This document shows, in pieces, positions 1 through 64,000 of a stretch of 64,000 nucleotides of DNA. Under the pieces are notes generated by a model that had not been told where the DNA came from, did no database searches, and saw nothing but the letters and a program-made list of their open reading frames with translations. The stretch is from Acidobacteriaceae bacterium KBS 83. GTDB lineage: Bacteria; Acidobacteriota; Terriglobia; Terriglobales; Acidobacteriaceae. Every line of letters begins with the position of its first letter. The first letter of the stretch is position 1. The stretch covers positions 310,001 through 374,000 of the forward strand of contig KB906734.1 in the NCBI GenBank assembly GCA_000381585.1, given 5' to 3'. The position numbers were made by a program, and so were the translations under genes.

Positions 1-430
1 TTCCCATGTACCCGGCCAATCGCTCCGCCCACAGGAAGATCGCTCGCGGCTTGAGCGATCCGCGGTCGATCATCGACCACCCATGCGGAGTAAAGGTGCT
101 GGGGATTCCCAACAGCTTCGCTGCTGTGCGTGCAAGCCAACCCGCCTTTGCCGTGTGAGCGCAAACCAGATCTGGTTTTAGCTGTCGGAATGCTTTGACG
201 AGTGCGACGAGTGCCCTCACATCTCGCCACGGCCGCACCGGGCGAACCAGATCGTCGATCGAAAGCTGGCTGATGCCGTACCCGGCAAGGCGTTCATTAA
301 ATATACCGGGACGCCCCGTGATGACTGTCACATCATGGCCCGCCCTCTTCAGCGCCACGCACAAATCATGCACATGACTCTGCGCTCCGCCCAGAACATC
401 TCCGCGTGTCAAAACCTGAACGATCTTCAT
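1..430 (-). CDS. Glycosyltransferase family 4, N-terminal part (cut by window edge)
   Basis: The frame opens at an ATG (428-430) and stays open for 143 codons to the window edge, so the C-terminal catalytic half is missing. It starts MKIVQVLTRGDVLGGAQSH, with a GGAQ/GGA turn, and later has VCAHTAKAGWLAR and TPHGW, typical of the N-terminal Rossmann domain of GT-B, GT4-family enzymes that act at the cytoplasmic membrane on lipid-linked sugars. It is the last visible gene of a minus-strand polysaccharide block; the preceding GT2 gene stops only 7 bp upstream, so they are probably co-transcribed. The sugar donor and acceptor cannot be told from this part. Confidence 0.85.
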   Translation of the reverse strand, partial: MKIVQVLTRGDVLGGAQSHVHDLCVALKRAGHDVTVITGRPGIFNERLAGYGISQLSIDDLVRPVRPWRDVRALVALVKAFRQLKPDLVCAHTAKAGWLARTAAKLLGIPSTFTPHGWSMIDRGSLKPRAIFLWAERLAGYMG

Positions 431-437
431 CTGCTGC

Positions 438-1367
438 TCAGCTCCCGGCCTCGAGCGCCTCTGCCGCAAACGTCTGCGACGGAACAACTCCGGACAGCCC
501 CGATTCGACTACCTGCAACTCGCTCCACAGCGCTTTCCAGGCTTCCAGTTGTTCGGGAGTCGGAGCCGCAGCCCCCTGCCTGCCTAACCTGCGCGTGGGC
601 CCACCCAGCGCCGCGACACAATTCGCTCCAAGCCGCGCCAACTGAATCATGATGAACGCGGCCCGCCGATGCGCCGCCATCGAATCGCCCTCGTGATCGA
701 AGACGAACTTCGTCCACAACAGCTTGTAGCGCGCAAGCTTCTTCAGAGACACATGCTCCTGTCTATAACCCAGAACAATCTCCGCCACATTGGCAAAGCA
801 GCTTTGCTCATAGCTGCGCAGCAGAAGCTCCTGGTCCTGTCCCAGCAGCGCGGTCTCGTTGTAACGCCAGCGCCGGAACCACTCCGTCTTGCCCATCCAT
901 GTCGGATGCCACAGCGGAAAGCCACGGAACGGCTGCTGCACTATGGCGCGATGACGCGCCGGCGGGCTGAAGCGCCAGAGAGCGGCCCCCTTGGCGCCAA
1001 ATACCAGTGCCTGTCCTCCGCAAAGATCCACTTTACGGTGCTGACCCAGAAAATGTAACTGTGTCGCGAGCCGATCGGGAAAAGCCACGTCGTCCGCATC
1101 CATCCTCGCCAGATAGAAACCGCGCGCGCGATCGATGCATTCGTTCAGCCGTGCGGCCAGCCGCCGGCGATTGCCATCCGACCAGACGATGACGCGCGGA
1201 TCCTTGAAGCTGCGCGCGATCTCAAGGCTGCCGTCGGTTGAACCGTCGTCGCAAAGCAGCAACTCGAAATCCTCAAAGGTCTGTTGCAGCATCGAGCGAA
1301 TCGCCAGCGCGAGCGTCCCCCGGCTGTTGAAGAAGGGCATCGCGATGGAGATAGTTGGATTTGGCAT
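438..1367 (-). CDS. Glycosyltransferase family 2
   Basis: A 309-aa GT-A type glycosyltransferase that probably adds one sugar to the exopolysaccharide repeat unit. It opens MPNPTISIAMPFFNSRGTL, then shows the nucleotide-binding LLLCDDGSTDGS segment (about residues 38-49) and the LARMDADDVAFPDRL segment with the DxD metal site. The ATG at 1365-1367 is chosen because a GAGGAGAG ribosome site lies just upstream and the GT2 fold begins there; an open frame extends further upstream into the neighbouring gene without similarity. It follows the GT4 gene by 10 bp and precedes another GT4 gene, as expected of an assembly operon. Specificity is unknown. Confidence 0.88.
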   Translation of the reverse strand: MPNPTISIAMPFFNSRGTLALAIRSMLQQTFEDFELLLCDDGSTDGSLEIARSFKDPRVIVWSDGNRRRLAARLNECIDRARGFYLARMDADDVAFPDRLATQLHFLGQHRKVDLCGGQALVFGAKGAALWRFSPPARHRAIVQQPFRGFPLWHPTWMGKTEWFRRWRYNETALLGQDQELLLRSYEQSCFANVAEIVLGYRQEHVSLKKLARYKLLWTKFVFDHEGDSMAAHRRAAFIMIQLARLGANCVAALGGPTRRLGRQGAAAPTPEQLEAWKALWSELQVVESGLSGVVPSQTFAAEALEAGS

Positions 1368-1377
1368 GCTCTCCTCC

Positions 1378-2430
1378 TCAGGCCGTCTCAGCGACCGCTG
1401 TCTTCCCTGATGCATAAGCCACGGAACGAAAGATCTCTGCGTACGCCGGAACGAGACGATCCAGGCTGAAGTGCCGCTCCACCACCGAGCGCCCTTCCGC
1501 TCCCATATGACCGCGCAGCGCGTCATTATCGATCAGTTCCAGCAGAGTCTCCACCCACTCGCTCGTGTGCGTCGCACCAAAGCCCACTGCGCCATGCGCA
1601 AGGACCTCGCGGTTCATGCCCACGGGCGACACAACTACGGGCACTCCGCACGCCATGTAGCAAAGCATCTTGTAGCTGCACTTGCCGGCGCACCACGCAT
1701 CTTCCACCAGCGGCATCAGTCCGATGGACATCTGCTGAATCACCTCCGGTTCAAGGCCGGGGGCCCAGCGCACAAACTCCACGCGCGCTTCCGGCAAATG
1801 TTTAAAGCGCGGCGGCCGGTCCGCCATGACTCGAAATCGCACGTTACTACGCTCCTGCATCACATGTGCGATTGCGCCCTCAATCTCGTACAGCAGCGGG
1901 AAGTTGCCGCTGGTGCCACTCCAGCCCACCACGACGGGATTGCCGGAAGTATTGGTCTTTCGCGCGGGGTGCAGCAGGTGTGTGTCAATCGCCGTCGGAA
2001 TCACGTGGACCGCGGAATTCCATTGCCGGAAATACTCCGCAAGATATTCATTCCCGCACACCACGGCCGTGCTCGCTCTCGCCAGGTCTTTCGCACGACG
2101 CCCGCCGGTGTTCAACCAAACCGCGTCATCCACATCCAGCACCAGTGGCCTGCGCGCCAGGGCCTGCACCGGCACGAAAGCCGGCAGCAGTTGCCGCGAC
2201 ACCCATGTGACATCGGCGGTCCAGGAGCGCGTCAGCGAGATCAGGCGCGCTGCCGCCGTGCTTGCAGCCCAGATCGGCTGCACGCTCCGCCGCCGCGGCA
2301 ACACATTGCCCCACGGCAACGGATACTCCGTCACGCGAACGCCCAGTGCGCGTAGCGGTTCGATATACTGCCGCACCCGCGCCCGCGCGCTCGGCACATT
2401 CGGTCCGCCTGTGTACGCTGCTATCCGCAT
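1378..2430 (-). CDS. Glycosyltransferase family 4
   Basis: A 350-aa GT-B glycosyltransferase, starting MRIAAYTGGPNVPSARARV. The C-terminal half holds the donor site: VVVGWSGTSGNF, then GLMPLVEDAWCAGKCSYK followed by MLCYMACGVPVVVSPVGM, the usual GT4 signature. Its start overlaps the end of the upstream polymerase gene by 10 bp (ATG CGG ATA inside TGC GGA TAG), which implies translational coupling. A diverged copy of its first 29 codons occurs at 3747-3833 with exactly the same overlap to the other polymerase gene, so this gene was once part of a duplicated unit. The sugar specificity is unknown. Confidence 0.88.
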   Translation of the reverse strand: MRIAAYTGGPNVPSARARVRQYIEPLRALGVRVTEYPLPWGNVLPRRRSVQPIWAASTAAARLISLTRSWTADVTWVSRQLLPAFVPVQALARRPLVLDVDDAVWLNTGGRRAKDLARASTAVVCGNEYLAEYFRQWNSAVHVIPTAIDTHLLHPARKTNTSGNPVVVGWSGTSGNFPLLYEIEGAIAHVMQERSNVRFRVMADRPPRFKHLPEARVEFVRWAPGLEPEVIQQMSIGLMPLVEDAWCAGKCSYKMLCYMACGVPVVVSPVGMNREVLAHGAVGFGATHTSEWVETLLELIDNDALRGHMGAEGRSVVERHFSLDRLVPAYAEIFRSVAYASGKTAVAETA

Positions 2431-3713
2431 ATCGAAAACTCCACTATTGGGATCTCGGCAGGTCTGCTCTGCGGACCGAAACGAATACTGGGGAGGTGGT
2501 ACACCAGTGTTGATACGGTGGCCGCTTTCACCCAGAACATCACTTGGGCGAAAAATTCTTCAGAGAAGATCGACATCAGCGTTGCGAATATGAAGGCGCC
2601 TGCTGTGAAGACCGCCCACGTGCTGCCGTGAATCGCGCATCGATATACGTAGCACGCCAGGAACCCGACGATCCCCATGAGCCAGATCACTCCGACCATC
2701 CCTCCGTGGTCCATATAAAGCGGAAGAAATACCGTATAGACGTTCGTGATTTGGGTGGCCGAAATCTTTGTGTATGCGAGGTTGCGATCGCGCTCCGGAA
2801 AATTTGCGCCAAACTTGTCTGCGATTCTTTTTACAAATTTGCCGAGTTCCCAGCCGTATCTCAACTCCGGATTCTGCCGGTTCTGGTCGAATGCGATGAT
2901 CCCTCCGAGCCAGTAGGTTCCAAAGCCTTCTGCAACGCGGGGAAGATTGTCTTCAATCGAAGCGCCCGGACCAGCGCCATACTTGTTCATCGCAACTTGA
3001 TTCACCGCAAACACGAAAAGAAAGGTCAGGCCGACGCTTACCAGGAGTCGCGTGGGAGGTATTCCCCGGCGAACCCACAGCAACACAACACAGCTCACCA
3101 GAACGAGGAGCACCTCGGATCGTGCTCCGTTCACCATCTGATAGCCCGCCGCCATCAAGACGATCAGCGCAGTACGCCAGCGCTTCTTCCCCGTATCGGC
3201 ATACTCGCAGACTGCGATCAGCGCGACGATGCTGAGAAACGGCAACAGCATGGACTCGATATGCGAAACGCCGCCACCGCTGACATTGGCCTTATTGGAA
3301 GCAATTCTTACCTGCTTCCACATGCTTTCGCGAGGTGCGATGCTGCCGCTCAAGCTCTTCAGATAAAGAAAGAAGAAAGGCAGATTGAGCACCATCAGCA
3401 CGACAGCCCAGTTCAGGTACCGGTCGATCTGCGATCTCCTGAATGCACTCGCGCCGGAGATTGTCTGTCGTACCCGCACAGGCGCATGCACAGCCAGCAA
3501 GCTGCCGACTGAGAATGCGAATACTCCCACGAGAACAATATCCAGCGCCGTGCTTGTCAGGGGGAAGTAGATATCACCGCATAACCATATGGCCGCGATC
3601 GTCACTGCCCAAACCGTGGCGATCAGCGCGGGCGGAAACAGGATCGACCGCCCGTACCGGTACATGAAAAAGCCCCAGATGCCCAGCAGCAAAATCGCCA
3701 CTTCTAAGGACAT
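2421..3713 (-). CDS. Wzy-like O-antigen/exopolysaccharide polymerase (copy 2)
   Basis: A 430-aa multi-spanning inner-membrane protein with about ten hydrophobic segments, starting MSLEVAILLLGIWGFFMY. It has the same length as its upstream neighbour and roughly half of its residues match, with shared blocks such as GRSILFPPAL, LCGD, IAPRE, VNQVAM, TYWLGGI and YVYRCAI. Wzy-type polymerases join undecaprenyl-linked repeat units on the periplasmic side; this assignment rests on topology and on the position between wzc-like and glycosyltransferase genes. The ATG at 3711-3713 follows a GTGGAGGCGTA segment also found before copy 1. The frame is open for 40 more codons upstream, but these encode a stump of a glycosyltransferase. 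Confidence 0.75.
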   Translation of the reverse strand: MSLEVAILLLGIWGFFMYRYGRSILFPPALIATVWAVTIAAIWLCGDIYFPLTSTALDIVLVGVFAFSVGSLLAVHAPVRVRQTISGASAFRRSQIDRYLNWAVVLMVLNLPFFFLYLKSLSGSIAPRESMWKQVRIASNKANVSGGGVSHIESMLLPFLSIVALIAVCEYADTGKKRWRTALIVLMAAGYQMVNGARSEVLLVLVSCVVLLWVRRGIPPTRLLVSVGLTFLFVFAVNQVAMNKYGAGPGASIEDNLPRVAEGFGTYWLGGIIAFDQNRQNPELRYGWELGKFVKRIADKFGANFPERDRNLAYTKISATQITNVYTVFLPLYMDHGGMVGVIWLMGIVGFLACYVYRCAIHGSTWAVFTAGAFIFATLMSIFSEEFFAQVMFWVKAATVSTLVYHLPSIRFGPQSRPAEIPIVEFSICG

Positions 3714-3746
3714 ACGTACGCCTCCACTGGAACGTGTACCGGCGCA

Positions 3747-3833
3747 AAAAGCGCGCAACGGCTCAATGTACTGCTGTACTCGTGCCCGAGCACCCGGTAC
3801 ATGCGGTCCGCTGGTGTACGCGGCTAACCGCAT
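3747..3833 (-). pseudogene. Remnant of a GT4 glycosyltransferase 5' end
   Basis: The 29 codons read MRLAAYTSGPHVPGARARVQ followed by QYIEPLRAF. They match 23 of 29 residues at the start of the glycosyltransferase at 1378-2430. The ATG overlaps the stop of the upstream polymerase by 10 bp, exactly as the intact gene overlaps the other polymerase. After codon 29 the similarity stops and the leader of polymerase copy 2 begins, so the rest of the glycosyltransferase was deleted. The stump is still in frame with polymerase copy 2 and could act as a coupled leader or be fused to it. Confidence 0.8.
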
Positions 3834-5116
3834 ACAGGGTCCCCTGATGCACGCAATGGATCCTTCGTACGCATATGGAGAGACTTGAGCGGCGGCAGGA
3901 AGTAAATCGACGTCGAGAAGAGCGCCATCTTGAGCATGAACGTGATTTGCGCGAAGAACTCATCCGAAAAGAACGTCATCAGCGTAGAGAAGATCAGCGC
4001 GCCAAGAATGAAAACTGCCCAGCAACTCCCGCCGATAGCGCAGCGGTATACGTAAGTACTCAGCAATCCGACAGCGAACATCAGATAAACCACACCGGCC
4101 ATGCTGTCGGTCTGCATGTAATACGGCAGAAAGATGCTGTAGACGTTCGTCACCTGCGTAGGGGAGACCTTCGTGTATTCCAGGTCTCTGTTGTGCTGAA
4201 GAAAATCTGCGCCCAGTTTGTTCGCGATGCGGATCGCGAAGGCGTTCAGGTCCCAGCCGTACTTCAGTTTTGGATTCTGGCAGAACTGGTCGAAGGCAAC
4301 GATCCCTCCCAGCCAATACGTAGTCACACCCTCCACTACCTTGGGGACGTTTTCTCCGATCGAAGCGTTCGAGTCGGCTCCAAACTTCCCCATGGCCACC
4401 TGGTTCACAATGAACACCGTGCCAAAGCCGAGAACCGCCGTAAGAAGCACTTTCTTGGGAGGCGTCCCGCTCCTGACCCAGTAGATTGTCACTGCGCTGA
4501 CAAGAAGCAGAAGTATGTCCGAGCGCGACCCATTCAGAAGGTGATAGAGCGCTGCAAGTACGAACGTGGCGAGTGCATGCTTGCCGTCCTGCTTCGTCTC
4601 TGTCCATTCGAACACTGCCAGAAGGGCCATGAACGAGATCAGAGGCAGAATGCTGCTCTCGATATGAACGCCACCACCTCCAGTCGCATTTGCGTGAATC
4701 GATGCCATGCGAATCTGCCGCCAGATACCCTCGCGAGGAGCGATGGTGGCGCTCAATTGACCGAGATAGGCCAGAAAGAATGGGAAGTTCAGCACGAGGA
4801 TCAGCGGCGTCCACCGGAGAAGCCGGCGAATGCTGGTAATTCGCATCCGCGAAACCTTCTCAAGGTTGAAGGCCCGGTTCCTGGGAAGCCGAATCGCGAT
4901 CACCCCACCAATCGAAAATGCAACAATCCCTGCGAAGGCGATGAAAACCGTGGTGTGGGTGATCGGGTAATACATGTCGCCGCAGAGCAGCAGGACGAGA
5001 AGCGTCGCTGCCCAGACGAGCGTCAGCAGCGCAGGCGGAAACAAAATCGACCGCCCGCGCCGGTACATGAGAAAGCCCCAGGCGCTCAGCAGCAGGATGG
5101 CCGTCGTTAGCGACAT
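3824..5116 (-). CDS. Wzy-like O-antigen/exopolysaccharide polymerase (copy 1)
   Basis: A 430-aa integral membrane protein, beginning MSLTTAILLLSAWGFLMYRR, with about ten predicted transmembrane segments and a larger polar loop around IAPREGIWRQIRMAS, as in Wzy/EpsK-like polymerases. It is a tandem paralogue of the gene downstream (equal length, about half the residues identical by eye). The ATG at 5114-5116 is preceded by a GGTGGAGGCG ribosome site. It is separated by 158 bp from the wzc-like gene upstream. Having two polymerases in one locus could mean two linkages or a redundant copy. The family call is by topology and context. Confidence 0.75.
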   Translation of the reverse strand: MSLTTAILLLSAWGFLMYRRGRSILFPPALLTLVWAATLLVLLLCGDMYYPITHTTVFIAFAGIVAFSIGGVIAIRLPRNRAFNLEKVSRMRITSIRRLLRWTPLILVLNFPFFLAYLGQLSATIAPREGIWRQIRMASIHANATGGGGVHIESSILPLISFMALLAVFEWTETKQDGKHALATFVLAALYHLLNGSRSDILLLLVSAVTIYWVRSGTPPKKVLLTAVLGFGTVFIVNQVAMGKFGADSNASIGENVPKVVEGVTTYWLGGIVAFDQFCQNPKLKYGWDLNAFAIRIANKLGADFLQHNRDLEYTKVSPTQVTNVYSIFLPYYMQTDSMAGVVYLMFAVGLLSTYVYRCAIGGSCWAVFILGALIFSTLMTFFSDEFFAQITFMLKMALFSTSIYFLPPLKSLHMRTKDPLRASGDPVCG

Positions 5117-5274
5117 GCTCTACGCCTCCACCAGAACAGGCGTGCCGCTCCACACCGTGTTGCGAAAGTGACGCTTGCCTGCCGAGCGTGCGCGGCCCCT
5201 CCATCAAGCGCAGCTAGCGTAGCGCAGGGGAGAGTAGTAGTAGGGGTCGCCATGATCCGCTGCTCTCTCGAGTT

Positions 5275-7428
5275 TTAAGCGCTGCGCAGCGCCGTGTAGT
5301 AGCGGCGATACGCCTTGTACGTCTTGTCCGACGCGATCGTCGATGACTGGTTGAGCACCACGCCCGCCACATGTACGTTGACGCGCGAGAGGGTCTCCAT
5401 CACCGAGCGCAATGAGCCCATTGACGTTTCGCCGCTGCGCGCCGCGAGCAACGTCGCATCGGTTGCTACCGCAAGATCGAGCGTCTCAGCACAGCCAAGC
5501 AGAGGAGGCGAGTCCACCACAATCGCATCGAATTCTTTGTATGCATGCTCCAGCATCTCGTTGATGCGAGCGCCGAGCAGCGAGATCGGCAGCGGCATCG
5601 CCGTGCCGGAGCCCAACAGAAAGAGGTTTTGCGTGCCGGGCACAGGACGGTACAACCCAGTCAGTTCTCGCTTGCCCGTCAGGAAATCGGAGATGCCGGG
5701 CTGCCTTTCGAGCTGGACCAGCTTCTCGAGCGTCGATTGACGCAGGTCCGCGTCGATCAGCAGCGTGCGCTTGCCCTGCTCTGCCTGCGCCATCGCCAGG
5801 GAAAGAGCGATTGTGGACTTGCCCTCGCCCGGCAGCGCGCTCGTCACCAGAACGCTCTTCCGGCCAGTCGCTCCCGGCGCCAGCGCCATGTAACTGCGAA
5901 GGTGGCGTACACCCTCGAAGAAGAAGCCGCCATCCAGGCTCGGCCCATGCTTGTCAAAGGAACGGAGCGTTGAGTTGGGGGCTACCAGCCGCAGCAGCTT
6001 GCCATCCACCTTCGGCAAGGTGCAGATCACTCGAACTCCAAGCGCATGCTGTATGTGGAGCGGGTCCTTCACCGACTCATCCGTCAGCTCGCGCGAGACG
6101 AAATACAGGCTGCTCATCGCCCCGAACAGCACCAGGCACGCCGGAACCATCAGGAACCAGTTGGGAAAGATTGGCTTGGCCGGCGGCCGCGCCGCATCAG
6201 CAAGGCGGATCACGTTGTTCTTCAACTCGGAGTTGATACCCGCCTGCTTGATCTTTGAGAACAGGTCCTGATAGACAACTTCGGCCGCGTCCGCCTCATG
6301 CTTCAGGCGCGTGTATTCAAACGAGCGCGCTGTCAGATCATCCACATCACGTTTGGTATCCGTCACCGCCTGAGACAACATCCGCTCCCGCATCTCCGAC
6401 TGGTGGTAATCCACTCCGGTTCGCGCCACAATCTGCTGGCGGTTGATCTCCATCGTCTGTTCGGCATCCTGCAGCTGCGCGGCCGCTTTGCGGTATTCGG
6501 GATGCCCCGTCCCATAGGTGGATGCCACCAGGGCCAGGTTCGCACGTGCCGCGTTGGCTGCCTCTGTCTCCTTCTGCAGATCGGTAGCCTGCAGTGACGG
6601 AAGCGTTCCCTTCCTGGCCGCGCTAAATGTCGATTGCTTGCTGATCCGGTCGCCTTCCGCGGCGCTGTACTCAGCGTTCAGCGCCTGCAGCTTCGCCACC
6701 AGAACACTTGTCTTCTGCTCGGGATCGGCTGTGCCCAACTCCTTCTGGTACTTCATCAGAGCAAGATGGCTCGACTCCATCTTCTGCTTCAGGTCCATGA
6801 GCTGCTGCTCCATGGATGTGGTCAGCCGCCCGGTTTCTTTCACACGTGTTGCGAAGATGTTCTGTAGATAGGAATCCGCGATCCCATTCGCCACATCCGC
6901 AGCGATCTGCGGATCTCGGTCCTTATACGTAATCGTCAGAATGTACGTGTTCGGCTCGCGCTGGATCTTCAGCTTCTTCAGCTTGATCGGCGCCTCACGG
7001 ATCATTCGCTCCTTGTCGGGCGAGTAACGCCAGAAGATGTAACGGCTCAGTTGATGCTCCCGCTCCAGCAAGTTGTATTTCTCGGCTACTGGACGAAGAA
7101 CCACGTCGGCCTGCAACAGATTCATCTGCGTCGCCATGAACTGGTCATCACCCGTGGTCAGCAGCTTGTCGTCGCCCACCCCTTGCGGCTGCGCTTGCCG
7201 ATCGACCGCGACCATCGCCGTACCGGCATTGATCTGCGGCAGCAATGCACAGATGCCAATGCCGAGGATCGTCAGCGCGAGAGTGACAAGAGCGATCTTG
7301 CCCAGATTCTGGCGAACAATGCCGACGTAATACAAAAGCGGCCGCTGAAAGTCGGCAGGATCCGCCAGCCTCCGCGCTGGGGGCAGAGGTATAGAAGGGG
7401 CGAGGAGTGTACCTGTAGATTCAGACAT
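5275..7428 (-). CDS. Wzc-like polysaccharide copolymerase / BY-type tyrosine kinase
   Basis: A 717-aa inner-membrane protein that controls chain length and export of the polysaccharide. Residues 30-115 form a Wzz domain with a membrane segment at about 44-64; a long coiled-coil periplasmic stretch (about 200-400) follows, then a second membrane segment (about 422-444). The cytoplasmic kinase has Walker A SALPGEGKST (530-539), Walker A' LLIDADLRQST (556-566) and Walker B IVVDSPP (636-642). The C-terminus carries a tyrosine cluster (Y704, Y707, Y710, Y711), the usual autophosphorylation tail. A GGGAAAGAT ribosome site precedes the ATG. It lies 51 bp after the Wza-like gene, the normal partner order. 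Confidence 0.93.
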   Translation of the reverse strand: MSESTGTLLAPSIPLPPARRLADPADFQRPLLYYVGIVRQNLGKIALVTLALTILGIGICALLPQINAGTAMVAVDRQAQPQGVGDDKLLTTGDDQFMATQMNLLQADVVLRPVAEKYNLLEREHQLSRYIFWRYSPDKERMIREAPIKLKKLKIQREPNTYILTITYKDRDPQIAADVANGIADSYLQNIFATRVKETGRLTTSMEQQLMDLKQKMESSHLALMKYQKELGTADPEQKTSVLVAKLQALNAEYSAAEGDRISKQSTFSAARKGTLPSLQATDLQKETEAANAARANLALVASTYGTGHPEYRKAAAQLQDAEQTMEINRQQIVARTGVDYHQSEMRERMLSQAVTDTKRDVDDLTARSFEYTRLKHEADAAEVVYQDLFSKIKQAGINSELKNNVIRLADAARPPAKPIFPNWFLMVPACLVLFGAMSSLYFVSRELTDESVKDPLHIQHALGVRVICTLPKVDGKLLRLVAPNSTLRSFDKHGPSLDGGFFFEGVRHLRSYMALAPGATGRKSVLVTSALPGEGKSTIALSLAMAQAEQGKRTLLIDADLRQSTLEKLVQLERQPGISDFLTGKRELTGLYRPVPGTQNLFLLGSGTAMPLPISLLGARINEMLEHAYKEFDAIVVDSPPLLGCAETLDLAVATDATLLAARSGETSMGSLRSVMETLSRVNVHVAGVVLNQSSTIASDKTYKAYRRYYTALRSA

Positions 7429-7479
7429 GTAATCTTTCCCAAGCAGCTGCGAAGTCGGGTGGAGTAGATGAAACGGAAA

Positions 7480-8448
7480 TCAGTGCGCGCTCCAGATGGC
7501 TGCCGAAACAGCGGTGTTTCCCATGCCACTGATGTGGTTGAAAACATTGGCGGTATTCTTCATCCCGCGATTGGTGGGGATATAAAGAATGTCGTTCGCT
7601 GCAAGCTTCACATCAGGAGATTTGCGATCCATAATCTTGCGAAGTGGGACCGCGATCTGCGTCTTTTCGGTTTGACCAGGTTGCGCTCTGTAGATGTACG
7701 CGACGTCACGATTGAACGAATCCAGCCCGCCACTCATCGCGACCGCCTTCAACACCGTCGTGTCTTGCGAATCTGTAAACGGAAATGAGCCGGGCGCCTT
7801 CACCTGACCGACGACAAAGATCTTCTGCATCTCGGGAACTGAGATCCTGTCGCCGCCCGTGACTTTGGCGTTCAGCTCCGGATGCGAGCCGTCCAATAAA
7901 TCCTTGATCAAAATATGCGAAGGAGCGTTGCCGGGCCGTTCCAGGACGACCTCGGGACCAGCATCCGTCGAGAAACCGCCAGCATCGTTGATGGCATCTA
8001 GAAGCCGAGTGTCCTGGAACTCCTGAATGGTGGCTGGCGACTTCACCGCCCCCGATATCGTCACCGCGCGGCTGCGATACTCCACAACCGACACATCCAC
8101 GATCGGTGAAACCAGTATGTGCTGGTCCCGCAGGTTCTGCGCGATCACCTTCGCGGCAGCATCCGGAAGCAGACCGCTCACCTTCACCGGCTGGTTCAAC
8201 AGAGGCAGCAGCAACGCTCCGTCCTGGTCAACGCGAAACGATCTGGACAGCTCGGGCGAGTCATACACCGAAAGCCTGACCAGGTCAGAAGGTCCGAGCG
8301 GTTGAAACGGAAGATTCGCGCCATCGGTCGTACTCACTGGCGATGGATTCGGCCGATCGCTTTGCGACTGCGTAGTGCGCTGTGCAACAGCAGCAGTCGA
8401 AAGCAGAATGCAGGCGAGCGCAGCGGTCGATGTCTTTCTCGTGAGCAT
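7480..8448 (-). CDS. Wza-like polysaccharide export protein (SLBB domains)
   Basis: A 322-aa exported protein expected to form the outer-membrane or periplasmic channel for the exopolysaccharide. It has an N-terminal signal peptide ending near AVAQ, a poly-export domain (about residues 50-125, LGPSDLVRLSVYDSPELS), then two SLBB-type segments starting near AVTISGAVKSP and IFVVGQVKAPGSFPF. No convincing lipobox is seen. The ATG at 8446-8448 is preferred over the GTG two codons upstream because AGAGGTGGAC gives a well-spaced ribosome site. It precedes the wzc-like gene in one operon. Confidence 0.9.
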   Translation of the reverse strand: MLTRKTSTAALACILLSTAAVAQRTTQSQSDRPNPSPVSTTDGANLPFQPLGPSDLVRLSVYDSPELSRSFRVDQDGALLLPLLNQPVKVSGLLPDAAAKVIAQNLRDQHILVSPIVDVSVVEYRSRAVTISGAVKSPATIQEFQDTRLLDAINDAGGFSTDAGPEVVLERPGNAPSHILIKDLLDGSHPELNAKVTGGDRISVPEMQKIFVVGQVKAPGSFPFTDSQDTTVLKAVAMSGGLDSFNRDVAYIYRAQPGQTEKTQIAVPLRKIMDRKSPDVKLAANDILYIPTNRGMKNTANVFNHISGMGNTAVSAAIWSAH

Positions 8449-8522
8449 GTCCACCTCTGGTGAAGTATTCCTAGAGTAGGCGAGGGCTCTGAAGCCACCT
8501 TAAGTTCAAAATTAAGTTCTTC

Positions 8523-9062
8523 TTAGGAAGCGGATTTTTTCGGAGAGATTTCGTGGTATTCCCGAGCAACCGCACGATATGCAAGAACGCGCGCCGGAAC
8601 GCCGCCGCAAATAGACATCGCCGGAAGGTCTCGTGTCACCACCGCGCCGGCGCCTACCACAACGCCATCACCTATGGTGACACCTGCGGTGATCACGCAG
8701 TTTGCGCCGATCCAGACATCGTCTCCAATGCGGATCGCCGCATCTCTTCCCGGCTGCTCGCGAATCAACTCACCAGCAGCCGTCCCGTGATTCGACGAGA
8801 TGATCGATACGCAAGGCCCCAGCAGGACATTGCTCCCAATCACAATCGGTCCGCCAGGCGAAGCCCAGATCGAGCACAGATGATTAATGAACGTATCGTC
8901 ACCGATCTCAATCAGACGGGGAAACTTCAGAAAGGCAGTTGGAAGAATCTTTACGTTCTTTCCCATCCGGCGCAGCTGCGCGCGCCGCACGAAATTCCCG
9001 CCTGTAATTAAAGCGAGAAGATACGCCCAACCCTTCACAACCTCTAACAACACTCTGATCAA
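8523..9062 (-). CDS. Hexapeptide-repeat acyltransferase (left-handed beta-helix)
   Basis: A 179-aa member of the LbetaH acyltransferases (WcaF/CysE/LacA-like), which probably O-acetylates sugars of the polysaccharide. The hexapeptide pattern is clear in IGDDVWIGANCVITAGVTIG and the following DGVVVGAGAVVTRD, with the catalytic-type His in ISSNHGTA and the closing GGVPARVL. The apparent start is TTG (9060-9062), preceded by GAGGTCTCGGT; a GTG three codons in is the alternative. It precedes the Wza-like gene by 74 bp on the same strand. Confidence 0.82.
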   Translation of the reverse strand: MIRVLLEVVKGWAYLLALITGGNFVRRAQLRRMGKNVKILPTAFLKFPRLIEIGDDTFINHLCSIWASPGGPIVIGSNVLLGPCVSIISSNHGTAAGELIREQPGRDAAIRIGDDVWIGANCVITAGVTIGDGVVVGAGAVVTRDLPAMSICGGVPARVLAYRAVAREYHEISPKKSAS

Positions 9063-9242
9063 ACCGAGACCTCGGGTGAGTTATGAAGGAATCAGCGTGG
9101 ATTCCTTCCGAACGCATTCCATGCGGCGTGATTCCACAGCATGCCGCTTGTGCGTAACTTTGTCTCCATCCAGATCACACGTAGTGATCCGGCCGCTACG
9201 TATAGCTTGGCGCGCAGCGGCCACCGCAGTACGCAGCTAAGA

Positions 9243-9980
9243 CTATCCGGCCTGCTCCAGAGGGGATGTAATCAACTCGTAGGGCCGCATGGGCATGACC
9301 TCGGGACAAACAAGCTTGTATCCGACGCCACGCTCTGTCTGGATTAGTTTCGCACCAAAGTCCCGGTCGACCTTGCTCCTCAGCCCGCTGATGTAAACAT
9401 CCACAACGTTGGTAAGGCCCTCGAACGACGAATTCCAGACATTCTCCAGAATCATCGATCGCGTGACCGGCCGATTTGCGTTTCGCGCAAGATATTCGAG
9501 TAGTAGGAACTCTTTAGGCCGTAGTTCAATCGGCCGGTTTCCGCGTCGCACCTGTCTGCGGATCAGATCAAGCTCCAGATCTCCCACTCGCAGATGTTCC
9601 ACCGATTGAGCCGCCCCTTTGCGAAGACGAATCAACAGGCTAAGACGAACCGAAAGTTCTGAGACAAAAAATGGTTCACGTAGACATTCATCGACACCGG
9701 CATCGAAAAGCCCGAGCCTCTCATGCAGGTCGAGGTACCGCTCGACAGCAAACAGCACCGTGGATGGGCACTGCCGCCTGAGTTGAGTTACCAGTGAAAC
9801 AGTGTTCCTGAATCCGATCGACTCAACATCGATCACGATTCCAGGAAAATTCCAACTACGGGCGTGGTCGAGGCACAAATCTGCAGAATCAAGAACGTCA
9901 AGGACGAAATGTGCGGGCCCTAAGCCATGCTCAAGACGGCGTCGAAATGCGGGACGAAGCGTGAGCGCAAGAATTTTCAT
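9243..9980 (-). CDS. OmpR-family response regulator with degenerate receiver
   Basis: 245 aa. The C-terminal half (about 130-235) is a winged-helix OmpR/PhoB DNA-binding domain: IELRPKEFLLLEYLARNANR, then VDVYISGLRSKVD and ERGVGYKLV. The N-terminal half resembles a receiver, with IVIDVES supplying a possible phospho-acceptor (D51). However, the acidic pair expected near the start is missing (MKILALTLRP), and the conserved Lys before the Pro-Phe is a Glu (CLREPFF). It may therefore work without classical phosphorylation. A GGAGATGCAGC segment precedes the ATG. It sits directly upstream of the exopolysaccharide genes on the same strand and may control them; no cognate kinase is adjacent. Confidence 0.85.
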   Translation of the reverse strand: MKILALTLRPAFRRRLEHGLGPAHFVLDVLDSADLCLDHARSWNFPGIVIDVESIGFRNTVSLVTQLRRQCPSTVLFAVERYLDLHERLGLFDAGVDECLREPFFVSELSVRLSLLIRLRKGAAQSVEHLRVGDLELDLIRRQVRRGNRPIELRPKEFLLLEYLARNANRPVTRSMILENVWNSSFEGLTNVVDVYISGLRSKVDRDFGAKLIQTERGVGYKLVCPEVMPMRPYELITSPLEQAG

Positions 9981-11283
9981 GCTGCATCTCCGGGGGTTGA
10001 GCTGCGGTTAGACAAAGACCCTTGCGAGTCAGCCAAGATAAGTTTTCATGCTTGGCGGGGGGAACCCCCGATGTTTTCGCTGTCTGTTTTTGCAGCGATC
10101 AGGCGAATTACATATACGGTAGCCGGGTTCGCTTTTCATCGCAAGTGTTTTGTGCGAGAGAAACGAGAGTCTTACTGATTTCTCTCACAAATTTTATCAA
10201 TGTGAGATTCCGTTTGCAGAGAATTCATCGCCGAGAAACTTCTTCACCATCATCAGCGCAGTGTCGTGTGAATTTTCTTCCGCGCAAGGCTCAGCATCGC
10301 ACGCAGCCGAAGACACAACCCTTTTGTTCGGCGCCGAATGGAGTCCAGACTGGTGACCGTTAACCAAAGAGTAATTATTGCGCAGCCCGTAAAAAAGTGC
10401 GGCTACCACAGCGAAAACCCAGCGAAAATGCGGGTTTTACGCTCCATAAGAAAAATCACTTGAGCCATCAGAATCGAAAAATCCGGGCCAAATAGATTTG
10501 CACGTGCATGGATTTTCTGAAGCAACTTATCTTCGCGCCCTCCAACCGATCCCGAAAATTTAGCCGCAGATTGGTGACCGACAAGGAACGAAGCTGACCC
10601 TCGCGCGTTTACGTGACACGCCACATTACAAGTTACATATGCATGAACACGCGCATACCTGTGTCTTCCCTCCGACGGCATTTGCATGCCCGATCCGTTC
10701 TTCGGTCGTGTATACCTGCAGCTCGTTTCGCGGGAGACCCTCGATGATCCCGACCCAGGAGTGTCGACCAGGGCGGTGCATCGAAGCACCGGGGATGCGT
10801 TGAAGGACATTCGCAGAACCGCCACTCGTGCCTCGACCTCTGACCTGCGCTGTTGTACTGACAATCGCGATTGTCCGATTCAAATTGAATCGGCCTCACG
10901 GCCTTTGCGCCGATACTCCGCCGATGACGCCTAAATCGCTCAATGCACAAGCGTTAACTTCCCGACATCCATGTTTGCAAAAGCGGCGGCGCCAATGGCG
11001 AATCTCAAAGCGCGGAGGACGATGTTGCCCCGGCTTTGTTCCTTTCGAACCTTCCTGTAATCACCGGGCCGGAATGGCGCTATAGTGTCTTGCGACTATC
11101 GTCGAGTGGGATGAGCGAATCAGGGTTGCGGCAGTTAAAAACTCTCTTGGCCGATGTGAGTTGCTCGACAACGCCTGCGGGTTTCATATTGCTGTGCGCA
11201 GCTTTAACCTCCGTTTACACTGCGCGGCATAAGTTGAACCCGAGTTTCGGACCTAAGCGGCCTAGGCTGTCGAAGGAGCCCAT
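9981..11283. other. Long intergenic region without a convincing gene
   Basis: About 1.3 kb separates the divergent regulator gene and the membrane/glycosyltransferase fusion. Short frames here have no recognisable features and compositions unlike the neighbouring genes. Visible structures are a GGGGG/CCCCC hairpin with a GAA loop at 10056-10070 and an AAAACCC/GGGTTTT hairpin near 10421-10440. The region is more AT-rich between about 10070 and 10500 than its flanks. It could hold promoters or a small RNA, or be decayed sequence. Confidence 0.5.
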
Positions 11284-14200
11284 GTGGATGAGGCGACCGT
11301 AGTAAGCAGGCGCGGCGTACGCCTTCCGGCGTTTCTCAACCGCCCGATCCCCGTCTGGCAAATTGTGCTCTGTGCTTTGCTCTTTCACGGGCCACTGTTG
11401 TTGATGCGCCTGCCGGCGGATACATACGACTCCCAATTCCACATGTCAATGGCTGCTACTTACGCGCATCACTGGTTCAATCCCTGGAATGAACAGCAGC
11501 TCGGGGGCTTTTCACAAACGACCTACCCACCCCTTACCCACCAGTGGATCGCTCTCCTGTCGCACGTTGTCGGCCTGACCAGTGCCTTCATGCTCGTACA
11601 AGGCACAGTCATTCTGCTGCTGCCGCTGGCGGTGTACCGCTTCTCACGCCTCTGGACTGACGCACGATCCGCAAGCTATGCCGCCTTCTGCTCTGTTTTT
11701 CTGGGGTCGCTCTGCCTTCTCGTTTACCAGGATGGGCAGATCGGCACCACCTCCTCAAGCACGCTTTTCCTGCTCGCCCTGCCCAGCATGTACGAGTATG
11801 TCCTTAAGGGGCGCAGAAGCGATCTCATTTTCGGCTTGGTGCTATGGTGCACGGCGGCCGCTGCCCACCATGCCACTCTCATTTTTGGGACAGTCTTCTT
11901 TGTAGCGCCGCTTGTCTGGCACGCCTTTTCCAATTACCGGGAGCAGAATCCGGGAAGATCTCTTCTTGAGCCAATCAAGAGGCTCGTGATTGCCGGTGGA
12001 GCAGCTGGCCTGGGCGTTGCACTCGTGTTGCTGCCGTATATATCCAGCTTGCGGAAGAATCCGATCAAGCAGATGCCGATCCCACATCAGAGCCGCGCGA
12101 ACTTCGTCCTGTCGCCATTCTGGGGTGTTCACTACTGGGTGATTCCGTTTGGCGTTTTGGCTCTTACCCTGCCATACATACTTATTAAGGGGACCCAACG
12201 CCGCTTTCTTCCATTGTTTGTGGGCTTTTACTTCGCCCTTCTCTTCGGCCTGGGCGGAACCACCCCCGTGCCGCGATGGATTCTCGGCCGGGCATTCTAC
12301 GTGCTCACCTTCGAGAGATTCACCTTCTGGGCCGTGCTGCTTACGTTGCCCTTTGCAGGCATGTTGATCTCGGTGCTATTGGACCGGTATGGCAAGAAAG
12401 CAGCGGTCCTGGTGAGCATCGGCCTGTTCCTCACCGCTTCGGTCGCAGTTGCCTGGAATGTCCTCGTTCCGATCCGGAGTTCGCCCGTTGACGTCACGCA
12501 GGTTATCAATTTCTTGAACTCGAATGGCCGGGACAAGTACCGCTATTTCACACTCGGATTTGGCAGGGAGATCTCGAAGATCGATAGTTATTCCAACGCC
12601 GGGACCGTCGACGGCGAATACAACTCTGGGCGCACTCTCCCCGAGATGACGCAGCATGGAGCAGCCGAGTTAACCAGTTCCAAGTACTTCGGCCGTGAAG
12701 GTATTGACGCCCTTTCAGCCATACTGCGTCACGCCAATCACTACGGCATCAAGTACATCTTCGTCCGCGACGCCTACTATGAGCCGCTTCTCACCTTCGC
12801 TGGATGGAGACGGATAGCGACTCTGAACGGCGGAGATATTCAGGTTTGGACGACGATCGGCATAAAGCCCGCACGGAAGATACGATCGCCTTATGAGCCC
12901 CCTGTTTGGCAGGGCATTCTGTGGGGCACGCTCCCATTTGGCGTGAGTGTGGTCGCCATCGCGATGGTCATATTCAGGGCTATGAAGAAAAACATCTTAG
13001 GCGCCACTGGGCATCAGGAGGACCTCGAACGCACAGAAGAGCACATCGCGCAGCCTGCAGGCGTCGTAAATCGTATTGCTCTGATAACCGCCTTCCCACC
13101 TGGCCGAGGTGATCTGTCGGAGTACGGCTTTCAACTCGCGAGAGTCTTGCAGGAGTCGTTCGGCCTGAATCCTGTGATCTATGCCGACCAGCACAGCGGC
13201 CTCAACGAAGAACAGCCCGGCTACAACGTGATACGGTGCTGGCGGTTCAACTCCATCACGAGCTTCGCGACGCTCGTATGGAAGATCAGGCGTGAACCAA
13301 CAGATGTGGTGTGGTTCAACATCGGGCTCTCTACGATGGCCAACAAACCGGGCCCCGCCATGGCCGCATCGGCCATCCCGTGGCTTCTCCGCATCCTCGG
13401 ATGCAACACGCACGTCACCCTCCATGCTTTTTCCGAGAACGTCGACTTCCAGCACGCAGGAGTGCCTTTCCCAAGGCTCTACCGGTGGGGCTCGCGTCTT
13501 GCCACACGTCTCCTGCTCTTGAGCAATGGTGTTCACGTCATGCTGCCGTCCTATCGAGAGCAGATTGCGAAGATCTTCGGCTCATCGGCACAGCGCGTCT
13601 TCGTTCACCCCCATGGAATCTTCGGATATAAGCCGGATCAAAGCCGCGTGCGGGTGGAGACGTCACCCCGCGCAATTCTGGCCTTCGGATCGTGGGGCAC
13701 ATACAAGCGGCTGGAAGGTCTGATCGAGGTATTCCCTCTCGTCGCAAAATACGTGCCCAATGCGGAACTCTGGGTCGCAGGCGGAGACCACCCCAAGGCG
13801 CGCGGTTACCTTCAGGAATGTGCATCGCGTTACCGCGAGATGCCACGAGTCAGGTTTCTCGGCTACATCCCGGAGGCGGACGTTGCCCGTCTCTTCGGCA
13901 GTGCATCCATCGCGGTGATGCCCTACAACTCATCTGCGGGTTCCAGTGGCGTGGTGCATCTCGCGTGTGAGCATGAAGTCCCGATTGTCGCCTCTGACAT
14001 CCCTGATCTAAAGGAGCTCGCAGCCTTTGAAGGTCTGTGGCTGGAATTCGTCGCGCCGGATGACCATCAAACCCTCGCCGATAGACTGGTACGTCTCATG
14101 ACAGATAGCCGGCTGACGGACGAGATAAGAACACACAATCGTCAGGCGGTCAGCAAGCTCCAACTCAAAGACATCGTCGAGGCATACCTTCACACCTTTG

Positions 14201-14292
14201 TTCAAACCGCACGCCCTTCGCAGCAAGGAGACCCATTGCCATCGGACGTCATCGATAACACATCGAAATCGCAGATTCCCGAATGCGGGTGA
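11284..14292 (+). CDS. Membrane protein fused to a GT4 glycosyltransferase
   Basis: A 1002-aa two-part protein. Residues 1-580 are a multi-spanning membrane region (about ten hydrophobic helices) with an early periplasmic-type motif LPADTYDSQFHMSM, similar in layout to GT-C or YfhO-like proteins. Residues 597-960 are a GT-B glycosyltransferase: IALITAFPPGRGDLSEYGF, ILAFGSWGTYKRLEGL, then MPYNSSAGSSGVVHLACEH and VPIVASDIPDL. The start is a GTG at 11284 with AAGGAG five bases upstream. It begins a plus-strand polysaccharide block and is followed 16 bp later by a GT2 gene. The fused layout suggests coupling of membrane handling of a lipid-linked sugar to transfer; substrates are unknown. Confidence 0.8.
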   Translation: MDEATVVSRRGVRLPAFLNRPIPVWQIVLCALLFHGPLLLMRLPADTYDSQFHMSMAATYAHHWFNPWNEQQLGGFSQTTYPPLTHQWIALLSHVVGLTSAFMLVQGTVILLLPLAVYRFSRLWTDARSASYAAFCSVFLGSLCLLVYQDGQIGTTSSSTLFLLALPSMYEYVLKGRRSDLIFGLVLWCTAAAAHHATLIFGTVFFVAPLVWHAFSNYREQNPGRSLLEPIKRLVIAGGAAGLGVALVLLPYISSLRKNPIKQMPIPHQSRANFVLSPFWGVHYWVIPFGVLALTLPYILIKGTQRRFLPLFVGFYFALLFGLGGTTPVPRWILGRAFYVLTFERFTFWAVLLTLPFAGMLISVLLDRYGKKAAVLVSIGLFLTASVAVAWNVLVPIRSSPVDVTQVINFLNSNGRDKYRYFTLGFGREISKIDSYSNAGTVDGEYNSGRTLPEMTQHGAAELTSSKYFGREGIDALSAILRHANHYGIKYIFVRDAYYEPLLTFAGWRRIATLNGGDIQVWTTIGIKPARKIRSPYEPPVWQGILWGTLPFGVSVVAIAMVIFRAMKKNILGATGHQEDLERTEEHIAQPAGVVNRIALITAFPPGRGDLSEYGFQLARVLQESFGLNPVIYADQHSGLNEEQPGYNVIRCWRFNSITSFATLVWKIRREPTDVVWFNIGLSTMANKPGPAMAASAIPWLLRILGCNTHVTLHAFSENVDFQHAGVPFPRLYRWGSRLATRLLLLSNGVHVMLPSYREQIAKIFGSSAQRVFVHPHGIFGYKPDQSRVRVETSPRAILAFGSWGTYKRLEGLIEVFPLVAKYVPNAELWVAGGDHPKARGYLQECASRYREMPRVRFLGYIPEADVARLFGSASIAVMPYNSSAGSSGVVHLACEHEVPIVASDIPDLKELAAFEGLWLEFVAPDDHQTLADRLVRLMTDSRLTDEIRTHNRQAVSKLQLKDIVEAYLHTFVQTARPSQQGDPLPSDVIDNTSKSQIPECG

Positions 14293-14308
14293 CGCTCCAA
14301 TCCTCCTC

Positions 14309-15106
14309 ATGACAGATCTATATTCAGGCCTCGCGACTCTTCCGGCCTCGTGCCAGGAAATGACGAACGGCGAATTGCCGGTCGAGTATTCCGTGATCAC
14401 CGCTACGCTGAATGAAGCAGAGAACATCGTCGAGCTGATCCAGGCCATCACGTTCCAGCTTGGTCCCATGGGGAAATCCTTCGAGATTATCGTCGTGGAC
14501 GATAACTCCTCGGATGGCACCGCGGTACTCGTGCGCGATTGTTCCGCGGCAAATCCTCACGTGAGGTTGGTTTCCCGGCCGGGCGCGCAAGGGATCGGGT
14601 CCGCTTATCTCACCGGGATTCAGCACTCGACTGGCCGCGTGGTTTGCACCATGGACGCCGATTTTTCTCATCCGCCTGAAATGCTTTCGCAACTGCTGGA
14701 GGCCGCGGATAAGGACCTTCTCGTGCTCGGGTCCAGATTTCTTCGCCGAGGTGATTTCGAAACTTTATGGTATCGGTGGTTTCCCACCCGGTTTGCGAAT
14801 CTCTGGCATAGTTTCGTACTTCGCTCCGGCATCCGAGACCACACCAATGGATACATGGCGGTGAAGCGAGAAGCCTTGGAGCGCCTTCTCGACGCGGGTA
14901 GCCCACTCGGCGTTCGTCCCTTCGACCGAATCCTCTACTGCCTGGCATTAGTGGCTTTGGCCAAAAGAACGGAACAACGCATCGTTGAGCTGCCAACGAA
15001 ATACGTCTTTCGCACGCGTGGCGAGACCAAGATCAAATTTGGAAGGGGAGTTCGACTCTTCCTTTTCGAGTGGGCAGATTCGCTCTTGCTCGCTTTGAAC
15101 CTGTAG
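14309..15106 (+). CDS. GT2 glycosyltransferase, dolichyl-phosphate mannose synthase-like
   Basis: 265 aa with the polyprenol-phosphate glycosyltransferase pattern: YSVITATLNEAENIVELIQA, then FEIIVVDDNSSDGTA, GIGSAYLTGIQ, and VCTMDADFSHPPEML with the DxD metal site. Such enzymes load a sugar onto a polyprenyl-phosphate carrier, which membrane GT-C enzymes then use; this fits the membrane fusion gene just upstream. No C-terminal membrane helices are present. The ATG at 14309 is not backed by a clear ribosome site; an ATG at 14363 (MTNGELPVEYS) is an alternative. The last 74 bp overlap the convergent aminotransferase gene. Confidence 0.85.
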   Translation: MTDLYSGLATLPASCQEMTNGELPVEYSVITATLNEAENIVELIQAITFQLGPMGKSFEIIVVDDNSSDGTAVLVRDCSAANPHVRLVSRPGAQGIGSAYLTGIQHSTGRVVCTMDADFSHPPEMLSQLLEAADKDLLVLGSRFLRRGDFETLWYRWFPTRFANLWHSFVLRSGIRDHTNGYMAVKREALERLLDAGSPLGVRPFDRILYCLALVALAKRTEQRIVELPTKYVFRTRGETKIKFGRGVRLFLFEWADSLLLALNL

Positions 15107-16274
15107 CCGCAGCTTCGAGTGTTCTGGTCCTGGCTGTGACCGAGGCCGTGATCGAGGTCACCTTCGATCGCTTCGACCGTCCCAGAGCTTCTCGTATCGC
15201 GTCTGTGACGAAATCGATCTCGCTCTCGGTCAGCAAGGGGCCGGATGGCAGGTTCAATCCCCGTTCCGACAGTTCGCGGCTCACTGGCGTGTGTGTCGGG
15301 TGTCCCGCAAAGGGCGGCAAACTCGACATCGGAAAGAAGAAGGGCCGCGTATCGATACCCTTCATCCCAAGTTTGCGCATCATCTCGTCACGCACTTTCC
15401 GCGATGGCGTCAGGATCGAATACATCCAGAAGATGCTCGGCGCACTTGCCGTTCCCGGCGGATGCAGGCGAAGTTCGGGCAGTTCTGCGAGGCGATTCGC
15501 GTACAGCTTGGCGATCTTTCTCTTCCGAGAAAGTATCTCGTCCATCCTCCGGAGTTGGGAGCGTCCCATCGCTGCCTGCATCCCTGTCATCCGGTAGTTA
15601 AAGCCAAGTTCGGCGTGGAAGTACCGGCGATCGGGAGACATCGCATGCCCGCGAAGAAGATGCAGCCTCGCGGCAAGGTCCGGATCGTCCGTCAACACCA
15701 TGCCGCCTTCACCTGTAGTAATGACCTTATTGCCGAAGAAAGAGAAGCAGCCAAGGCTTCCGAAGGTCCCAGCATTCACGTCGTCTCTGGTTGCACCGCA
15801 AGACTGGGCCACATCTTCGATGATCATGGCTCCCGGAGCCGCCTCCGCCAACCCTTCACAATCCGCGGGATTGCCATAAAGGTGCACCGCCATCACCGCA
15901 CGCGTTCTCGGAGTGACGCACTTCGACACGCTCTCCGGCGTCACATTCCAGTCCTCGTCGGAAACGTCGGCAAAGACGGGTGTGGCCCCGCATGCAACCA
16001 CCATGGAAGCTGGAGCGATAAAGGTCAGGTCGGGAACAATGACCTCATCGCCGGGCCCGATGCCGGCTGCGCGCAGACTGAGGTGCAATGCGGCAGTGCC
16101 ACTGGAGCAGGAGATCCCCCTCCCGGAGCCGATGGAGGCCGCAAACTCCTCCTCGAAGCTGAGTACATCCGGGCTGCTGGACGAAACCCAACCACTCAGC
16201 GTTGCTCGCCTGACTTCCTCCACATCCTCTTCAGAAATCCAGGGAGAATAGACCGGTATCTCGCGCTTGATCAT
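15033..16274 (-). CDS. DegT/DnrJ/EryC1 sugar aminotransferase (first)
   Basis: A 413-aa PLP-dependent aminotransferase of nucleotide-sugar pathways. Motifs: CSSGTAALHLSLRA; VIVPDLTFIAPA; IIEDVAQSCGA, with Asp154 for the pyridine nitrogen; and FFGNKVITTGEGGM, with Lys183 for the cofactor. The ATG at 16272-16274 starts MIKREIPVYSPWISEEDV, the usual family start. Its basic C-terminal tail (about 25 residues) extends past the family end and overlaps the convergent GT2 gene by 74 bp. It is divergent, by 82 bp, from a second enzyme of the same family. It probably makes an amino sugar for the exopolysaccharide. Confidence 0.9.
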   Translation of the reverse strand: MIKREIPVYSPWISEEDVEEVRRATLSGWVSSSSPDVLSFEEEFAASIGSGRGISCSSGTAALHLSLRAAGIGPGDEVIVPDLTFIAPASMVVACGATPVFADVSDEDWNVTPESVSKCVTPRTRAVMAVHLYGNPADCEGLAEAAPGAMIIEDVAQSCGATRDDVNAGTFGSLGCFSFFGNKVITTGEGGMVLTDDPDLAARLHLLRGHAMSPDRRYFHAELGFNYRMTGMQAAMGRSQLRRMDEILSRKRKIAKLYANRLAELPELRLHPPGTASAPSIFWMYSILTPSRKVRDEMMRKLGMKGIDTRPFFFPMSSLPPFAGHPTHTPVSRELSERGLNLPSGPLLTESEIDFVTDAIREALGRSKRSKVTSITASVTARTRTLEAAATGSKRARANLPTRKGRVELPFQI

Positions 16275-16356
16275 TTCCAGCTCCCGAGGGGCCCTGAGCC
16301 TTCCAAGCATACCCTTGAACGGTTAATTTGCGGCATTCAATTAAAATGCGAAGCCT

Positions 16357-17478
16357 ATGCGGTTTCCCATAGCGAGACCTGTCGTTGGGGAAGACGAAGC
16401 CGCAGCCGTCGCGCGCGCTGTTCGCGCGGCCGAGATCTCAAAAGGCAAATCGATTCTTGAATTTGAGACCGGATTCTCCGATTTAATCGGTGGCGGAGAC
16501 GCGGTCTCCGTTGTCAACGGCACAGCAGCTTTGGAACTCGCAGCGCGTGCGCTGGATCTGCCCGGCACAGCGGTTGTCACCGGAGCTATGAGTTGCCAGG
16601 CGACTGCGAATGCCCTGCTTTCAGCGGGATGCGAAATACGATTCGCCGATCACGACCCGGAAACATGGCAGGTCAGCCTCGACTCCATCCGCGCAGCCGT
16701 AGACTCCCGGACCAGGGCGGTCGTCGTCGCTCATCTGTATGGAGCAACAGCGAACCTCGTCGAACTCGCTCAATTCTGCGGGGAGAAGGACCTTCTCCTG
16801 ATTGAAGACTGTTCCCAGTCATTCGGGACGCGCTGGCAAGGGCTGGCCGCCGGGTCCTTCGGAGCCGCGTCTACCTTTTCTTTCTACGGCAACAAGCTCA
16901 TCACCACCGGTGAGGGCGGAATGGTATGGACCCGTTCTGCGGAAGTGGCAGAGCGAGCGCGCCTGCTGCGCAATCACGGCCAGGACCGGCCCTTCCATCA
17001 CATCGCCTATGGGCTCAACTGGAAGATGCCCAACCTGCTGGCGGCGCTCGGCGTAGAACAACTGCGGCGCGTACCTGAACTGATAACGGCACGCCGCGAA
17101 CGCTACGATCGCTTACGCAATCTCCTCGGCGATGTTCAAGGCATAATCTTGCCAAAAATCCCGCCTGAACTTTACGTCGCGCCATTCTGCTTCCCGGTGG
17201 TGCTCGTTGAACATGATCGCGACCGCGTCATGTGCGAGTTAAAAACTGCCGGCATTGAGACGCGCCCCCTCTTCGCTCCACAATGCCAGCAACCATATTG
17301 GTCGTCGTTGGTATCCGACACGTCTCCAGATCTGCCGGTCGCGGAGAACCTGTCCGCAAACGGCTTCTATCTATCGACATCTCCTCACCTGTCCCTGGCA
17401 GACTGCGATTCCATCGCGTCTGTCTTGATCGACATTCTCGCTCGCACAAAACCAGCTTCAACTGAAGCGCATGCGTAA
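16357..17478 (+). CDS. DegT/DnrJ/EryC1 sugar aminotransferase (second)
   Basis: A 373-aa PLP enzyme, starting MRFPIARPVVGEDEAAAVAR. It shows VNGTAALELAARAL, LLIEDCSQSFGT with Asp151, and SFYGNKLITTGEGGMV with the cofactor Lys180. It is clearly a relative of the divergent gene at 15033-16274 but well diverged. It probably aminates a keto-sugar nucleotide; substrate unknown. The shared 82-bp spacer must hold both promoters. The downstream DedA-like gene starts 8 bp before this gene ends, so the two are translationally coupled. Confidence 0.9.
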   Translation: MRFPIARPVVGEDEAAAVARAVRAAEISKGKSILEFETGFSDLIGGGDAVSVVNGTAALELAARALDLPGTAVVTGAMSCQATANALLSAGCEIRFADHDPETWQVSLDSIRAAVDSRTRAVVVAHLYGATANLVELAQFCGEKDLLLIEDCSQSFGTRWQGLAAGSFGAASTFSFYGNKLITTGEGGMVWTRSAEVAERARLLRNHGQDRPFHHIAYGLNWKMPNLLAALGVEQLRRVPELITARRERYDRLRNLLGDVQGIILPKIPPELYVAPFCFPVVLVEHDRDRVMCELKTAGIETRPLFAPQCQQPYWSSLVSDTSPDLPVAENLSANGFYLSTSPHLSLADCDSIASVLIDILARTKPASTEAHA

Positions 17479-18217
17479 GCTCCTGGTCATCGTTCTGCTT
17501 CTGGCCGGGTGTGCGGTCGCATTCGCATTGTTTTCTCATGCTCCCATCGCATCACGCGCGCTCGCCTGCGTGCTGTGGTTTCAGCACAAGGGAAATGCAG
17601 GCGCCCTCCTCTACGGAGCGCTCGACCTGGTGGCGACTGTGTTGCTCTTTCCCGGAACGCCACTCACGCTCGGTGCGGGGTTTCTCTACGGAACCGTGAT
17701 CGGCTCGGTTGTGATCTCGTTGGCAAGCACTGCGGCGGCAACCGCTGGTTTCCTCCTGGCTCGCTACATCGCAGGAGATTGGCTGGTCCGCCGGTCCGAG
17801 CGCTTTGCGTCACTCCGCGCTCTGGACCAATCCATTGCCGACCATGGTTTCAAGATGGTGCTGCTCATGAGGCTCCAGCCCGTCTTCATTCCGTTCGCCT
17901 ACCTGAATATGGGGCTCGGCTTAAGCCGCGTCGGCCTTCGAGACTTCGTCCTCGGCTCATGGCTCGGCATGCTGCCCGGCACCATCCTGTACGTCTATGC
18001 AGGATCCCTGCTCAATGCCGCCTGGTTCACGCACTTCAGCACTCGCTCGATGGCGGTCCACGAACCGCACCGCCTGCACATCATCGTGCTCCTCCTGGGC
18101 GGCGCCGCATTCCTTGCGCTCTGCCTGCTCATCTCCCGCATCGCACGAACCAGCCTGCGTCGCATACAAGAGAGCAGCACAGCCCAAACGGAGAGTCCTC
18201 AAACTCACCGCACCTGA
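17471..18217 (+). CDS. TVP38/TMEM64 (DedA/SNARE-associated) membrane protein
   Basis: A 248-aa integral membrane protein with five or six hydrophobic segments. The core has LFPGTPLTLGAGFLYG, then a re-entrant-type stretch, and FKMVLLMRLQPVFIPFAYLN with the conserved Arg; this is the SNARE-associated/VTT domain seen in DedA and TVP38. Members are linked to recycling or flipping of lipid carriers such as undecaprenyl phosphate; a role in exopolysaccharide carrier recycling would fit the locus but is inference. It overlaps the upstream aminotransferase gene by 8 bp and is the last plus-strand gene of the locus. Confidence 0.82.
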   Translation: MRKLLVIVLLLAGCAVAFALFSHAPIASRALACVLWFQHKGNAGALLYGALDLVATVLLFPGTPLTLGAGFLYGTVIGSVVISLASTAAATAGFLLARYIAGDWLVRRSERFASLRALDQSIADHGFKMVLLMRLQPVFIPFAYLNMGLGLSRVGLRDFVLGSWLGMLPGTILYVYAGSLLNAAWFTHFSTRSMAVHEPHRLHIIVLLLGGAAFLALCLLISRIARTSLRRIQESSTAQTESPQTHRT

Positions 18218-18252
18218 GGAATGCCCCGAAAGCTCTTCGCCGGCCTTTTGAT

Positions 18253-18804
18253 TTATGTGGTCGTGACTGCGGATGCAGTGCGGGGTTCGACAGGGGCTTT
18301 GCGGCGGAGGACGGCAGCGGAGATGAGAGTAATGACAAGGCCGACGGGCAGGGGCTCCATGAAGGTGTAGGCCATGTTGACGAAAGGGTTCTGGTAGAGC
18401 TGCTGAGAGCGCTGTATGGCAGCCACCTGCGCGGCGGCGATGGCGGGGTCAAGTCCGGACGACTGGACCTTGTGAATCTGCGCGGCGAAGTAGCTGTCCA
18501 TGAAGTGGGGCATGAAGTTAAAGTAGAGGACCTCCCACATGGCAACGTAGCAAACGGTGGTGATGAGGGTGATCAGGATGCCGCAGGCGAAGGCGCGGCC
18601 GAAGGAGATTTGGCCGGCGAGGGTGTTGTCGCGGTAGCTGCGGATGCCGAAGTAAATCAGCAGGAACGACGCCACCATGATGGTGTAGCCGAGAGCCATG
18701 CTGTGGCCGGAGCCGATCTTGTCGGCGAGGAGAAGCGAGCCGCCCATGAGGACGGAGATGATGAGGCCAGAGATCAGACCAAAGGTGAGGACGATTTTCT
18801 TCAT
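18253..18804 (-). CDS. DUF4199 membrane protein
   Basis: 183 aa with four hydrophobic segments (about residues 5-27, 37-54, 72-95 and 150-170) and the pattern FGLISGLI, then IYFGIRSYRDNTLAGQISFG, typical of DUF4199. The function of the family is unknown. The family has a short charged loop after helix 2 and a longer variable loop before helix 4, as here. It lies 119 bp downstream of a membrane-tethered LuxR-type regulator on the same strand, so it is a likely target or partner of that regulator. Confidence 0.78.
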   Translation of the reverse strand: MKKIVLTFGLISGLIISVLMGGSLLLADKIGSGHSMALGYTIMVASFLLIYFGIRSYRDNTLAGQISFGRAFACGILITLITTVCYVAMWEVLYFNFMPHFMDSYFAAQIHKVQSSGLDPAIAAAQVAAIQRSQQLYQNPFVNMAYTFMEPLPVGLVITLISAAVLRRKAPVEPRTASAVTTT

Positions 18805-18923
18805 GCGAGGCTCCTGCGGCGGGTAAGGACGGAGTCACGATGCGATGTAACGGGATCCGATGTCGTCATCCTTTCGGGTGATTTCGCGGGAATGGAGCGG
18901 AAATCGTGCTTTCGGATGACGCA

Positions 18924-19394
18924 TCACGGCAGGAGGCCTAGTTCTTTGCCGCGCTGGACGGCCTGGGTGCGGCGGGCGGCTACAAGCTTGTCGAAGGTAC
19001 GGGCACAGTGCGTCTTGACGGTGTTTTCGGAAACGAAAAGCTGAGTGGCGATCTCGCGATTGCTGAGGCCGCCGGCGACGAGGGTGAGGATTTCTAGCTC
19101 GCGGGCGGTGATGCCGAGGGTGTGCTGCCGGGCCGTGTTGGGAGCGAAGGGTTCTAGTGCGGGGGCTTGCGCGGGGACAAGCACTTCCCTCACCACGACC
19201 GTTTCGCGGATGGTTTCGCGACTGCGCGTAATGCGGAGACCGAGCCAGATGCCGAAGGCGGCGAAGAGGATGGCGACGAGCGCGCTGTAGAGCTCGACGG
19301 AGTGCTCGATGATGACGAAGCGGTATTCGGTGTATTGGAGGGTGGCGATAAGGAGGCCGCCGACGAAACCAAAGATGAGGACGTGGCGCTTCAT
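18924..19394 (-). CDS. Membrane-tethered LuxR-type transcriptional regulator
   Basis: About 156 aa, starting MKRHVLIFGFVGGLLIATLQ. Two hydrophobic segments occupy the first 50 residues, followed by a short linker and a C-terminal LuxR helix-turn-helix: LGITARELEILTLVAGGLSN, then REIATQLFVSENTVKTH. There is no receiver or ligand-binding domain, so activity is probably set at the membrane. The ATG at 19392-19394 is taken because it directly opens the first membrane segment; GTG or ATG codons up to 48 bp further upstream are possible and no strong ribosome site decides. It is followed by the DUF4199 gene. Confidence 0.8.
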   Translation of the reverse strand: MKRHVLIFGFVGGLLIATLQYTEYRFVIIEHSVELYSALVAILFAAFGIWLGLRITRSRETIRETVVVREVLVPAQAPALEPFAPNTARQHTLGITARELEILTLVAGGLSNREIATQLFVSENTVKTHCARTFDKLVAARRTQAVQRGKELGLLP

Positions 19395-19613
19395 GATGGT
19401 GTTGTGAAGAAGTATATCCATAGAGAGAGAGAGCAGTTCCACGCAGTAGTGATACGGTCATGAGGCCGTCGAACTTCTAAGAAAAATGAGGAGTCCGATG
19501 GTAGTCGCCGTCACCGCACGGTCACAACGCGGTCAGAAGGCCGCCGTTACGTCCAACGAAAATCAGTCTGAGAATCGCTTATCAAGATCAAAATGATGGC
19601 CGCGCCGTGTCGA

Positions 19614-20840
19614 TCACCGTGACGCCGCCTCCGCCGCCTTCAATGAAAAGACGTTGCGAGAATCGCCGTTCGCTGCAATAAGACTTTCGGTGCCGGTACC
19701 CATGGATGCCTGCTCATATCGCGAAAGTGCCCACAGAGAGAAGGACAGGGCGCAGACACCTAGATAGGAAAAGTTGTACCGTAGCTTTTCCGAGTGAAGG
19801 GCGAACGTAACAACGAACGGCGCAAGCATTACGAAGGTGGTGATGCTGAATGTGAGGAACAGACGCGGTAAATTCATGCGTGCAAAAAAGGTGGTGCAGG
19901 CCACAATAACGGCGAGCATCGGAAGGGTCCAGCGAGCATGAAGTGCGCTTGGGATGTAGCGTAGCTTGCCAGCATTTTGGCCAACCTGCTGTAAGAGATG
20001 GGTGAAGGGGTGCGGAGCGAAGATTGGAAGGGTTACGGCGGCAGCGGCGATAAGAACGGTGACAAACAATGCAATGGTGCGTGAGCGCGAAGTGCGTTGC
20101 AGAGTCAACGCCAGCAAAGGAATAAGAATAACCGCATAGATGATGCGTGACGAGAGGGTGACTCCAAGAAAGAGCGCGGCAGGAAAGCAGGCATAAGATG
20201 CGCGGTCAAGCGATCGAATGAAGAGGGCGACGGCGATTGCGACATAGTAGAAGTTAGTGAGGTAGTCGCCGCCCGACGTGAAGTCGCTGAGATTTGCAGG
20301 TGCTAGCAGAAGAAACACCGCAAGGAAGAAGAGAGCGGTTGCACGGTGGCAGAAGAAGCGAATCGTGAAGACGAAAAAGAGGGCGAGCCAGAGGAAGTTT
20401 TGCCAGGCAATGTGCCCGAGCGCGAAGAAGGGCGCGGTTAACAACATGGCTCCGGGCAGGGGGCTGGGAGGATTGCCCAGGAAGGTATGGCCATCATAAG
20501 GGTACTGGTGGTGCTGGACGGCAGTGAGTTCTATGCGGAGCGCATCCTCCCGGTCAGAACCACCGTTGAGGGTGTGTTTCAAGGAGATGGGATAGAGTAC
20601 TGCAAATGCTGCCGTGAGAATGAGAAAGAGAAGCAGGAACCAGGCTACGCTGACCTGAGGCCGTTGCTGGTTGAGTCGATCGAGCCAGTGCATTCCCAGA
20701 GCGATGAATAAAATACCGAGCACCATGGCCGCGGTGGCTTTGCCATGAGACAGATATTTATAGATGGGGGCCCAGGAAATGAGCGCCCAAGCAGCACAAA
20801 CGCTGAAGATCAGTAGAAACCGCCGGACGGCTAGAGTCAT
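19614..20840 (-). CDS. Multi-spanning membrane protein, glycosyltransferase-C-like
   Basis: About 408 aa with some ten transmembrane segments. An early loop after helix 2-3 reads LNGGSDREDALRIELTAV, then YPYDGHTFLGNPPSPLPGAM, resembling the acidic first loop and proline-rich segments of GT-C/PMT-type (GT39/GT87-like) enzymes that use polyprenyl-linked sugars. That likeness is weak and no catalytic site is proven. The ATG at 20838-20840 (MTLAVRRFLLIF) is chosen because it directly precedes the first helix. It stands alone on its strand. Confidence 0.65.
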   Translation of the reverse strand: MTLAVRRFLLIFSVCAAWALISWAPIYKYLSHGKATAAMVLGILFIALGMHWLDRLNQQRPQVSVAWFLLLFLILTAAFAVLYPISLKHTLNGGSDREDALRIELTAVQHHQYPYDGHTFLGNPPSPLPGAMLLTAPFFALGHIAWQNFLWLALFFVFTIRFFCHRATALFFLAVFLLLAPANLSDFTSGGDYLTNFYYVAIAVALFIRSLDRASYACFPAALFLGVTLSSRIIYAVILIPLLALTLQRTSRSRTIALFVTVLIAAAAVTLPIFAPHPFTHLLQQVGQNAGKLRYIPSALHARWTLPMLAVIVACTTFFARMNLPRLFLTFSITTFVMLAPFVVTFALHSEKLRYNFSYLGVCALSFSLWALSRYEQASMGTGTESLIAANGDSRNVFSLKAAEAASR

Positions 20841-21011
20841 CTGTTGGATACTATGGGCTGGTCCCACCGTAGCGATGTCTCAGGAATGTCTCAGCAATGT
20901 CATTCTCAGTGAAAACGACTACCGGCCGTTCCAAGGCCGCGTCTACCCTGCCGGTATGCCAGCCCCTGGGCGAGATCGAGTACAAGAATAATAGTGCTAG
21001 GCCATTGAAGA

Positions 21012-21088
21012 TGGTAGGCACGAGGAGACTCGAACTCCTGACCTCTACCGTGTCAAGGTAGCGCTCTAACCAACTGAGCTACGCGCCT
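21012..21088 (-). tRNA. tRNA-Val (GAC)
   Basis: Folds as a complete cloverleaf on the minus strand: 7-bp acceptor stem AGGCGCG with CGTGCCT (one G-T pair), D-arm GCTCAGTTGGTTAGAGC, anticodon stem CTACC/GGTAG with loop TTGACAC giving anticodon GAC (valine), T-arm with GTTCGAGTC, and an encoded 3' CCA. The span is 77 nt. Confidence 0.96.
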
Positions 21089-21256
21089 GCGCCTGGGAAC
21101 CACAGCGGAACCCGCTTAGTATATCAATTTCAGACGCGCCCAACCGAACACCCAAAACCGCGCTGCAAGTAACTCTTCCTCTGCTGTACGATAGCTTTCC
21201 AGAAGGACGAATTCCCTCGAACTTCGCCCTCACTTGATCGATGTGACCCGCAGCCC

Positions 21257-21826
21257 GTGCTGAAAGATCTTCGCGCCGCGCCGAATCAGTTGACCTTTCT
21301 GCGCCTCTGCATCATTCCCTTCCTCGTCATCGCCGTGCTCGATGCGCGCTATCGCATGGCATTCGCGCTCTTCATCCTGGCCGGCATCAGCGATGGCCTC
21401 GACGGCCTGCTCGCGCGCGTCCTGCAGCAGCGCACGCGCCTGGGCCAGTACCTCGACCCCATCGCGGACAAGCTCCTGCTCAGCACGCTCTTTCTGGTGC
21501 TCATGCACCAGGGGCTTATTCCCCGCCGCGTCACCATCCTGGTTTTCAGCCGCGATGTCGGCATCGTGATCGTGGGCGCGTTGCTCTTCGCCACCACCGG
21601 CGCGCGCGACTTCCGTCCCAGCCTATGGGGCAAGGCCAACACTGTCGCGCAGATCATCGCCGTCGCCAGCACCCTCTGGACCGCCTTCTACGCGCCGCCC
21701 TTTCTCGTGCTCGTGCGCAAGCTGTCGCTTATCGCGACCTTCGCGCTCACTCTCATCTCCTGGTTCCACTACACCTGGCGGGAAACCCGGCGTCTGGGTT
21801 CAGAGGAATCGCGCAACCCCGCATGA
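21257..21826 (+). CDS. pgsA: CDP-alcohol phosphatidyltransferase (PgsA-like)
   Basis: A 189-aa inner-membrane enzyme, probably making phosphatidylglycerol phosphate from CDP-diacylglycerol and glycerol 3-phosphate. The family motif is complete: DGLDGLLAR, then GQYLDPIADK (residues about 47-73), within the first of about four to five hydrophobic segments. Length matches PgsA. The start is a GTG at 21257 (MLKDLRAAPNQLTFLRL); no ATG is available in frame nearby. The substrate (glycerol phosphate versus another alcohol) is inferred from length and the NQLTFLRL start. It converges with a tiny CxxC protein gene, 13 bp apart. Confidence 0.85.
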   Translation: MLKDLRAAPNQLTFLRLCIIPFLVIAVLDARYRMAFALFILAGISDGLDGLLARVLQQRTRLGQYLDPIADKLLLSTLFLVLMHQGLIPRRVTILVFSRDVGIVIVGALLFATTGARDFRPSLWGKANTVAQIIAVASTLWTAFYAPPFLVLVRKLSLIATFALTLISWFHYTWRETRRLGSEESRNPA

Positions 21827-21839
21827 GCGCGGGCCACGC

Positions 21840-22001
21840 TCAGGCGTCGTCGTCGGCCAGCATCTCGTCGCTGCTGTCCTGCGACATCTCCTGATACTCG
21901 TCGGCATCAAAGACCTCGCCGCACTCCTCGCACTCGACGTATTCCACGTCGTCTTCGCGCGCTACAACGCGCACCTTGGGATGCTTGCAGACTGGTTCCA
22001 T
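21840..22001 (-). CDS. Small acidic CxxC protein, 53 aa
   Basis: A short frame with ATG at 21999-22001 and TGA at 21840-21842. It begins MEPVCKHPKVRVVAREDDVE and contains one CEECGEVFDADEY motif plus an upstream Cys-His pair (CKH), giving a possible single zinc site. The C-terminal third is very acidic. The codon choice looks like that of the neighbours and the frame fills the gap between pgsA and the MscS gene, which supports reality. No function can be assigned; it could be a zinc-ribbon adaptor. Confidence 0.65.
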   Translation of the reverse strand: MEPVCKHPKVRVVAREDDVEYVECEECGEVFDADEYQEMSQDSSDEMLADDDA

Positions 22002-22209
22002 GATCAAATTGGGGAATTGGCTGGTCTGCCGGCGCGACCGATGCTGCCAAGTGGGGCCGGTATGGAGGAGATTGTACCCACCTCCCCAGAAGAGTCAATG
22101 CGGCCGGATGAGTCTTTCATTACAATCCAATAAACCTTAGCCAGATCACATATTCCCATACGTTCCGCAGATGGACGCACCTCACCGGGCTGCCGTCCCG
22201 TGACCCCAT

Positions 22210-24048
22210 ATGACCCATCTTCCCCCACTCCCCCAAATCCGTTTGCGTAAGCTCAGTTATTTCCGCCGCTTCGGTCTGCCCGGCATCCTGGCGCTGATAT
22301 TTATCGCGCTCCTCATCGGCCAGCACCTGGCCTCCGGTGGCGATCCCTCCCTCGAGTTCAACGCTCCCGCTGCCCTCCCGGCCGCCAGCGGACTCGTGGA
22401 CCAGTCGCCTCTCCGCATCGCCCGCCAGCTGGCCCCGCTCGCGGCTGTGCCTCAGGAGCGCCAATATGCACAGGACGCGCTGCATCTGGCCGACAGCGAG
22501 ATTGACCAGGCATTTGCCAGCGCCCTGCGCGCCGCCACCCAGCACGCACCTCCGCTTACCGGCCAGGCACTCAAAATCTCCCAGCGGCTCAATGCCTTGA
22601 ATGAGCGCATCAAGACCCAGCAGGCCAACGTGGCCGCCCGGCAGCACGGTCCCGGCACAGCGGATGACGACCCGCAACTCCAGCTCGCGCAGGCCCAGCT
22701 CGCCCTCGACTCAGATGAGGCCGACGAGCTGCACCAGACCCTCATCCGCCTGGGCGGCGACCGCCACGCGCTCATCCAGCAGGCGCTCGACGAGCACGAA
22801 ACAGTGCACAAGGAGGAGACCGGCGCCGTCGTCTCCCAGACCGAAGCGCTCGAAAGCCCGTCAGCGCTCACCTCCCTCGTCGGCAAATTCGCCGCCCTCA
22901 GCTCTCTGCGCAGCCGTCACCAGCAGCTCATTGCTGCGCGTGACCAGGCGCAGGCCCTCGCCGGGCAGCTCCTTCAGCAGCGCAATGCACTCTCCTCCGA
23001 TACGGAACAGGCGAATGCATCCGCTCAAACCGCCGACGCCTCCGCCACCACCGCTCGTCTCCGCGCTCTCGCCTCCAATCGCGAGTCGATCACGCAATAC
23101 GAGCGCCGCATCCACGACCTGGAAGGTCTCGCCGATACATACAACAAGTGGGACACGCTGGTCCGCGCGCAGGAACGCACGGTCACCCGACGCATACTGC
23201 GTGTCTTCGCCTTCATCGTCCTCATCATTGTCGTCACCATCCTGATCGGCCGCCTGCTCCATCGCCTGCTCACCAGCCGCACACTGCTCGACCGCCGCCG
23301 CCAGCAGACGCTGCAATTCGTCCTCTCCTTCAGCGTGCAGCTGATCGGCGCACTGCTCATCCTCATCGTCATCTTCGGCACGCCGCGCCAGATCCCCACC
23401 GTCATCGGCCTCGCCACCGCCGGCCTCACCGTCGTCCTCAAAGACTTCATCGTTGCCTTCTTCGGCTGGTTCATCCTCATGGGCAGGAACGGTGTCCGCG
23501 TGGGCGACTGGGTCGAGATCAATGGCGTCGGCGGCGAAGTTGTCGAAGTCGGCCTGCTCCGCACCACGCTCCTTGAAACCGGCAACTGGTCTGAGAGCGG
23601 TCGGCCCACCGGGCGGCGTGTCGCCTTCATGAACAGCTACGCCATCGAAGACCACTACTTCAACTTCTCCACCGCGGGCCAGTGGCTCTGGGAGGAGTTG
23701 CACATCACCCCGCCCTCCGGCAAAGATCCCTACGTGTTGCGCGACGCCATTCGTGCCGCCGTCGAAGAGATCACCCGCGAGGACATCGACCTCGCCACCC
23801 GCGAGTGGCGCCGCCTCAGCCAGTTGCACGGAAGCCTCAGCACACTATCCGCACAGCCTGCGGTGGAGCTCCGTCCAACCGGTGGTCTCGAGATCGTCAT
23901 CCGCTACATCACCCGCGCTCAGGATCGAATCGAGATGCGTTCGCGTCTCAACCAACGCCTGCTCGCCATCCTCCACGCCCCGTCGCAGAACGGGCATACG
24001 TTGCCGCAGACCATATCCTCGGAGATCGAGAGCCCGCAGGCGCTGTGA
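22210..24048 (+). CDS. Mechanosensitive ion channel, MscS family
   Basis: A 612-aa protein. A signal-anchor segment lies at about 23-42, followed by a 280-residue helical, coiled-coil-rich periplasmic domain, then membrane segments at about 335-352, 370-393 and the pore helix near 400-420 (VIGLATAGLTVVLKDFIVAF). The MscS beta-domain follows with GVRVGDWVEINGVGGEVVEV. A C-terminal alpha/beta region of about 150 residues completes it. The long N-terminal domain resembles MscK/YbdG-type large channels. It releases solutes during osmotic down-shock. The start is an ATG at 22210 without a strong ribosome site. Confidence 0.9.
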   Translation: MTHLPPLPQIRLRKLSYFRRFGLPGILALIFIALLIGQHLASGGDPSLEFNAPAALPAASGLVDQSPLRIARQLAPLAAVPQERQYAQDALHLADSEIDQAFASALRAATQHAPPLTGQALKISQRLNALNERIKTQQANVAARQHGPGTADDDPQLQLAQAQLALDSDEADELHQTLIRLGGDRHALIQQALDEHETVHKEETGAVVSQTEALESPSALTSLVGKFAALSSLRSRHQQLIAARDQAQALAGQLLQQRNALSSDTEQANASAQTADASATTARLRALASNRESITQYERRIHDLEGLADTYNKWDTLVRAQERTVTRRILRVFAFIVLIIVVTILIGRLLHRLLTSRTLLDRRRQQTLQFVLSFSVQLIGALLILIVIFGTPRQIPTVIGLATAGLTVVLKDFIVAFFGWFILMGRNGVRVGDWVEINGVGGEVVEVGLLRTTLLETGNWSESGRPTGRRVAFMNSYAIEDHYFNFSTAGQWLWEELHITPPSGKDPYVLRDAIRAAVEEITREDIDLATREWRRLSQLHGSLSTLSAQPAVELRPTGGLEIVIRYITRAQDRIEMRSRLNQRLLAILHAPSQNGHTLPQTISSEIESPQAL

Positions 24049-24090
24049 AAGTAATCCATAGCTTGGCCAAATCGCCAGGTTACGGGCTAT

Positions 24091-24438
24091 TTAACAAGTC
24101 ACGTGGAGAATGGCATTTGCCTTGGATTCTCTTTCCATCAGCCGGAGGGCGTCGTTGGTCGGTACCACCACTAGTTCGACGTGGCGGCGTTCCGCCTCAA
24201 CTTGCACTTCCTTCATAACCGGCAAACGGCCATACGCTCCCGTGCCGATCACAAGGCGCTTGCATTTCCACGGTATCTTTTCTTCGATGGACAGGGGCGT
24301 GTGCCCAAACTCGTCACGGAATTTCTTTGACGGCCGCTTCTTACGTTTGCGGATCTCTCCGCGCTCGATCACCACGTCCTGTTCGTAGGTGCGACCATCG
24401 ATTTGAAGGCTACCGAAGGAAAATTTGCCGAAGTGCAT
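24091..24438 (-). CDS. Mth938-like (DUF498) protein
   Basis: A 115-aa cytoplasmic protein of the Mth938/NDUFAF3-like fold: FGSLQIDGRTYEQDVVIERG near the start, then RLVIGTGAYGRLPV and VVVPTNDALRLM in the second half, which are the family hallmarks. Bacterial members have no firmly established role. It follows the FmdB-type zinc ribbon gene by 39 bp on the same strand, so the two are probably co-transcribed. Confidence 0.85.
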   Translation of the reverse strand: MHFGKFSFGSLQIDGRTYEQDVVIERGEIRKRKKRPSKKFRDEFGHTPLSIEEKIPWKCKRLVIGTGAYGRLPVMKEVQVEAERRHVELVVVPTNDALRLMERESKANAILHVTC

Positions 24439-24477
24439 ACGCGCCTCCCATGCTGCTGTGTTCAGGCGTTGCTGTCT

Positions 24478-24645
24478 TCAGGCGCTCTTTTTCGAGGTGA
24501 CAGCAGAGAAGGTTGACCAGCGTTGTTCTACCTCGTGGCTGCCGCAGTGCGGGCAGGCGGTCTTTTCCGTGTCATGTTCGACGATCGTCAGCGTCTCCGT
24601 GAAAGTCTTCTGGCAGGCGTTGCAGACGAACTCATAGTGGGGCAT
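24478..24645 (-). CDS. FmdB-type zinc ribbon protein
   Basis: A 55-aa protein, MPHYEFVCNACQKTFTETLT, with a CxxC pair (CNAC) and a second pair (CPHC) that together form a zinc ribbon, the FmdB/CxxC_CXXC_SSSS family. Function is unclear; proposed roles are regulatory. The ATG at 24643-24645 has GGGAGG upstream; a longer frame to 24735 would add residues with no family match. It is the first gene of a two-gene unit with the Mth938-like gene. Confidence 0.85.
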   Translation of the reverse strand: MPHYEFVCNACQKTFTETLTIVEHDTEKTACPHCGSHEVEQRWSTFSAVTSKKSA

Positions 24646-24833
24646 AGAACCTCCCACGGTCTTTGAATGCTTACCAGCGGATTCTAGGCCGATGGCTGGA
24701 GCAGCTTCAACTCCGCCGCAAGCCCACCCATGCAAGTAAATTCAACAGTACAAAGCGCGGAAACTCGATGGCACCAACAGGAAACCTGCTCTAGACTTGA
24801 CACTCCCCGCACATCCTTCCGGAGACCACGGAA

Positions 24834-25637
24834 ATGTTCACCACCGATGAGGGCGCCCGCCGCTACCAGGAAATCCTGGTACCGCTTATGTTTGCGCCCT
24901 CCGCGCGCGAGTTGGTCGCGGACGCGAACCTGGCGCACGGCGCACGCGTGCTCGATGTCGCTACCGGCACCGGAGTCGTCGCGCGCGTCGCCGCTGAAGC
25001 CATCGGAAGCACGGGCCATGTCACCGCGCTCGACGTAAGCGACACCATGCTCGCCATCGCCCGCAGCCAGCCCGCATCGTCCGGCGCAGCGCCCATCGAA
25101 TATATCCAGTCCGCCATCGAAGATGCCGCGCTTGCCTCCGGCATCTTTCACGCCGCCTTCTGCCAGCAGGCGCTCCAGTTCTTCGACGAGCCGGCCCGCG
25201 CCCTCGCCAGCATCCGCAAGGCACTCCGCCCCGAGGGCCGCCTTCACGTCGCGCTCTGGGGATCGGAAGAAGAACACTCGCTCACCGTCGCCATGCAGCG
25301 CGCCCTTCTCGAATGCGGCCTCAGAGAATTCACTGCATTCCTCACCAAAGTGCATCGCCTGCACAATCCAGCGCTCGTCAACGGCATCCTTCGCCAGGGC
25401 GGCTTTGTTGTCGAGCGGCAAGAAGCCGTCGACATCGTGCCCGACGGCACATGGCATGCCTCCGACGGACGACGGCTGCTCGCCGCCACCCCACTCGCCG
25501 CGAAGCTCGCAGCGCTTCCAGCAGAAAAACGCGCCGTCCTCGGCGATGCATGCGAGCGTCAGCTCGACAACTTCACCAAAGACGGCGCGCTTGACCTGTG
25601 CTTCCCCGCGCACTTCTACATTGCCCGTCCCGCGTAA
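24834..25637 (+). CDS. SAM-dependent methyltransferase
   Basis: A 267-aa class I methyltransferase. The SAM-binding motif VLDVATGTGVVAR lies at about residues 39-51, with the acidic residue in TALDVSD ending strand 2, and FHAAFCQQALQFF as motif IV. The layout is UbiE/Methyltransf_11-like; the methyl acceptor cannot be identified. It stands alone; the ATG follows a short GGAGACCACGGAA segment. Its stop is followed 8 bp later by repeat element copy A. Confidence 0.85.
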   Translation: MFTTDEGARRYQEILVPLMFAPSARELVADANLAHGARVLDVATGTGVVARVAAEAIGSTGHVTALDVSDTMLAIARSQPASSGAAPIEYIQSAIEDAALASGIFHAAFCQQALQFFDEPARALASIRKALRPEGRLHVALWGSEEEHSLTVAMQRALLECGLREFTAFLTKVHRLHNPALVNGILRQGGFVVERQEAVDIVPDGTWHASDGRRLLAATPLAAKLAALPAEKRAVLGDACERQLDNFTKDGALDLCFPAHFYIARPA

Positions 25638-25644
25638 GCGTCAA

Positions 25645-25753
25645 CCGTTTTCACAAAAGGTGTGGCCGCCAGAAAAAATTGGGACGCAGCTTTGCCGTTA
25701 AGAACAGCTGCTCGTCTCAGATGATGGTCAGATCACTGTATTTGTGAAAACGG
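25645..25753 (+). repeat. Dispersed inverted-terminal repeat element, copy A
   Basis: A 109-bp element with perfect terminal inverted repeats CCGTTTTCACAAA (25645-25657) and TTTGTGAAAACGG (25741-25753). It shares the core GGACGCAGCTTT and AGCTGCTC with copies B and C. It fills the gap between two convergent genes and ends one base before the stop codon of the AhpD-like gene. Confidence 0.85.
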
Positions 25754-25754
25754 A

Positions 25755-26258
25755 TCACTGCGCAACCGCTTTCTCCTTCAGCCACGCCTTGCCTTCGGCC
25801 GACTTCGTCCATTCGCCGGCCACCTGCCGCGTCGTGACATTCAGCCGGTTCCAGAAGTTAGTCAGCGCGATGTTCAGCACCAGCGTCGCGAGCTGCGGCT
25901 GGTCGTAGTGCTTCGCGGCCTCATTCCATATCTCATCCGGCACCGGATCGGAGCGGTCGCTCAGCCGCGTTGCCGCTTCGGCCAGCGCCAGCGCTGCGCG
26001 CTCTGCATCGGTGTAGTACGGCGCGTCACGCCATGCCGCCACGGTGAACAGCCGCTCATCGGTTTCGCCGTGCTGCCTGAGCGCGCGCGCATGCATATCG
26101 AGGCACAGGCTGCAGCCGTTGATCTGGCTGACGCGCAGGTGGACCAGGTCGCGCGTCTTCGCCGGCACGTCTCCTTTCTTTGCCGCATCGGCCATCGCCA
26201 TTGCCGTCTGTATCGCGTCCGGCACCAGCATGATCGGATTTGTCATTCTCGCCTGCAT
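25755..26258 (-). CDS. AhpD-like carboxymuconolactone decarboxylase family protein
   Basis: A 167-aa member of the AhpD/CMD family. The redox motif CSLCLDMH (Cys49, Cys52, His56) is intact, preceded by DLVHLRVSQINGC, so a peroxide-reducing or thiol redox role is likely. The ATG at 26256-26258 is preferred because GAGGAG lies upstream and family members start MQARM-like. It is divergent from an ECF41-type sigma factor, the classic partnership for this sigma group, and its upstream region carries a match to the ECF41 promoter. Confidence 0.88.
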   Translation of the reverse strand: MQARMTNPIMLVPDAIQTAMAMADAAKKGDVPAKTRDLVHLRVSQINGCSLCLDMHARALRQHGETDERLFTVAAWRDAPYYTDAERAALALAEAATRLSDRSDPVPDEIWNEAAKHYDQPQLATLVLNIALTNFWNRLNVTTRQVAGEWTKSAEGKAWLKEKAVAQ

Positions 26259-26317
26259 ATCGTTTCTCCTCGGGTTGGATTTCGTCACATCGGATCGATT
26301 TCGTCCGTCACTACGAT

Positions 26318-26344
26318 GACGAAGCCATGGGAGAGAATGTGACA
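26318..26344 (-). promoter_or_regulatory. Predicted ECF41-type promoter for the AhpD-like gene
   Basis: On the minus strand, TGTCACA (26338-26344) is followed by exactly 16 bases and CGTC (26318-26321). This equals the TGTCACA-N16-CGTC motif described for ECF41 sigma factors. The start codon of the AhpD-like gene lies 59 bp downstream, and the sigma gene itself starts just 3 bp from the -35 element in the other direction. Confidence 0.75.
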
Positions 26345-26346
26345 GC

Positions 26347-27237
26347 ATGAATGAATCGGATTTTCTGGCCTCGCAATTCGAACAGAACCGCGGCCATCTG
26401 CGTGCCGTCGCCTACCGCATGCTCGGCTCACTCAGCGAAGCCGATGATGCCGTGCAGGAAGCGTGGCTCAAACTCAGCCGTGCCGATGCGAGCACTGTCG
26501 AGAACCTCGGCGGATGGCTCACCACTGTCGTCGCGCGTGTCTGCCTGGATATGCTGCGCTCCCGCAATGCGCGTCGCGAAGATTCTCTGGAAGAGCACGT
26601 GGACGCGCCGCCCAAACCCGCAGCAGCATCGCACTCGCTCGATCCCGAACAGGAGACGCTGCTTGCCGAATCCGTCGGCCTCGCGCTCCTCGTTGTCCTC
26701 GACACTCTCGCTCCCCCTGAGCGCATCAGCTTCGTCCTGCACGACCTCTTCGCTGTTCCCTTCGAAGAGATCGCCGCCATCGTCGGCCGCACCCCCGCCG
26801 CGACGCGCCAGCTCGCAAGCCGTGCCCGCCGACGTGTCCAGGGCGCAGACACCGGTGCTCACGCCGATCTCGCCAGCCAGCGCAAAATCGTGGACGCGTT
26901 CCTCGCCGCTCTGCGCGCCGGCGATTTCAGCGCACTCGTTGCCGTGCTCGATCCCAACGTTGTCATCAGCGCCGATGCTGTCGCCCAGCCAGTCGAAACG
27001 AAGCGGGAAATCCGCGGCGCAGAGAATTGGGCGCAGGGCGCAATCGTCGCCGCCCGCGGCGCACGCGCCGCACAACCGGCACTCATCGACGGCGAAGTCG
27101 GCCTCGTCGTCGCTCCGAAAGGCCGCCTCTTCCGCGTACTTCGCTTCACCCTGGCACACGGGAAGATCGCCGGGGTCGACGTCATCGGCGACCCTGACCG
27201 CCTGCGCCAGCTCAACATCGCCATCCTCGCCCCATAA
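26347..27237 (+). CDS. ECF sigma factor, SigJ/ECF41 type with SnoaL-like C-terminal domain
   Basis: 296 aa. Sigma region 2 (about 10-80: YRMLGSLSEADDAVQEAWLK, then GGWLTTVVARVCLDMLRSR) and region 4 (about 110-165: LAPPERISFVLHDLFAVPFE, EIAAIVGRTPAATRQLASRA) are followed by about 115 residues of SnoaL/NTF2-like domain that acts as a built-in regulator in this group, with no separate anti-sigma factor. The DGGGR-type motif common in the ECF41 C-terminal domain is not obvious here. It is divergent from the AhpD-like gene. An ATG four bases downstream lies in another frame and is discarded. Confidence 0.88.
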   Translation: MNESDFLASQFEQNRGHLRAVAYRMLGSLSEADDAVQEAWLKLSRADASTVENLGGWLTTVVARVCLDMLRSRNARREDSLEEHVDAPPKPAAASHSLDPEQETLLAESVGLALLVVLDTLAPPERISFVLHDLFAVPFEEIAAIVGRTPAATRQLASRARRRVQGADTGAHADLASQRKIVDAFLAALRAGDFSALVAVLDPNVVISADAVAQPVETKREIRGAENWAQGAIVAARGARAAQPALIDGEVGLVVAPKGRLFRVLRFTLAHGKIAGVDVIGDPDRLRQLNIAILAP

Positions 27238-27243
27238 CAACAA

Positions 27244-27269
27244 AAGCGGGAGGAATCACCCTCCCGCTT
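27244..27269 (-). terminator. Hairpin terminator of the cysteine operon
   Basis: A perfect 10-bp stem AAGCGGGAGG / CCTCCCGCTT with a 6-base loop. On the minus strand it is followed by CTTTTGTTGTT, so it suits termination of the operon ending at 27294. It sits between convergent genes and could also act on the sigma gene from the other side. Confidence 0.75.
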
Positions 27270-27293
27270 CGTCCTTCCCGTGTTTCCGCAGTT

Positions 27294-28505
27294 CTAGTAC
27301 TTGGGTATGGATGGGTCGACTTTGTCCGACCACGCCGTAATCCCGCCCGCCAAGTTCTCCACATGCTGGAAGCCCTGCTGCTGCAGAAACTCCGAAGCCT
27401 TTTGGCTCCGTCCGCCTGACTTGCAATGCACCACGATGTTCTTTTCGCGGTCCAACTCGCTCAAGCGCTTCGGCAGATCGTTCAGCGGAATCAAGTGGCC
27501 GCCGATATTCGCGATCTGATACTCATGCGGCTCGCGCACATCCAGCACAAACACATCCTGGCCCGCCGTCTGCCGTCGCTTCAGTTCCTCCGGCCCGATC
27601 TGCGGAACCCCGTTCTGCACACTCGCCACCTGCGTCGTCTCCTTTGCCGGCGGCGTGATGCCGCAGAACTGGTCGTAGTCAATCAGCTTCGTCACTGTCG
27701 GATGCGTGCCGCACACCGGGCAATCCGGATTCTTCCTCAGCTTCAGTTCGCGGAACCGCATGCCAAGCGCATCCACCAGCAGCAGCCGGCCGACCAGCGA
27801 CTCGCCTTTTGCCTCGCCATTCCCACTCAGAATCAGCTTGATCACTTCAGTCGCCTGGATCACACCCAGAAGTCCCGGCAGAATTCCGAGCACGCCGCCC
27901 TCCGCGCATGACGGCACAAGACCCGGCGGTGGCGGCTCCGGATACAGGCAGCGATAGCACGGCCCATCCGGCGCGCCGAAGACGCTCGCCTGCCCCTCGA
28001 AGCGAAAGATCGACGCATATACATTCGGCTTTCCGCTCAACACGCTGGCGTCGTTCACTAGGTAGCGCGTCTGAAAATTGTCCGTGCCGTCCGCAACGAT
28101 GTCGTAATCCTTCAGGATCTCCATCGCATTTGCCGAGGTCAGCATCGTGTTGTGCTTCACGATTTTCACGCCCGGATTCAGCGCCTGCAGCTTGTCTGCA
28201 GCCGAGTCGAGCTTCGGCCGGCCAACGTCCGGCGTCGAGTGGATCACCTGCCGATGTAGGTTGCTCGCATCCACCGTGTCGAAGTCGACCAGCCCCAGCG
28301 TGCCAACACCCGCCGCCGCCAGATAGAGCAACAGCGGAGCGCCTAGTCCGCCCGTGCCCACGCACAGCACCTTCGCCGCCTTCAGCCGCTGCTGCCCTTC
28401 CATCCCCACTTCCGGCAGGATCAGGTGCCGCGAATAGCGCGCAATCTCTTCATGCGTCAACGCCGGCAACGTTACTGCCGCTGTCGCTTCTGCCACTGTT
28501 GCCAT
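27294..28505 (-). CDS. MoeZ-like E1 adenylyltransferase with rhodanese domain
   Basis: 403 aa, activating the Gly-Gly end of a ubiquitin-like sulfur carrier by adenylation and sulfur transfer. The ThiF/MoeB domain has the nucleotide loop VGTGGLGAP (49-57), the zinc pairs CYRC (183-186) and CPVC (262-265), and the Cys of SCAEGGV (200). The rhodanese domain (about 305-400) carries active Cys361 in VVHCKSGGRS. Domain order and length match mycobacterial MoeZ, which serves CysO. It is the last gene of a five-gene operon with the carrier, JAMM peptidase and cysteine synthase. It could also serve molybdopterin or thiamine carriers elsewhere. Confidence 0.92.
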   Translation of the reverse strand: MATVAEATAAVTLPALTHEEIARYSRHLILPEVGMEGQQRLKAAKVLCVGTGGLGAPLLLYLAAAGVGTLGLVDFDTVDASNLHRQVIHSTPDVGRPKLDSAADKLQALNPGVKIVKHNTMLTSANAMEILKDYDIVADGTDNFQTRYLVNDASVLSGKPNVYASIFRFEGQASVFGAPDGPCYRCLYPEPPPPGLVPSCAEGGVLGILPGLLGVIQATEVIKLILSGNGEAKGESLVGRLLLVDALGMRFRELKLRKNPDCPVCGTHPTVTKLIDYDQFCGITPPAKETTQVASVQNGVPQIGPEELKRRQTAGQDVFVLDVREPHEYQIANIGGHLIPLNDLPKRLSELDREKNIVVHCKSGGRSQKASEFLQQQGFQHVENLAGGITAWSDKVDPSIPKY

Positions 28506-28548
28506 GATTTATCTCCTCTGGACGTCTAATGCGCCGCGTTGCATAGAA

Positions 28549-28881
28549 TCAATCAACATCTATCAGGATCGATTCGCAGGTAATTTGGCAGGAATGCGTC
28601 TCCGCTAGCTGCGTCTTGAAGTCGGTCAACTCCACGATCAGGCACAAGTCTCTGTCGGTAAGGTTAAGCGTCAGAATCTCGCCACCTTCGCATCTTCCAG
28701 TGAAATCCTCAATTGCATTGCCGTCAAAAAGCACTCTCTTAATGCCCGCCGCTCGGATGGAGACGGTGTGCAGGCTGTCGTCAACCTGTACATCTTCCAG
28801 CACGAAGTCGATCGACCCATCCACCTGACGGACGGAGACGATGGTTGACTCGTGGTACCCGATCCTTTGAGCCGATTGCAT
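28549..28881 (-). CDS. Hypothetical protein inside the cysteine operon
   Basis: 110 aa, not recognised. It starts MQSAQRIGYHESTIVSVRQV and is rich in alternating hydrophobic/polar strands (IDFVLEDVQV, ILTLNLTDRDLCLIVEL), which suggests an all-beta domain. It has three cysteines (CEGG, DLCL and two close ones in SCQITC counted as a pair) but no clear motif. Base composition is lower in GC than the flanking genes. It lies between the sulfur carrier gene (49 bp) and the MoeZ-like gene (43 bp) on the same strand, so it is probably co-expressed; a role in the pathway is only inferred from position. Confidence 0.65.
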   Translation of the reverse strand: MQSAQRIGYHESTIVSVRQVDGSIDFVLEDVQVDDSLHTVSIRAAGIKRVLFDGNAIEDFTGRCEGGEILTLNLTDRDLCLIVELTDFKTQLAETHSCQITCESILIDVD

Positions 28882-28930
28882 TCTGTTTCCCAGCCTGAGG
28901 TTGCTTCTTTGCCGTAGCTACCGCCGCAGC

Positions 28931-29206
28931 TCAGCACCCACCCGCGATCGAGGGGATGATCGACAGCGAATCTTTCTCACTCACTGCGGTCTGCTCCTTC
29001 GCATCCAGATAGCGAATGTCTTCATCGTTCAAATACACGTTCACAAACGAGCGCAGCTTCCCATCATCGGTAAACAGGTGCTTGCGCAGGTCCGGATAGC
29101 GCGAAGTCAGCCCGCCCAGCGCCTCGTGAATTGTTGCACCACCCACTTCCACCGTGTCCTGCTTGCCTGTGTACGCCCGCAGCGGCGTAGGGATAAAAAT
29201 CTTCAT
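28931..29206 (-). CDS. cysO: ThiS/MoaD-like sulfur carrier (CysO type) ending Gly-Gly-Cys
   Basis: A 91-aa beta-grasp protein, MKIFIPTPLRAYTGKQDTVE, with RSFVNVYLNDEDIRYL in the middle and a C-terminus SLSIIPSIAGGC. The body matches mycobacterial CysO (FVN-YVNDEDIR, then ILPA-AGG), which carries a thiocarboxylate for cysteine synthesis. Unusually, one cysteine follows the Gly-Gly, so the encoded protein looks like the CysO-cysteine adduct and would need trimming before activation; the JAMM peptidase of the same operon is the obvious candidate. The TGC TGA ending was checked on the minus strand. Confidence 0.88.
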   Translation of the reverse strand: MKIFIPTPLRAYTGKQDTVEVGGATIHEALGGLTSRYPDLRKHLFTDDGKLRSFVNVYLNDEDIRYLDAKEQTAVSEKDSLSIIPSIAGGC

Positions 29207-29297
29207 CGCGAATTCGTCCTCAATCTTTGTATCTCTGAGTCATTTGACTGCCCCAACTGGAGCAAGGTGGGATTCCGTCAGCTGCTTCAGCTATGAA

Positions 29298-29768
29298 TCA
29301 ACATCGAACCGCATCCGGAACACCGCTTCCCACCACCACCCGCTGGTCCTCAAAGCGCTTGTCTTCTTCGGTCGTGCCCGCCAGTAAAAAAGAATTCGTC
29401 ACCTTTGCGGTGCCTTGTTCGACGCTTGTAATCACATACGAGCAGCCGATCCAGTGCGCCTCTTCAAAGTCTGTCTTCGACCACTGCGCCGGATGGTCCG
29501 GATGCGAATGATAAAACCCCACGATGTCCAGGCCGCGCTCGCGTCCCTGCCGCTGGATGCGGATCAACTCCTGCGGAGCGATGTTGTATCGGTTGTGCGC
29601 AGAGTCCGTGCGCGTGTTCCCCGCTTCGACAGCCGACTCGACCGTATTGCCCTGGTCATCGCTCCGACCCAGCAGTACCCCGCAGCACTCGTGCGGGTAC
29701 GTGCGCTCACCATGCCGGCGGATCGTCTCGTACAGTTCGCCCGAAATAGTCAGCGTTGTTGCGCTCAT
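29298..29768 (-). CDS. JAMM/Mov34 (M67) metallopeptidase, Mec+-like
   Basis: 156 aa with a complete JAMM zinc site: Glu27 in PHECCGVLLG, then HSHP (His87, His89) and Ser97/Asp100 in the PAQWSKTD segment. In Mycobacterium the counterpart Mec removes cysteine from CysO-Cys. The ATG at 29766-29768 overlaps the stop of the cysteine synthase gene by 4 bp, so the two are translationally coupled; the frame upstream has no family match. The likely substrate is the carrier encoded 91 bp downstream. Confidence 0.92.
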   Translation of the reverse strand: MSATTLTISGELYETIRRHGERTYPHECCGVLLGRSDDQGNTVESAVEAGNTRTDSAHNRYNIAPQELIRIQRQGRERGLDIVGFYHSHPDHPAQWSKTDFEEAHWIGCSYVITSVEQGTAKVTNSFLLAGTTEEDKRFEDQRVVVGSGVPDAVRC

Positions 29769-30721
29769 TCTTCCCAGAACCTCTCGCTCAGATACTTCTC
29801 CGCCCCGTCGCACAGAATCACCACGATCACCGCTTCGCGCCCCTGCGCATGCTCTTCCTCGGCAATGCGTAGCCCTGCCGCAGTGGCGCCCGCTGCCGAA
29901 ACGCCCACCAGCAGCCCTTCGATGCGGCCCAGTCGCTTCGCCATCGCGTACGCCGCCTCGGTCTCCATTGCTATGTCGCGATCGGCCAGGCCCGGGTCAT
30001 AAATCGGCGGCACAATCGCAGTGGCCATATGCTTCAGGCCCTCAAAGCCGTTGAATGGGGAATCCGGCTGCATGCTGACGCACTGAATACACGGGTTCAG
30101 CTCCTTCAGCCGCCGCGTCGTGCCCACAAACGTTCCGCTCGTCCCTAGGCCGGCAACGAAGTGCGTCACCTGCCCGTCTGTCTGCTTCCAGATCTCGTTT
30201 GCCGTCCCGGGATTATTTGCCGTCCCGCGATAATGCGCCCGCCAATTCTCATCGTTTCCGTACTGGTCGGCGTAGAAGTAGCTCTTCGTATCCTTCGCCA
30301 GTTCGCGTGCCTTGCGGATCGCTCCATCCGATCCGTCAGCCGGATCCGTCCACATCACGTTCGCGCCATATGCGCCCAGAATGCGTTTCCGTTCGGGCGA
30401 CACATTGGACGGCACGCACAGCGTCACTGGAAATCCCCATGCTGCACCCAACATCGCGTAAGCGATTCCCGTGTTGCCGCTGGTCGCATCCAGCAGATGC
30501 TTCCCGCCGCCCAGCAGTCCGCGCTCGAGCGCCGCACCCACAATTCCCGAAGCCGCGCGGTCCTTCACCGACCCGCCCGGATTCATCCACTCCGCTTTGC
30601 CCAGCATGGTTATGCCCGGCAGTTCTGCCGTCAGTCGGTCCAGCCGCACCAGCGGCGTGTTGCCGATGCGATCGGCCAGCGTGGTGCCTAACATCTGCTG
30701 TGTTTCGATTGATGTAGCCAT
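29765..30721 (-). CDS. cysM: Cysteine synthase (CysM/CysK family)
   Basis: A 318-aa PLP enzyme. The cofactor lysine is Lys53 in MNPGGSVKDR, with the phosphate loop TSGNTG and the glycine-rich VAGLGTSGTFVGT. In a CysO pathway this enzyme uses O-phosphoserine (or O-acetylserine) and the carrier thiocarboxylate as sulfur source; the operon supports this, but the substrate is not proven by sequence. It is the first gene of the operon. The ATG at 30719-30721 lies 19 bp from repeat element copy D. Confidence 0.92.
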   Translation of the reverse strand: MATSIETQQMLGTTLADRIGNTPLVRLDRLTAELPGITMLGKAEWMNPGGSVKDRAASGIVGAALERGLLGGGKHLLDATSGNTGIAYAMLGAAWGFPVTLCVPSNVSPERKRILGAYGANVMWTDPADGSDGAIRKARELAKDTKSYFYADQYGNDENWRAHYRGTANNPGTANEIWKQTDGQVTHFVAGLGTSGTFVGTTRRLKELNPCIQCVSMQPDSPFNGFEGLKHMATAIVPPIYDPGLADRDIAMETEAAYAMAKRLGRIEGLLVGVSAAGATAAGLRIAEEEHAQGREAVIVVILCDGAEKYLSERFWEE

Positions 30722-30739
30722 CTCGTCCGAATCCTCAAT

Positions 30740-30834
30740 CCGTTTTCACAAATGCTGTAAGGTCAATCCGCCACGGAGGCGGAGAAGCTGCGTCAGCAGT
30801 TCTTACAAGCCGTACATCGTTGTTGTGAAATCGG
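30740..30834 (-). repeat. Dispersed inverted-terminal repeat element, copy D
   Basis: A 95-bp variant with CCGTTTTCACAAA at 30740-30752 and the weaker partner TTGTGAAATCGG ending at 30834. Read on the minus strand it shares GACGCAGCTT in the middle and ACAGCATTTGTGAAAACGG at the end with the other copies. In this orientation it lies 19 bp upstream of the cysteine synthase start, so it is probably in its leader. Confidence 0.7.
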
Positions 30835-30948
30835 CATATCGGTATGCGACACTGAAAGCATCCGGTCCGGACCGGTAGCGCCTGGCTCCTCCTATAGTGT
30901 AAGCGCTCCGCCCGTCTGGCACGAACCCTAGAGGACCGCCTACCCGTC

Positions 30949-31410
30949 ATGCGCACCAGAATCATTGTCCGCAGCTTCGAACAAGTGCTCCAGATCCTTC
31001 GGGATAACGGATTTGATGTCCGGGACATCCCCGGGGTCGCAGGACAGGTTGTTGTCGGCAAATATGGCGCCGCAGCCGTCCTCGCCCGCAATCCCAAATA
31101 CTCGGCGAAAACCGCCGAAGACGAGCTACACCCCGTCACCTGGATCACACCCCCCGGCTGGGTCCTGCGCGGCAAGATCTCCCGCCTCGTCGACCACGGC
31201 AACCAGAAGCTCTTTGAAACCCCCACCGCCCGCATCGCCGCGACGGCCGACGCGCTCAAATCTATCCACCGCTTCAGCGAAGAGCTCCGCGAAGCCATCG
31301 GCGAGCCCAGCCTTTACAACGAATCCCTCGGCACCGTCAGCAACAGCTACATGTACGACCGCGTCAAAGGCCGCGAGCCGGAACCCGCCACCGCGCCCGA
31401 CGGGCACTAA
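30949..31410 (+). CDS. Hypothetical protein, 153 aa
   Basis: Starts MRTRIIVRSFEQVLQILRDN. It has no signal peptide or membrane segment and no motif that I recognise. A central WITPPGWVLRGKISRLVDHG and the helical second half (TADALKSIHRFSEELREAIG) suggest a small folded cytoplasmic protein. Codon use matches the neighbours, supporting a real gene. It is divergent from the cysteine operon, with repeat copy D in between. Confidence 0.65.
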   Translation: MRTRIIVRSFEQVLQILRDNGFDVRDIPGVAGQVVVGKYGAAAVLARNPKYSAKTAEDELHPVTWITPPGWVLRGKISRLVDHGNQKLFETPTARIAATADALKSIHRFSEELREAIGEPSLYNESLGTVSNSYMYDRVKGREPEPATAPDGH

Positions 31411-31495
31411 CTGGGGGCTGGCAAAAGAATCTGTGATGCCGACCCAGGCGCCGGACGCGCAATGCTGACTCGAATGGCAGCATGCAGATTAGGAC

Positions 31496-31987
31496 TTACT
31501 CCACCTTCTCCCCTGTCGCGATGATCGCATTCCCGTCCGAGACCTCGCGGACCACCCTCCCGTGCTTGGTCACCACGAAAAACACCACCAGAGGAGGGCC
31601 GCCGCTGGAGGGGATCGTGATCGTTGCTGTTCCAGTGCAATCCGCGTTCACGGTGTATGTGCCGCTGCCGGGTGTCCACACCTCGGATGGAGGCGCGCCG
31701 TCGATGACCACATGCTCGACCTGGGTTAGGTGGCCATTGCCGTCATACTCTTGCAGGATTAAGCCACGGATCTGAATGCCGCTTCCGGGAATGCCGAGAA
31801 GGCCTTCCACTGTAAAACCGTAATTGCCATCCAGGGTACGATTCGAACAGTGTCTGCCCCTGTCTCTATCGCCGTCTCCTCTGTCGTTGTTGGCGGCCCA
31901 TAAATATGTGCTTATGACTGCTAAAGCGCAGACGATCATGACCTGCACCGCCATCTTCGCTAGTTTGAAAACAGATTTCCTCTGCAT
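31496..31987 (-). CDS. Secreted hypothetical protein
   Basis: 163 aa with a signal peptide (about residues 1-31, hydrophobic MAVQVMIVCALAVISTYLWA), then a charged Asp/Arg-rich linker and a predicted beta-sandwich-like domain: LDGNYGFTVEGLLG, GSGTYTVNADCTGTATITIP. The two cysteines (CSNRTLDG and NADCTG) could form a disulfide. This resembles small exported proteins common in acidobacteria; function unknown. It stands alone. Confidence 0.65.
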   Translation of the reverse strand: MQRKSVFKLAKMAVQVMIVCALAVISTYLWAANNDRGDGDRDRGRHCSNRTLDGNYGFTVEGLLGIPGSGIQIRGLILQEYDGNGHLTQVEHVVIDGAPPSEVWTPGSGTYTVNADCTGTATITIPSSGGPPLVVFFVVTKHGRVVREVSDGNAIIATGEKVE

Positions 31988-32365
31988 TGTCTTCGACCTC
32001 TTCTTGGGTTGATGAATAGGTCCCGCGATTTAGCCCGATGGTCTCGCTATCCTTCACCAGCTAGGTCAAAGGTGACCGCGGAGGAGGTTAGGTCATCTGC
32101 GCTGGTGGTTGTTGCGAATGGCGCGACCATCCTCGTCAACACGCTGTGAGCCGAGGGTTAGGCTCGTAGGTGGGGCTGCACTCGTCGGACGTGGAATTCA
32201 CCACTGATGAGCCCCTTCAAGTGCCGAAGACTATAGCCGGCGGAAAAAGAGTGTCAATCGAAAAGAGATCATATCGGGTGCCCATGTCCGCCCTATTCGG
32301 AAACGGCACTGGTCAAAGTGACCAGCAACACCCAAGGTGAAGGACCAAAGGAAGCGAACCTCACC
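31988..32365. other. Intergenic region, no gene seen
   Basis: A 378-bp gap between the secreted protein start and the end of rsmI. It holds a perfect 7-bp inverted repeat CTGGTCA-AAG-TGACCAG at 32309-32325 and presumably the promoter of the secreted protein; nothing else is recognised. Confidence 0.5.
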
Positions 32366-33253
32366 TCACGCGCCGCGGGCGCGTCTGCCCGGGCGCCGAG
32401 TCCATTCGCGGTAGACCTCGCTCTTCCCCAACCCACGCTCCCGAGCCACACGCTTCAGCGCATCCTTTTCGCTCAGCCCCTCATCCTTCATCAGCCGCTC
32501 CATCAGCGCGACAATTGATTCCTCGTCCGCATTCGCGACAACAGATGGCCGAGCCTCCACCAGCACCACCATTTCGCCTCGCACCCGCTCGCGCTCTGCC
32601 AGTTGCGCGCGCACATCCACTACGCCGCCTCGCAAAAACTCCTCGTGCAGCTTCGTCAACTCACGCGCCAGCACCACGCCGCATTCCACGCCCCACACTT
32701 TCGCGACGTCCTCCAGCATCTCTAGAATCCGATGTGGTGCCTCATAGAACACCAACGTCAGCGGCTCCCCGCCGGCCGCCACCATTGCTTGCAGCCGCTC
32801 CAGCTCCGTCCGCCGCGCTCCAGCCTTCGATGGCAAAAACCCGCAGAACAGGAACCGCTCCGCCGTCAGCCCGGAGGCTACCAGGGCCGTCAGCGCTGCA
32901 TTCGCCCCCGGCACCGGCACAACCTGCAAGCCAGCGGCTGCCACCGCGGCCGCCACCCGTGCCCCCGGATCGGAGATCCCCGGCAAGCCCGCATCCGTCA
33001 CCATCGCGAGCCGTTCGCCCGCGCGAATGCGCTCCACAGCATCGGCCGCGCACACCTGCTCCTTGTGCTCATCGCAGCTCTTCATCGGCGCATGGATCTC
33101 GTAGTGCGCCAGCAGATGCGCGGTCTCCCGTGTGTCTTCGCACAACACGCGGTCCACGCCGCGCAACACCCGAAGGGCGCGCAGCGTGATGTCCTCAAGA
33201 TTTCCAATGGGCGTTCCGACCAGGTACAGTCCCGGCGGCAATCGATCGGTCAT
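32366..33253 (-). CDS. rsmI: 16S rRNA 2'-O-ribose methyltransferase (C1402)
   Basis: A 295-aa SAM-dependent enzyme of the tetrapyrrole-methylase fold. It starts with LPPGLYLVGTPIGNLEDITL and has VLCEDTRETAHLL, MVTDAGLPGISDPGARV and LVFYEAPHRILEML, which are diagnostic for RsmI. It methylates the 2'-OH of C1402 in 16S rRNA. The C-terminal extension contains the helix-turn stretch SEKDALKRVARERGLGKSEV. It follows the site-2-protease homologue by 28 bp. Confidence 0.95.
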   Translation of the reverse strand: MTDRLPPGLYLVGTPIGNLEDITLRALRVLRGVDRVLCEDTRETAHLLAHYEIHAPMKSCDEHKEQVCAADAVERIRAGERLAMVTDAGLPGISDPGARVAAAVAAAGLQVVPVPGANAALTALVASGLTAERFLFCGFLPSKAGARRTELERLQAMVAAGGEPLTLVFYEAPHRILEMLEDVAKVWGVECGVVLARELTKLHEEFLRGGVVDVRAQLAERERVRGEMVVLVEARPSVVANADEESIVALMERLMKDEGLSEKDALKRVARERGLGKSEVYREWTRRPGRRARGA

Positions 33254-33281
33254 GGCGCAGCACCGCTTCGCCCGCTCACGT

Positions 33282-34388
33282 CTACTCCGCCTGCGCGTGC
33301 CGCTTGCGCTTCTCCGCGAACTGCGTCATGGAATGCATCAGGTGTTGCAACGTCACGATGCCCACCACGCGCTCGCCATCCGTCACCGGCACCAGCGACA
33401 TGCCGCGCCCGCTGAACCGGCTGATCGTTGCGCCCAGCGAGTCTTCCGGCTTCGCCACGTGAAAGCTGCGCTGCATAATGCCTTGCACGTAGCCGTTCCC
33501 CTCGGCGCGCAGCGCATCCGCAATCACCTGCCGGCTCACCACTCCAACCACATTCTGCCCGCGCACAACCGGGAAATCATCCTGCAGCGAGTGGATCGCC
33601 TTCGCCAGCGCGTCCTCCAGCGTGTCCGAGGGCGACAACAGCGAAAAATCCGTCAGCATGATGTCGCGCATGTGCACCGTGTCCACCACGCTCTGAAACA
33701 CCGCCCCCTGGTCCTCAAGCTGCGCTCCGATGAAGATGAAAAATCCCGCCGTCGCCAGCCACAGGTTCGGCAGCAGGATGCCGAGCAGGATCGCGATCAC
33801 CCCGATCATCAGTCCCAGCCCCGCGGCAGCACGCGCCGCCTGCACCCGCCCCTGCACGCGCGAGAACTGGCTGCGCAGCACGCGCCCCGCATCCAGCGGA
33901 TACGCCGGCAGCAGATGCAGCACACCCAGAAATGCGTTGAGCCACACAAACGAGCGGATCATGTGCGCCGGTGTGATCAACGGCCGCGCCAGTAGGTTGA
34001 AGGAGGGAGCAGCACCGGCGATGGTGAGAACGCACAGCAACGCCATGGACAGGCTCACCAGCGGCCCGACGGCGGCCATCTTGATCTGCATCGGCAGTTC
34101 GTTCGAGCGCTCCACGCTGTCGGCATTCGCAAACGACATCAGCCCGCCGATCGGCAGCAGCAGCACACTGCGGATCTGCAGCCCGTGATACGCCGCCGCG
34201 ATCGCCCGCCCTGCCTCCCTCGCCGCCACCGCAACGAACAGCAGTACCCACAGCATGAAGCCGTGCCACTGCGGCATCCCCAGCATGCTGGCGTAACCCA
34301 TGCAGACGCCAAGCAGCAGCAGGAAAAAGGTATGGATACGAATATCCATCCCCCACCACCGCCCCAGCGGAAATGACCAGCCACGCAT
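33282..34388 (-). CDS. Site-2 protease homologue (M50) with CBS pair, HExxH lost
   Basis: A 368-aa membrane protein. Residues 1-215 have the M50 layout, and residues about 240-355 hold two CBS domains (HMRDIMLTDF, FPVVRGQNVVGVVSR, SLVPVTDGERVVGIVT). The metalloprotease motif is replaced: REAGR (57-61) stands where HExxH belongs, and the second motif reads HLLPAYPLDAGRVL, retaining Asp166 but not the usual Asn and DGG. Proteolysis is therefore unlikely and a sensory or scaffolding role is possible. The ATG at 34386-34388 (MRGWSFPLGRW) fits the family start. It is upstream of rsmI on the same strand. Confidence 0.85.
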   Translation of the reverse strand: MRGWSFPLGRWWGMDIRIHTFFLLLLGVCMGYASMLGMPQWHGFMLWVLLFVAVAAREAGRAIAAAYHGLQIRSVLLLPIGGLMSFANADSVERSNELPMQIKMAAVGPLVSLSMALLCVLTIAGAAPSFNLLARPLITPAHMIRSFVWLNAFLGVLHLLPAYPLDAGRVLRSQFSRVQGRVQAARAAAGLGLMIGVIAILLGILLPNLWLATAGFFIFIGAQLEDQGAVFQSVVDTVHMRDIMLTDFSLLSPSDTLEDALAKAIHSLQDDFPVVRGQNVVGVVSRQVIADALRAEGNGYVQGIMQRSFHVAKPEDSLGATISRFSGRGMSLVPVTDGERVVGIVTLQHLMHSMTQFAEKRKRHAQAE

Positions 34389-34805
34389 CGTCGTCTCTTG
34401 CTCGCTTCGTCTCGAAATGAATTGCCGCGTCGTCTTCCGTGCCGCGATTCTGTGCACAGCCGTAAAGCATCGCGCTCACAACAGCCGCGCGGTCCCGCCG
34501 ACATCGCTTCATTGTATGCGAGCGCCTGAACGCTTATTGCGAATGCTGTTTCAGGCCAGGAAAACGAAATGCTTTGAGTCGCTCGACACGTGCAGCAAAA
34601 ACGCTCCAGGCCCGAGCGACCAGAAGAGCGAACCCCAAAACCGTTTCACAAAAGAAGCAGCCGCTGGAGCAACACCGGACGCAGATTTCCGTCATGAAAA
34701 GCTGCTCTTCGCAGCTGCTGGTCCGCACATAATACTTGTAAAAACGGTATAAGTGCGTCAAAGGCGCAATCGCCCCGGACGGCCAGTCCGTGTTCTTCTG
34801 TCTCC
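34389..34805. other. Divergent intergenic region
   Basis: This 417-bp gap between the M50 homologue and rsmD holds repeat copy B. No additional gene is recognised; the part next to the M50 homologue could encode an N-terminal extension of it, but that extension lacks family similarity. Confidence 0.5.
34641..34747 (+). repeat. Dispersed inverted-terminal repeat element, copy B
   Basis: 107 bp from CCGTTTCACAAAA to CTTGTAAAAACGG, with CACCGGACGCAG and GAAAAGCTGCTCTTCGCAG in the middle as in copy C. It is the closest match to copy C. It lies 59 bp upstream of the rsmD start, in sense orientation, within the divergent gap between the M50 homologue and rsmD. Confidence 0.8.
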
Positions 34806-35369
34806 ATGCGTGTCATCGCCGGCACCTATCGCAGCCGACCGCTCACCGCGCCGCGCGGCATGGCGACGCGTCCCACCAGTGACCGCCTGCGCGAATCCCT
34901 TTTCAACATCCTCACCCCGTACATCGAAGGAGCGCGCTTCGCCGATCTCTACGCCGGCACCGGCGCCGTCGGCATCGAGGCGCTGAGCCGCGGTGCCGCC
35001 CACGTCACGTTTGTCGAAAGCGCCGCCCCTGCCCTCGCAGCATTGCGCGCCAACCTTACTGCACTCAAAATCCGCGATGGATTCCAACTGGAGCAGCGCA
35101 GCGTGCCCGTTGCCCTCCGGAATCTCGCCCGCCGCGACCCGCGTTTCACCCTCGTCTACCTCGACCCGCCCTGGGAAGACCTGTCCGCTTACACCCAGTC
35201 CCTCAACCTGCTTGCCGAATCTTCTGCCGCGCTTCTCGCCCCCGAAGCCCCCGTCATCGCCGAGCACGCCCGCCGCGGATCTGTCACGTTATCGGATACA
35301 TACGGCACGCTCCACCGCTATCGCCTGCACGAGCAGGGCGACGCCGCCCTCAGCTTCTACCGGCAGTAG
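34806..35369 (+). CDS. rsmD: 16S rRNA (guanine966-N2)-methyltransferase
   Basis: A 187-aa Rossmann methyltransferase: MRVIAGTYRSRPLTAPRGMA, the start typical of RsmD, then TRPTSDRLRESLFNIL, FADLYAGTGAVGIEALSRGA (SAM motif) and LVYLDPPWED, where the catalytic motif is DPPW instead of the usual DPPF/Y. Length agrees with the family. It modifies G966 in 16S rRNA. Repeat copy B lies just upstream. Confidence 0.92.
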   Translation: MRVIAGTYRSRPLTAPRGMATRPTSDRLRESLFNILTPYIEGARFADLYAGTGAVGIEALSRGAAHVTFVESAAPALAALRANLTALKIRDGFQLEQRSVPVALRNLARRDPRFTLVYLDPPWEDLSAYTQSLNLLAESSAALLAPEAPVIAEHARRGSVTLSDTYGTLHRYRLHEQGDAALSFYRQ

Positions 35370-35732
35370 CCGAGCGAAACTTCAACCGGCTGAACACGCC
35401 CGGCGATTCACCGACCAATCGAGACACGTGGCTAGTTGTCAACCACGTATTGCCGAGACCGCCAACCATTACGTCACCGACACTGTCTTTGATTCGGTCA
35501 CAATGTCGTTATGCGGTGCATTTCGCGTCGCCGGTGCGCTGGTCAACGCCCGCAACTGACTGGACCGGCGCATTACGAGCGTGTCTTGCTGCCAGATTCC
35601 GGTGGTGACCTGACACCTTCTTCTATTCAGTTGACAGCCACCGCGAATCGGGGCAGTCTTCTAATCCAATCCGAGGACTGCCCGTCGAGTTTGCGGACCA
35701 TGCCATTCAATCCGGTATAGGGGACTCATCGA
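35370..35732. other. Intergenic region with a strong hairpin
   Basis: 363 bp between rsmD and the EXORDIUM-like gene. It contains an ACGTGG/CCACGT inverted repeat near 35426-35449 and a long hairpin, GGGCAGTCTTC (35651-35661) with GAGGACTGCCC (35673-35683), that is 11 bp with one wobble. The latter lies 50 bp before the next start and may be a leader structure or a terminator without a T-tract. Confidence 0.55.
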
Positions 35733-36665
35733 ATGAAACCAATGATGCTGATTCCGATGCTTTGCGCGGCCAGTTTCGCCTTTGGACAGGCGACAACCGC
35801 CGCGCCACCTCAGGACCTCAATCCGCAGGGCATTCCCCCGATGTTGGGGATCCACTGGGCTCGCGGATTCCAACCAAACGCGCGTATCGCGAATGAAGCG
35901 AAGCAAGCCAAGCCAGCGAACCCCCGTAAGAGTCCCAACATGACCTATCACGGCGGCAAGATCATGCCCACTGCCGTGACCAAGGCCATCTTCTGGGGAA
36001 CCAGCTGGGGCAGCTACTCCGGCGACAAAATCTCGGGTATGGATCTCTGGTACAACGGCTTCAACATCTCCAACTACGCCAAAACATCGGATGAATACAC
36101 CGGAACCAATGGCCAGGTAACCCCCAGCACCAACCACCTCGGCCACATAGTGGACACGTCGCCCTCTACCGGCGGATCCAACACCTCCACCATCCTGGCT
36201 GAAGTATGCAAAGCGATCGGCCCCCCTGACAGCAGCGGCAACGGTTACTACGCCGTCTACGCGGATACCCCACGCGGGCACGCCAATTATTGTGCCTACC
36301 ATAGCTACGGAACCTGCGGCGGCGTTCCCGTTCAATTCGCATACTTCTTCAAGCTCGATGGCGACGCAGGCTGCGATCCGCAGGACACCTCAGGACTGCA
36401 CTCGCAGGGCCTGGCTGCCATCGCGAATGTCAGTGGGCACGAACTCTCCGAGGCGCGCACCGATCCCGCAAATCCAGGCGCCTGGTATGACTCCTCAGGT
36501 GAGGAGAACGGGGACAAGTGCGCATGGACCTTTGGCGCACCGCTCGTGAAATTTTCAAACAATACCCAGTGGAAGATTCAGGGGGAATGGTCCAATGCGG
36601 CCTACACCGCCGGCACAGGCTATCCCAACAGCTCCGGCCAGAAGGGCTGCCTCTCCGGACAGTAA
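35733..36665 (+). CDS. Secreted EXORDIUM/PHI-1-like protein
   Basis: A 310-aa exported protein with a signal peptide (about 1-19, ending FAFGQA). The body resembles the PHI-1/EXORDIUM family known from plants and some bacteria: AIFWGTSWGSYSGDKISGMD near the start and, toward the end, SGHELSEARTDP, then GAWYDSSGEENGDKC. The HELSE segment with downstream acidic residues resembles a zinc-type HExxE site, but proteolytic activity is not shown. Six or more cysteines suggest disulfides. A strong terminator follows 21 bp after the stop. Confidence 0.75.
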   Translation: MKPMMLIPMLCAASFAFGQATTAAPPQDLNPQGIPPMLGIHWARGFQPNARIANEAKQAKPANPRKSPNMTYHGGKIMPTAVTKAIFWGTSWGSYSGDKISGMDLWYNGFNISNYAKTSDEYTGTNGQVTPSTNHLGHIVDTSPSTGGSNTSTILAEVCKAIGPPDSSGNGYYAVYADTPRGHANYCAYHSYGTCGGVPVQFAYFFKLDGDAGCDPQDTSGLHSQGLAAIANVSGHELSEARTDPANPGAWYDSSGEENGDKCAWTFGAPLVKFSNNTQWKIQGEWSNAAYTAGTGYPNSSGQKGCLSGQ

Positions 36666-36686
36666 TGCCTCACTAACACTTATCCA

Positions 36687-36723
36687 GAAAGGCCGCCCAC
36701 GTCCTCGGGCGGCCTTTCTTTTT
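36687..36723 (+). terminator. Rho-independent terminator
   Basis: A perfect 12-bp stem GAAAGGCCGCCC / GGGCGGCCTTTC with an 8-base loop, followed by TTTTT. It terminates the EXORDIUM-like gene. Confidence 0.93.
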
Positions 36724-36904
36724 GCGCCATTCCCTGTGTCCGGTCTCTGTATTGAGGCATGAAATGACACAAGCCACGCGGGAGCAACCCCAAGGAAGCG
36801 ACCTTCAGCGGCACGCGCCGCAAGTGCCTCTCAGATGGCCACTCCGAAATATTTCCGAACACCCCACCGTCTTCTCTCGTCTTAGCCAATGAATCGAGCG
36901 GCGC

Positions 36905-37477
36905 ATGGACCTGGCCACCACACACGACTGGAGGGAGGGCGCGATTGTGCGCGAAGCAGAACCGTGCGCAGGCCAGGCCGCCTTCCAGTCCTTCGTCGAG
37001 CGCAACATGCGCTTCGCCTTTCGCGTTGCCTGGGCGCTGCTGCGCAATCGCAGCGACGCCGACGATGTGGTGCAGGAATGCTTTCTCCGCCTCCACAGAA
37101 AGCGGGCATGGCACGGAATCAAGGACGAGCGCGCCTATCTGGCACGAGTCGTCTGGCGTATGGCGCGGGACCGGCAACGGCAGCCCGCGAGAGAGGAGGG
37201 CGGCATCGAAATGGATACCATCACAGCGACAGATCATTCGCCCGAAGCAGCAGCCGTCTCGCAGAGCGCCGTCCATCGCATCCATCGCATGATCGACGCC
37301 CTCCCCGAAGAACTTCGCCAGCCGCTCGTGCTCTCTTCAATAGAAGAGATGAACTCCGCTCAGATCGCCGCCGCGCTGGGCATCCCCGAAGGCACCGTGC
37401 GCACCCGCATCCACCGCGCCCGCGCGCTGCTGAAACAAAAACTGGGCCCGAAACTGGAGACCCGCCATGCAAGATAA
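36905..37477 (+). CDS. ECF-type RNA polymerase sigma factor
   Basis: 190 aa. Region 2 spans about 28-95 (FAFRVAWALLRNRSDADDVV, then QECFLRLHRKRAW) and region 4 about 125-180 (LPEELRQPLVLSSIEEMNSA, QIAAALGIPEGTVRTRIHRA). It overlaps the next gene, which encodes a protein with one membrane helix, by 11 bp; this is the usual sigma/anti-sigma layout. The start at ATG 36905 lacks a clear ribosome site, and nearby alternatives cannot be excluded. Confidence 0.9.
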   Translation: MDLATTHDWREGAIVREAEPCAGQAAFQSFVERNMRFAFRVAWALLRNRSDADDVVQECFLRLHRKRAWHGIKDERAYLARVVWRMARDRQRQPAREEGGIEMDTITATDHSPEAAAVSQSAVHRIHRMIDALPEELRQPLVLSSIEEMNSAQIAAALGIPEGTVRTRIHRARALLKQKLGPKLETRHAR

Positions 37478-38015
37478 TCGCGATCTCGACGCCCTGGTAG
37501 ACGAAGCGCTCTCGAGCTACACCGCCGCAGAGCCGGACCCATCGCTGCGCGTACACATCATGGCGCATGCCGCTGAAGCCTCGCCAGGCCAAAAGCGCCT
37601 GTGGTTGTTCGCACCTGCGGCCGCATGTGCAGCGACTCTCGTGATCGTCTTCCTCTTGCATCCTTCGGCACCCGCGCCACATCCCGAGCGCTCCACAGCG
37701 ACGTCCACCGCCAGCGCCCCTGCATCGCCCGCGCCGGTGAGAGCCGCACTGCCGCCGATGAGTCATCCGCATCCGGCTCTAGCCGCACACCGCATGAACC
37801 GGAGACAACGGCCCAAAATGATGGGCAGCGCTTCTTTCCCATCGCCGACTCCGCTTACGGCCCAGGAGACCATCCTGCTGAAGTTCGCAATGGAGCATCC
37901 CGACCAGGTGCGGCAAATCCTGGCCGCTCCCACTTCACAACCAATTGAAAACGCGTCCCTCGCCATCGCCTCCATTCACATCGCAGCGCTCTCCGAAACA
38001 CAGCAAACGCAGTAA
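37467..38015 (+). CDS. Single-pass membrane protein, putative anti-sigma partner
   Basis: 182 aa: an N-terminal cytoplasmic part (DALVDEALSSYTAAEPDPSL), one membrane helix at about 44-65, and a Pro/Ala/Ser-rich periplasmic linker followed by a helical stretch (LTAQETILLKFAMEHPDQVR). No zinc HxxxCxxC anti-sigma motif is present. Its position, overlapping the sigma gene by 11 bp, suggests that it controls that sigma factor; this is inference. It is followed 26 bp later by a secreted protein gene with an AGGAGAT ribosome site. Confidence 0.7.
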   Translation: MQDNRDLDALVDEALSSYTAAEPDPSLRVHIMAHAAEASPGQKRLWLFAPAAACAATLVIVFLLHPSAPAPHPERSTATSTASAPASPAPVRAALPPMSHPHPALAAHRMNRRQRPKMMGSASFPSPTPLTAQETILLKFAMEHPDQVRQILAAPTSQPIENASLAIASIHIAALSETQQTQ

Positions 38016-38041
38016 TTCGCTCAGGAAGACAGGAGATCTTC

Positions 38042-38578
38042 ATGCCCTCACCGAAACAACTCACTGCCGCCATCGTCGCCGCTGTTGTTCTATCGCCTGC
38101 AGTCATCCGGGCGCAGGAGAAAGCGCCGGAGACGCCGCTGACTCACTACAAGCTCACCTATCGCTTGCTGGAGGTAGGAGAAGACGGCAAAATCACGAAT
38201 AGCCGCGTCTACGCCACCATCATCGGAGCGGGCGGCGATAGCGCCCCGGCCAAGATACGGACCGGCGACAAATTCCCCATACCGGTCGGAACGAACGGCA
38301 CCGACATCCAGTATCAAGATATTGGTACGGACATCGATACCTTCCATCCCCGAATTCACGATCGCCAGCTCAGCCTCCAGGTCTCCGCAGCATTGAGCAG
38401 CGTCGCCAAAACCGCTCCCAGCCTCGTGCCCAAAGTGCCGATCTTGCGCCAGACACGTTGGGAGTCAAGTGTGGTTGTGACTGTAGACAAGCCCACCATC
38501 ATCTTCACCTCCGACAACACCAGCGACACCGGCAAGACCGAACTCGAACTCACCGCAACCGAAATCAAACAGCCGTGA
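38042..38578 (+). CDS. Secreted hypothetical protein of the sigma operon
   Basis: 178 aa with a signal peptide (about 1-24, ending VIRAQ). The mature part is rich in predicted beta-strands: HYKLTYRLLEVGEDGKITNS, FPIPVGTNGTDIQYQDIGTD, and WESSVVVTVDKPTIIFTSDN. No family is recognised. It is probably co-transcribed with the sigma and putative anti-sigma genes. A 21-bp piece identical to its 3' end recurs at 40585-40605, 2 kb downstream. Confidence 0.7.
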   Translation: MPSPKQLTAAIVAAVVLSPAVIRAQEKAPETPLTHYKLTYRLLEVGEDGKITNSRVYATIIGAGGDSAPAKIRTGDKFPIPVGTNGTDIQYQDIGTDIDTFHPRIHDRQLSLQVSAALSSVAKTAPSLVPKVPILRQTRWESSVVVTVDKPTIIFTSDNTSDTGKTELELTATEIKQP

Positions 38579-38845
38579 CGGATTGCAGCGATCTCAGAGT
38601 TTGAGCACAACTATCAATAAATGAACTACAGCCGGGGTGCAGTGCGAAAGAGATACCTATCCCGCACTCCTCTCTTTCTCGGCACCTGCCCCCCGCCTGA
38701 GACTGGGCTGGGAATCGGCATAGTCCCATAACCCCAACCCATAGTTCAGAACGCCGCCAGAAACCCGCCACTTCATCCCATCCGCATTGCTACATCGAAG
38801 GAGCTGATCAAACTGCTCCGAAACGTCGTAGTGTAGGCAATACGC

Positions 38846-40561
38846 ATGGTGTACAACCAGAAAATGAGTGCGGCCTCATGCACGCGAACCTTGTGCATCC
38901 TGATGGGCCTACTCGTTGCCTCGTTCGCCGGCTCCAGCGCCCAGAATCCGGTCCAGACAAAGCCCGCGACCGCGACGGTTCAGGTTCCTGGCACTCCCGC
39001 CCAGGCTCCCAACCCGAGTGCGCCTACAGCTGTTCCAACTCCGGCGCCCACGCCTCCGCCCCCCGATCCGCTCGGACGCTCCACGCCCTACGGAGCCGTC
39101 CTCGGCTTTCTTCGCGCCGCTGAAGCACAGGATTACGCTCGCGCGGCAAAATACCTCGATAGCAATCTTTCCGAACCGAAATCCGAAGAACTTGCCCTTC
39201 AGCTCAAGTCTCTTCTCGACCTCGGCACTGCCACCGACTTTATAACTCTCTCTCGTCAGTACGAGGGTAGCCTCGAAGACGAGCTCCGGGTCTCGCGCGA
39301 AAAAATCGCTGTTGTCACTACATCAGCAGGCCAGCTCGACATTGTGCTCAATCGTGTCGCGCGCCCCAATGAGGGCTCCATCTGGCTCTTCTCCCGTGAG
39401 ACGCTGGATCGCGTTCCCTCCTTCTACGCCAGCACACAACACAAGGACTTCTCCCGTCACTTTCCCGCCTGGACTTCTCGTGTTCGCTTCCTCTCCATCC
39501 CCGTCTGGCGATGGTCGGGCATCCTCATCGCCATCCTTCTCGACTTACTGATTGCCAGCCTTCTCGCTCGTTTCGTGCGCTGGATACTGCGAATCTCCTT
39601 TCGCCGCCACCTCAGGCCGAACGTCGACTCAGCGATCGTCAAGCTCAACGGCCCAATCTTTGGCCTTATCTTGGCGCTCCTGCAACGCATCGCCGCCGAC
39701 TACGCCATCAGCGCCCTTGGCCGTCACTACTGGATCATTGGATCCATTCTCACCGCTGTATTTAGCGCAGCGTGGATGCTCATTCGACTCACCGATATCT
39801 TCACTTCGTTCGCCACCCATCGTTTCCTGCTGCAACAGCACGTCGAGCGCATTACCTTTGTCGGCCTCATCTCACGCCTGTTTAAGATCCTCATCCTCAT
39901 CGTCCTGATCATCGCTCTGCTCACCCTCGCCGGGGTCAATGTGTCCACACTGTTTGCGGGGCTCGGCATCGGAGGCATCGCGCTCGCTCTTGCTGCGCAG
40001 AAGACCCTGGCCGATCTCTTCGGTGGAATCTCGGTCGTCATGCGCGGCGCGGTCCGGGTCAACGACTTCTGCACCGTCGCCGGACAGACCGGCACCGTGG
40101 TGGACATCGGCATCTCTTCTCTCCGTCTGCGTACCAACGGCCGCTCCATCATCTCCATCCCCAACTCCAAAGTCGCCGAGATGGAGCTCGAGAACTTCAG
40201 CATGCGAGACGAGTTCTGGATTCACCAGACCTTCACCCTCCGATTCGACACCACTCACGCCACCGTCCGGAAGGTTCTTGACGAGATCTCCGCGATCCTC
40301 GCAGACCACCCCGACGTCGACGCAACCACCGCCCACGTCCGTGTCATCCGCCTGACACCCGCCGGCCCCGAGGTCGAGGTCTTCGCCTACTACGACAAGC
40401 TCGGAGCCGACTTTGACTCTTTCCTCTACGAGCAGGAAAAAGTGATCCTCGAGATGATGCGCGTGGTTGAAGAGGCCGGCACCAGCATGACCACACCCAT
40501 GGGTGTCGTCCGTCTCGAAACCGAAAAGTCGCAGCCAAAGAATTTGTCTGACAGGCAGTGA
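38846..40561 (+). CDS. Mechanosensitive ion channel, MscS family (second)
   Basis: A 571-aa protein with an N-terminal signal sequence, then a Pro/Thr/Ala-rich linker (about 35-75), a periplasmic domain, and membrane segments between about 215 and 380. The pore region reads LFAGLGIGGIALALAAQKTL, then ADLFGGISVVM, and the beta-domain VNDFCTVAGQTGTVVDIGIS. The C-terminus is a standard MscS alpha/beta domain. A second ATG six codons in (38864, MSAASCTRTL) is an equally good start. It differs from the first MscS in domain layout, so it is not a recent copy. Confidence 0.9.
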   Translation: MVYNQKMSAASCTRTLCILMGLLVASFAGSSAQNPVQTKPATATVQVPGTPAQAPNPSAPTAVPTPAPTPPPPDPLGRSTPYGAVLGFLRAAEAQDYARAAKYLDSNLSEPKSEELALQLKSLLDLGTATDFITLSRQYEGSLEDELRVSREKIAVVTTSAGQLDIVLNRVARPNEGSIWLFSRETLDRVPSFYASTQHKDFSRHFPAWTSRVRFLSIPVWRWSGILIAILLDLLIASLLARFVRWILRISFRRHLRPNVDSAIVKLNGPIFGLILALLQRIAADYAISALGRHYWIIGSILTAVFSAAWMLIRLTDIFTSFATHRFLLQQHVERITFVGLISRLFKILILIVLIIALLTLAGVNVSTLFAGLGIGGIALALAAQKTLADLFGGISVVMRGAVRVNDFCTVAGQTGTVVDIGISSLRLRTNGRSIISIPNSKVAEMELENFSMRDEFWIHQTFTLRFDTTHATVRKVLDEISAILADHPDVDATTAHVRVIRLTPAGPEVEVFAYYDKLGADFDSFLYEQEKVILEMMRVVEEAGTSMTTPMGVVRLETEKSQPKNLSDRQ

Positions 40562-40581
40562 TCGTTAGTTCTTGGATGGTC

Positions 40582-40614
40582 GGGCTCACCGCAACCGAAA
40601 TCAAAAAACCCTGA
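40582..40614 (+). pseudogene. 3' end remnant similar to the secreted protein at 38042-38578
   Basis: The sequence encodes LTATEIKKP followed by TGA, compared with LTATEIKQP and TGA at the end of the secreted protein gene; 21 consecutive bases (40585-40605) are identical. It follows the MscS stop by 20 bp. It looks like the tail of a decayed or recombined duplicate. Confidence 0.5.
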
Positions 40615-40673
40615 GCCGCTTCCCTCGCATCGTCCAGGGGACTGCCTTTGCCGGAGCCACTACCGCGATTGGT

Positions 40674-42167
40674 TCATTTCATCTCAACAATGTCGTCCGG
40701 TTTCCAGCTCTTCTCGAAGAACGCCTCCGTCGGGCTATAGAAGCGGAGATACATGAACCAGCCCTTGCCGGGAACTGTCTTGATCCAATTCTTCTCTTTA
40801 CCCGCGGGCATCTGCAGGCCTAAGTAGACATCCACTGAGCCGTCAGCGTTGGTGGCAGGACCCGTGTATTGGCTGATGCTTGGAAATCTCTGCCCGTTTT
40901 GCAGCTCCGAGCGGCTCAGCGCGTCATAGACGACCACCGACCAGAAGAGCTTGACCGGAACGTTTGGTGGCAAATGCAGACGATAATTCTTGCTGCCATC
41001 CAGAAACGCCCCGCTCGCATCGCGCGTTGCCATCAGGTACTGCGAACCCGATCCGACCGTTCGTTGCACCATCGCCGGTGAATTGCCGGTGGCGGCGTAG
41101 TTCCATGCAGCGCGATGATCCACGTTGACATATCCCTGCTCATCCCACGTAGCGCTGCCCCCTACAAATGCCCATTCCCAACGCCGGTCGGGATAAACCA
41201 GCGCCGCCGGATCGCGCGAGGCGAACGCGTTCGCTCGCGCCATTGCAGCGCCGGCTCTCGCTGCTTCAGCCAGTAACTGTTTTGTCTTAACATCCGGCGC
41301 GAATGCCTTCCCCTTCTCGATTCCCATCGATGCCAGAAGGAAGCGATCCGAGGGCGCGATTGCATCCGCCGGCTCCCGCTCGACAAACGCGGCGAGGCTC
41401 TCAAAATATTCGTAGGTGTCCGGAAAGATGGTATCGATTGCCTTGCCTGAACCGTTCAGGAAGATCATTGCCGCAGGATTGCCCGCTCTGGCCAGCGGGT
41501 AGATCTTTATCGCTCGCATCAGGGCCACGGCTTTGTCGGATCGGCCATTCACCAGGAAGCCGCGCACCCCGACCCACACGCCGTACGTTGGAGACTTCGC
41601 GGTGAAATAACCTGTGCGTGGTTCGCCTTTGTAATCCGGTGGCAGCAATAAAAACTTGCCGCCCGCACCTTTATCTACGCCTGTTGGGCCAACACCTAGC
41701 AGCGATTGCTGCCACATCGTGCTGAATCCGCCCAGCAGGCCTGGTGGTGCCTCGACAACCGTTGGGCCGTCGCGCTTCAGATCGAGAAACTGCATCCCGT
41801 AAACACTCTCTGTATTTGGCGTGAGGAATAGGCTCTGCGCATCCATCAGCTTCTCGTAGACCAGGAACTTGTTTGACGCATCAACCCCGAAGCGATTGAG
41901 ACCCTTCTCCATATAGATCATCGACATCGGCGTGACGAAGTGCACATACGATTCGACCGCGCGACTGAACATGCGGAACTCGTAGAGCTTGTCGGTAGCT
42001 TCCGAGGTCGGATAGCCGTTCTTGAACTCGAAGTCGCCGAATCGCGTCGTAACCGTCTCGGTGCCGATCCAGCCGTGCTGGTCCGTCGTCTGGGCGTTCG
42101 TGTGATTCCAGGGAATTGAAGGGCAAGCGACGAGAATCACTACAGGGATGAAAACCATGCGTTTCAT
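40674..42167 (-). CDS. DUF1254/DUF1214 protein
   Basis: A 497-aa exported protein with a signal peptide (MKRMVFIPVVILVACPSI). Residues about 70-200 match DUF1254 (MDAQSLFLTPNTESVYGMQF, GGKFLLLPPDYKG) and about 370-480 match DUF1214 (YRLHLPPNVPVKLFWSVVVY, then NADGSVDVYLGLQMPAGKEKN). The function of the family is unknown. The ATG at 42165-42167 is chosen for its GGGAG ribosome site. It is a diverged paralogue of the next gene upstream, 54 bp away on the same strand. Confidence 0.88.
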   Translation of the reverse strand: MKRMVFIPVVILVACPSIPWNHTNAQTTDQHGWIGTETVTTRFGDFEFKNGYPTSEATDKLYEFRMFSRAVESYVHFVTPMSMIYMEKGLNRFGVDASNKFLVYEKLMDAQSLFLTPNTESVYGMQFLDLKRDGPTVVEAPPGLLGGFSTMWQQSLLGVGPTGVDKGAGGKFLLLPPDYKGEPRTGYFTAKSPTYGVWVGVRGFLVNGRSDKAVALMRAIKIYPLARAGNPAAMIFLNGSGKAIDTIFPDTYEYFESLAAFVEREPADAIAPSDRFLLASMGIEKGKAFAPDVKTKQLLAEAARAGAAMARANAFASRDPAALVYPDRRWEWAFVGGSATWDEQGYVNVDHRAAWNYAATGNSPAMVQRTVGSGSQYLMATRDASGAFLDGSKNYRLHLPPNVPVKLFWSVVVYDALSRSELQNGQRFPSISQYTGPATNADGSVDVYLGLQMPAGKEKNWIKTVPGKGWFMYLRFYSPTEAFFEKSWKPDDIVEMK

Positions 42168-42221
42168 GCGTGATCTCCCTTTTTTAGACAGGATCCCCAC
42201 CCGCTCGATTCCGTTGGACGT

Positions 42222-43670
42222 TTACCTCAACTTCTCGATGTCGGGCAGCTTCCAGGTCTTTTCGGCGAAGGCCTTGTCGGGTCCGTAAAGGCGGAAGAGG
42301 GTCTCGAAGCCACCTCCGGCGTTAGTGGGGACCCAGTTGGATTCCTTGCCTTGCGGGGCTTTGGGTCCGAAATAGATGTCGACGGAGCCATCGGGGTTCT
42401 TTTGGAGCCCGGGTGTTTGGGAGGAGCGGCTTGGCCACGGCGCGTTGCGGATGAGCGCGTGAGCGTCGCGGTCATAGACGGTTGCGGACCAGTACTGACG
42501 GACGGGTGCGTTGGCCGGCACGTTGAGGCGGTAGGTAGTGCTGCCGTCGAGTTTATCCCCGTCCTTGTCCGTGAAGGTCAGCAGGTAAGCCTGGCCGGCA
42601 CCGAAGTGTTTGGCGCTGAAGAAACCGACTGTGTACATTGTGCCGCGGCTGTCCACGGGATAGGAGTTGGGGTCGGCGAAGAAGGTGGACATTCCCCGAA
42701 CGACCTCAGGCGAGGCGGGGAGGAACCAATGTCCGCCGGGATAGTACGGCGGCGGAAAGTAGGAGGTCTCGTACTTGTCGGCCAGCCAGGCGTGGGCTTG
42801 AACAGCGGCTTGCTTCAGGATGTCCTGCGTCTTTGCGTCGGGGTTGAAGGGTTTGCCCTTCTCGATGCCAATGCTGTGGAGCTGATCGATCATGGCCTTG
42901 TCGCGGGTGAGCCACGGTTCGGCCTGGACGATGCGGTTGAGGGACTCAAAGAAGCGCATGTCCCAGGGGATAGTAGCGTCGTAGACGACATCGATGGCGT
43001 CGGTGAAAGAGGTTTCGGGAGGATGTGCGGCCTGCGAAAACGGGTAGATCTTGACGCGCTTGCCGTATGCGACGGCAGCTGCCACATCGGCCTCGCTGTT
43101 GCTCTTCAGAATAGAGCGGAGCAGCGCATAACCTTGATAGTTGACCGTCTCAAAAGGTATGTAGCCGGAGGGAACCTTGTCTTTGTAGCCGGGCGGAAGG
43201 AGGAGATACTTGCCGCCCTTGCCTTGGTCGGTGCCGGCGGGGCCGACGTCCGCGATGGCGGTCTGCCAGCAGTCGTCGATGGAACCAGTGATCGAGCCGC
43301 CATCGGCTGGCGGCACTTCGAGCACGACCGGACCGACGTCCTTCGTGTTGAAGAAGGGCATGAAGTAGATGGAGTCGGGGTTCGGCGTGAGGGTCTGGTT
43401 TTTCCAATTGAAGAGGCGCGACCAGTAGACGATCTTGTTGCTGCCCTCGCCGGCCTTCGCATCATGGACCATCGCCTGATACATGCAGTCGAAGTTGACA
43501 GCAGGTGTGCCCCAGATGACGGCTTCCACCGCGCGACTCTCGGTCGTGCGTTGAACAACATCTTTAGATGGAGATTCCTTCATTGCCGGTGTCTCCTTCG
43601 GTTGCTCGCAGCCGATCATCGCGCCAGCAAGAACAGGTGCCGCCGTCGTGAACCTTCGACTTGTTCGCAT
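42222..43670 (-). CDS. DUF1254/DUF1214 lipoprotein
   Basis: 482 aa. The N-terminus MRTSRRFTTAAPVLAGAMIG is followed by Cys21, which together with the signal peptide suggests a lipoprotein. DUF1254 blocks (NPDSIYFMPFFNTKDVGPVV, GGKYLLLPPGYKD) and DUF1214 blocks (TYRLNVPANAPVRQYWSATV, KNPDGSVDIYFGPKAP, QGKESNWVPT) are clear. The ATG at 43668-43670 is selected because it opens the signal sequence; the open frame reaches 43820 but encodes no plausible export signal there. It is the first gene of a two-gene unit. Confidence 0.88.
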   Translation of the reverse strand: MRTSRRFTTAAPVLAGAMIGCEQPKETPAMKESPSKDVVQRTTESRAVEAVIWGTPAVNFDCMYQAMVHDAKAGEGSNKIVYWSRLFNWKNQTLTPNPDSIYFMPFFNTKDVGPVVLEVPPADGGSITGSIDDCWQTAIADVGPAGTDQGKGGKYLLLPPGYKDKVPSGYIPFETVNYQGYALLRSILKSNSEADVAAAVAYGKRVKIYPFSQAAHPPETSFTDAIDVVYDATIPWDMRFFESLNRIVQAEPWLTRDKAMIDQLHSIGIEKGKPFNPDAKTQDILKQAAVQAHAWLADKYETSYFPPPYYPGGHWFLPASPEVVRGMSTFFADPNSYPVDSRGTMYTVGFFSAKHFGAGQAYLLTFTDKDGDKLDGSTTYRLNVPANAPVRQYWSATVYDRDAHALIRNAPWPSRSSQTPGLQKNPDGSVDIYFGPKAPQGKESNWVPTNAGGGFETLFRLYGPDKAFAEKTWKLPDIEKLR

Positions 43671-44131
43671 GGATTTCCGCGTGCGGTCGCGACCAGTCAA
43701 CACGCCTTCACAGCAAATCGCCACTGTGAAAAATGACAGCGGCAACTGCCGGGCGGAGATCGAATTCCTTCGATTCCCAGACTGAACCTGAACCCACGCT
43801 CCCGCGCAAAAACCTGCCAAATCACCCCCCCCGCAAACTGCTAACCTTGAATTAGGTTCTGAAATTTAAAAGATCGAAAGCCACGGAACAATCGTCCGTG
43901 GCTTTCGCATTTTGCGGGCTCCGAGAAGGGAAATTTCGACAGCAACCGCAGCACTAAACGCAAGAGAATGAATACTTTACCGGTAAGTCATTTGCTTGGA
44001 CGACTTTAGCCCTCGGAAGGCACTGTAACTATCACAAACTGCGTGACTTGCAACCAGCCCTCTGGCACCGGGAGGGGGGAGGGGGCTGGTCACGTTACTT
44101 TCATCGGACAGGCCATAGAATCAAGAACAGC
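43671..44131. other. Divergent intergenic region between DUF1254 gene and mfd
   Basis: A 461-bp gap. It holds an AACCT/AGGTT inverted repeat (about 43842-43858), a 13-bp perfect hairpin (43875-43907) and a G-rich run (GGGAGGGGGGAGGGGG) 46 bp before mfd. No gene is recognised, but a small RNA is possible. Confidence 0.5.
43875..43907. terminator. Orphan 13-bp hairpin, terminator-like
   Basis: CGAAAGCCACGGA pairs perfectly with TCCGTGGCTTTCG around a 7-base loop, followed by CATTTT. No gene ends just before it on the plus strand, so it could end a small RNA or attenuate transcription toward mfd. Confidence 0.55.
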
Positions 44132-47100
44132 ATGGTCCTACCCTTTGTTCGCGACGCCCTCGCGAGCATCGAGCACACCGATAGCTTCGAGCGTGTGCGA
44201 CGGCATCTCAGCCTCGCGCGAGGGCGCCGTCGTGTCTCCGGCCTCACCGCTACTGCCCGCGCCCTTTGCATTCCGCTCTTTGCCCACGCCGCCCAGGGCC
44301 CCGTCGTCGTCCTCGTCGCCGACAACAAGGCCGCCGAATCGCTCGAAACAACGCTCCGCGCCGCCGCGGACCTCACCGGTGCCGTCGAGCCGAAGCGAAT
44401 CCTGCGCCTCCCCGCGCACGATGTTCTTCCCTTCGAAAGCATCTCGCCACACCCCGATGTGCAGGAGCAGCGCGCCTCGGTCCTTTGGAAGATCGCGACT
44501 CATCGCGCCTCCATCGTCATCGCGCCCGTCGAGGCCGCATGCATGCGCCTCTTCGACGCGCCGTACTATGCCGGTCTCGCCCAGGAGCTGCGCCGCGACG
44601 AAGAGGTGGACATCGAGATGCTTCTCGACCACCTCCGCGCCATCGGCTACACCCAGATGGACATCGTCGAGATGCCCGGCCAGTTCACCCGCCGGGGCGG
44701 CATCCTCGATGTCTACTCGCCGGAGATGGATCGCCCCGTCCGCATCGACTTCTTCGGCGACCAGATTGAATCCATCCGCAAGTTCGAGCCCGAGTCGCAG
44801 CGCTCCTCAACCCCGCTCGACGAAGCGCTGCTCCTCCCGCTCACCGAGACGCCGGTCTCGGAGAAGCTGCTCGCCGCCGTGCACGCGCGCCTCAGCCGCT
44901 CGCGCATGGAAGCCTCAGGGGACGACGACGCGACGGACCTGGTCACGCGCGCCGTCGCCGCCGGCGGTGTCACCGTCTTCCCCGGCTGGGAGTTCTTCGC
45001 CCCCGTGGCCGGTGCCGACCGCACACTCTTCGATCTCTTCCGCAACCCGCAAATCTTCATCGAAGAGCCCGCCATGCTGCAGAACCAGGCGGAGCGCTGG
45101 TGGAACAAGGTCGAGCAGCGGCACGAGCGTGCCGGCATTGGCGCGCTCATCACCGCAGCCGACATCTACCTCAATCCCTGGGAACTGCAAGCCAAAGTCG
45201 CCGCGCTGCCAGGCATCGACCTTGACCAGCTCGGCGCCGTCGACGTGCTCGACGAGGACATCAATGCACCCGTGGAGATCTCCTTCCCCTCGCGGCCCAC
45301 GCTCCGCTTCCACGGCTCCATCCCCGCTTTCGTCGAGCAGCTGAAATCCCTCAGCGCACAGGAGCATCGCGTCATGATCGCGGCGCCCAATCAGGGTGAA
45401 GTCGAGCGCCTCGCCAACCTGCTGCGTGAATACGGCCTCGCCTATCGTCTCGGCTCGCGCATCCAGCACACCGGCTCGGAAACCATCTACGACGAGTCGA
45501 GCTACCTCGGCGGCGACATGCGCACACCCATCATCGTGCGCACCGCCATCGCCAACGGCGTTAGCTTTCCGGACGCGAAGCTCGTCGTCATCGGCGCCAA
45601 CGATCTTTCCGATGACGCCGACGTCGCTGCACGCCCCCTGCCCACACGCTCGAAGTCCAAGACCGCCGCCTTCGTCTCCGACTTCCGCGACCTTACCGTC
45701 GGCGATTACGTCGTCCACGTCGAGCACGGCATCGGCCGCTACCACGGCCTGAAGGAGATCCAGCAGGACGGCCTGAACGTCGAGTTCATGGTGCTCGAGT
45801 TCGCGGATGCCGCGCGCCTCTATGTACCCCTCACCCGCCTCGACCTGATCCAGAAGTACCGGTCAACAGACGCCGGACCGACTCCTGTCCTGAATAAACT
45901 GGGCGGGCAACAGTGGGCCAAAACCAAGGCCCGCGTGAAGAAGGCTATGGCCGATATGGCCGACGAGCTGCTGAAGCTCTACGCCCAGCGCCGCGCCGCC
46001 GAGGGCCACCCCTTCCCGCCGGACAATGAGTTCCAGCGCGAGTTCGAGGACGCCTTCGACTACAACGAGACCGACGACCAGATCTCGGCCATCGCCGATA
46101 TCAAGCGGGACATGGAGTCCAACATGCCGATGGACCGCCTGCTTTGCGGCGATGTCGGCTATGGCAAAACAGAAGTGGCCATGCGCGCCGCCTTCAAGGC
46201 CGTACAGGACGGGAAGCAGGTAGCCGTCCTCACCCCCACCACCGTCCTCAGCTTCCAGCACTACGAAACCTTCCGTCGCCGCTTCTCGCAGTTCCCCATC
46301 AACGTCGAGATGATCTCCCGCTTCCGCACTCCGAAAGAGCAGAAGCTGATCATCGAAAAACTCGAAGCCGGCCAGATCGACATCCTGATCGGCACGCACC
46401 GGCTGCTCTCGAAGGATCTGAAGTTCCAGGACCTCGGCCTGCTGGTCGTTGACGAGGAGCAGCGCTTCGGCGTGCGTCACAAGGAGCGGCTTAAGCAGCT
46501 TCGCCAGCAGATCGACGTGCTCTCAATGTCGGCGACGCCCATCCCCCGTACCCTGCATATGTCACTCGTCGGGTTACGCGACATGAGCGTCATTGAGACG
46601 CCGCCCAAGGACCGCATGGCGATCCAGACTGTGGTGGCCAAGTTCGACGAGAAGCTGATCCGCACGGCAGTCGAGCTAGAACTGGAGCGCGGTGGACAAA
46701 TCTACTTCGTCCACAATCGCGTCGAGACCATCTACGAACTCGCCGCGAAAATCCAGGAGTTGGTGCCGCAGAGCCGCGTCGTCGTCGGCCATGGCCAGAT
46801 GGGCGAAGCCGAGCTCGAAAAGACCCTGCTCGCCTTCATGAACCACGAGTTTGACGTCTTCGTCGCGACCACCATCATCGAGAACGGCATCGACATTCCG
46901 CTCGCCAACACCATCATCGTGAACCGCGCCGACCGCCACGGTCTCTCCGAGCTCTATCAGTTGCGTGGACGTGTCGGCCGCTCCAACCGCCGCGCGTACG
47001 CCTATCTGCTGATTCCACCGGAGCAGGAATTGACCGATGTCGCGCGACGCCGCCTCGCTGCCCTTAAGGAATTCTCCGACCTCGGCGCCGGATTCAAGAT

Positions 47101-47704
47101 CGCGGCCCTCGATCTGGAACTGCGCGGCGCGGGCAACATGCTCGGCGGTGAGCAGAGCGGTCACATCGAAGCAGTCGGCTTCGAGATGTACACGTCGATG
47201 CTGGAGGAGGCCGTCTCCAAGCTGAAGGGCGAAGAGAAGCGCGAGCAGGTCACCACCCAGCTCAATCTCGGCATCAGCCTGCGCATCGATGAGAGCTACA
47301 TACCCGAGGAAAACCAGCGGCTGCGTGTCTACAAGAAGATCGCCAGCGCCCTCGACGAAGCAACGCTGGCCGATGTGCGAGCGGAACTCGAGGATCGCTA
47401 CGGCGCATTGCCGGAGAGCATTGTGCACCTCCTCGATGCTGCGACACTGCGTCTCACCTCCGAACGCCTGGGCGTCCAGCAGATCGACCGCAAGCGCGAT
47501 CAGCTGCATATCCGCTTCAGCGAGAAAGCCGAGGTCGATCCGGGCCGCCTGATGAAGCTGGTGGCACGCAACGCGAAGAAGGGCGCACAATTCACCCCGC
47601 AAGGTGTGCTTCGCTTCCCCATCGCCGGCACCAGGCCGGCCGACGTATTTCAGGAAGTACACGCGCTGCTCGACCAGCTCGCATTGGAACCCGCCACAGT
47701 TTGA
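44132..47704 (+). CDS. mfd: Transcription-repair coupling factor
   Basis: A 1190-aa ATP-dependent DNA translocase that removes RNA polymerase stalled at lesions and recruits UvrA. The order is: UvrB-homology region; the RNA polymerase interaction domain starting near FRDLTVGDYVVHVEHGIGRY; helicase motif I GDVGYGKTEVA; motif II DEEQRFGV; motif III SATPIPRT; motif V/VI QLRGRVGRS; and the C-terminal TRCF domain (LGISLRIDESYIPEENQRLR). The ATG at 44132 fits the family start; upstream codons lack similarity. Length is normal. Confidence 0.97.
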   Translation: MVLPFVRDALASIEHTDSFERVRRHLSLARGRRRVSGLTATARALCIPLFAHAAQGPVVVLVADNKAAESLETTLRAAADLTGAVEPKRILRLPAHDVLPFESISPHPDVQEQRASVLWKIATHRASIVIAPVEAACMRLFDAPYYAGLAQELRRDEEVDIEMLLDHLRAIGYTQMDIVEMPGQFTRRGGILDVYSPEMDRPVRIDFFGDQIESIRKFEPESQRSSTPLDEALLLPLTETPVSEKLLAAVHARLSRSRMEASGDDDATDLVTRAVAAGGVTVFPGWEFFAPVAGADRTLFDLFRNPQIFIEEPAMLQNQAERWWNKVEQRHERAGIGALITAADIYLNPWELQAKVAALPGIDLDQLGAVDVLDEDINAPVEISFPSRPTLRFHGSIPAFVEQLKSLSAQEHRVMIAAPNQGEVERLANLLREYGLAYRLGSRIQHTGSETIYDESSYLGGDMRTPIIVRTAIANGVSFPDAKLVVIGANDLSDDADVAARPLPTRSKSKTAAFVSDFRDLTVGDYVVHVEHGIGRYHGLKEIQQDGLNVEFMVLEFADAARLYVPLTRLDLIQKYRSTDAGPTPVLNKLGGQQWAKTKARVKKAMADMADELLKLYAQRRAAEGHPFPPDNEFQREFEDAFDYNETDDQISAIADIKRDMESNMPMDRLLCGDVGYGKTEVAMRAAFKAVQDGKQVAVLTPTTVLSFQHYETFRRRFSQFPINVEMISRFRTPKEQKLIIEKLEAGQIDILIGTHRLLSKDLKFQDLGLLVVDEEQRFGVRHKERLKQLRQQIDVLSMSATPIPRTLHMSLVGLRDMSVIETPPKDRMAIQTVVAKFDEKLIRTAVELELERGGQIYFVHNRVETIYELAAKIQELVPQSRVVVGHGQMGEAELEKTLLAFMNHEFDVFVATTIIENGIDIPLANTIIVNRADRHGLSELYQLRGRVGRSNRRAYAYLLIPPEQELTDVARRRLAALKEFSDLGAGFKIAALDLELRGAGNMLGGEQSGHIEAVGFEMYTSMLEEAVSKLKGEEKREQVTTQLNLGISLRIDESYIPEENQRLRVYKKIASALDEATLADVRAELEDRYGALPESIVHLLDAATLRLTSERLGVQQIDRKRDQLHIRFSEKAEVDPGRLMKLVARNAKKGAQFTPQGVLRFPIAGTRPADVFQEVHALLDQLALEPATV

Positions 47705-47728
47705 AGATCGCTCGCTCAGGAGACTACG

Positions 47729-49489
47729 TTGACGAAATCCCGAAAGCTCCGTTTTGCCGGCGCCGCCCTGCTCGCCACCGGCGTTTCACTCTCTGCCCAC
47801 GCCGCTCCAACAGGCGACGCCGCGTGGAACAAGCTCGCTGACCAATACTTCGATCAGGCCTACTTCCCATATCAGCCCACAGCCGGCACGCTCGCGGGCT
47901 TTCACCAGTACGACACCCAGTTTGAACGCTACGACCGCACCTCGATCGCCAAGCAGACGGCTACGTTGCACACCTTCGAGCGCCTCGTCTCTGCCTTCCC
48001 GAAGGATGGCCTCGATGAATGGACAGCTGCTGATCGCCAGCTCGTCCTCAACACCATCCAGAGCGAGCTTCTCACGCTCGAAACGATCAAGCCCTGGGAG
48101 AAAAACCCGGACTACTACTCGACCGGCATCTCCGGCAGCGCCTTTTCTTTGATCGAGCGTAAGTTCGCGCCACCGGAGGATCGCATGCGTTCCCTCATCG
48201 CACGGGAGCGCCAGATGCCGGCCGCACTCTCCGCCGCGCGGCAGAACCTGCGCGACTGCCCAAAAATCTATACCGAGATCGCGCTTGAACAACTTCCCGG
48301 TGACATCGACTTCTTCCGCAAAGATGTGCCCGCTGCGTTCTCCGAAGTGAAAGACCAGAATCTTCTCGCTGAATTCAAAGGCAGCAACACCGCGGTCATC
48401 GACGCTCTCACCAGCTACGAATCCTGGATCAAGAGCGATCTGCTGCCCCGCTCCAATGGCGACTTCCGCATCGGTGAGGACACATTCGCACTGAAGCTGC
48501 TCTACGACGAGATGGTGACCACGCCGCTCGATCAGTTGCTCAAAATCGGATACGCAGACCTGCACAAAAACCGCGCAGCATTCGATGCGCTCGCGCATGA
48601 GGTCGACCCCGGCAAAACGGCTCAGCAGGTGCTCCTCATGCTCGGAGAAGATCACCCTGCACCCGACCAGTTGCTCGCCAGCTTCCGCGACACCTTCACC
48701 AGTCTGATCGACTTCATTCACGCCAGGCACATCGTCACCATTCCCTCCGACGTGCGCCCGACGCTCGAAGAGACTCCTCCCTTCGAGCGTGCCACCACGC
48801 AAGCATCGATGGACACGCCCGGCCCATTTGAGACCCACTCCACCACCGCCTACTTCAACGTGACGCTGCCGGAGAAATCCTGGAGCGCCGAGCGCATCAA
48901 CAACTACATGCATGGCTTCAACCGTGGCACCATCGTGAGCACCTCGGTGCACGAGGCCTATCCCGGCCACTACGTTCAATTCCTCGTGCTGCCGGAGGTC
49001 CACTCAAAGGTTCGCAAATTGCTCGGTGCAAGCACCGATGTCGAAGGCTGGGCGCACTACTGCGAGCAGATGATGCTCGAGCAGGGCTACGGTCAGCCCG
49101 GCACCGGCGCCAAAGATGCACGCGAAGCAAAGCTCATCCGTCTCGGCCAGTTGCAGGACGCGCTGCTCCGCGATTCCCGCTTCATCGTCGGAATCCAGAT
49201 ACACACCGGGAAGATGACCCTCGATCAGGCACGTAAATTTTTCGTGAACGAAGGCTATCAATCACGCGAGATCGCCGATGTCGAAACCAAACGCGGCACC
49301 GCGGATCCTACATACCTGTACTACACGCTAGGCAAACTGGAGATCCTCAAGCTGCGCGCGGATGTTGAAAAGAAAGAGGGGAAGGATTTCTCGCTTCAGA
49401 AGTTTCACGATGACTTCTTGCGCCAGGGCTTTCCGCCCATCGCCGTCATCCGACGTGCGATGCTCGGAAACGATTCCCCCGCGCTCTAA
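47729..49489 (+). CDS. DUF885 family metallopeptidase-like protein
   Basis: A 586-aa exported protein with a signal peptide ending near LSAHA. The DUF885 body spans about 30-580, with the motif HEAYPGHYVQF at about 408-418, which fits a gluzincin-type HExxxGH active site, then EGWAHYCEQMMLEQGYGQ. Members act as peptidases of uncertain specificity in the periplasm. The start is a TTG at 47729 with AGGAG 9 bases upstream. It follows mfd by 24 bp. Confidence 0.9.
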   Translation: MTKSRKLRFAGAALLATGVSLSAHAAPTGDAAWNKLADQYFDQAYFPYQPTAGTLAGFHQYDTQFERYDRTSIAKQTATLHTFERLVSAFPKDGLDEWTAADRQLVLNTIQSELLTLETIKPWEKNPDYYSTGISGSAFSLIERKFAPPEDRMRSLIARERQMPAALSAARQNLRDCPKIYTEIALEQLPGDIDFFRKDVPAAFSEVKDQNLLAEFKGSNTAVIDALTSYESWIKSDLLPRSNGDFRIGEDTFALKLLYDEMVTTPLDQLLKIGYADLHKNRAAFDALAHEVDPGKTAQQVLLMLGEDHPAPDQLLASFRDTFTSLIDFIHARHIVTIPSDVRPTLEETPPFERATTQASMDTPGPFETHSTTAYFNVTLPEKSWSAERINNYMHGFNRGTIVSTSVHEAYPGHYVQFLVLPEVHSKVRKLLGASTDVEGWAHYCEQMMLEQGYGQPGTGAKDAREAKLIRLGQLQDALLRDSRFIVGIQIHTGKMTLDQARKFFVNEGYQSREIADVETKRGTADPTYLYYTLGKLEILKLRADVEKKEGKDFSLQKFHDDFLRQGFPPIAVIRRAMLGNDSPAL

Positions 49490-49618
49490 GAGCTGCGACG
49501 CCGCAGATGAAACTCAGTCTGTCACAATGCATCTCGGGCAACTCCAGCTAGCTCTGCAAGCGTCCGTATAATCGATCACAACAACCGGTCATCCGTGATT
49601 CACTCGAGCGTTACCTAA

Positions 49619-49726
49619 CCGTTTTCACAAAGGCTGTAGCCGCCGGAACAACACCGGACGCAGCTTTTCAGTCAAGAAAAGCTGCTCTTCGCGGCTGCTG
49701 GTCCGGGCACAGTATTTGTGAAAACG
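49619..49726 (+). repeat. Dispersed inverted-terminal repeat element, copy C
   Basis: 108 bp with terminal inverted repeats CCGTTTTCACAAA (49619-49631) and TTTGTGAAAACG (49715-49726). Inside is a perfect 10-bp hairpin GCAGCTTTTC / GAAAAGCTGC (49660-49685). Two further pairs, AGCCGC (49638-49643) with GCGGCT (49691-49696) and CCGGAC (49654-49659) with GTCCGG (49701-49706), cross each other in pseudoknot order. It ends 28 bp upstream of galU, in sense orientation. Confidence 0.85.
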
Positions 49727-49753
49727 ACATAACCGAAGGGCATCTAGAACTCA

Positions 49754-50629
49754 ATGACCAAGAAAATTCATAAGGCAGTCATCCCGGCTGCCGGCTTTGG
49801 CACACGCTTCCTGCCAGCCACAAAAGCGATTCCCAAAGAGATGCTGGCGCTGGTGGACAAACCGCTCATCCAGTACGGCGTCGAAGAGGCACTCGCTGCC
49901 GGCATCGACGAGATCATCATCGTCACCAGCCGCGGCAAATCCGCCATCGAAGATCACTTCGACATGAGTCCCGAGCTCGAAAGCAGCCTCGAGGCGCGCG
50001 GCAAAACCGAGCTGCTCGAGCTGACTCGCAAGGTTTCTAACATGGTGCTCGTCTCCTACGTGCGCCAGAAAGAGCCGCTCGGCCTCGGCCACGCAGTACT
50101 GCAGACGCGCGACATGGTCGGCGATGAGCCCTTCGCAGTCATTCTTCCCGATGACGTCATCGATGCCGCCACGCCTTGCCTCAAGCAGATGGTCGATGTC
50201 TTCGGCCAGGTGGAGTCCAGCATCCTCGCCACGCAGATCGTCGAGGGCCCGGCCATCTCCTCCTATGGCGTGCTCGACTGCGATCCGGTGAAGGACAACC
50301 CGCGCCTCCACGCCGTGAAGGGGCTGGTAGAGAAGCCGAAGCAAGCCGACGCCCCGTCGAAGAACGCGATCATCGGTCGCTACATCCTCACGCCGCACAT
50401 CTTTGAGTTGCTCGAACACATTCCAAAAGGTGCCGGCGGCGAGCTCCAGTTGACCGACGGCATCAAAGGTCTGCTCGATACGGAGAAGGTCTTCGGCTAT
50501 ACCTTTGAAGGCCGCCGCTACGACGCCGGCGATAAGGCCGGCATGCTGCAGGCAACAGTCGACTTCGCGCTTAAGCGCAGCGACCTCGGCCCCGGCTTGC
50601 GCGAGTACCTGAAGCAGATCCGCTTATAG
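49754..50629 (+). CDS. galU: UTP-glucose-1-phosphate uridylyltransferase
   Basis: 291 aa making UDP-glucose, a precursor for exopolysaccharide and envelope glycans. It starts HKAVIPAAGFGTRFLPATKA with the nucleotide loop, has PKEMLALVDKPLIQYGVEEA, and the PDDVIDA metal site; the length is typical. The stop codon lies in a 9-bp hairpin. Repeat copy C lies just upstream. Confidence 0.97.
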   Translation: MTKKIHKAVIPAAGFGTRFLPATKAIPKEMLALVDKPLIQYGVEEALAAGIDEIIIVTSRGKSAIEDHFDMSPELESSLEARGKTELLELTRKVSNMVLVSYVRQKEPLGLGHAVLQTRDMVGDEPFAVILPDDVIDAATPCLKQMVDVFGQVESSILATQIVEGPAISSYGVLDCDPVKDNPRLHAVKGLVEKPKQADAPSKNAIIGRYILTPHIFELLEHIPKGAGGELQLTDGIKGLLDTEKVFGYTFEGRRYDAGDKAGMLQATVDFALKRSDLGPGLREYLKQIRL

Positions 50630-50637
50630 CGGATCTG
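50615..50637 (+). terminator. Hairpin at the galU stop codon
   Basis: CAGATCCGC and GCGGATCTG form a perfect 9-bp stem around TTATA, overlapping the TAG stop. There is no T-tract, so termination is only possible. Confidence 0.45.
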
Positions 50638-50750
50638 GCGCGCTCCTCGTCAGCAACGCTGGTAGGCTCTAACCTGGCTACCGGCGGAGTTGCCTCGAGC
50701 GTCAGAGGCGACTACCCGAGGCTGCTCGTCCGAATCAAGGAGAAGGAAGT

Positions 50751-51512
50751 TTGAGCACAATATTGGACTTCCCACGCCTGCTTTTCGTGGTTTCTCTCCT
50801 CACCCTGTGGCTGTTTGCTCAACTTGGGTATTTTCTATCCAGCAAACGGCCCGTCACCGAGGACGACAGAGACGATCTCAATCTCGTAATTAGCGCAAGC
50901 CTAACGCTCCTGGCTCTCATCATTGGATTCAGCTTTTCGATGGCCGTAGGCCGGTACGATCAGCGTAAAAATTATGAAGAAGAAGAAGCGAATGCTATCG
51001 GCACGGAGTATGTCCGGGCCGATTTGCTGACTGCCGCGGATGGAGCGAGCGTCCGTCACCTGCTGACGCAATACCTCGAGCAGCGCATGCAGTTCTATAG
51101 CGTCGGTGACGCTCGCCTGCGTGCATCAGTCGCTTCTGAGACAACGAAACTGCAGGCTGAAATGTGGTCGATAGTTCAAAGTGCCGCGAAGGCACAGCCG
51201 AACGCTGCAACCGCCCTCGTAGTCGCGGGAATGAATGACGTCTTGAATAGACAGGGATACACGCAAGCAGCATGGTGGAACCGAATTCCGTCCGAAGCAT
51301 GGTATCTGATGATGACGCTTGCGATTTGCTGCAGCCTGCTGCTCGGCTATGGAATGCGTCAACGACGGCTCCTGCTGGCTATAGCATTGCCGTTTCTCGT
51401 GTCGATCGCATTCTTTCTCATAGCCGACATCGACAGCCCGCGGCGAGGCGTAATTCGGGTGGTTCCACAAAACCTGATGAGCCTGTCCCGATCGCTGCAA
51501 GCCGCTAAGTGA
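50751..51512 (+). CDS. DUF4239-like (bestrophin-like) membrane protein
   Basis: 253 aa with membrane segments at about 8-28, 44-66, 185-203 and 206-225, and a helical cytoplasmic middle (KNYEEEEANAIGTEYVRADL). This layout and the sequence match bestrophin-like DUF4239 proteins of unknown function. The start is a TTG at 50751 with a strong AAGGAGAAGGAAG just upstream. Confidence 0.75.
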   Translation: MSTILDFPRLLFVVSLLTLWLFAQLGYFLSSKRPVTEDDRDDLNLVISASLTLLALIIGFSFSMAVGRYDQRKNYEEEEANAIGTEYVRADLLTAADGASVRHLLTQYLEQRMQFYSVGDARLRASVASETTKLQAEMWSIVQSAAKAQPNAATALVVAGMNDVLNRQGYTQAAWWNRIPSEAWYLMMTLAICCSLLLGYGMRQRRLLLAIALPFLVSIAFFLIADIDSPRRGVIRVVPQNLMSLSRSLQAAK

Positions 51513-51570
51513 ATCGCGACATGAGAAAGGCAGCCTTCAATTTCGCGCTGAATTTCGCTCTTCAGATTTT

Positions 51571-52092
51571 TCATTCCTTGGCTGACGGTTCGATGTTGTT
51601 TGTAAATCCTGCACCGGAGGAAGAATTTGAACCGCTGATTGACTGTATCGATTCCAGATACTTCACGAGATTATCCAATCTCACATTTCCCCAGTCCTGA
51701 TCGGCCTCCACCTGATGAAAAATGGGTCCCCAAATGGGCATCTCTCGCGACCCATGTGCCACTACAACTTGGTCCCCCAAGATGGCTTCGCGTACGCGCG
51801 CCGCAGGAAACTGCCCCTGATTCTTCCTGCTCAGACGAGTCAGATCGGGGATCTTGGCCTTCAACGCGGAGGCTGCTGGGCCTGTTCCTTTGGCATCCAA
51901 CCCATGGCAGGATGCGCAATAGGCCCGGAACAAGTCTCGTCCTTTGACAGATCGAATCAACGGCGTGGATTGCTCACCCGCATTCGGCGCGTTCTGGGTT
52001 TGTTTGCTGGCTGCAGGGAGAACCAAGCCAACAAGCGCAACCGCTAGTACCGAAGGCAAGGCGATCTTGAATCTTTTGTCCGCCGTCTTCAT
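51571..52092 (-). CDS. c-type cytochrome
   Basis: A 173-aa exported protein with a signal peptide (about 1-29) and one heme site CASCH in the context LFRAYCASCHGLDAKGTGPA; the axial methionine is probably in SREMPIWGPIF. It is a class I-like monoheme electron carrier in the periplasm. No oxidase genes are next to it, so its redox partner is unknown. The ATG at 52090-52092 opens the signal sequence. Confidence 0.9.
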   Translation of the reverse strand: MKTADKRFKIALPSVLAVALVGLVLPAASKQTQNAPNAGEQSTPLIRSVKGRDLFRAYCASCHGLDAKGTGPAASALKAKIPDLTRLSRKNQGQFPAARVREAILGDQVVVAHGSREMPIWGPIFHQVEADQDWGNVRLDNLVKYLESIQSISGSNSSSGAGFTNNIEPSAKE

Positions 52093-52778
52093 CGCGGGTC
52101 CTCTCGTCTTCAGTAAAAGGCATCAAAAACCGAACCTTGTTGGGCCCATCGCCCAGCAGGAGAGGGCATAGAGAGCGCGCGACCACTGTAAGAGCCATTA
52201 GACCATTTAGCAAATCTGTCACGGCAGATCTGACGATGTGTCAAAGACATTCCGGCCGACCAGATGTCGTATACATTGATTTGTTCTCTTAATCCGGCTG
52301 TTCTTGGCCAGCAGATGACAGGTTGATTCCCCCACACTCATTGGAAATGTGCCTCCGACCCGAGGACACTGCTTCCTATCGGTCGAACGCGTGTCCCGTG
52401 TCCGCTTTCCGTTGTGCCTGCCTGCTAAGAGGCGCCGCGCCACTCTGCGCGACTGCTGTTGCGGCTCGCCCCAATTCGAAAGATTGAAAAACCATAGCTG
52501 CTAGCATGCTCGCCGCCCGCAGCAGTCACGCAAAATCCCACCACCTTACCGGGAAGCAATGTGTCACATGGCCGTATTGTCGGCTTCTCGAATATGTGCT
52601 TTTCCTAATCAATTGGGCCATAACAGAATGAGTCACTCGCCGAGAAGCGATTGACAATTTGCTAACCGACAAGAGTTGCTCTATCGGTCGTCCAATTCCA
52701 AAGATTCGGTTTTAAGCGCTGTTTGCTGAATCCTGCGCTGTACCGTCAGTGCACCTCTGCGGAGCGGCGAAGCGAGAT
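52093..52778. other. Intergenic region, no gene seen
   Basis: 686 bp between the cytochrome gene and tRNA-Ile2. Frames here are short and lack any recognisable motif, and part of it must hold the cytochrome promoter. No repeat or RNA structure stands out. Confidence 0.45.
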
Positions 52779-52927
<149 letters not shown>

Positions 52928-55419
52928 CGCGCCGGCGCATATCTCCGGGCTTCTCGCAATCACCGGTGCCCAAACGATGACTTTGGTTCCATGCCCGGGC
53001 TTCGACTCGACGGACAAGCTCCCGTGCACCAGATGTATCCGCTCCTGCATACTGTGTAGTCCCAATCCACCGGTTTTTTTCGCCTCTTCCACGTCAAAGC
53101 CGACACCGGCATCGCTCACCACAAGCTCAACCGCGTCCTCTGTGCCACACAGTTCTAGTGCGAATCGGTCAATCCCGCTGTACTTCATCGCATTGCTTAG
53201 CGCTTCCTGGGTGACCCGGAAAAGGCACAGCGAAAGTTCCCTAGGCAGGTCCGCAGGGACGTCCCTGTCCGTGAACTCAATGTTGACTTCATGCTGCTTC
53301 GAGAATTCGCGGCAGAAACCGCGAATCGCAGCCACAATCCCCAGATAATCAAGTCGCGATGAGTGCAGTTGATGCGAGAGCGACTGCACGTCACCCGCAA
53401 TCTCTGAGCAATGTTGCTGAATCTCCTTCAGCCTCTGCTTCGTGGAATCGGCCGATTCGTTGGCGGTGCGATTCGCTTGGTCCAGTTCGATCGACAGGAG
53501 CGCCAGCCTCTGGCCGATGTCGTCATGCAGATCTCTCGCAATCCGACTGCGCTCCTTTTCCTGCGCCTCAATCAGTTGTCCACTCACTTTTTCGAGCGCC
53601 TGCTGAGCCAGCTTCTGGTCCGTCACATCGATTGCCGACCCGATAAAACCGCCGAAAGATCCATCCCCATTCAGCCGCGGCATTGCCACATCGAACATCC
53701 AGCGGAAAGCTCCATCGCTGCGCCGCAGGCGGTACTCCTTCGAAAACGGCTGGTGATCCCTCAGCCCCTGCGAAACGACATCTTCAACATTCCTGCGATC
53801 ATCCGGATGCACATATTCGATCCACGAATCGCCGTACCCCGCATCCGGATTCGGGCCGGTAAACGCAATTCGCCTGTCATTTAAATACGTGATCCTGCCC
53901 TGTGGATCGCACATCCATATCAGCGACGGTGTGGTATCTGCCATCACACGGAACCGCTTTTCGCTTTCGCGCAGGAGAGCTACCGCCTTCCGCTTTTTTG
54001 CTCTCTCCCAGAGCAGTCCGCCGACCAGCAGCAACAAGGCCGCAATCAGCACGATAGCCGGAATAAAGTATTTCCGGTCGCGCTCCCAAAGCGTCGCTTC
54101 CCGATACAGGATCACACTGCCCGGCGGCAGCGCCGACTCCGGAATATTCCAGCGGCGGAGTGCCCGCCAGTCCACGCGGACCTGAAGATCAGAGGCGTGC
54201 ACCAGCGGAATGTCCTCAGGTCGCTCGCCTAGCAAAATCCGTGCTGATATTTCCCCCAGCCGCGAGTCTTCTTTCGCGCTATCTTCGTATGCTCCGCCGA
54301 CACACCCATAGTTCAGACAGAGCGAAGGCCACGCGGAATAGGTCGGCAGGCGTTGCGCGACTGTAGTAAGGAGGTCCAATGCGCTGAAAGTGGGCCGACT
54401 TGAATCTGGTGCGAGTTGAAATAGAGCTACGGTGTGAGGAGGGAGTGCAGCAACCCTGTCAAGCAACTGGGCACTGGGAGGCCCGATGAGGTCGATCTCC
54501 TTCACCTTGTCCTGATGACCAAGAAGTTCGGCGTGTGTGGCTGCCAACCAGTATCTGGCGACACCACTCGATTCGTTTGCTATGACTGCCACTGTATTCG
54601 TATCTGGATGAAGATGGAGGGCGAGATCGATCGTTTCCCGAAGACCGACAGGTACTGCCACACCAGTCACCCCGGGCCACATCCTCTGCCCTTCCAACTC
54701 CCTGGAGCTGACCGCTATAAAGACGATCGGTACGCCCGGAAATATCTTGTCGCGGTATTGCACTGCGAACTTAAGCTGTTCGGGATTGTCGGCGATCACA
54801 AGGTCCAGTTTCATCCCAGCGTAGGTACGTCGGAACGTTTCTGCCTGGCTCTCTAGATACGATTTTTGTTCGGTCTGTGATGCTTCCAGGTATGAATGAT
54901 GGAAGGTGATTGGCCCTGGAACACGCGACCGTATCGAGAGTTCAACATCCGAAAAGCGGCCGTCGCGTTCAACGGAGCTAACCAGCAGGAGCACATTCTT
55001 CCCACTCTGTTGTGCCGCAGCAGTGGAATCAGTTAGAACACAGAAGAAAATGCACAGAATCGTGATGGACGCTTGAAAATAGCGCTCCCGGACACCTACC
55101 GAACTGGTGCGATCACACTCCATCTCAACGTGTACTTTCCTCATCAGCTTCGTAAGCCGTTTCAACGGATGTACGTATTGGGCAGTGTATTCGTATTAGG
55201 CCAGTCCTGCGTTATATAAGGCCGGCGCTGGTCCAACAATCCGAGGTAATGACAAATTCACCCGGAACACGAACCAATCGCGTGTACGCGCCCGGGGTAG
55301 CGGGTAATGTAGCGGGGTACCGGTTTAGAAGCGCTTGTTCGCATGAGACGATCCGCGCGAAAAGTCCCGAAAGCACTAGCGAAATCTAAACAGAGCGAAA
55401 TCAGGCGAAATTGCCGGAT

Positions 55420-55461
55420 GGGATCATGAGTCCCCTGCTCTAACCGTTGAGCTATGGGCCC
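55420..55461 (-). pseudogene. tRNA-Ile2 5' fragment
   Basis: 42 nt equal to the 5' half of the intact tRNA-Ile2 up to the anticodon stem, with one mismatch; the 3' half is absent and replaced by unrelated sequence. It is part of repeat R2. Confidence 0.9.
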
Positions 55462-55534
55462 TTCAATGACTTGCACCGCCTGCGTCAGTGTGGCGGATAC
55501 TGTAGCGAGCGGCAGTAGTCTCGCTTTGATTTCC
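55420..55534 (-). repeat. 115-bp direct repeat R2
   Basis: The second copy of R1 (108 of 115 positions identical), 2,607 bp away. The two copies bracket the histidine kinase gene. Confidence 0.9.
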
Positions 55535-55611
55535 GGTCCAGCGTTCCATGCAATGGCATCTCTTGGAGCCAATTCAATAGCGCACCGCCCAGGGCCGTTG
55601 TTGGAAGTACC

Positions 55612-56430
55612 ATGCTTGAAAGTGAGATTGGGATGGAATCAGCTTTCTCCGAATCCGGATCGCCATCGGATCTGCCAGGCTCATCGCCTCGTCCCGCCAA
55701 CTTGCCACAAATCGAGAGCATCGATCTTAAAGCTCGGTACCACTCGACCCGATGCGGCGGGGACTTCTTCGACGCTATGGCGATAGGTTCCCGTGTGGTT
55801 TTCTTATTGACGGACATCGCCGGCAGGCGACCGGAGACCCACCCGATCGCGATTGATGTACAAAATGTGTTCCGAACCAGGGCACAGGATCTGTTCCAGC
55901 AATCCGAAGCCAATGAGTCAGACGGCATTGCCCTGCTGGCCCGCGATATCAATCGCTCACTCATCGACGCTGCTCAAGGAGTTCGGTTTGCTCCCACCTT
56001 TCTAGGCTGCTACAACCTCAGCCTCGATGTCCTCACGTATCACTATGCTGGCCACCTCCTCGCCGTATTTCACGATACGGGGAAGGCGCGTGTTCTCGAG
56101 CCGGGCGGAATTCCGCTGGGACTCTTCACTCACAGCACCTACGAACCGGCAGTTCTGGCATTCCACCGGCACGACAGGCTGCTTCTCGTTACTAAGGGGA
56201 TCACCGAGAGCCGACGAGGATCAACCACTCTCCGTGACGAGCGCATCCGTCATCTCCTCGAGAACTCCATCACAGATTCGGCCTCCAGAATCTGCGACGA
56301 AGTACTGCAGATAGCCTATGATTTCGAAAACAATCCTTGGTCGCGCGTTTACGCCTTCCTTCGCCCACGTCATCGGAGGTACCGCGACGACTTGACAGCC
56401 GTAGCACTTGTACGCCGCAGCGATACGTGA
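55612..56430 (+). CDS. SpoIIE-type (PPM) serine phosphatase
   Basis: 272 aa. The PP2C/SpoIIE domain covers about 35-270: ARYHSTRCGGDFFDAMAIGS, VFLLTDIAGRRPETH, LSLDVLTYHYAGHLLAVFHD, ARVLEPGGIPLGLF, LLLVTKGITESR, and RDDLTAVALV at the end. Metal-site acidic residues are mostly present. TDIAG replaces the usual DVSGHG and TKGITES the usual TDGxxE, so one metal ligand (Asp to Lys) appears changed. Such enzymes dephosphorylate anti-sigma antagonists or signalling partners. No sensory domain is attached; the upstream kinase and downstream degenerate receiver may be functionally linked. Confidence 0.8.
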   Translation: MLESEIGMESAFSESGSPSDLPGSSPRPANLPQIESIDLKARYHSTRCGGDFFDAMAIGSRVVFLLTDIAGRRPETHPIAIDVQNVFRTRAQDLFQQSEANESDGIALLARDINRSLIDAAQGVRFAPTFLGCYNLSLDVLTYHYAGHLLAVFHDTGKARVLEPGGIPLGLFTHSTYEPAVLAFHRHDRLLLVTKGITESRRGSTTLRDERIRHLLENSITDSASRICDEVLQIAYDFENNPWSRVYAFLRPRHRRYRDDLTAVALVRRSDT

Positions 56431-56882
56431 TGTTTTTGCAAACTATCTGGGCGCCAACCTGCGCCGGCCGCTGAGTTTGGTCAAAACCTTGTCCCGTTCA
56501 ACAGAAGATGCACGCATTGCGCCTTGTCATCTTGTTGACGCGCGGTAGATCGCCTGGGCTGTAGCTGGCCCTCATACGATGAAGACACTTTCATGGGACG
56601 TTCATGGCTCAGCTTAAGAAACCCTGCCAGTGTTGAGATACAAACTTCTGAATGAACTCACGTACCCGCGCACCTTTAATGCATCTCAGCTCATTGATCG
56701 GTCAGAACAGCGCTCGGCTCGCTTCGTCTGCCGAGATTTCCCAGGATGCGTGAGCGGACCCGAGCGTTCGTTCATCAGTAGCCAAACAGGTGACCGCGTA
56801 AGAAGATTCACGCGCGGTCGTCAGATGGCCTACCGGAAAAGTTTGTACGAGACTCATTCCTTTAAAGTGCGAGGGAAAGCAA
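56431..56882. other. Intergenic region, no gene seen
   Basis: 452 bp between the phosphatase gene and the receiver-like gene. No frame has a recognisable motif and no repeat is seen; composition is slightly lower in GC than the flanks. Confidence 0.45.
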
Positions 56883-57254
56883 GTGCGGCTGGTTGTGCTG
56901 ATGATCGAGGTCGAACAGCCTGAAGGGCTTTCCACGAGAAAGCTGGTCTTGGAGACTGCTCGCCACAACGTTATCACCGCGTACTCCACGCCCGTTGGAA
57001 TAAAACTGCTGCGTCGATTTCCAAATGTTGACGTGGTCGTCCTCCACACCGAACTCGAGGACCGTTCGTTCAAACAAGCAATCCGCGAACTGAAAAATAC
57101 TCGTAACGATATGCCGGTGATTGGAATTTCGCCACGGGCCGACAGGGATATGGATGGCGCGGACTACATGATCTCCAGCCACGATCCGCACGCCCTGCTG
57201 GAGCTCCTTGCCGAACGGTTCGAAGCCACGACATCGGATCAGGGCGATGAATGA
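56883..57254 (+). CDS. Stand-alone degenerate receiver-like protein
   Basis: A 123-aa protein, starting MRLVVLMIEVEQPEGLSTRK. The alternating strand-helix pattern (VVVLHTELEDRSFKQAIREL, then MPVIGISPRADRDMDGADYM, ISSHDPHALLELL) is that of a CheY-like receiver. The residue at the phospho-acceptor place is His (VVVLH) rather than Asp, and the conserved Lys near the end is absent (MISSHDP). It is therefore unlikely to be phosphorylated normally and may be a binding module. The start is a GTG at 56883 with GAGGGAAAG upstream. Confidence 0.65.
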   Translation: MRLVVLMIEVEQPEGLSTRKLVLETARHNVITAYSTPVGIKLLRRFPNVDVVVLHTELEDRSFKQAIRELKNTRNDMPVIGISPRADRDMDGADYMISSHDPHALLELLAERFEATTSDQGDE

Positions 57255-57426
57255 CGCGGCGATCGGCATCCTGAGTGTTTTTACCATCAATGAAGGACGA
57301 GCTTCCCCTCGATCGCTATTCCGTCACATGTCGGCGATGCTTTTCTGGTTGTAATGCGAGATAGTCGGGACTGAAATCGCATCCAACAGACAGGCAGTCA
57401 ACGAAATGGCCCAAGGAGATAGGTCC

Positions 57427-57579
57427 ATGGCTGACGCAAAACAGTGTGCACATCCAAACTGCAGCTGCACGGTAGGCGACAAGGGAAAATATTGCAGCGC
57501 CTACTGTGAAGGGGCCAAGGGGACTGCGACTATCGCGTGCGAATGCGGACACCCGGGTTGTAAAGGAAACCTGAAGTAG
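57427..57579 (+). CDS. Bacterial metallothionein (SmtA/BmtA type)
   Basis: 50 aa: MADAKQCAHPNCSCTVGDKG, then KYCSAYCEGAKGT and ACECGHPGCKGNLK. The nine cysteines and two histidines in CxHPxCxC, YCxxxC and CxCGHxxC order are those of the SmtA/BmtA four-metal cluster, which binds Zn or Cd. A strong AAGGAGAT site lies 6 bp before the ATG. It is a short gene by nature, about the family length (50-56 aa). No SmtB-type repressor is adjacent. Confidence 0.93.
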   Translation: MADAKQCAHPNCSCTVGDKGKYCSAYCEGAKGTATIACECGHPGCKGNLK

Positions 57580-57678
57580 CGCAACACAACGGCTCCATGA
57601 GAGCGGCCGCTCGCAGGGGAATCGCGTGGATCTCATGTGGACCGATCGGGGGAGGATCTGCTCCGTTCCTCTTCTCGT

Positions 57679-59346
57679 TCACTGAAGGCTCACCACTTTT
57701 CCCGTCGTATCGTCGAGCAACACCATCCCACCGTTTTGCGGCACGCCTGCGCTGAAATCAAACATATTGTCCAGCGGGCCCGCAATGCTGTCATAGGACC
57801 CACCGCCGATGCGTTCGCCGGAAAGAAATACATCTTCGATAAAGTGCACAATGGAGCTCTGGTCAGTCACGGTGGAGTCGACGTAGTTCTGCTTCGCCCA
57901 TGGAGAGATCACCAGCAGCGGCAAACGCGGGCCATGCCCGCAGCGCCCCTGCGCGTGCGCCGTCCCCGCAGCCACCCCGGGCAGCGCGTTCTCCGCGGTC
58001 GCACTAGCGCTTCCGCACAAGCCCGCTCCTTCGAGCCTGTCTGCTGACGTAGCAGAACCATTCACGATATCCATAACATGGTCGTACCATCCGTCCGAGT
58101 CGTCATACGCAATGATGATCGCTGTGCTCTGCCAGAATTGCGATTGCTCGATCGCGTTCACCATGTCGACGATGAAGGTCTGTTCGTCCAGAGGATCGGA
58201 AACGCCCGGATGACCGTCCAGTATCACGGGAGCCTTCAGGAAACTCACAGCCGCCATGCTCCCTGCAGCCAATGCATCCGTGAAGTCGTGAATGTCGTAC
58301 TGGTGGTTTGCTCCGTCGCCGTTGCTTCCAATCGCGGCCACCGGCGTCGGGCGCGCGTGTTGGAGGTTTTGCGTCGTGGCATAGAACTGGAATGGCTCTT
58401 CCTCCGGGTCGTAGTCACGCGATCCAAAGTGGGTCACCTTCGAAGTGCTCGAACGCGAGCAGCCTGTCGTTCCGTTCGGATTCGTGACGGTGAGATCGAA
58501 TCCGCCCTGGAACCACCCCCAACTCACATTGGCTGCTGTCAGCAGATCGCCGATATTCCTGCCGTTCATGGATGCGAGGGCCCCTCTTCCGCTTGAACAG
58601 ACGTCTCCGATCGGATCCGCATCGCTGATCAGCGTCAGCCCCCCATTGCCATCGGGTACCGTAACCCGGCTGTCGTATTGCGTCGGCGCAGCACCATTTG
58701 TCTGTCCAGAAGCCAGGTTGATGGCTCCCACTGTCGACGGCCCAAACGTAGTGCCGAAGGAATGATCGTTCAGCGCATAATATTGCGCGTAGTTCCAGAG
58801 GGCTGTCACCGTGTTGCCGTCGTAGTAGCCCATGGTCAGCCCTTTTGTTCTGGCGACCGAACTGACGTGGGTGTTGGCCGCCAGCGTTACCGAATCCCCT
58901 CTGCCCACCGCATAGGGAAATAGGTCCATCGCGCCGCCATCAAACGCCGTCTGCTCCGGTGCGTAGGCGTGGTTCTGGTCTGCAGTCGCCGCTTGGGAGC
59001 GGTCCAGCCGGAACGGATTGAGCGCGCCGGCTCCATTTTTTACGTTTTCTTTATTAGGATTCGCCGAGATCAGCTTCCCCTGCAGTCCTTCGGGCACGGG
59101 CGTTCCTTCCGCCGCAAAGAATGACGGCTCACCCGGTTTGTTCGCCGCCACCGGATACGTTCCGAAGTAATGATCGAAGGAGACGTTTTCATCAAAGATG
59201 ACAACAACATGCCGGATCGCCTTCGACCGCGAGACCGTATTCATAACTGGCTGGCTGTTCGGCATGTCGCTGGAACAGGCAGTCAAAAGGAGTAGAAGGA
59301 TCAGGGAGCCCGCAAGCTGATTTTCCGACACCGCGCACCACCGCAA
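57679..59346 (-). CDS. Phospholipase C-like phosphoesterase lipoprotein
   Basis: A 555-aa exported protein of the bacterial phosphoesterase (PlcC/AcpA-like) family. The signal peptide ends with the lipobox LTAC (Cys24), so it is probably lipid-anchored. The catalytic region begins AIRHVVVIFDENVSFDHYFG, in which the Glu-Asn binds metal, and later has WSWFQ-like WGWFQGGFD and AYDDSDGWYDHV with metal ligands. Substrate (phospholipid or phosphate ester) cannot be told. The start is a TTG at 59346; a GTG five codons in is an alternative. It is isolated on its strand. Confidence 0.85.
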   Translation of the reverse strand: MRWCAVSENQLAGSLILLLLLTACSSDMPNSQPVMNTVSRSKAIRHVVVIFDENVSFDHYFGTYPVAANKPGEPSFFAAEGTPVPEGLQGKLISANPNKENVKNGAGALNPFRLDRSQAATADQNHAYAPEQTAFDGGAMDLFPYAVGRGDSVTLAANTHVSSVARTKGLTMGYYDGNTVTALWNYAQYYALNDHSFGTTFGPSTVGAINLASGQTNGAAPTQYDSRVTVPDGNGGLTLISDADPIGDVCSSGRGALASMNGRNIGDLLTAANVSWGWFQGGFDLTVTNPNGTTGCSRSSTSKVTHFGSRDYDPEEEPFQFYATTQNLQHARPTPVAAIGSNGDGANHQYDIHDFTDALAAGSMAAVSFLKAPVILDGHPGVSDPLDEQTFIVDMVNAIEQSQFWQSTAIIIAYDDSDGWYDHVMDIVNGSATSADRLEGAGLCGSASATAENALPGVAAGTAHAQGRCGHGPRLPLLVISPWAKQNYVDSTVTDQSSIVHFIEDVFLSGERIGGGSYDSIAGPLDNMFDFSAGVPQNGGMVLLDDTTGKVVSLQ

Positions 59347-59563
59347 ACAGAACTTGTATCTTCTTCGACCCGCGAATTATGCAAACTACGCGCGAGCCCG
59401 AAGAACTGTTTTTGTGGAGACAAAAAAGAATTTCAGCTGAATCTCGCCCCGCAAAATCACGCTCCAGCTCCCGTCGTCCTGGCAGCCCTCGCTCCATTCG
59501 CTTGCGGAGGGTATACACTGGCGCGTTCCGCCAACCATCGCCCAGGCTGACACGCAAGAACCC

Positions 59564-61651
59564 ATGCAGCGACGCGAACTCCTGAAATTTGCAGCCCTCA
59601 CCGCCGGAGCCACGACCACACGACGCGCTCTCGGCGGTACGCTTTTCACGCCTGATTCTCCGAACACCGCTGTTCGCCGCGTTCTGGTCGCCTTCAAGTG
59701 CCATCTCGACGTGGGCTTCACCAATACGCAGGCTGCGGTCATGCGCAAGTACTTCGATGTCTATTATCCCCAGGCCATCGAGACCGGCGCCGCACTCCGC
59801 CGCGCAGGGGGTGACCGCTATACATGGACGACCGGCTCCTGGCTGCTTTACGAATACCTGGAACAGGCCAATGCTGATCAGCGCCGCGCCATGGAGCAGT
59901 CCATCGCCGCCGGCGACATCAGTTGGCACGCGCTTCCCTTCAGTTGGCAGACCGAGATGCTCGACCGCTCCATGATCGACGGAGCTCTCAGCCTTTCGCG
60001 TTCACTCGATGCCCGCTTCGGCCACAAGACGATTGGCGCAAAGATGACCGACGTTCCCGGGCACACGCGCGGCATCATCGCACCGCTCGCTGCCGCCGGT
60101 GTCACCCTGCTGGATATCGGCGTCAACGGCGCCAGCACGCCGCCCGATGTTCCCGATGTCTTCCTCTGGAAGAGCATCGACGGCAGCACACTACCGATGA
60201 TTTACCACCGTCACGACTATGGCGGCACGGTCGTCCTGCCCGGCACCGATACAGGCTTCTCCATGGAGATGCGCGGCGATAACGACGGCCCGCACTCGCA
60301 GGATGAGATTCGAGCGATCTACACCCGTCTCCGTCAGCAGTTTCCAGGCGCCACCATCTCTGCCGCAACCCTTAGCGACGTTGCCGCCGCGCTCGCGGCT
60401 GTGCGCGACAAACTCCCTGTAGTTACGGACGAGATCGGCGACACCTGGATCTACGGTATACCCAGCGATCCGCCGAAAGTGGCGCGCTATCGCGAGGCCG
60501 CACGCCTGCGCCAGGAATGGATCGCGCAGAACAAGCTCGAAGTCGGTGGCGAAGTGGACCGTGCACTGCTGCGCCGCATGACCCTCTCGGTAGAACACAC
60601 CTGGGGCACAGACACCAAGCGATATCTTGACCCGAATCACTACAAACCCGCAGAGCTGACCGCCGTCCTCGGTGAGCCCGGCTATCGCACCATGGAAGCA
60701 AGCTGGCAGGAAAAGCGCGACGACCTCTTCGATGCCATGCGCCGGCTCCCCGCACCCATGCGCGTCGCCATGGAGCAGCGACTGGAGACGCTGAGCGTCA
60801 GCGCTCCCAGCCCTGTCGGCATGCGTCCGCATGCAGCCCCGCGGGTGCTCGACACCGCGCACTTCCGCATCGCTCTAGATCCGCGCACCGGCGCCGTCAT
60901 CGCGCTCATCAGCAAGACGACCGGGCGCGCGTGGGCATCGCCGAAAAACCCGCTCGCTCTCTTCACCTATCAAACGCTGGGCCCGGAACAATACGACGCC
61001 TTCATTGCCTCCTACCTGACCGTGAAGACCGAGTGGGGACCTCAGGACTTCGGCAAACCCAACCTCGCCCACTTCGGCGCAGCCAGCCGCGAGTGGCAAC
61101 CCGTGATGCGTCAGTCCTGGGTGAGCGAGGACTCGCAGAAGCATCGCCTGTTGGCCGAGCTGGCCATAGAAGATCCCGCGAGTGCGGCGGCAGGTCTGGT
61201 CGCGTGGCCCGCTTCGCTCTACCTCGACATCGTTATGCCGAAGCATACGCCACAGTTGCAGATACGATTCACCACTCTCGGCAAGCAGCAGAACCGCCTT
61301 CCGGAAGCCATGTGGCTTACCTTTCATCCCATCACCAGCGGCGCTAAGGGATGGGAACTCGACAAGGTGGGTCAGCCCGTACGTCCCGAGGAGGTCGTGC
61401 GCGGCGGCGGACGCAGTATGCATGCTGTATCGGAGCGTCTGCGCTACCGCGACGCGCAAGGCCAATTCGAGCTGGCCACCCTCGACGCTCCCGTCGTCGC
61501 CCTCGGCGCGCGGTCACCGCTCGACTTCTCGCTCGAGCTGCCCACGTTGGAGGACGGCATCCACATCAGCCTCTACAACAACGCCTGGGGCACCAATTAT
61601 CCGCAATGGTGCGGCGGTGACTGGATCTATCGCTTCACGCTGACGGCATAG
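59564..61651 (+). CDS. DUF5054 protein, GH38-like fold
   Basis: 695 aa with a possible twin-arginine signal (QRRELLKFAALTAGA), so it is likely exported in folded form. The body matches DUF5054, distantly related to GH38 alpha-mannosidases: VLVAFKCHLDVGFTNTQAAV (the His/Asp metal pair), then YTWTTGSWLLYEYLEQ, MTDVPGHTRGIIAPL and TDEIGDTWIYGIPSD. The C-terminal half is beta-rich. It probably acts on glycans, but the substrate is unknown. The ATG at 59564 opens the signal sequence. Confidence 0.85.
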   Translation: MQRRELLKFAALTAGATTTRRALGGTLFTPDSPNTAVRRVLVAFKCHLDVGFTNTQAAVMRKYFDVYYPQAIETGAALRRAGGDRYTWTTGSWLLYEYLEQANADQRRAMEQSIAAGDISWHALPFSWQTEMLDRSMIDGALSLSRSLDARFGHKTIGAKMTDVPGHTRGIIAPLAAAGVTLLDIGVNGASTPPDVPDVFLWKSIDGSTLPMIYHRHDYGGTVVLPGTDTGFSMEMRGDNDGPHSQDEIRAIYTRLRQQFPGATISAATLSDVAAALAAVRDKLPVVTDEIGDTWIYGIPSDPPKVARYREAARLRQEWIAQNKLEVGGEVDRALLRRMTLSVEHTWGTDTKRYLDPNHYKPAELTAVLGEPGYRTMEASWQEKRDDLFDAMRRLPAPMRVAMEQRLETLSVSAPSPVGMRPHAAPRVLDTAHFRIALDPRTGAVIALISKTTGRAWASPKNPLALFTYQTLGPEQYDAFIASYLTVKTEWGPQDFGKPNLAHFGAASREWQPVMRQSWVSEDSQKHRLLAELAIEDPASAAAGLVAWPASLYLDIVMPKHTPQLQIRFTTLGKQQNRLPEAMWLTFHPITSGAKGWELDKVGQPVRPEEVVRGGGRSMHAVSERLRYRDAQGQFELATLDAPVVALGARSPLDFSLELPTLEDGIHISLYNNAWGTNYPQWCGGDWIYRFTLTA

Positions 61652-61691
61652 CATGCGCCGCGCTGTGCCTTCATAATCGACACAGCCCCGC

Positions 61692-62897
61692 ATGCTCCTG
61701 CATCCCTCCAGCCATAACCCCTCCGCCCTTCATGAAGAGACCTGCGATCTTCTTGTACTCGGCGCAGGCGCAGCCGGGCTCATGGCTGCCATCATGGCGA
61801 GCCAGCGCGGCCGCCGCGTCCTCGTTCTCGATCATGCCGATCGCAGCGGTAAAAAGATCCTCATCTCCGGGGGTGGCCGCTGCAATTTCACCAACCTCAA
61901 CTGCACAGCCGAGCACTTTCTCTCCGCCAACCCACACTTTGCGCGTTCAGCTCTCGCCCGCTACACGCCCCATGACTTCATCGCACTGGTTGAGAAGCAC
62001 CGCATCCCCTATCACGAGAAGACCCTCGGCCAACTCTTCTGCGATCGCTCAGCGCGAGACATCGTCGCCATGCTCGAAGCAGAATGCCATGCCGTCGGTG
62101 TCCGCATCCTCCTCCACCAGCACATCACGGAGGTGCGCCACAGCGAAGGCTTCGTCGTCCACACTCCGAACACAAACTACCGCGCGAAAACATTAGTCGT
62201 CGCCACCGGCGGACTCTCCATTCCAAAGATGGGCGCCACGGATCTCGCATATCGCATCGCGGCGCAGTTCGGTCTCGTCATCGAGCCGTGTCGCCCTGCT
62301 CTGGTTCCGCTCACCTGGCAAACACAGGACAGCGCGCACTACGCGGACCTCACCGGCCTCTCCACCGAGGTCATCGCATCTCAGGGCAGGACGCGCTTTC
62401 GCGAAAAGCTCCTCTTCACGCATCGCGGGCTCAGCGGGCCGGCCATCCTGCAGATCTCCTCTTATTGGCAGCCGGGCGGATCCATCACCATCGACCTTGC
62501 GCCGGATCAGGACTGCACCGCTCCACTTCGCGCGCAAGCTGGCGGCCGCGATGCCGCAAAGTTCCGCGCTGCGCTACGCGATGTTCTCCCGCATCGTCTC
62601 GCCGACAGGTGGGCCGTACTTCATTCACCTTCTGCGTGGACCAATGCCGCGCTCCTCGAAACGGAAGATCGTCTCCATCAATGGCAGGTCATACCCGCCG
62701 GCAGTGAAGGCTACGCCAAAGCCGAGGTCACAGCCGGCGGCATCTCCACCGCCGAGCTCTCCGCTCAGACCATGGAAAGCCGCCGCGTCTCCGGCCTCTA
62801 CTTCATCGGTGAAGCCGTCGACGTAACAGGGCACCTCGGTGGTTACAATTTTCAGTGGGCCTGGGCCTCCGGCGCAGCCGCCGGCCGCGCCGTCTAG
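61692..62897 (+). CDS. HI0933/YhiN-type flavoprotein
   Basis: A 401-aa FAD/NAD(P)-binding oxidoreductase. The N-terminal dinucleotide loop is LLVLGAGAAGLMAAIMASQR (about 20-39), then SGKKILISGGGRCNFTN, typical of the HI0933 family, and VVATGGLSIPKMGATDLAYR. The C-terminus ends GLYFIGEAVDVTGHLGGYNF, then QWAWASGAAAGR, closing the FAD site. The precise substrate of this family is not established. It converges with zwf, 12 bp apart, and follows the DUF5054 gene by 40 bp. Confidence 0.93.
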   Translation: MLLHPSSHNPSALHEETCDLLVLGAGAAGLMAAIMASQRGRRVLVLDHADRSGKKILISGGGRCNFTNLNCTAEHFLSANPHFARSALARYTPHDFIALVEKHRIPYHEKTLGQLFCDRSARDIVAMLEAECHAVGVRILLHQHITEVRHSEGFVVHTPNTNYRAKTLVVATGGLSIPKMGATDLAYRIAAQFGLVIEPCRPALVPLTWQTQDSAHYADLTGLSTEVIASQGRTRFREKLLFTHRGLSGPAILQISSYWQPGGSITIDLAPDQDCTAPLRAQAGGRDAAKFRAALRDVLPHRLADRWAVLHSPSAWTNAALLETEDRLHQWQVIPAGSEGYAKAEVTAGGISTAELSAQTMESRRVSGLYFIGEAVDVTGHLGGYNFQWAWASGAAAGRAV

Positions 62898-62909
62898 CGC
62901 CGCTCCGCA

Positions 62910-64000
62910 TCAAGAAGGATTCAACCAGCCGCCATCGACCTCCGCCAGCTTCTCTGCTTCCACTGGTCCCCAGCTGCCGGCTTCGTACCCGTGAACCGGC
63001 GGCAGGTTCTTCAGCAATGGATCCAGGATGCGCCACGCCTCCTCCACATAGTCTTCGCGCGCAAAACGCGCCTGGTTGCCGACGATCGCATCTGCCAGCA
63101 GCTCCTCATAGGGCAGTATGTCTTCCGGACTAGCGTGCTGCGTCGCCATCATCTCCACCGGAGTGCCGCGAGGAATCTCGCCCGGAACGCGTACATGCGC
63201 GCCCAGCCCGATCGTCATATCCGGACTCACGCGGAACCGCACATAATTTGACGGCAATGGATCTCTGGAAAAGATATCGGGATGCCGTCGCAGCCGCGCC
63301 ACCACTTCGGTCGCCGTCGTATGCAGCGATTTGCCGGCGCGGATGTAGAACGGAACGTCCTTCCAGCGCCAGCTATTGATGCAGACCTTCAGCGCCACAT
63401 AGGTCTCCACCGTTGAACCGGGCTTCACCCCGGGTTCCTGGAGGTAGCCGTCGAACTGACCGCGCACCACCTCGCTCGGCACCAGGCATTGCACGCCCCT
63501 CAGCACTTTGGTGCGCTCATCGCGCAATGCTTCGGCCCACGAGCCGATCGGCGGCTCCATTGCAACGTTGCTCAGCAGTTGCATCAGGTGATTCTGCAGC
63601 ACATCGCGGATCGCTCCCGTCGCGTCGTAGAACGCGCCGCGCCCCTGCACGCCGAAGCTCTCCGCCATCGTGATCTGCACGCTCTCCACGTACTGGCGAT
63701 TCCAGATCGGCTCGAGGAAAGAGTTGTTGAAGCGGAAGAAGATCAGGTTCTGCACCGCGTTCTTGCCCAGGTAGTGATCGATGCGGAAGACATCCTTCTC
63801 ATCAAAGACGTTGTGCACGATCCGGTTCAGCGCCATCGCCGAATCCAGGTCATGCCCGAATGGCTTTTCGATCACCACCCGCGCGCCATTCGCGCAACCC
63901 GATTGCTTCAACTGCTCAAGCACTTCTCCGAAAAGGCTTGGCGGAATTGCCAGGTAGTGGATCGGATGCTGCGCGGTCCCCAACTGCTTGCGTACCTGTT
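62910..64000 (-). CDS. zwf: Glucose-6-phosphate 1-dehydrogenase, C-terminal part (cut by window edge)
   Basis: The frame continues past the window edge, so the N-terminal NADP loop is missing. About 363 residues are visible: [34 protein letters not shown]; the signature [14 protein letters not shown] with the substrate lysine; then [20 protein letters not shown] and [14 protein letters not shown]. The oxidative pentose phosphate entry step is its role. A TTG codon near 63983 lies inside the protein and is not the start. Confidence 0.96.

Follow-up and report, generated by a model that had tools for sequence, protein, structure and literature searches.

Why should the gene of a sulfur carrier continue for a single codon beyond the Gly-Gly at which mycobacterial CysO ends? 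The question is raised by the window (the whole stretch of 64,000 nucleotides that was analyzed) from Acidobacteriaceae bacterium KBS 83, where a CysO-like carrier ends in Gly-Gly-Cys inside an operon of five ORFs, all on the minus strand. The sequence-only reading of this DNA took the last cysteine for a built-in imitation of CysO-Cys. The comparison of carrier tails among Acidobacteriota points to another answer, to which we give a probability of about 0.6: the phylum would have a version of the CysO pathway whose carrier starts out as a precursor and is trimmed by the JAMM peptidase, leaving the tail codons free for cis-regulation, often as a cysteine-sensing leader.

The cysteine operon of the window

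The five genes (cysteine synthase, JAMM protein, carrier, an unknown ORF and a MoeZ-like E1) had been recognized before, and both their coordinates and the Pfam matches agree with that description. The features are as follows.

29765..30721, minus strand: cysteine-synthase-like PLP enzyme (PALP, CysM/CysK type), which opens the operon; PF00291, E 3e-60
29298..29768, minus strand: JAMM/Mec-like metallopeptidase; Prok-JAB PF14464, E 6e-25
28931..29206, minus strand: CysO/SAMP1-like sulfur carrier, 91 codons, C-terminus IAGG-C; ThiS PF02597, E 3e-11
28934..28936, minus strand: TGC codon of Cys91, which follows Gly-Gly and forms the one-residue tail of the carrier; read from the sequence
28549..28881, minus strand: orphan ORF of 110 aa between carrier and E1; no Pfam match at E 0.001 and no NCBIfam match at 0.01
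27294..28505, minus strand: MoeZ/MoeBR-type E1, an adenylyltransferase-rhodanese fusion; ThiF PF00899, E 3e-79, and Rhodanese PF00581, E 2e-16

The PALP protein contains the SVKDR and TSGNTG motifs and matches the cysteine synthase B model TIGR01138 with E 3e-94, yet it stays below the cut-off of that model. Compared with solved chains, it reached 203 bits with the CysK chain 2q3b and 157 bits with mycobacterial CysM (3dwg/3dki). Its stop codon is overlapped by the ATG of the JAMM gene, whose product has 2kcq as its best solved chain and carries the complete zinc motif E...HxHP-x6-S-x2-D (HSHPDHPAQWSKTD from residue 87, with the upstream Glu in HECCG at 26). In activity and specificity this protein is the candidate for a peptidase cutting after Gly-Gly. 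The E1 combines the GxGGxG Rossmann motif (GTGGLG) and the rhodanese active-site Cys (loop CKSGGRS) of the MoeZ type with two CxxC pairs (CYRC and CPVC), and would adenylate and thiocarboxylate the carrier. The operon context suggests that the carrier donates its sulfur to cysteine synthesis.

The carrier is a beta-grasp protein of the ThiS/MoaD family with Gly-Gly at the end of the domain, and scored 61.2 bits with the SAMP1 model NF041918, barely above the cut-off of 60. Its best solved chains, 4n6e and 3dwg (CysO), both stop at Gly-Gly. The phmmer match to CysO 3dwg runs across residues 3-90, with IAGG at 87-90. As had been read before, the protein ends in IAGGC (...SIIPSIAGGC, final codons GGT GGG TGC TGA, 28942-28931), one residue more than a Mycobacterium-like ending at Gly-Gly. 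Residues beyond Gly-Gly next to a JAMM gene are a QbsE-like arrangement, and the tail would presumably be cleaved. As to the unknown protein of the sequence-only reading, the ORF is there, but we rejected it as a conserved member of the system, since it was present in 1 of the 61 genomes searched, its own.

Carrier tails among Acidobacteriota

We collected 199 carrier ORFs, of which 186 were left after removing duplicates and domains shorter than 60 aa, and 170 of these scored at least 115 bits; the 16 carriers below 115 bits, including one with a stop within the matched frame (L018), were counted separately. The named loci were the best 80 among the matches listed and the phylum loci the best 30 plus hand-picked stretches that looked like free carriers, and the ratio of free (133) to fused carriers is a product of this choice and not a survey. 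From the free carriers, 110 representatives under 90% identity were drawn.

Tails beyond Gly-Gly were found in 132 of the 133 free orthologous carriers, with lengths of 1 to 31 residues and very variable sequences, and 37 further orthologues were carrier-E1 fusions. Tail and JAMM gene are imperfectly tied. For 12 of the 132 tailed carriers the JAMM gene was not detected in the available stretch, often a short one, the same was seen for 6 tailed carriers among the 16 with lower scores, and a single carrier accompanied by a JAMM gene has no tail after Gly-Gly. Even so, that nearly all orthologous carriers would require JAMM trimming is plausible from the sequences. The earlier proposal that the JAMM enzyme has to expose Gly-Gly in the first round keeps its general part, as such a cut would be the natural first step for tailed and fused carriers alike, a judgment from comparison only; its cysteine-specific part was not supported.

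The first residue of the 132 tails was C in 26, S in 19, R in 19, T in 16, A in 15 and L in 10, followed by others. The terminal Cys is not conserved in the homologues, and this spread comes close to random residues at position 91, the pattern that the sequence-only reading had set against itself. A lone terminal Cys appears repeatedly, in 9 of the 109 non-redundant tails, more often than expected for a random codon. The lone TGC of the window is best read as one of the states that a rapidly evolving tail passes through.

Cysteine codons in the tails

Cysteine made up 142 of the 849 tail residues (17%); the core domains have a single Cys among 11,861 residues, and the fusion linkers, taken over their first 12 residues, have 0 of 444. 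When read in frame, 128 of 710 tail residues (18%) were Cys, while the other two frames gave 24 and 18 of 710 (2.5-3.4%) and the downstream DNA 2.7-2.9%. The hexamer TGTTGT appeared 33 times in frame in the tails and 0 times out of frame. The choice of codon was also different, with TGT to TGC at 85 : 43 in the tails as opposed to 185 : 1409 for cores and adjacent operon genes taken together (p 1.5e-42), and at 76 : 19 in the tails with two or more Cys. Six other pairs of codons ending in C/T, with 6 to 23 tail codons each, showed no significant shift.

Tails with at least two Cys were 29 of the 109 non-redundant ones. The maximum of Cys sits 2-5 codons ahead of the stop, and the distance from carrier to E1 start had a median of 103 nt at the 56 loci with Cys in the tail versus 40 nt at the 43 without (p 0.001). 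On this point the tails of the relatives resemble a poly-Cys attenuator, with Cys codons clustered shortly before the stop and a sulfur gene downstream. On the tree, the poly-Cys state underwent at least 11 changes and the lone Cys state at least seven, counts in which gain and loss are indistinguishable and that come from a quick tree (132 rows with readable E1, and weak support for 45 of its 129 inner branches). In lone-Cys tails the codon was TGC in 9 of 9 cases. The window tail belongs to this class, and its single TGC lacks the codon run that is the signature of a poly-Cys attenuator.

Besides, we found no shared RNA hairpin or terminator in Cys-tailed leaders folded singly or in one-genus consensus folds. 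Short hairpins at the junction (24/110) were little commoner than elsewhere (89/660 control positions). At three loci of relatives (L060, L064 and L118) the lone TGC forms part of one arm in a small hairpin, GTGC-TAGCC-GCAC, with the stop codon in the loop. Several relatives have a REP-like CTRRCCGTCCAGGC after the Gly-Gly codons, 101 copies of which were present in the genome of one relative (G195), and some tails overlap repeat elements. This repeat was rejected as origin of the window tail, as it is not dispersed in the genome that the window comes from (9 matches versus 13 for the control). One clade has a conserved eight-residue tail; elsewhere, the spacing and context of the cysteines are variable.

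Cysteine-rich ORFs upstream of cysD

A search of 15 genomes for TGTTGTTGY near TAG gave counts mostly below those of the reversed-pattern control, and its matches are mostly chance. The same search pointed to cysD leaders, and cysD was then tested with controls. Cys-rich ORFs at most 450 nt upstream were found at 21 of 52 cysD loci of relatives versus 2 of 30 hisG loci (p 0.0009), with a criterion set after viewing the first cysD loci and a set that contains both discovery genomes (L249 and L250) and, for some genomes, a second cysD copy. The same criterion, run with a rewritten gene-start routine, gave 8 matches among the 17 parsed of 21 cysD loci new to it, and 225 of 8,000 random windows passed. 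Short ORFs were 20 of the 21 matches and the remaining one was a carrier tail (L222/L179): in L179, a carrier with a CCC-containing tail is located ~80 nt ahead of cysD. The codons of the cysD set (TGT 72 : TGC 28) show the same preference as the tails. YeiH, a second sulfur-related family, had Cys-rich upstream ORFs at 2 of 30 loci, equal to the hisG control; it is not supported as a second regulated gene, despite two chance finds ahead of YeiH-like genes. These data point to possible cysteine leader peptides ahead of Acidobacteriota cysD, which are not described in the titles and abstract openings found by a targeted search.

A proposed trimmed carrier with free last codons

In the version of the pathway that we propose, the JAMM peptidase would cut after Gly-Gly, both for maturing the precursor and for releasing cysteine from CysO-Cys. 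By analogy with the mycobacterial pathway, the exposed Gly would be adenylated and thiocarboxylated by the E1-rhodanese, and the PLP enzyme would build cysteine on the carrier from the thiocarboxylate sulfur. Because the residues after Gly-Gly would be erased by the peptidase, the last codons would be without protein-level constraint and could evolve as a cis-regulatory sequence for the next gene. The outcome would differ by lineage: some have carrier and E1 fused, others have a carrier stop codon that overlaps the E1 start or all but touches it, and in many TGT codons directly before the stop, ~100 nt ahead of the E1 start, would form a built-in cysteine-sensing leader, in which ribosomes would stall when Cys-tRNA is short. 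Regulation by the tail codons is suggested by the sequence patterns. No single direction of control follows, since stalling at low cysteine would itself cut carrier synthesis.

Specifically, we put at even odds that the UGU run following Gly-Gly acts as a sensor of Cys-tRNA and adjusts the E1 (or cysD) gene behind it, and that a structural gene tolerates this at its 3' end because every carrier loses its encoded tail to the JAMM peptidase of the same pathway. Such a run would be a regulatory element concealed within a coding region and erased at the protein level by its own pathway, and its state would have changed many times in evolution. The window carrier would be a minimal state, with one TGC, no poly-Cys signature and an orphan ORF before the E1; as its tail is a lone TGC, of a class that uses TGC throughout, the regulatory reading does not directly apply to it.

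Other explanations have to be weighed against these data. The encoded Gly-Gly-Cys as a genetic mimic of CysO-Cys, with activation strictly dependent on the JAMM enzyme and one cysteine freed per new carrier, appears quite improbable to us, although the tail and a JAMM gene with complete motif are both present and a lone Cys, changing repeatedly on the tree and above the expectation for a random Cys codon, accounts for 9 of the 29 one-residue tails. A lone Arg outnumbers it (12 of 29), the position following Gly-Gly varies widely and leaves the mimic unsupported, and the enrichment of Cys spans the whole tail, being as high further along as at the first position. In the one same-genus relative searched (L005/L034) the Cys is kept and is followed by 23 further residues. 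The hairpin arm of the three loci mentioned above is a possible DNA-level reason for a lone TGC, with junction hairpins at the frequencies given there.

A functionless tail, neutral thanks to JAMM trimming, with the lone Cys of the window as a chance state, would fit the fast turnover of sequence and length, the overlap of some tails with repeats and the 47 of 109 tails without Cys. It is a live option for the window's own TGC; for the tails as a whole it is unlikely, as drift does not yield the in-frame TGTTGT, the excess of Cys over the other frames or the TGT bias. Cys-rich peptides are ligands of metals and sulfane sulfur, and a tail placed at the presumed cleavage site could act before clipping as a thiol, metal or persulfide ligand or as a redox switch on the JAMM zinc site or the E1. 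Amino-acid selection alone, however, does not predict TGT in 76 of 95 codons of multi-Cys tails versus 185 of 1594 in cores and neighbours, the short ORFs ahead of cysD share the preference, and cysteine spacing and surroundings vary except in the clade with the conserved tail, which makes such a role very unlikely.

If the trimmed-precursor reading is true, ubiquitin-like carriers with obligatory trimming free their last codons for regulation, and the sensed signal, Cys-tRNA, is the product of the pathway itself. The tail also offers a direct and cheap test of JAMM dependence, as tailed or E1-fused carriers would be expected to be dead without the peptidase.

Comparison with known systems

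In thioquinolobactin synthesis, the JAMM protease QbsD strips the residues after the Gly-Gly of QbsE ahead of activation. That is a siderophore pathway; here, the operon contains a cysteine synthase and the tail is not conserved. The mycobacterial CysO-CysM-Mec-MoeZR system (cysteine pathway described in PMC3227635) draws on the same protein families as the operon of the window, namely a carrier, a JAMM protein, a PLP cysteine synthase and an E1-rhodanese. In CysO 3dwg, as in the carriers of Tsukamurella and Nonomuraea, Gly-Gly is the very end of the protein, whereas the window type is tailed, and its E1 gene sits inside the operon. Iyer, Burroughs and Aravind (2006) listed the same gene set, ThiS/MoaD with E1-rhodanese, JAB and cysteine synthase, as operon type 4c, with an acidobacterium among the hosts (PMC1779556). 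Ub-like domains fused to ThiF are reported there, in one case (Pelobacter) beside a cysteine synthase; in the parts covered, Gly-Gly tails, Cys codons and fusion of the carrier to the type 4c E1-rhodanese were not encountered.

Deinococcus DRJAMM cleaves a MoaD-MoaE fusion (PMC8832034), and the carrier domain of mycobacterial MoaX needs a cut after Gly-Gly to function, by a protease that is unidentified for MoaX (PMC4326299). In these fusions, as is proposed here, the carrier domain has to be cut after Gly-Gly to work; unlike here, the enzyme is molybdopterin synthase and the fusion partner MoaE.

Cysteine leader ORFs, or poly-Cys attenuators, were reportedly treated by Canestrari in 2020. In Actinobacteria, mycobacterial cys operons are preceded by leader ORFs with Cys codons in runs close to their stop (PMC1262725), and tandem Cys codons precede cysS in Rhodobacterales (PMC8632094). 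Cys-codon tails on sulfur carriers are not described in the titles and abstract openings found by our search. What the tails share with these leaders is the run near the stop, ahead of a sulfur gene. The known leaders are short ORFs, whereas here a structural gene carries the run at its 3' end and its protein tail is presumably clipped, and UGC dominates the cysS motif (PMC8632094), where the Acidobacteriota tails use TGT.

The operon and its carrier

The operon lies on the minus strand and has five successive ORFs. It opens with a PLP enzyme resembling cysteine synthase, continues with a JAMM peptidase, a sulfur carrier of the ThiS/CysO type and an orphan ORF, and closes with an E1-rhodanese of the MoeZ type. 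The motifs of the peptidase and of the E1 are complete. The two small genes considered here are:

28931-29206, minus strand, sulfur carrier of 91 codons
28549-28881, minus strand, orphan ORF of 110 residues between the carrier and the E1, present in 1 of the 61 genomes searched, its own

The carrier was described in the sequence-only reading as encoded with a terminal Gly-Gly-Cys, and the codons bear this out (GGT GGG TGC TGA, i.e. Gly-Gly-Cys-stop). Its top relatives of solved structure, 4n6e and CysO (3dwg), both have Gly-Gly as C-terminus. Among the best 80 named matches, the nearest locus by carrier was a MAG of Acidobacteriaceae, 99% identical. At 25755-27237 of the window there is also a divergent gene pair, one member belonging to the carboxymuconolactone-decarboxylase family and the other encoding a sigma-70-family factor with a weak SnoaL-like match at its C-terminus; we take this arrangement to resemble the known one of ECF41.

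Tails after Gly-Gly and the JAMM peptidase

We compared orthologues from 80 named loci, from the best 30 of a phylum draw of 396 genomes (200 with a match) and from 60 fetched stretches, a sample of best matches and no survey. The 170 distinct orthologues comprised 133 free carriers, encoded as separate ORFs, and 37 fusions to the E1-rhodanese in which the Gly-Gly is internal (L017, L029, L036, L040, L048, L057, L107, L120-L123, L125-L134, L136-L141 and others). A tail, that is, residues after the Gly-Gly, was present in 132 of the 133 free carriers. Already among the first 29 carriers examined, the one of the window counted, 28 continued past Gly-Gly and one stopped there, with tails as diverse as C, Y, D, R, F, L, KAD, WSH, AVEYGLMI or SACCSCCPLL. 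The terminal Cys was not conserved among the carrier orthologues compared, and in the sole relative of the same genus searched Cys follows Gly-Gly and is itself followed by 23 further residues. Our analysis indicates that the conserved trait is the possession of a tail and not its sequence. The only tail with a clear motif that we noticed belongs to one clade (L024, L058, L069, L098, L104, L112): its eight residues are conserved as xxxxCxCS, with RCxCS in 5 of the 6, and so is the TAG CCTGG that comes next. At locus L161 the sequence of the cleavage site, PSIAGG, recurs within the tail SPSIAGGCCCNL and is followed there by a run of CCC, a pattern suggestive of site duplication.

A JAMM gene was found in the stretch examined for 120 of the tailed free carriers and was undetected there for the 12 others, several of them at contig ends or on short stretches; the one free carrier that stops at Gly-Gly has a JAMM gene. 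Among 16 lower-scoring carriers, the four with a JAMM gene were all tailed, six ended at Gly-Gly with JAMM detected in none, and six were tailed with JAMM undetected. These counts suggest that the tail mostly accompanies the peptidase. By analogy, this association fits the trimming described for MoaD-MoaE fusions (PMC8832034, PMC4326299). Outside Acidobacteriota we examined five of 19 plasmid records. The carriers of Aliarcobacter (one-residue tail, GGI) and Burkholderia (two-residue tail, GGRS) have a JAMM gene nearby, and that of Piscinibacter ends at Gly-Gly. Those of Tsukamurella and Nonomuraea also end at Gly-Gly with a JAMM gene present, and therefore JAMM accompanies carriers that need no trimming in other phyla.

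The interpretation proposed before was that the encoded Gly-Gly-Cys mimics CysO-Cys and that activation depends on the peptidase exposing Gly-Gly. It holds in part: the dependence is plausible and, with 132/133 free orthologues tailed, would be general in the group, but the mimicry is unsupported since the residue after Gly-Gly varies among relatives.

Cysteine codons in the tails

Cysteine accounted for 142 of the 849 tail residues of the 133 free carriers versus 1 of their 11,861 core residues, and was absent (0 of 444) from the fusion linkers over their first 12 residues. In 110 representatives (<90% identity) there were 128 Cys codons among 710 in frame versus 24 and 18 in the two other frames, with 1.7-3.0% on the opposite strand of the tails and 2.7-2.9% in the DNA past the stop. 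All 33 copies of the hexamer TGTTGT within tails lay in frame; downstream of the stop its numbers were 4, 10 and 3 across the three frames. Codon choice was also peculiar, with TGT 85/TGC 43 in tails versus 185/1409 in cores and other operon genes (odds ratio 15, p 1.5e-42). Six other pairs of codons ending in C or T, with few codons each, gave no significant difference between tails and the rest. In tails with at least two Cys the ratio was 76 TGT to 19 TGC, and in the nine lone-Cys tails, the type found in the window, 0 to 9. Cys was most frequent 2-5 codons ahead of the stop (17/80, 20/67, 18/55 and 14/51). On a tree built from the carrier core and the E1 (132 rows), the minimum number of state changes was 11 for poly-Cys tails, 11 for fusions and seven for lone Cys.

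We interpret these patterns as marks of selection on in-frame Cys codons near the stop, recurring across many lineages. Selection on the Cys tail as a peptide only would not predict the choice of TGT over TGC. Tails devoid of Cys are 47 of 109, which counts against a universal role of these codons.

The tail of the window carrier

Here there is a single TGC, without a Cys run, and the orphan ORF lies between the carrier and the E1. Three relatives (L060, L064, L118) share the lone Cys, and in them the TGC is part of a small hairpin, GTGC-TAGCC-GCAC, with the stop codon in the loop; at the tail junction, short hairpins of this sort show only a moderate excess (24/110) over control positions (89/660). 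Several relatives have repeat-like sequence after the Gly-Gly codons. A REP-like repeat with the core CTGGCCGTCCAGGC is located shortly past them in L083, L075, L081 and L118, and this core has 101 copies in genome G195 (0 for the reversed control) and 16 in G036 (1 for the reversed control). The Cys of the window most probably represents one of the states through which a rapidly changing tail passes, and may have arisen by chance or be left over from a longer Cys tail. If the JAMM peptidase cuts after Gly-Gly, this residue would be freed as cysteine, but we saw no sign of selection for the release of one cysteine per new carrier, which had been suggested as a trait.

Cysteine-rich ORFs upstream of cysD

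A pattern search in 15 genomes gave short ORFs with terminal TGT runs right upstream of cysD, two of these downstream genes being identified by NCBIfam. Under a single fixed criterion, the first set had a Cys-rich ORF 10-180 nt upstream of cysD at 7 of its 23 parsed loci. A second set of loci, all previously unseen, had one at 8 of the 17 that were parsed, versus 194 of 20,000 random windows. When the count was anchored on matches and extended over 450 nt upstream, the values were 21/52 for cysD, 2/30 for hisG, 2/30 for YeiH (no enrichment as a class, the same as hisG) and 225/8,000 for random windows. The Cys codons of these ORFs were TGT 72/TGC 28 for cysD and TGT 0/TGC 8 for hisG. In one genome both arrangements coincide: the ORF counted there among the 21 encodes a carrier (L179/L222), whose tail AGVCRAMCCCAGAHTRPRRYR lies ~80 nt ahead of cysD. 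The genome under study has a Cys-rich ORF (...HCRPCCCACPSSHGWQFACS; L245, region G000:C3:182859) 119 nt upstream of one of its two cysD genes. Judging from these data, the short Cys-rich ORFs upstream of Acidobacteriota cysD are likely cysteine leader peptides.

Short, TGT-rich ORFs of this kind were seen 70-170 nt upstream of cysD at L221, L223, L228, L245, L249, L252, L256, L270 and other loci. Three more short ORFs, at L212 (2657, plus strand), L213 (2562, minus) and L216 (2514, minus), end in CCCCR, CCCR and CCCS and precede a gene resembling that of a TonB-type receptor and YeiH-like genes.

Proposed mechanism and known systems

With E1 starts picked by rule, the E1 begins further from the stop after Cys-containing tails (median 103 nt versus 40 nt without Cys, p 0.001), a distance that would leave room for a leader. 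In 12/43 non-Cys tails versus 3/56 Cys tails the E1 start precedes the stop or is no more than 4 nt away from it, which we interpret as a further means by which the tail benefits the gene downstream. No shared RNA fold was found among the leaders folded. The tails, the fusions, the in-frame Cys codons with their bias, position and recurrence, and the similarity to cysD leaders are all observed in the sequences. In the mechanism that we propose, the JAMM peptidase would trim the tail and expose Gly-Gly, the trimmed carrier would then be activated by the E1, and the tail codons would control the gene that follows; in poly-Cys lineages they would do so through ribosomes that stall when Cys-tRNA is low.

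In Actinobacteria, cys operons are preceded by leader ORFs that have Cys-codon runs close to their stop (PMC1262725), much as in the cysD-upstream ORFs and carrier tails of Acidobacteriota, and a conserved terminator was likewise not found. The tandem Cys codons upstream of cysS in Rhodobacterales (PMC8632094) are a further parallel to the Acidobacteriota runs. The CysO pathway and cysteine leader peptides are both known; a Cys-codon tail on the carrier, presumably removed by its own pathway, is a new combination of the two.
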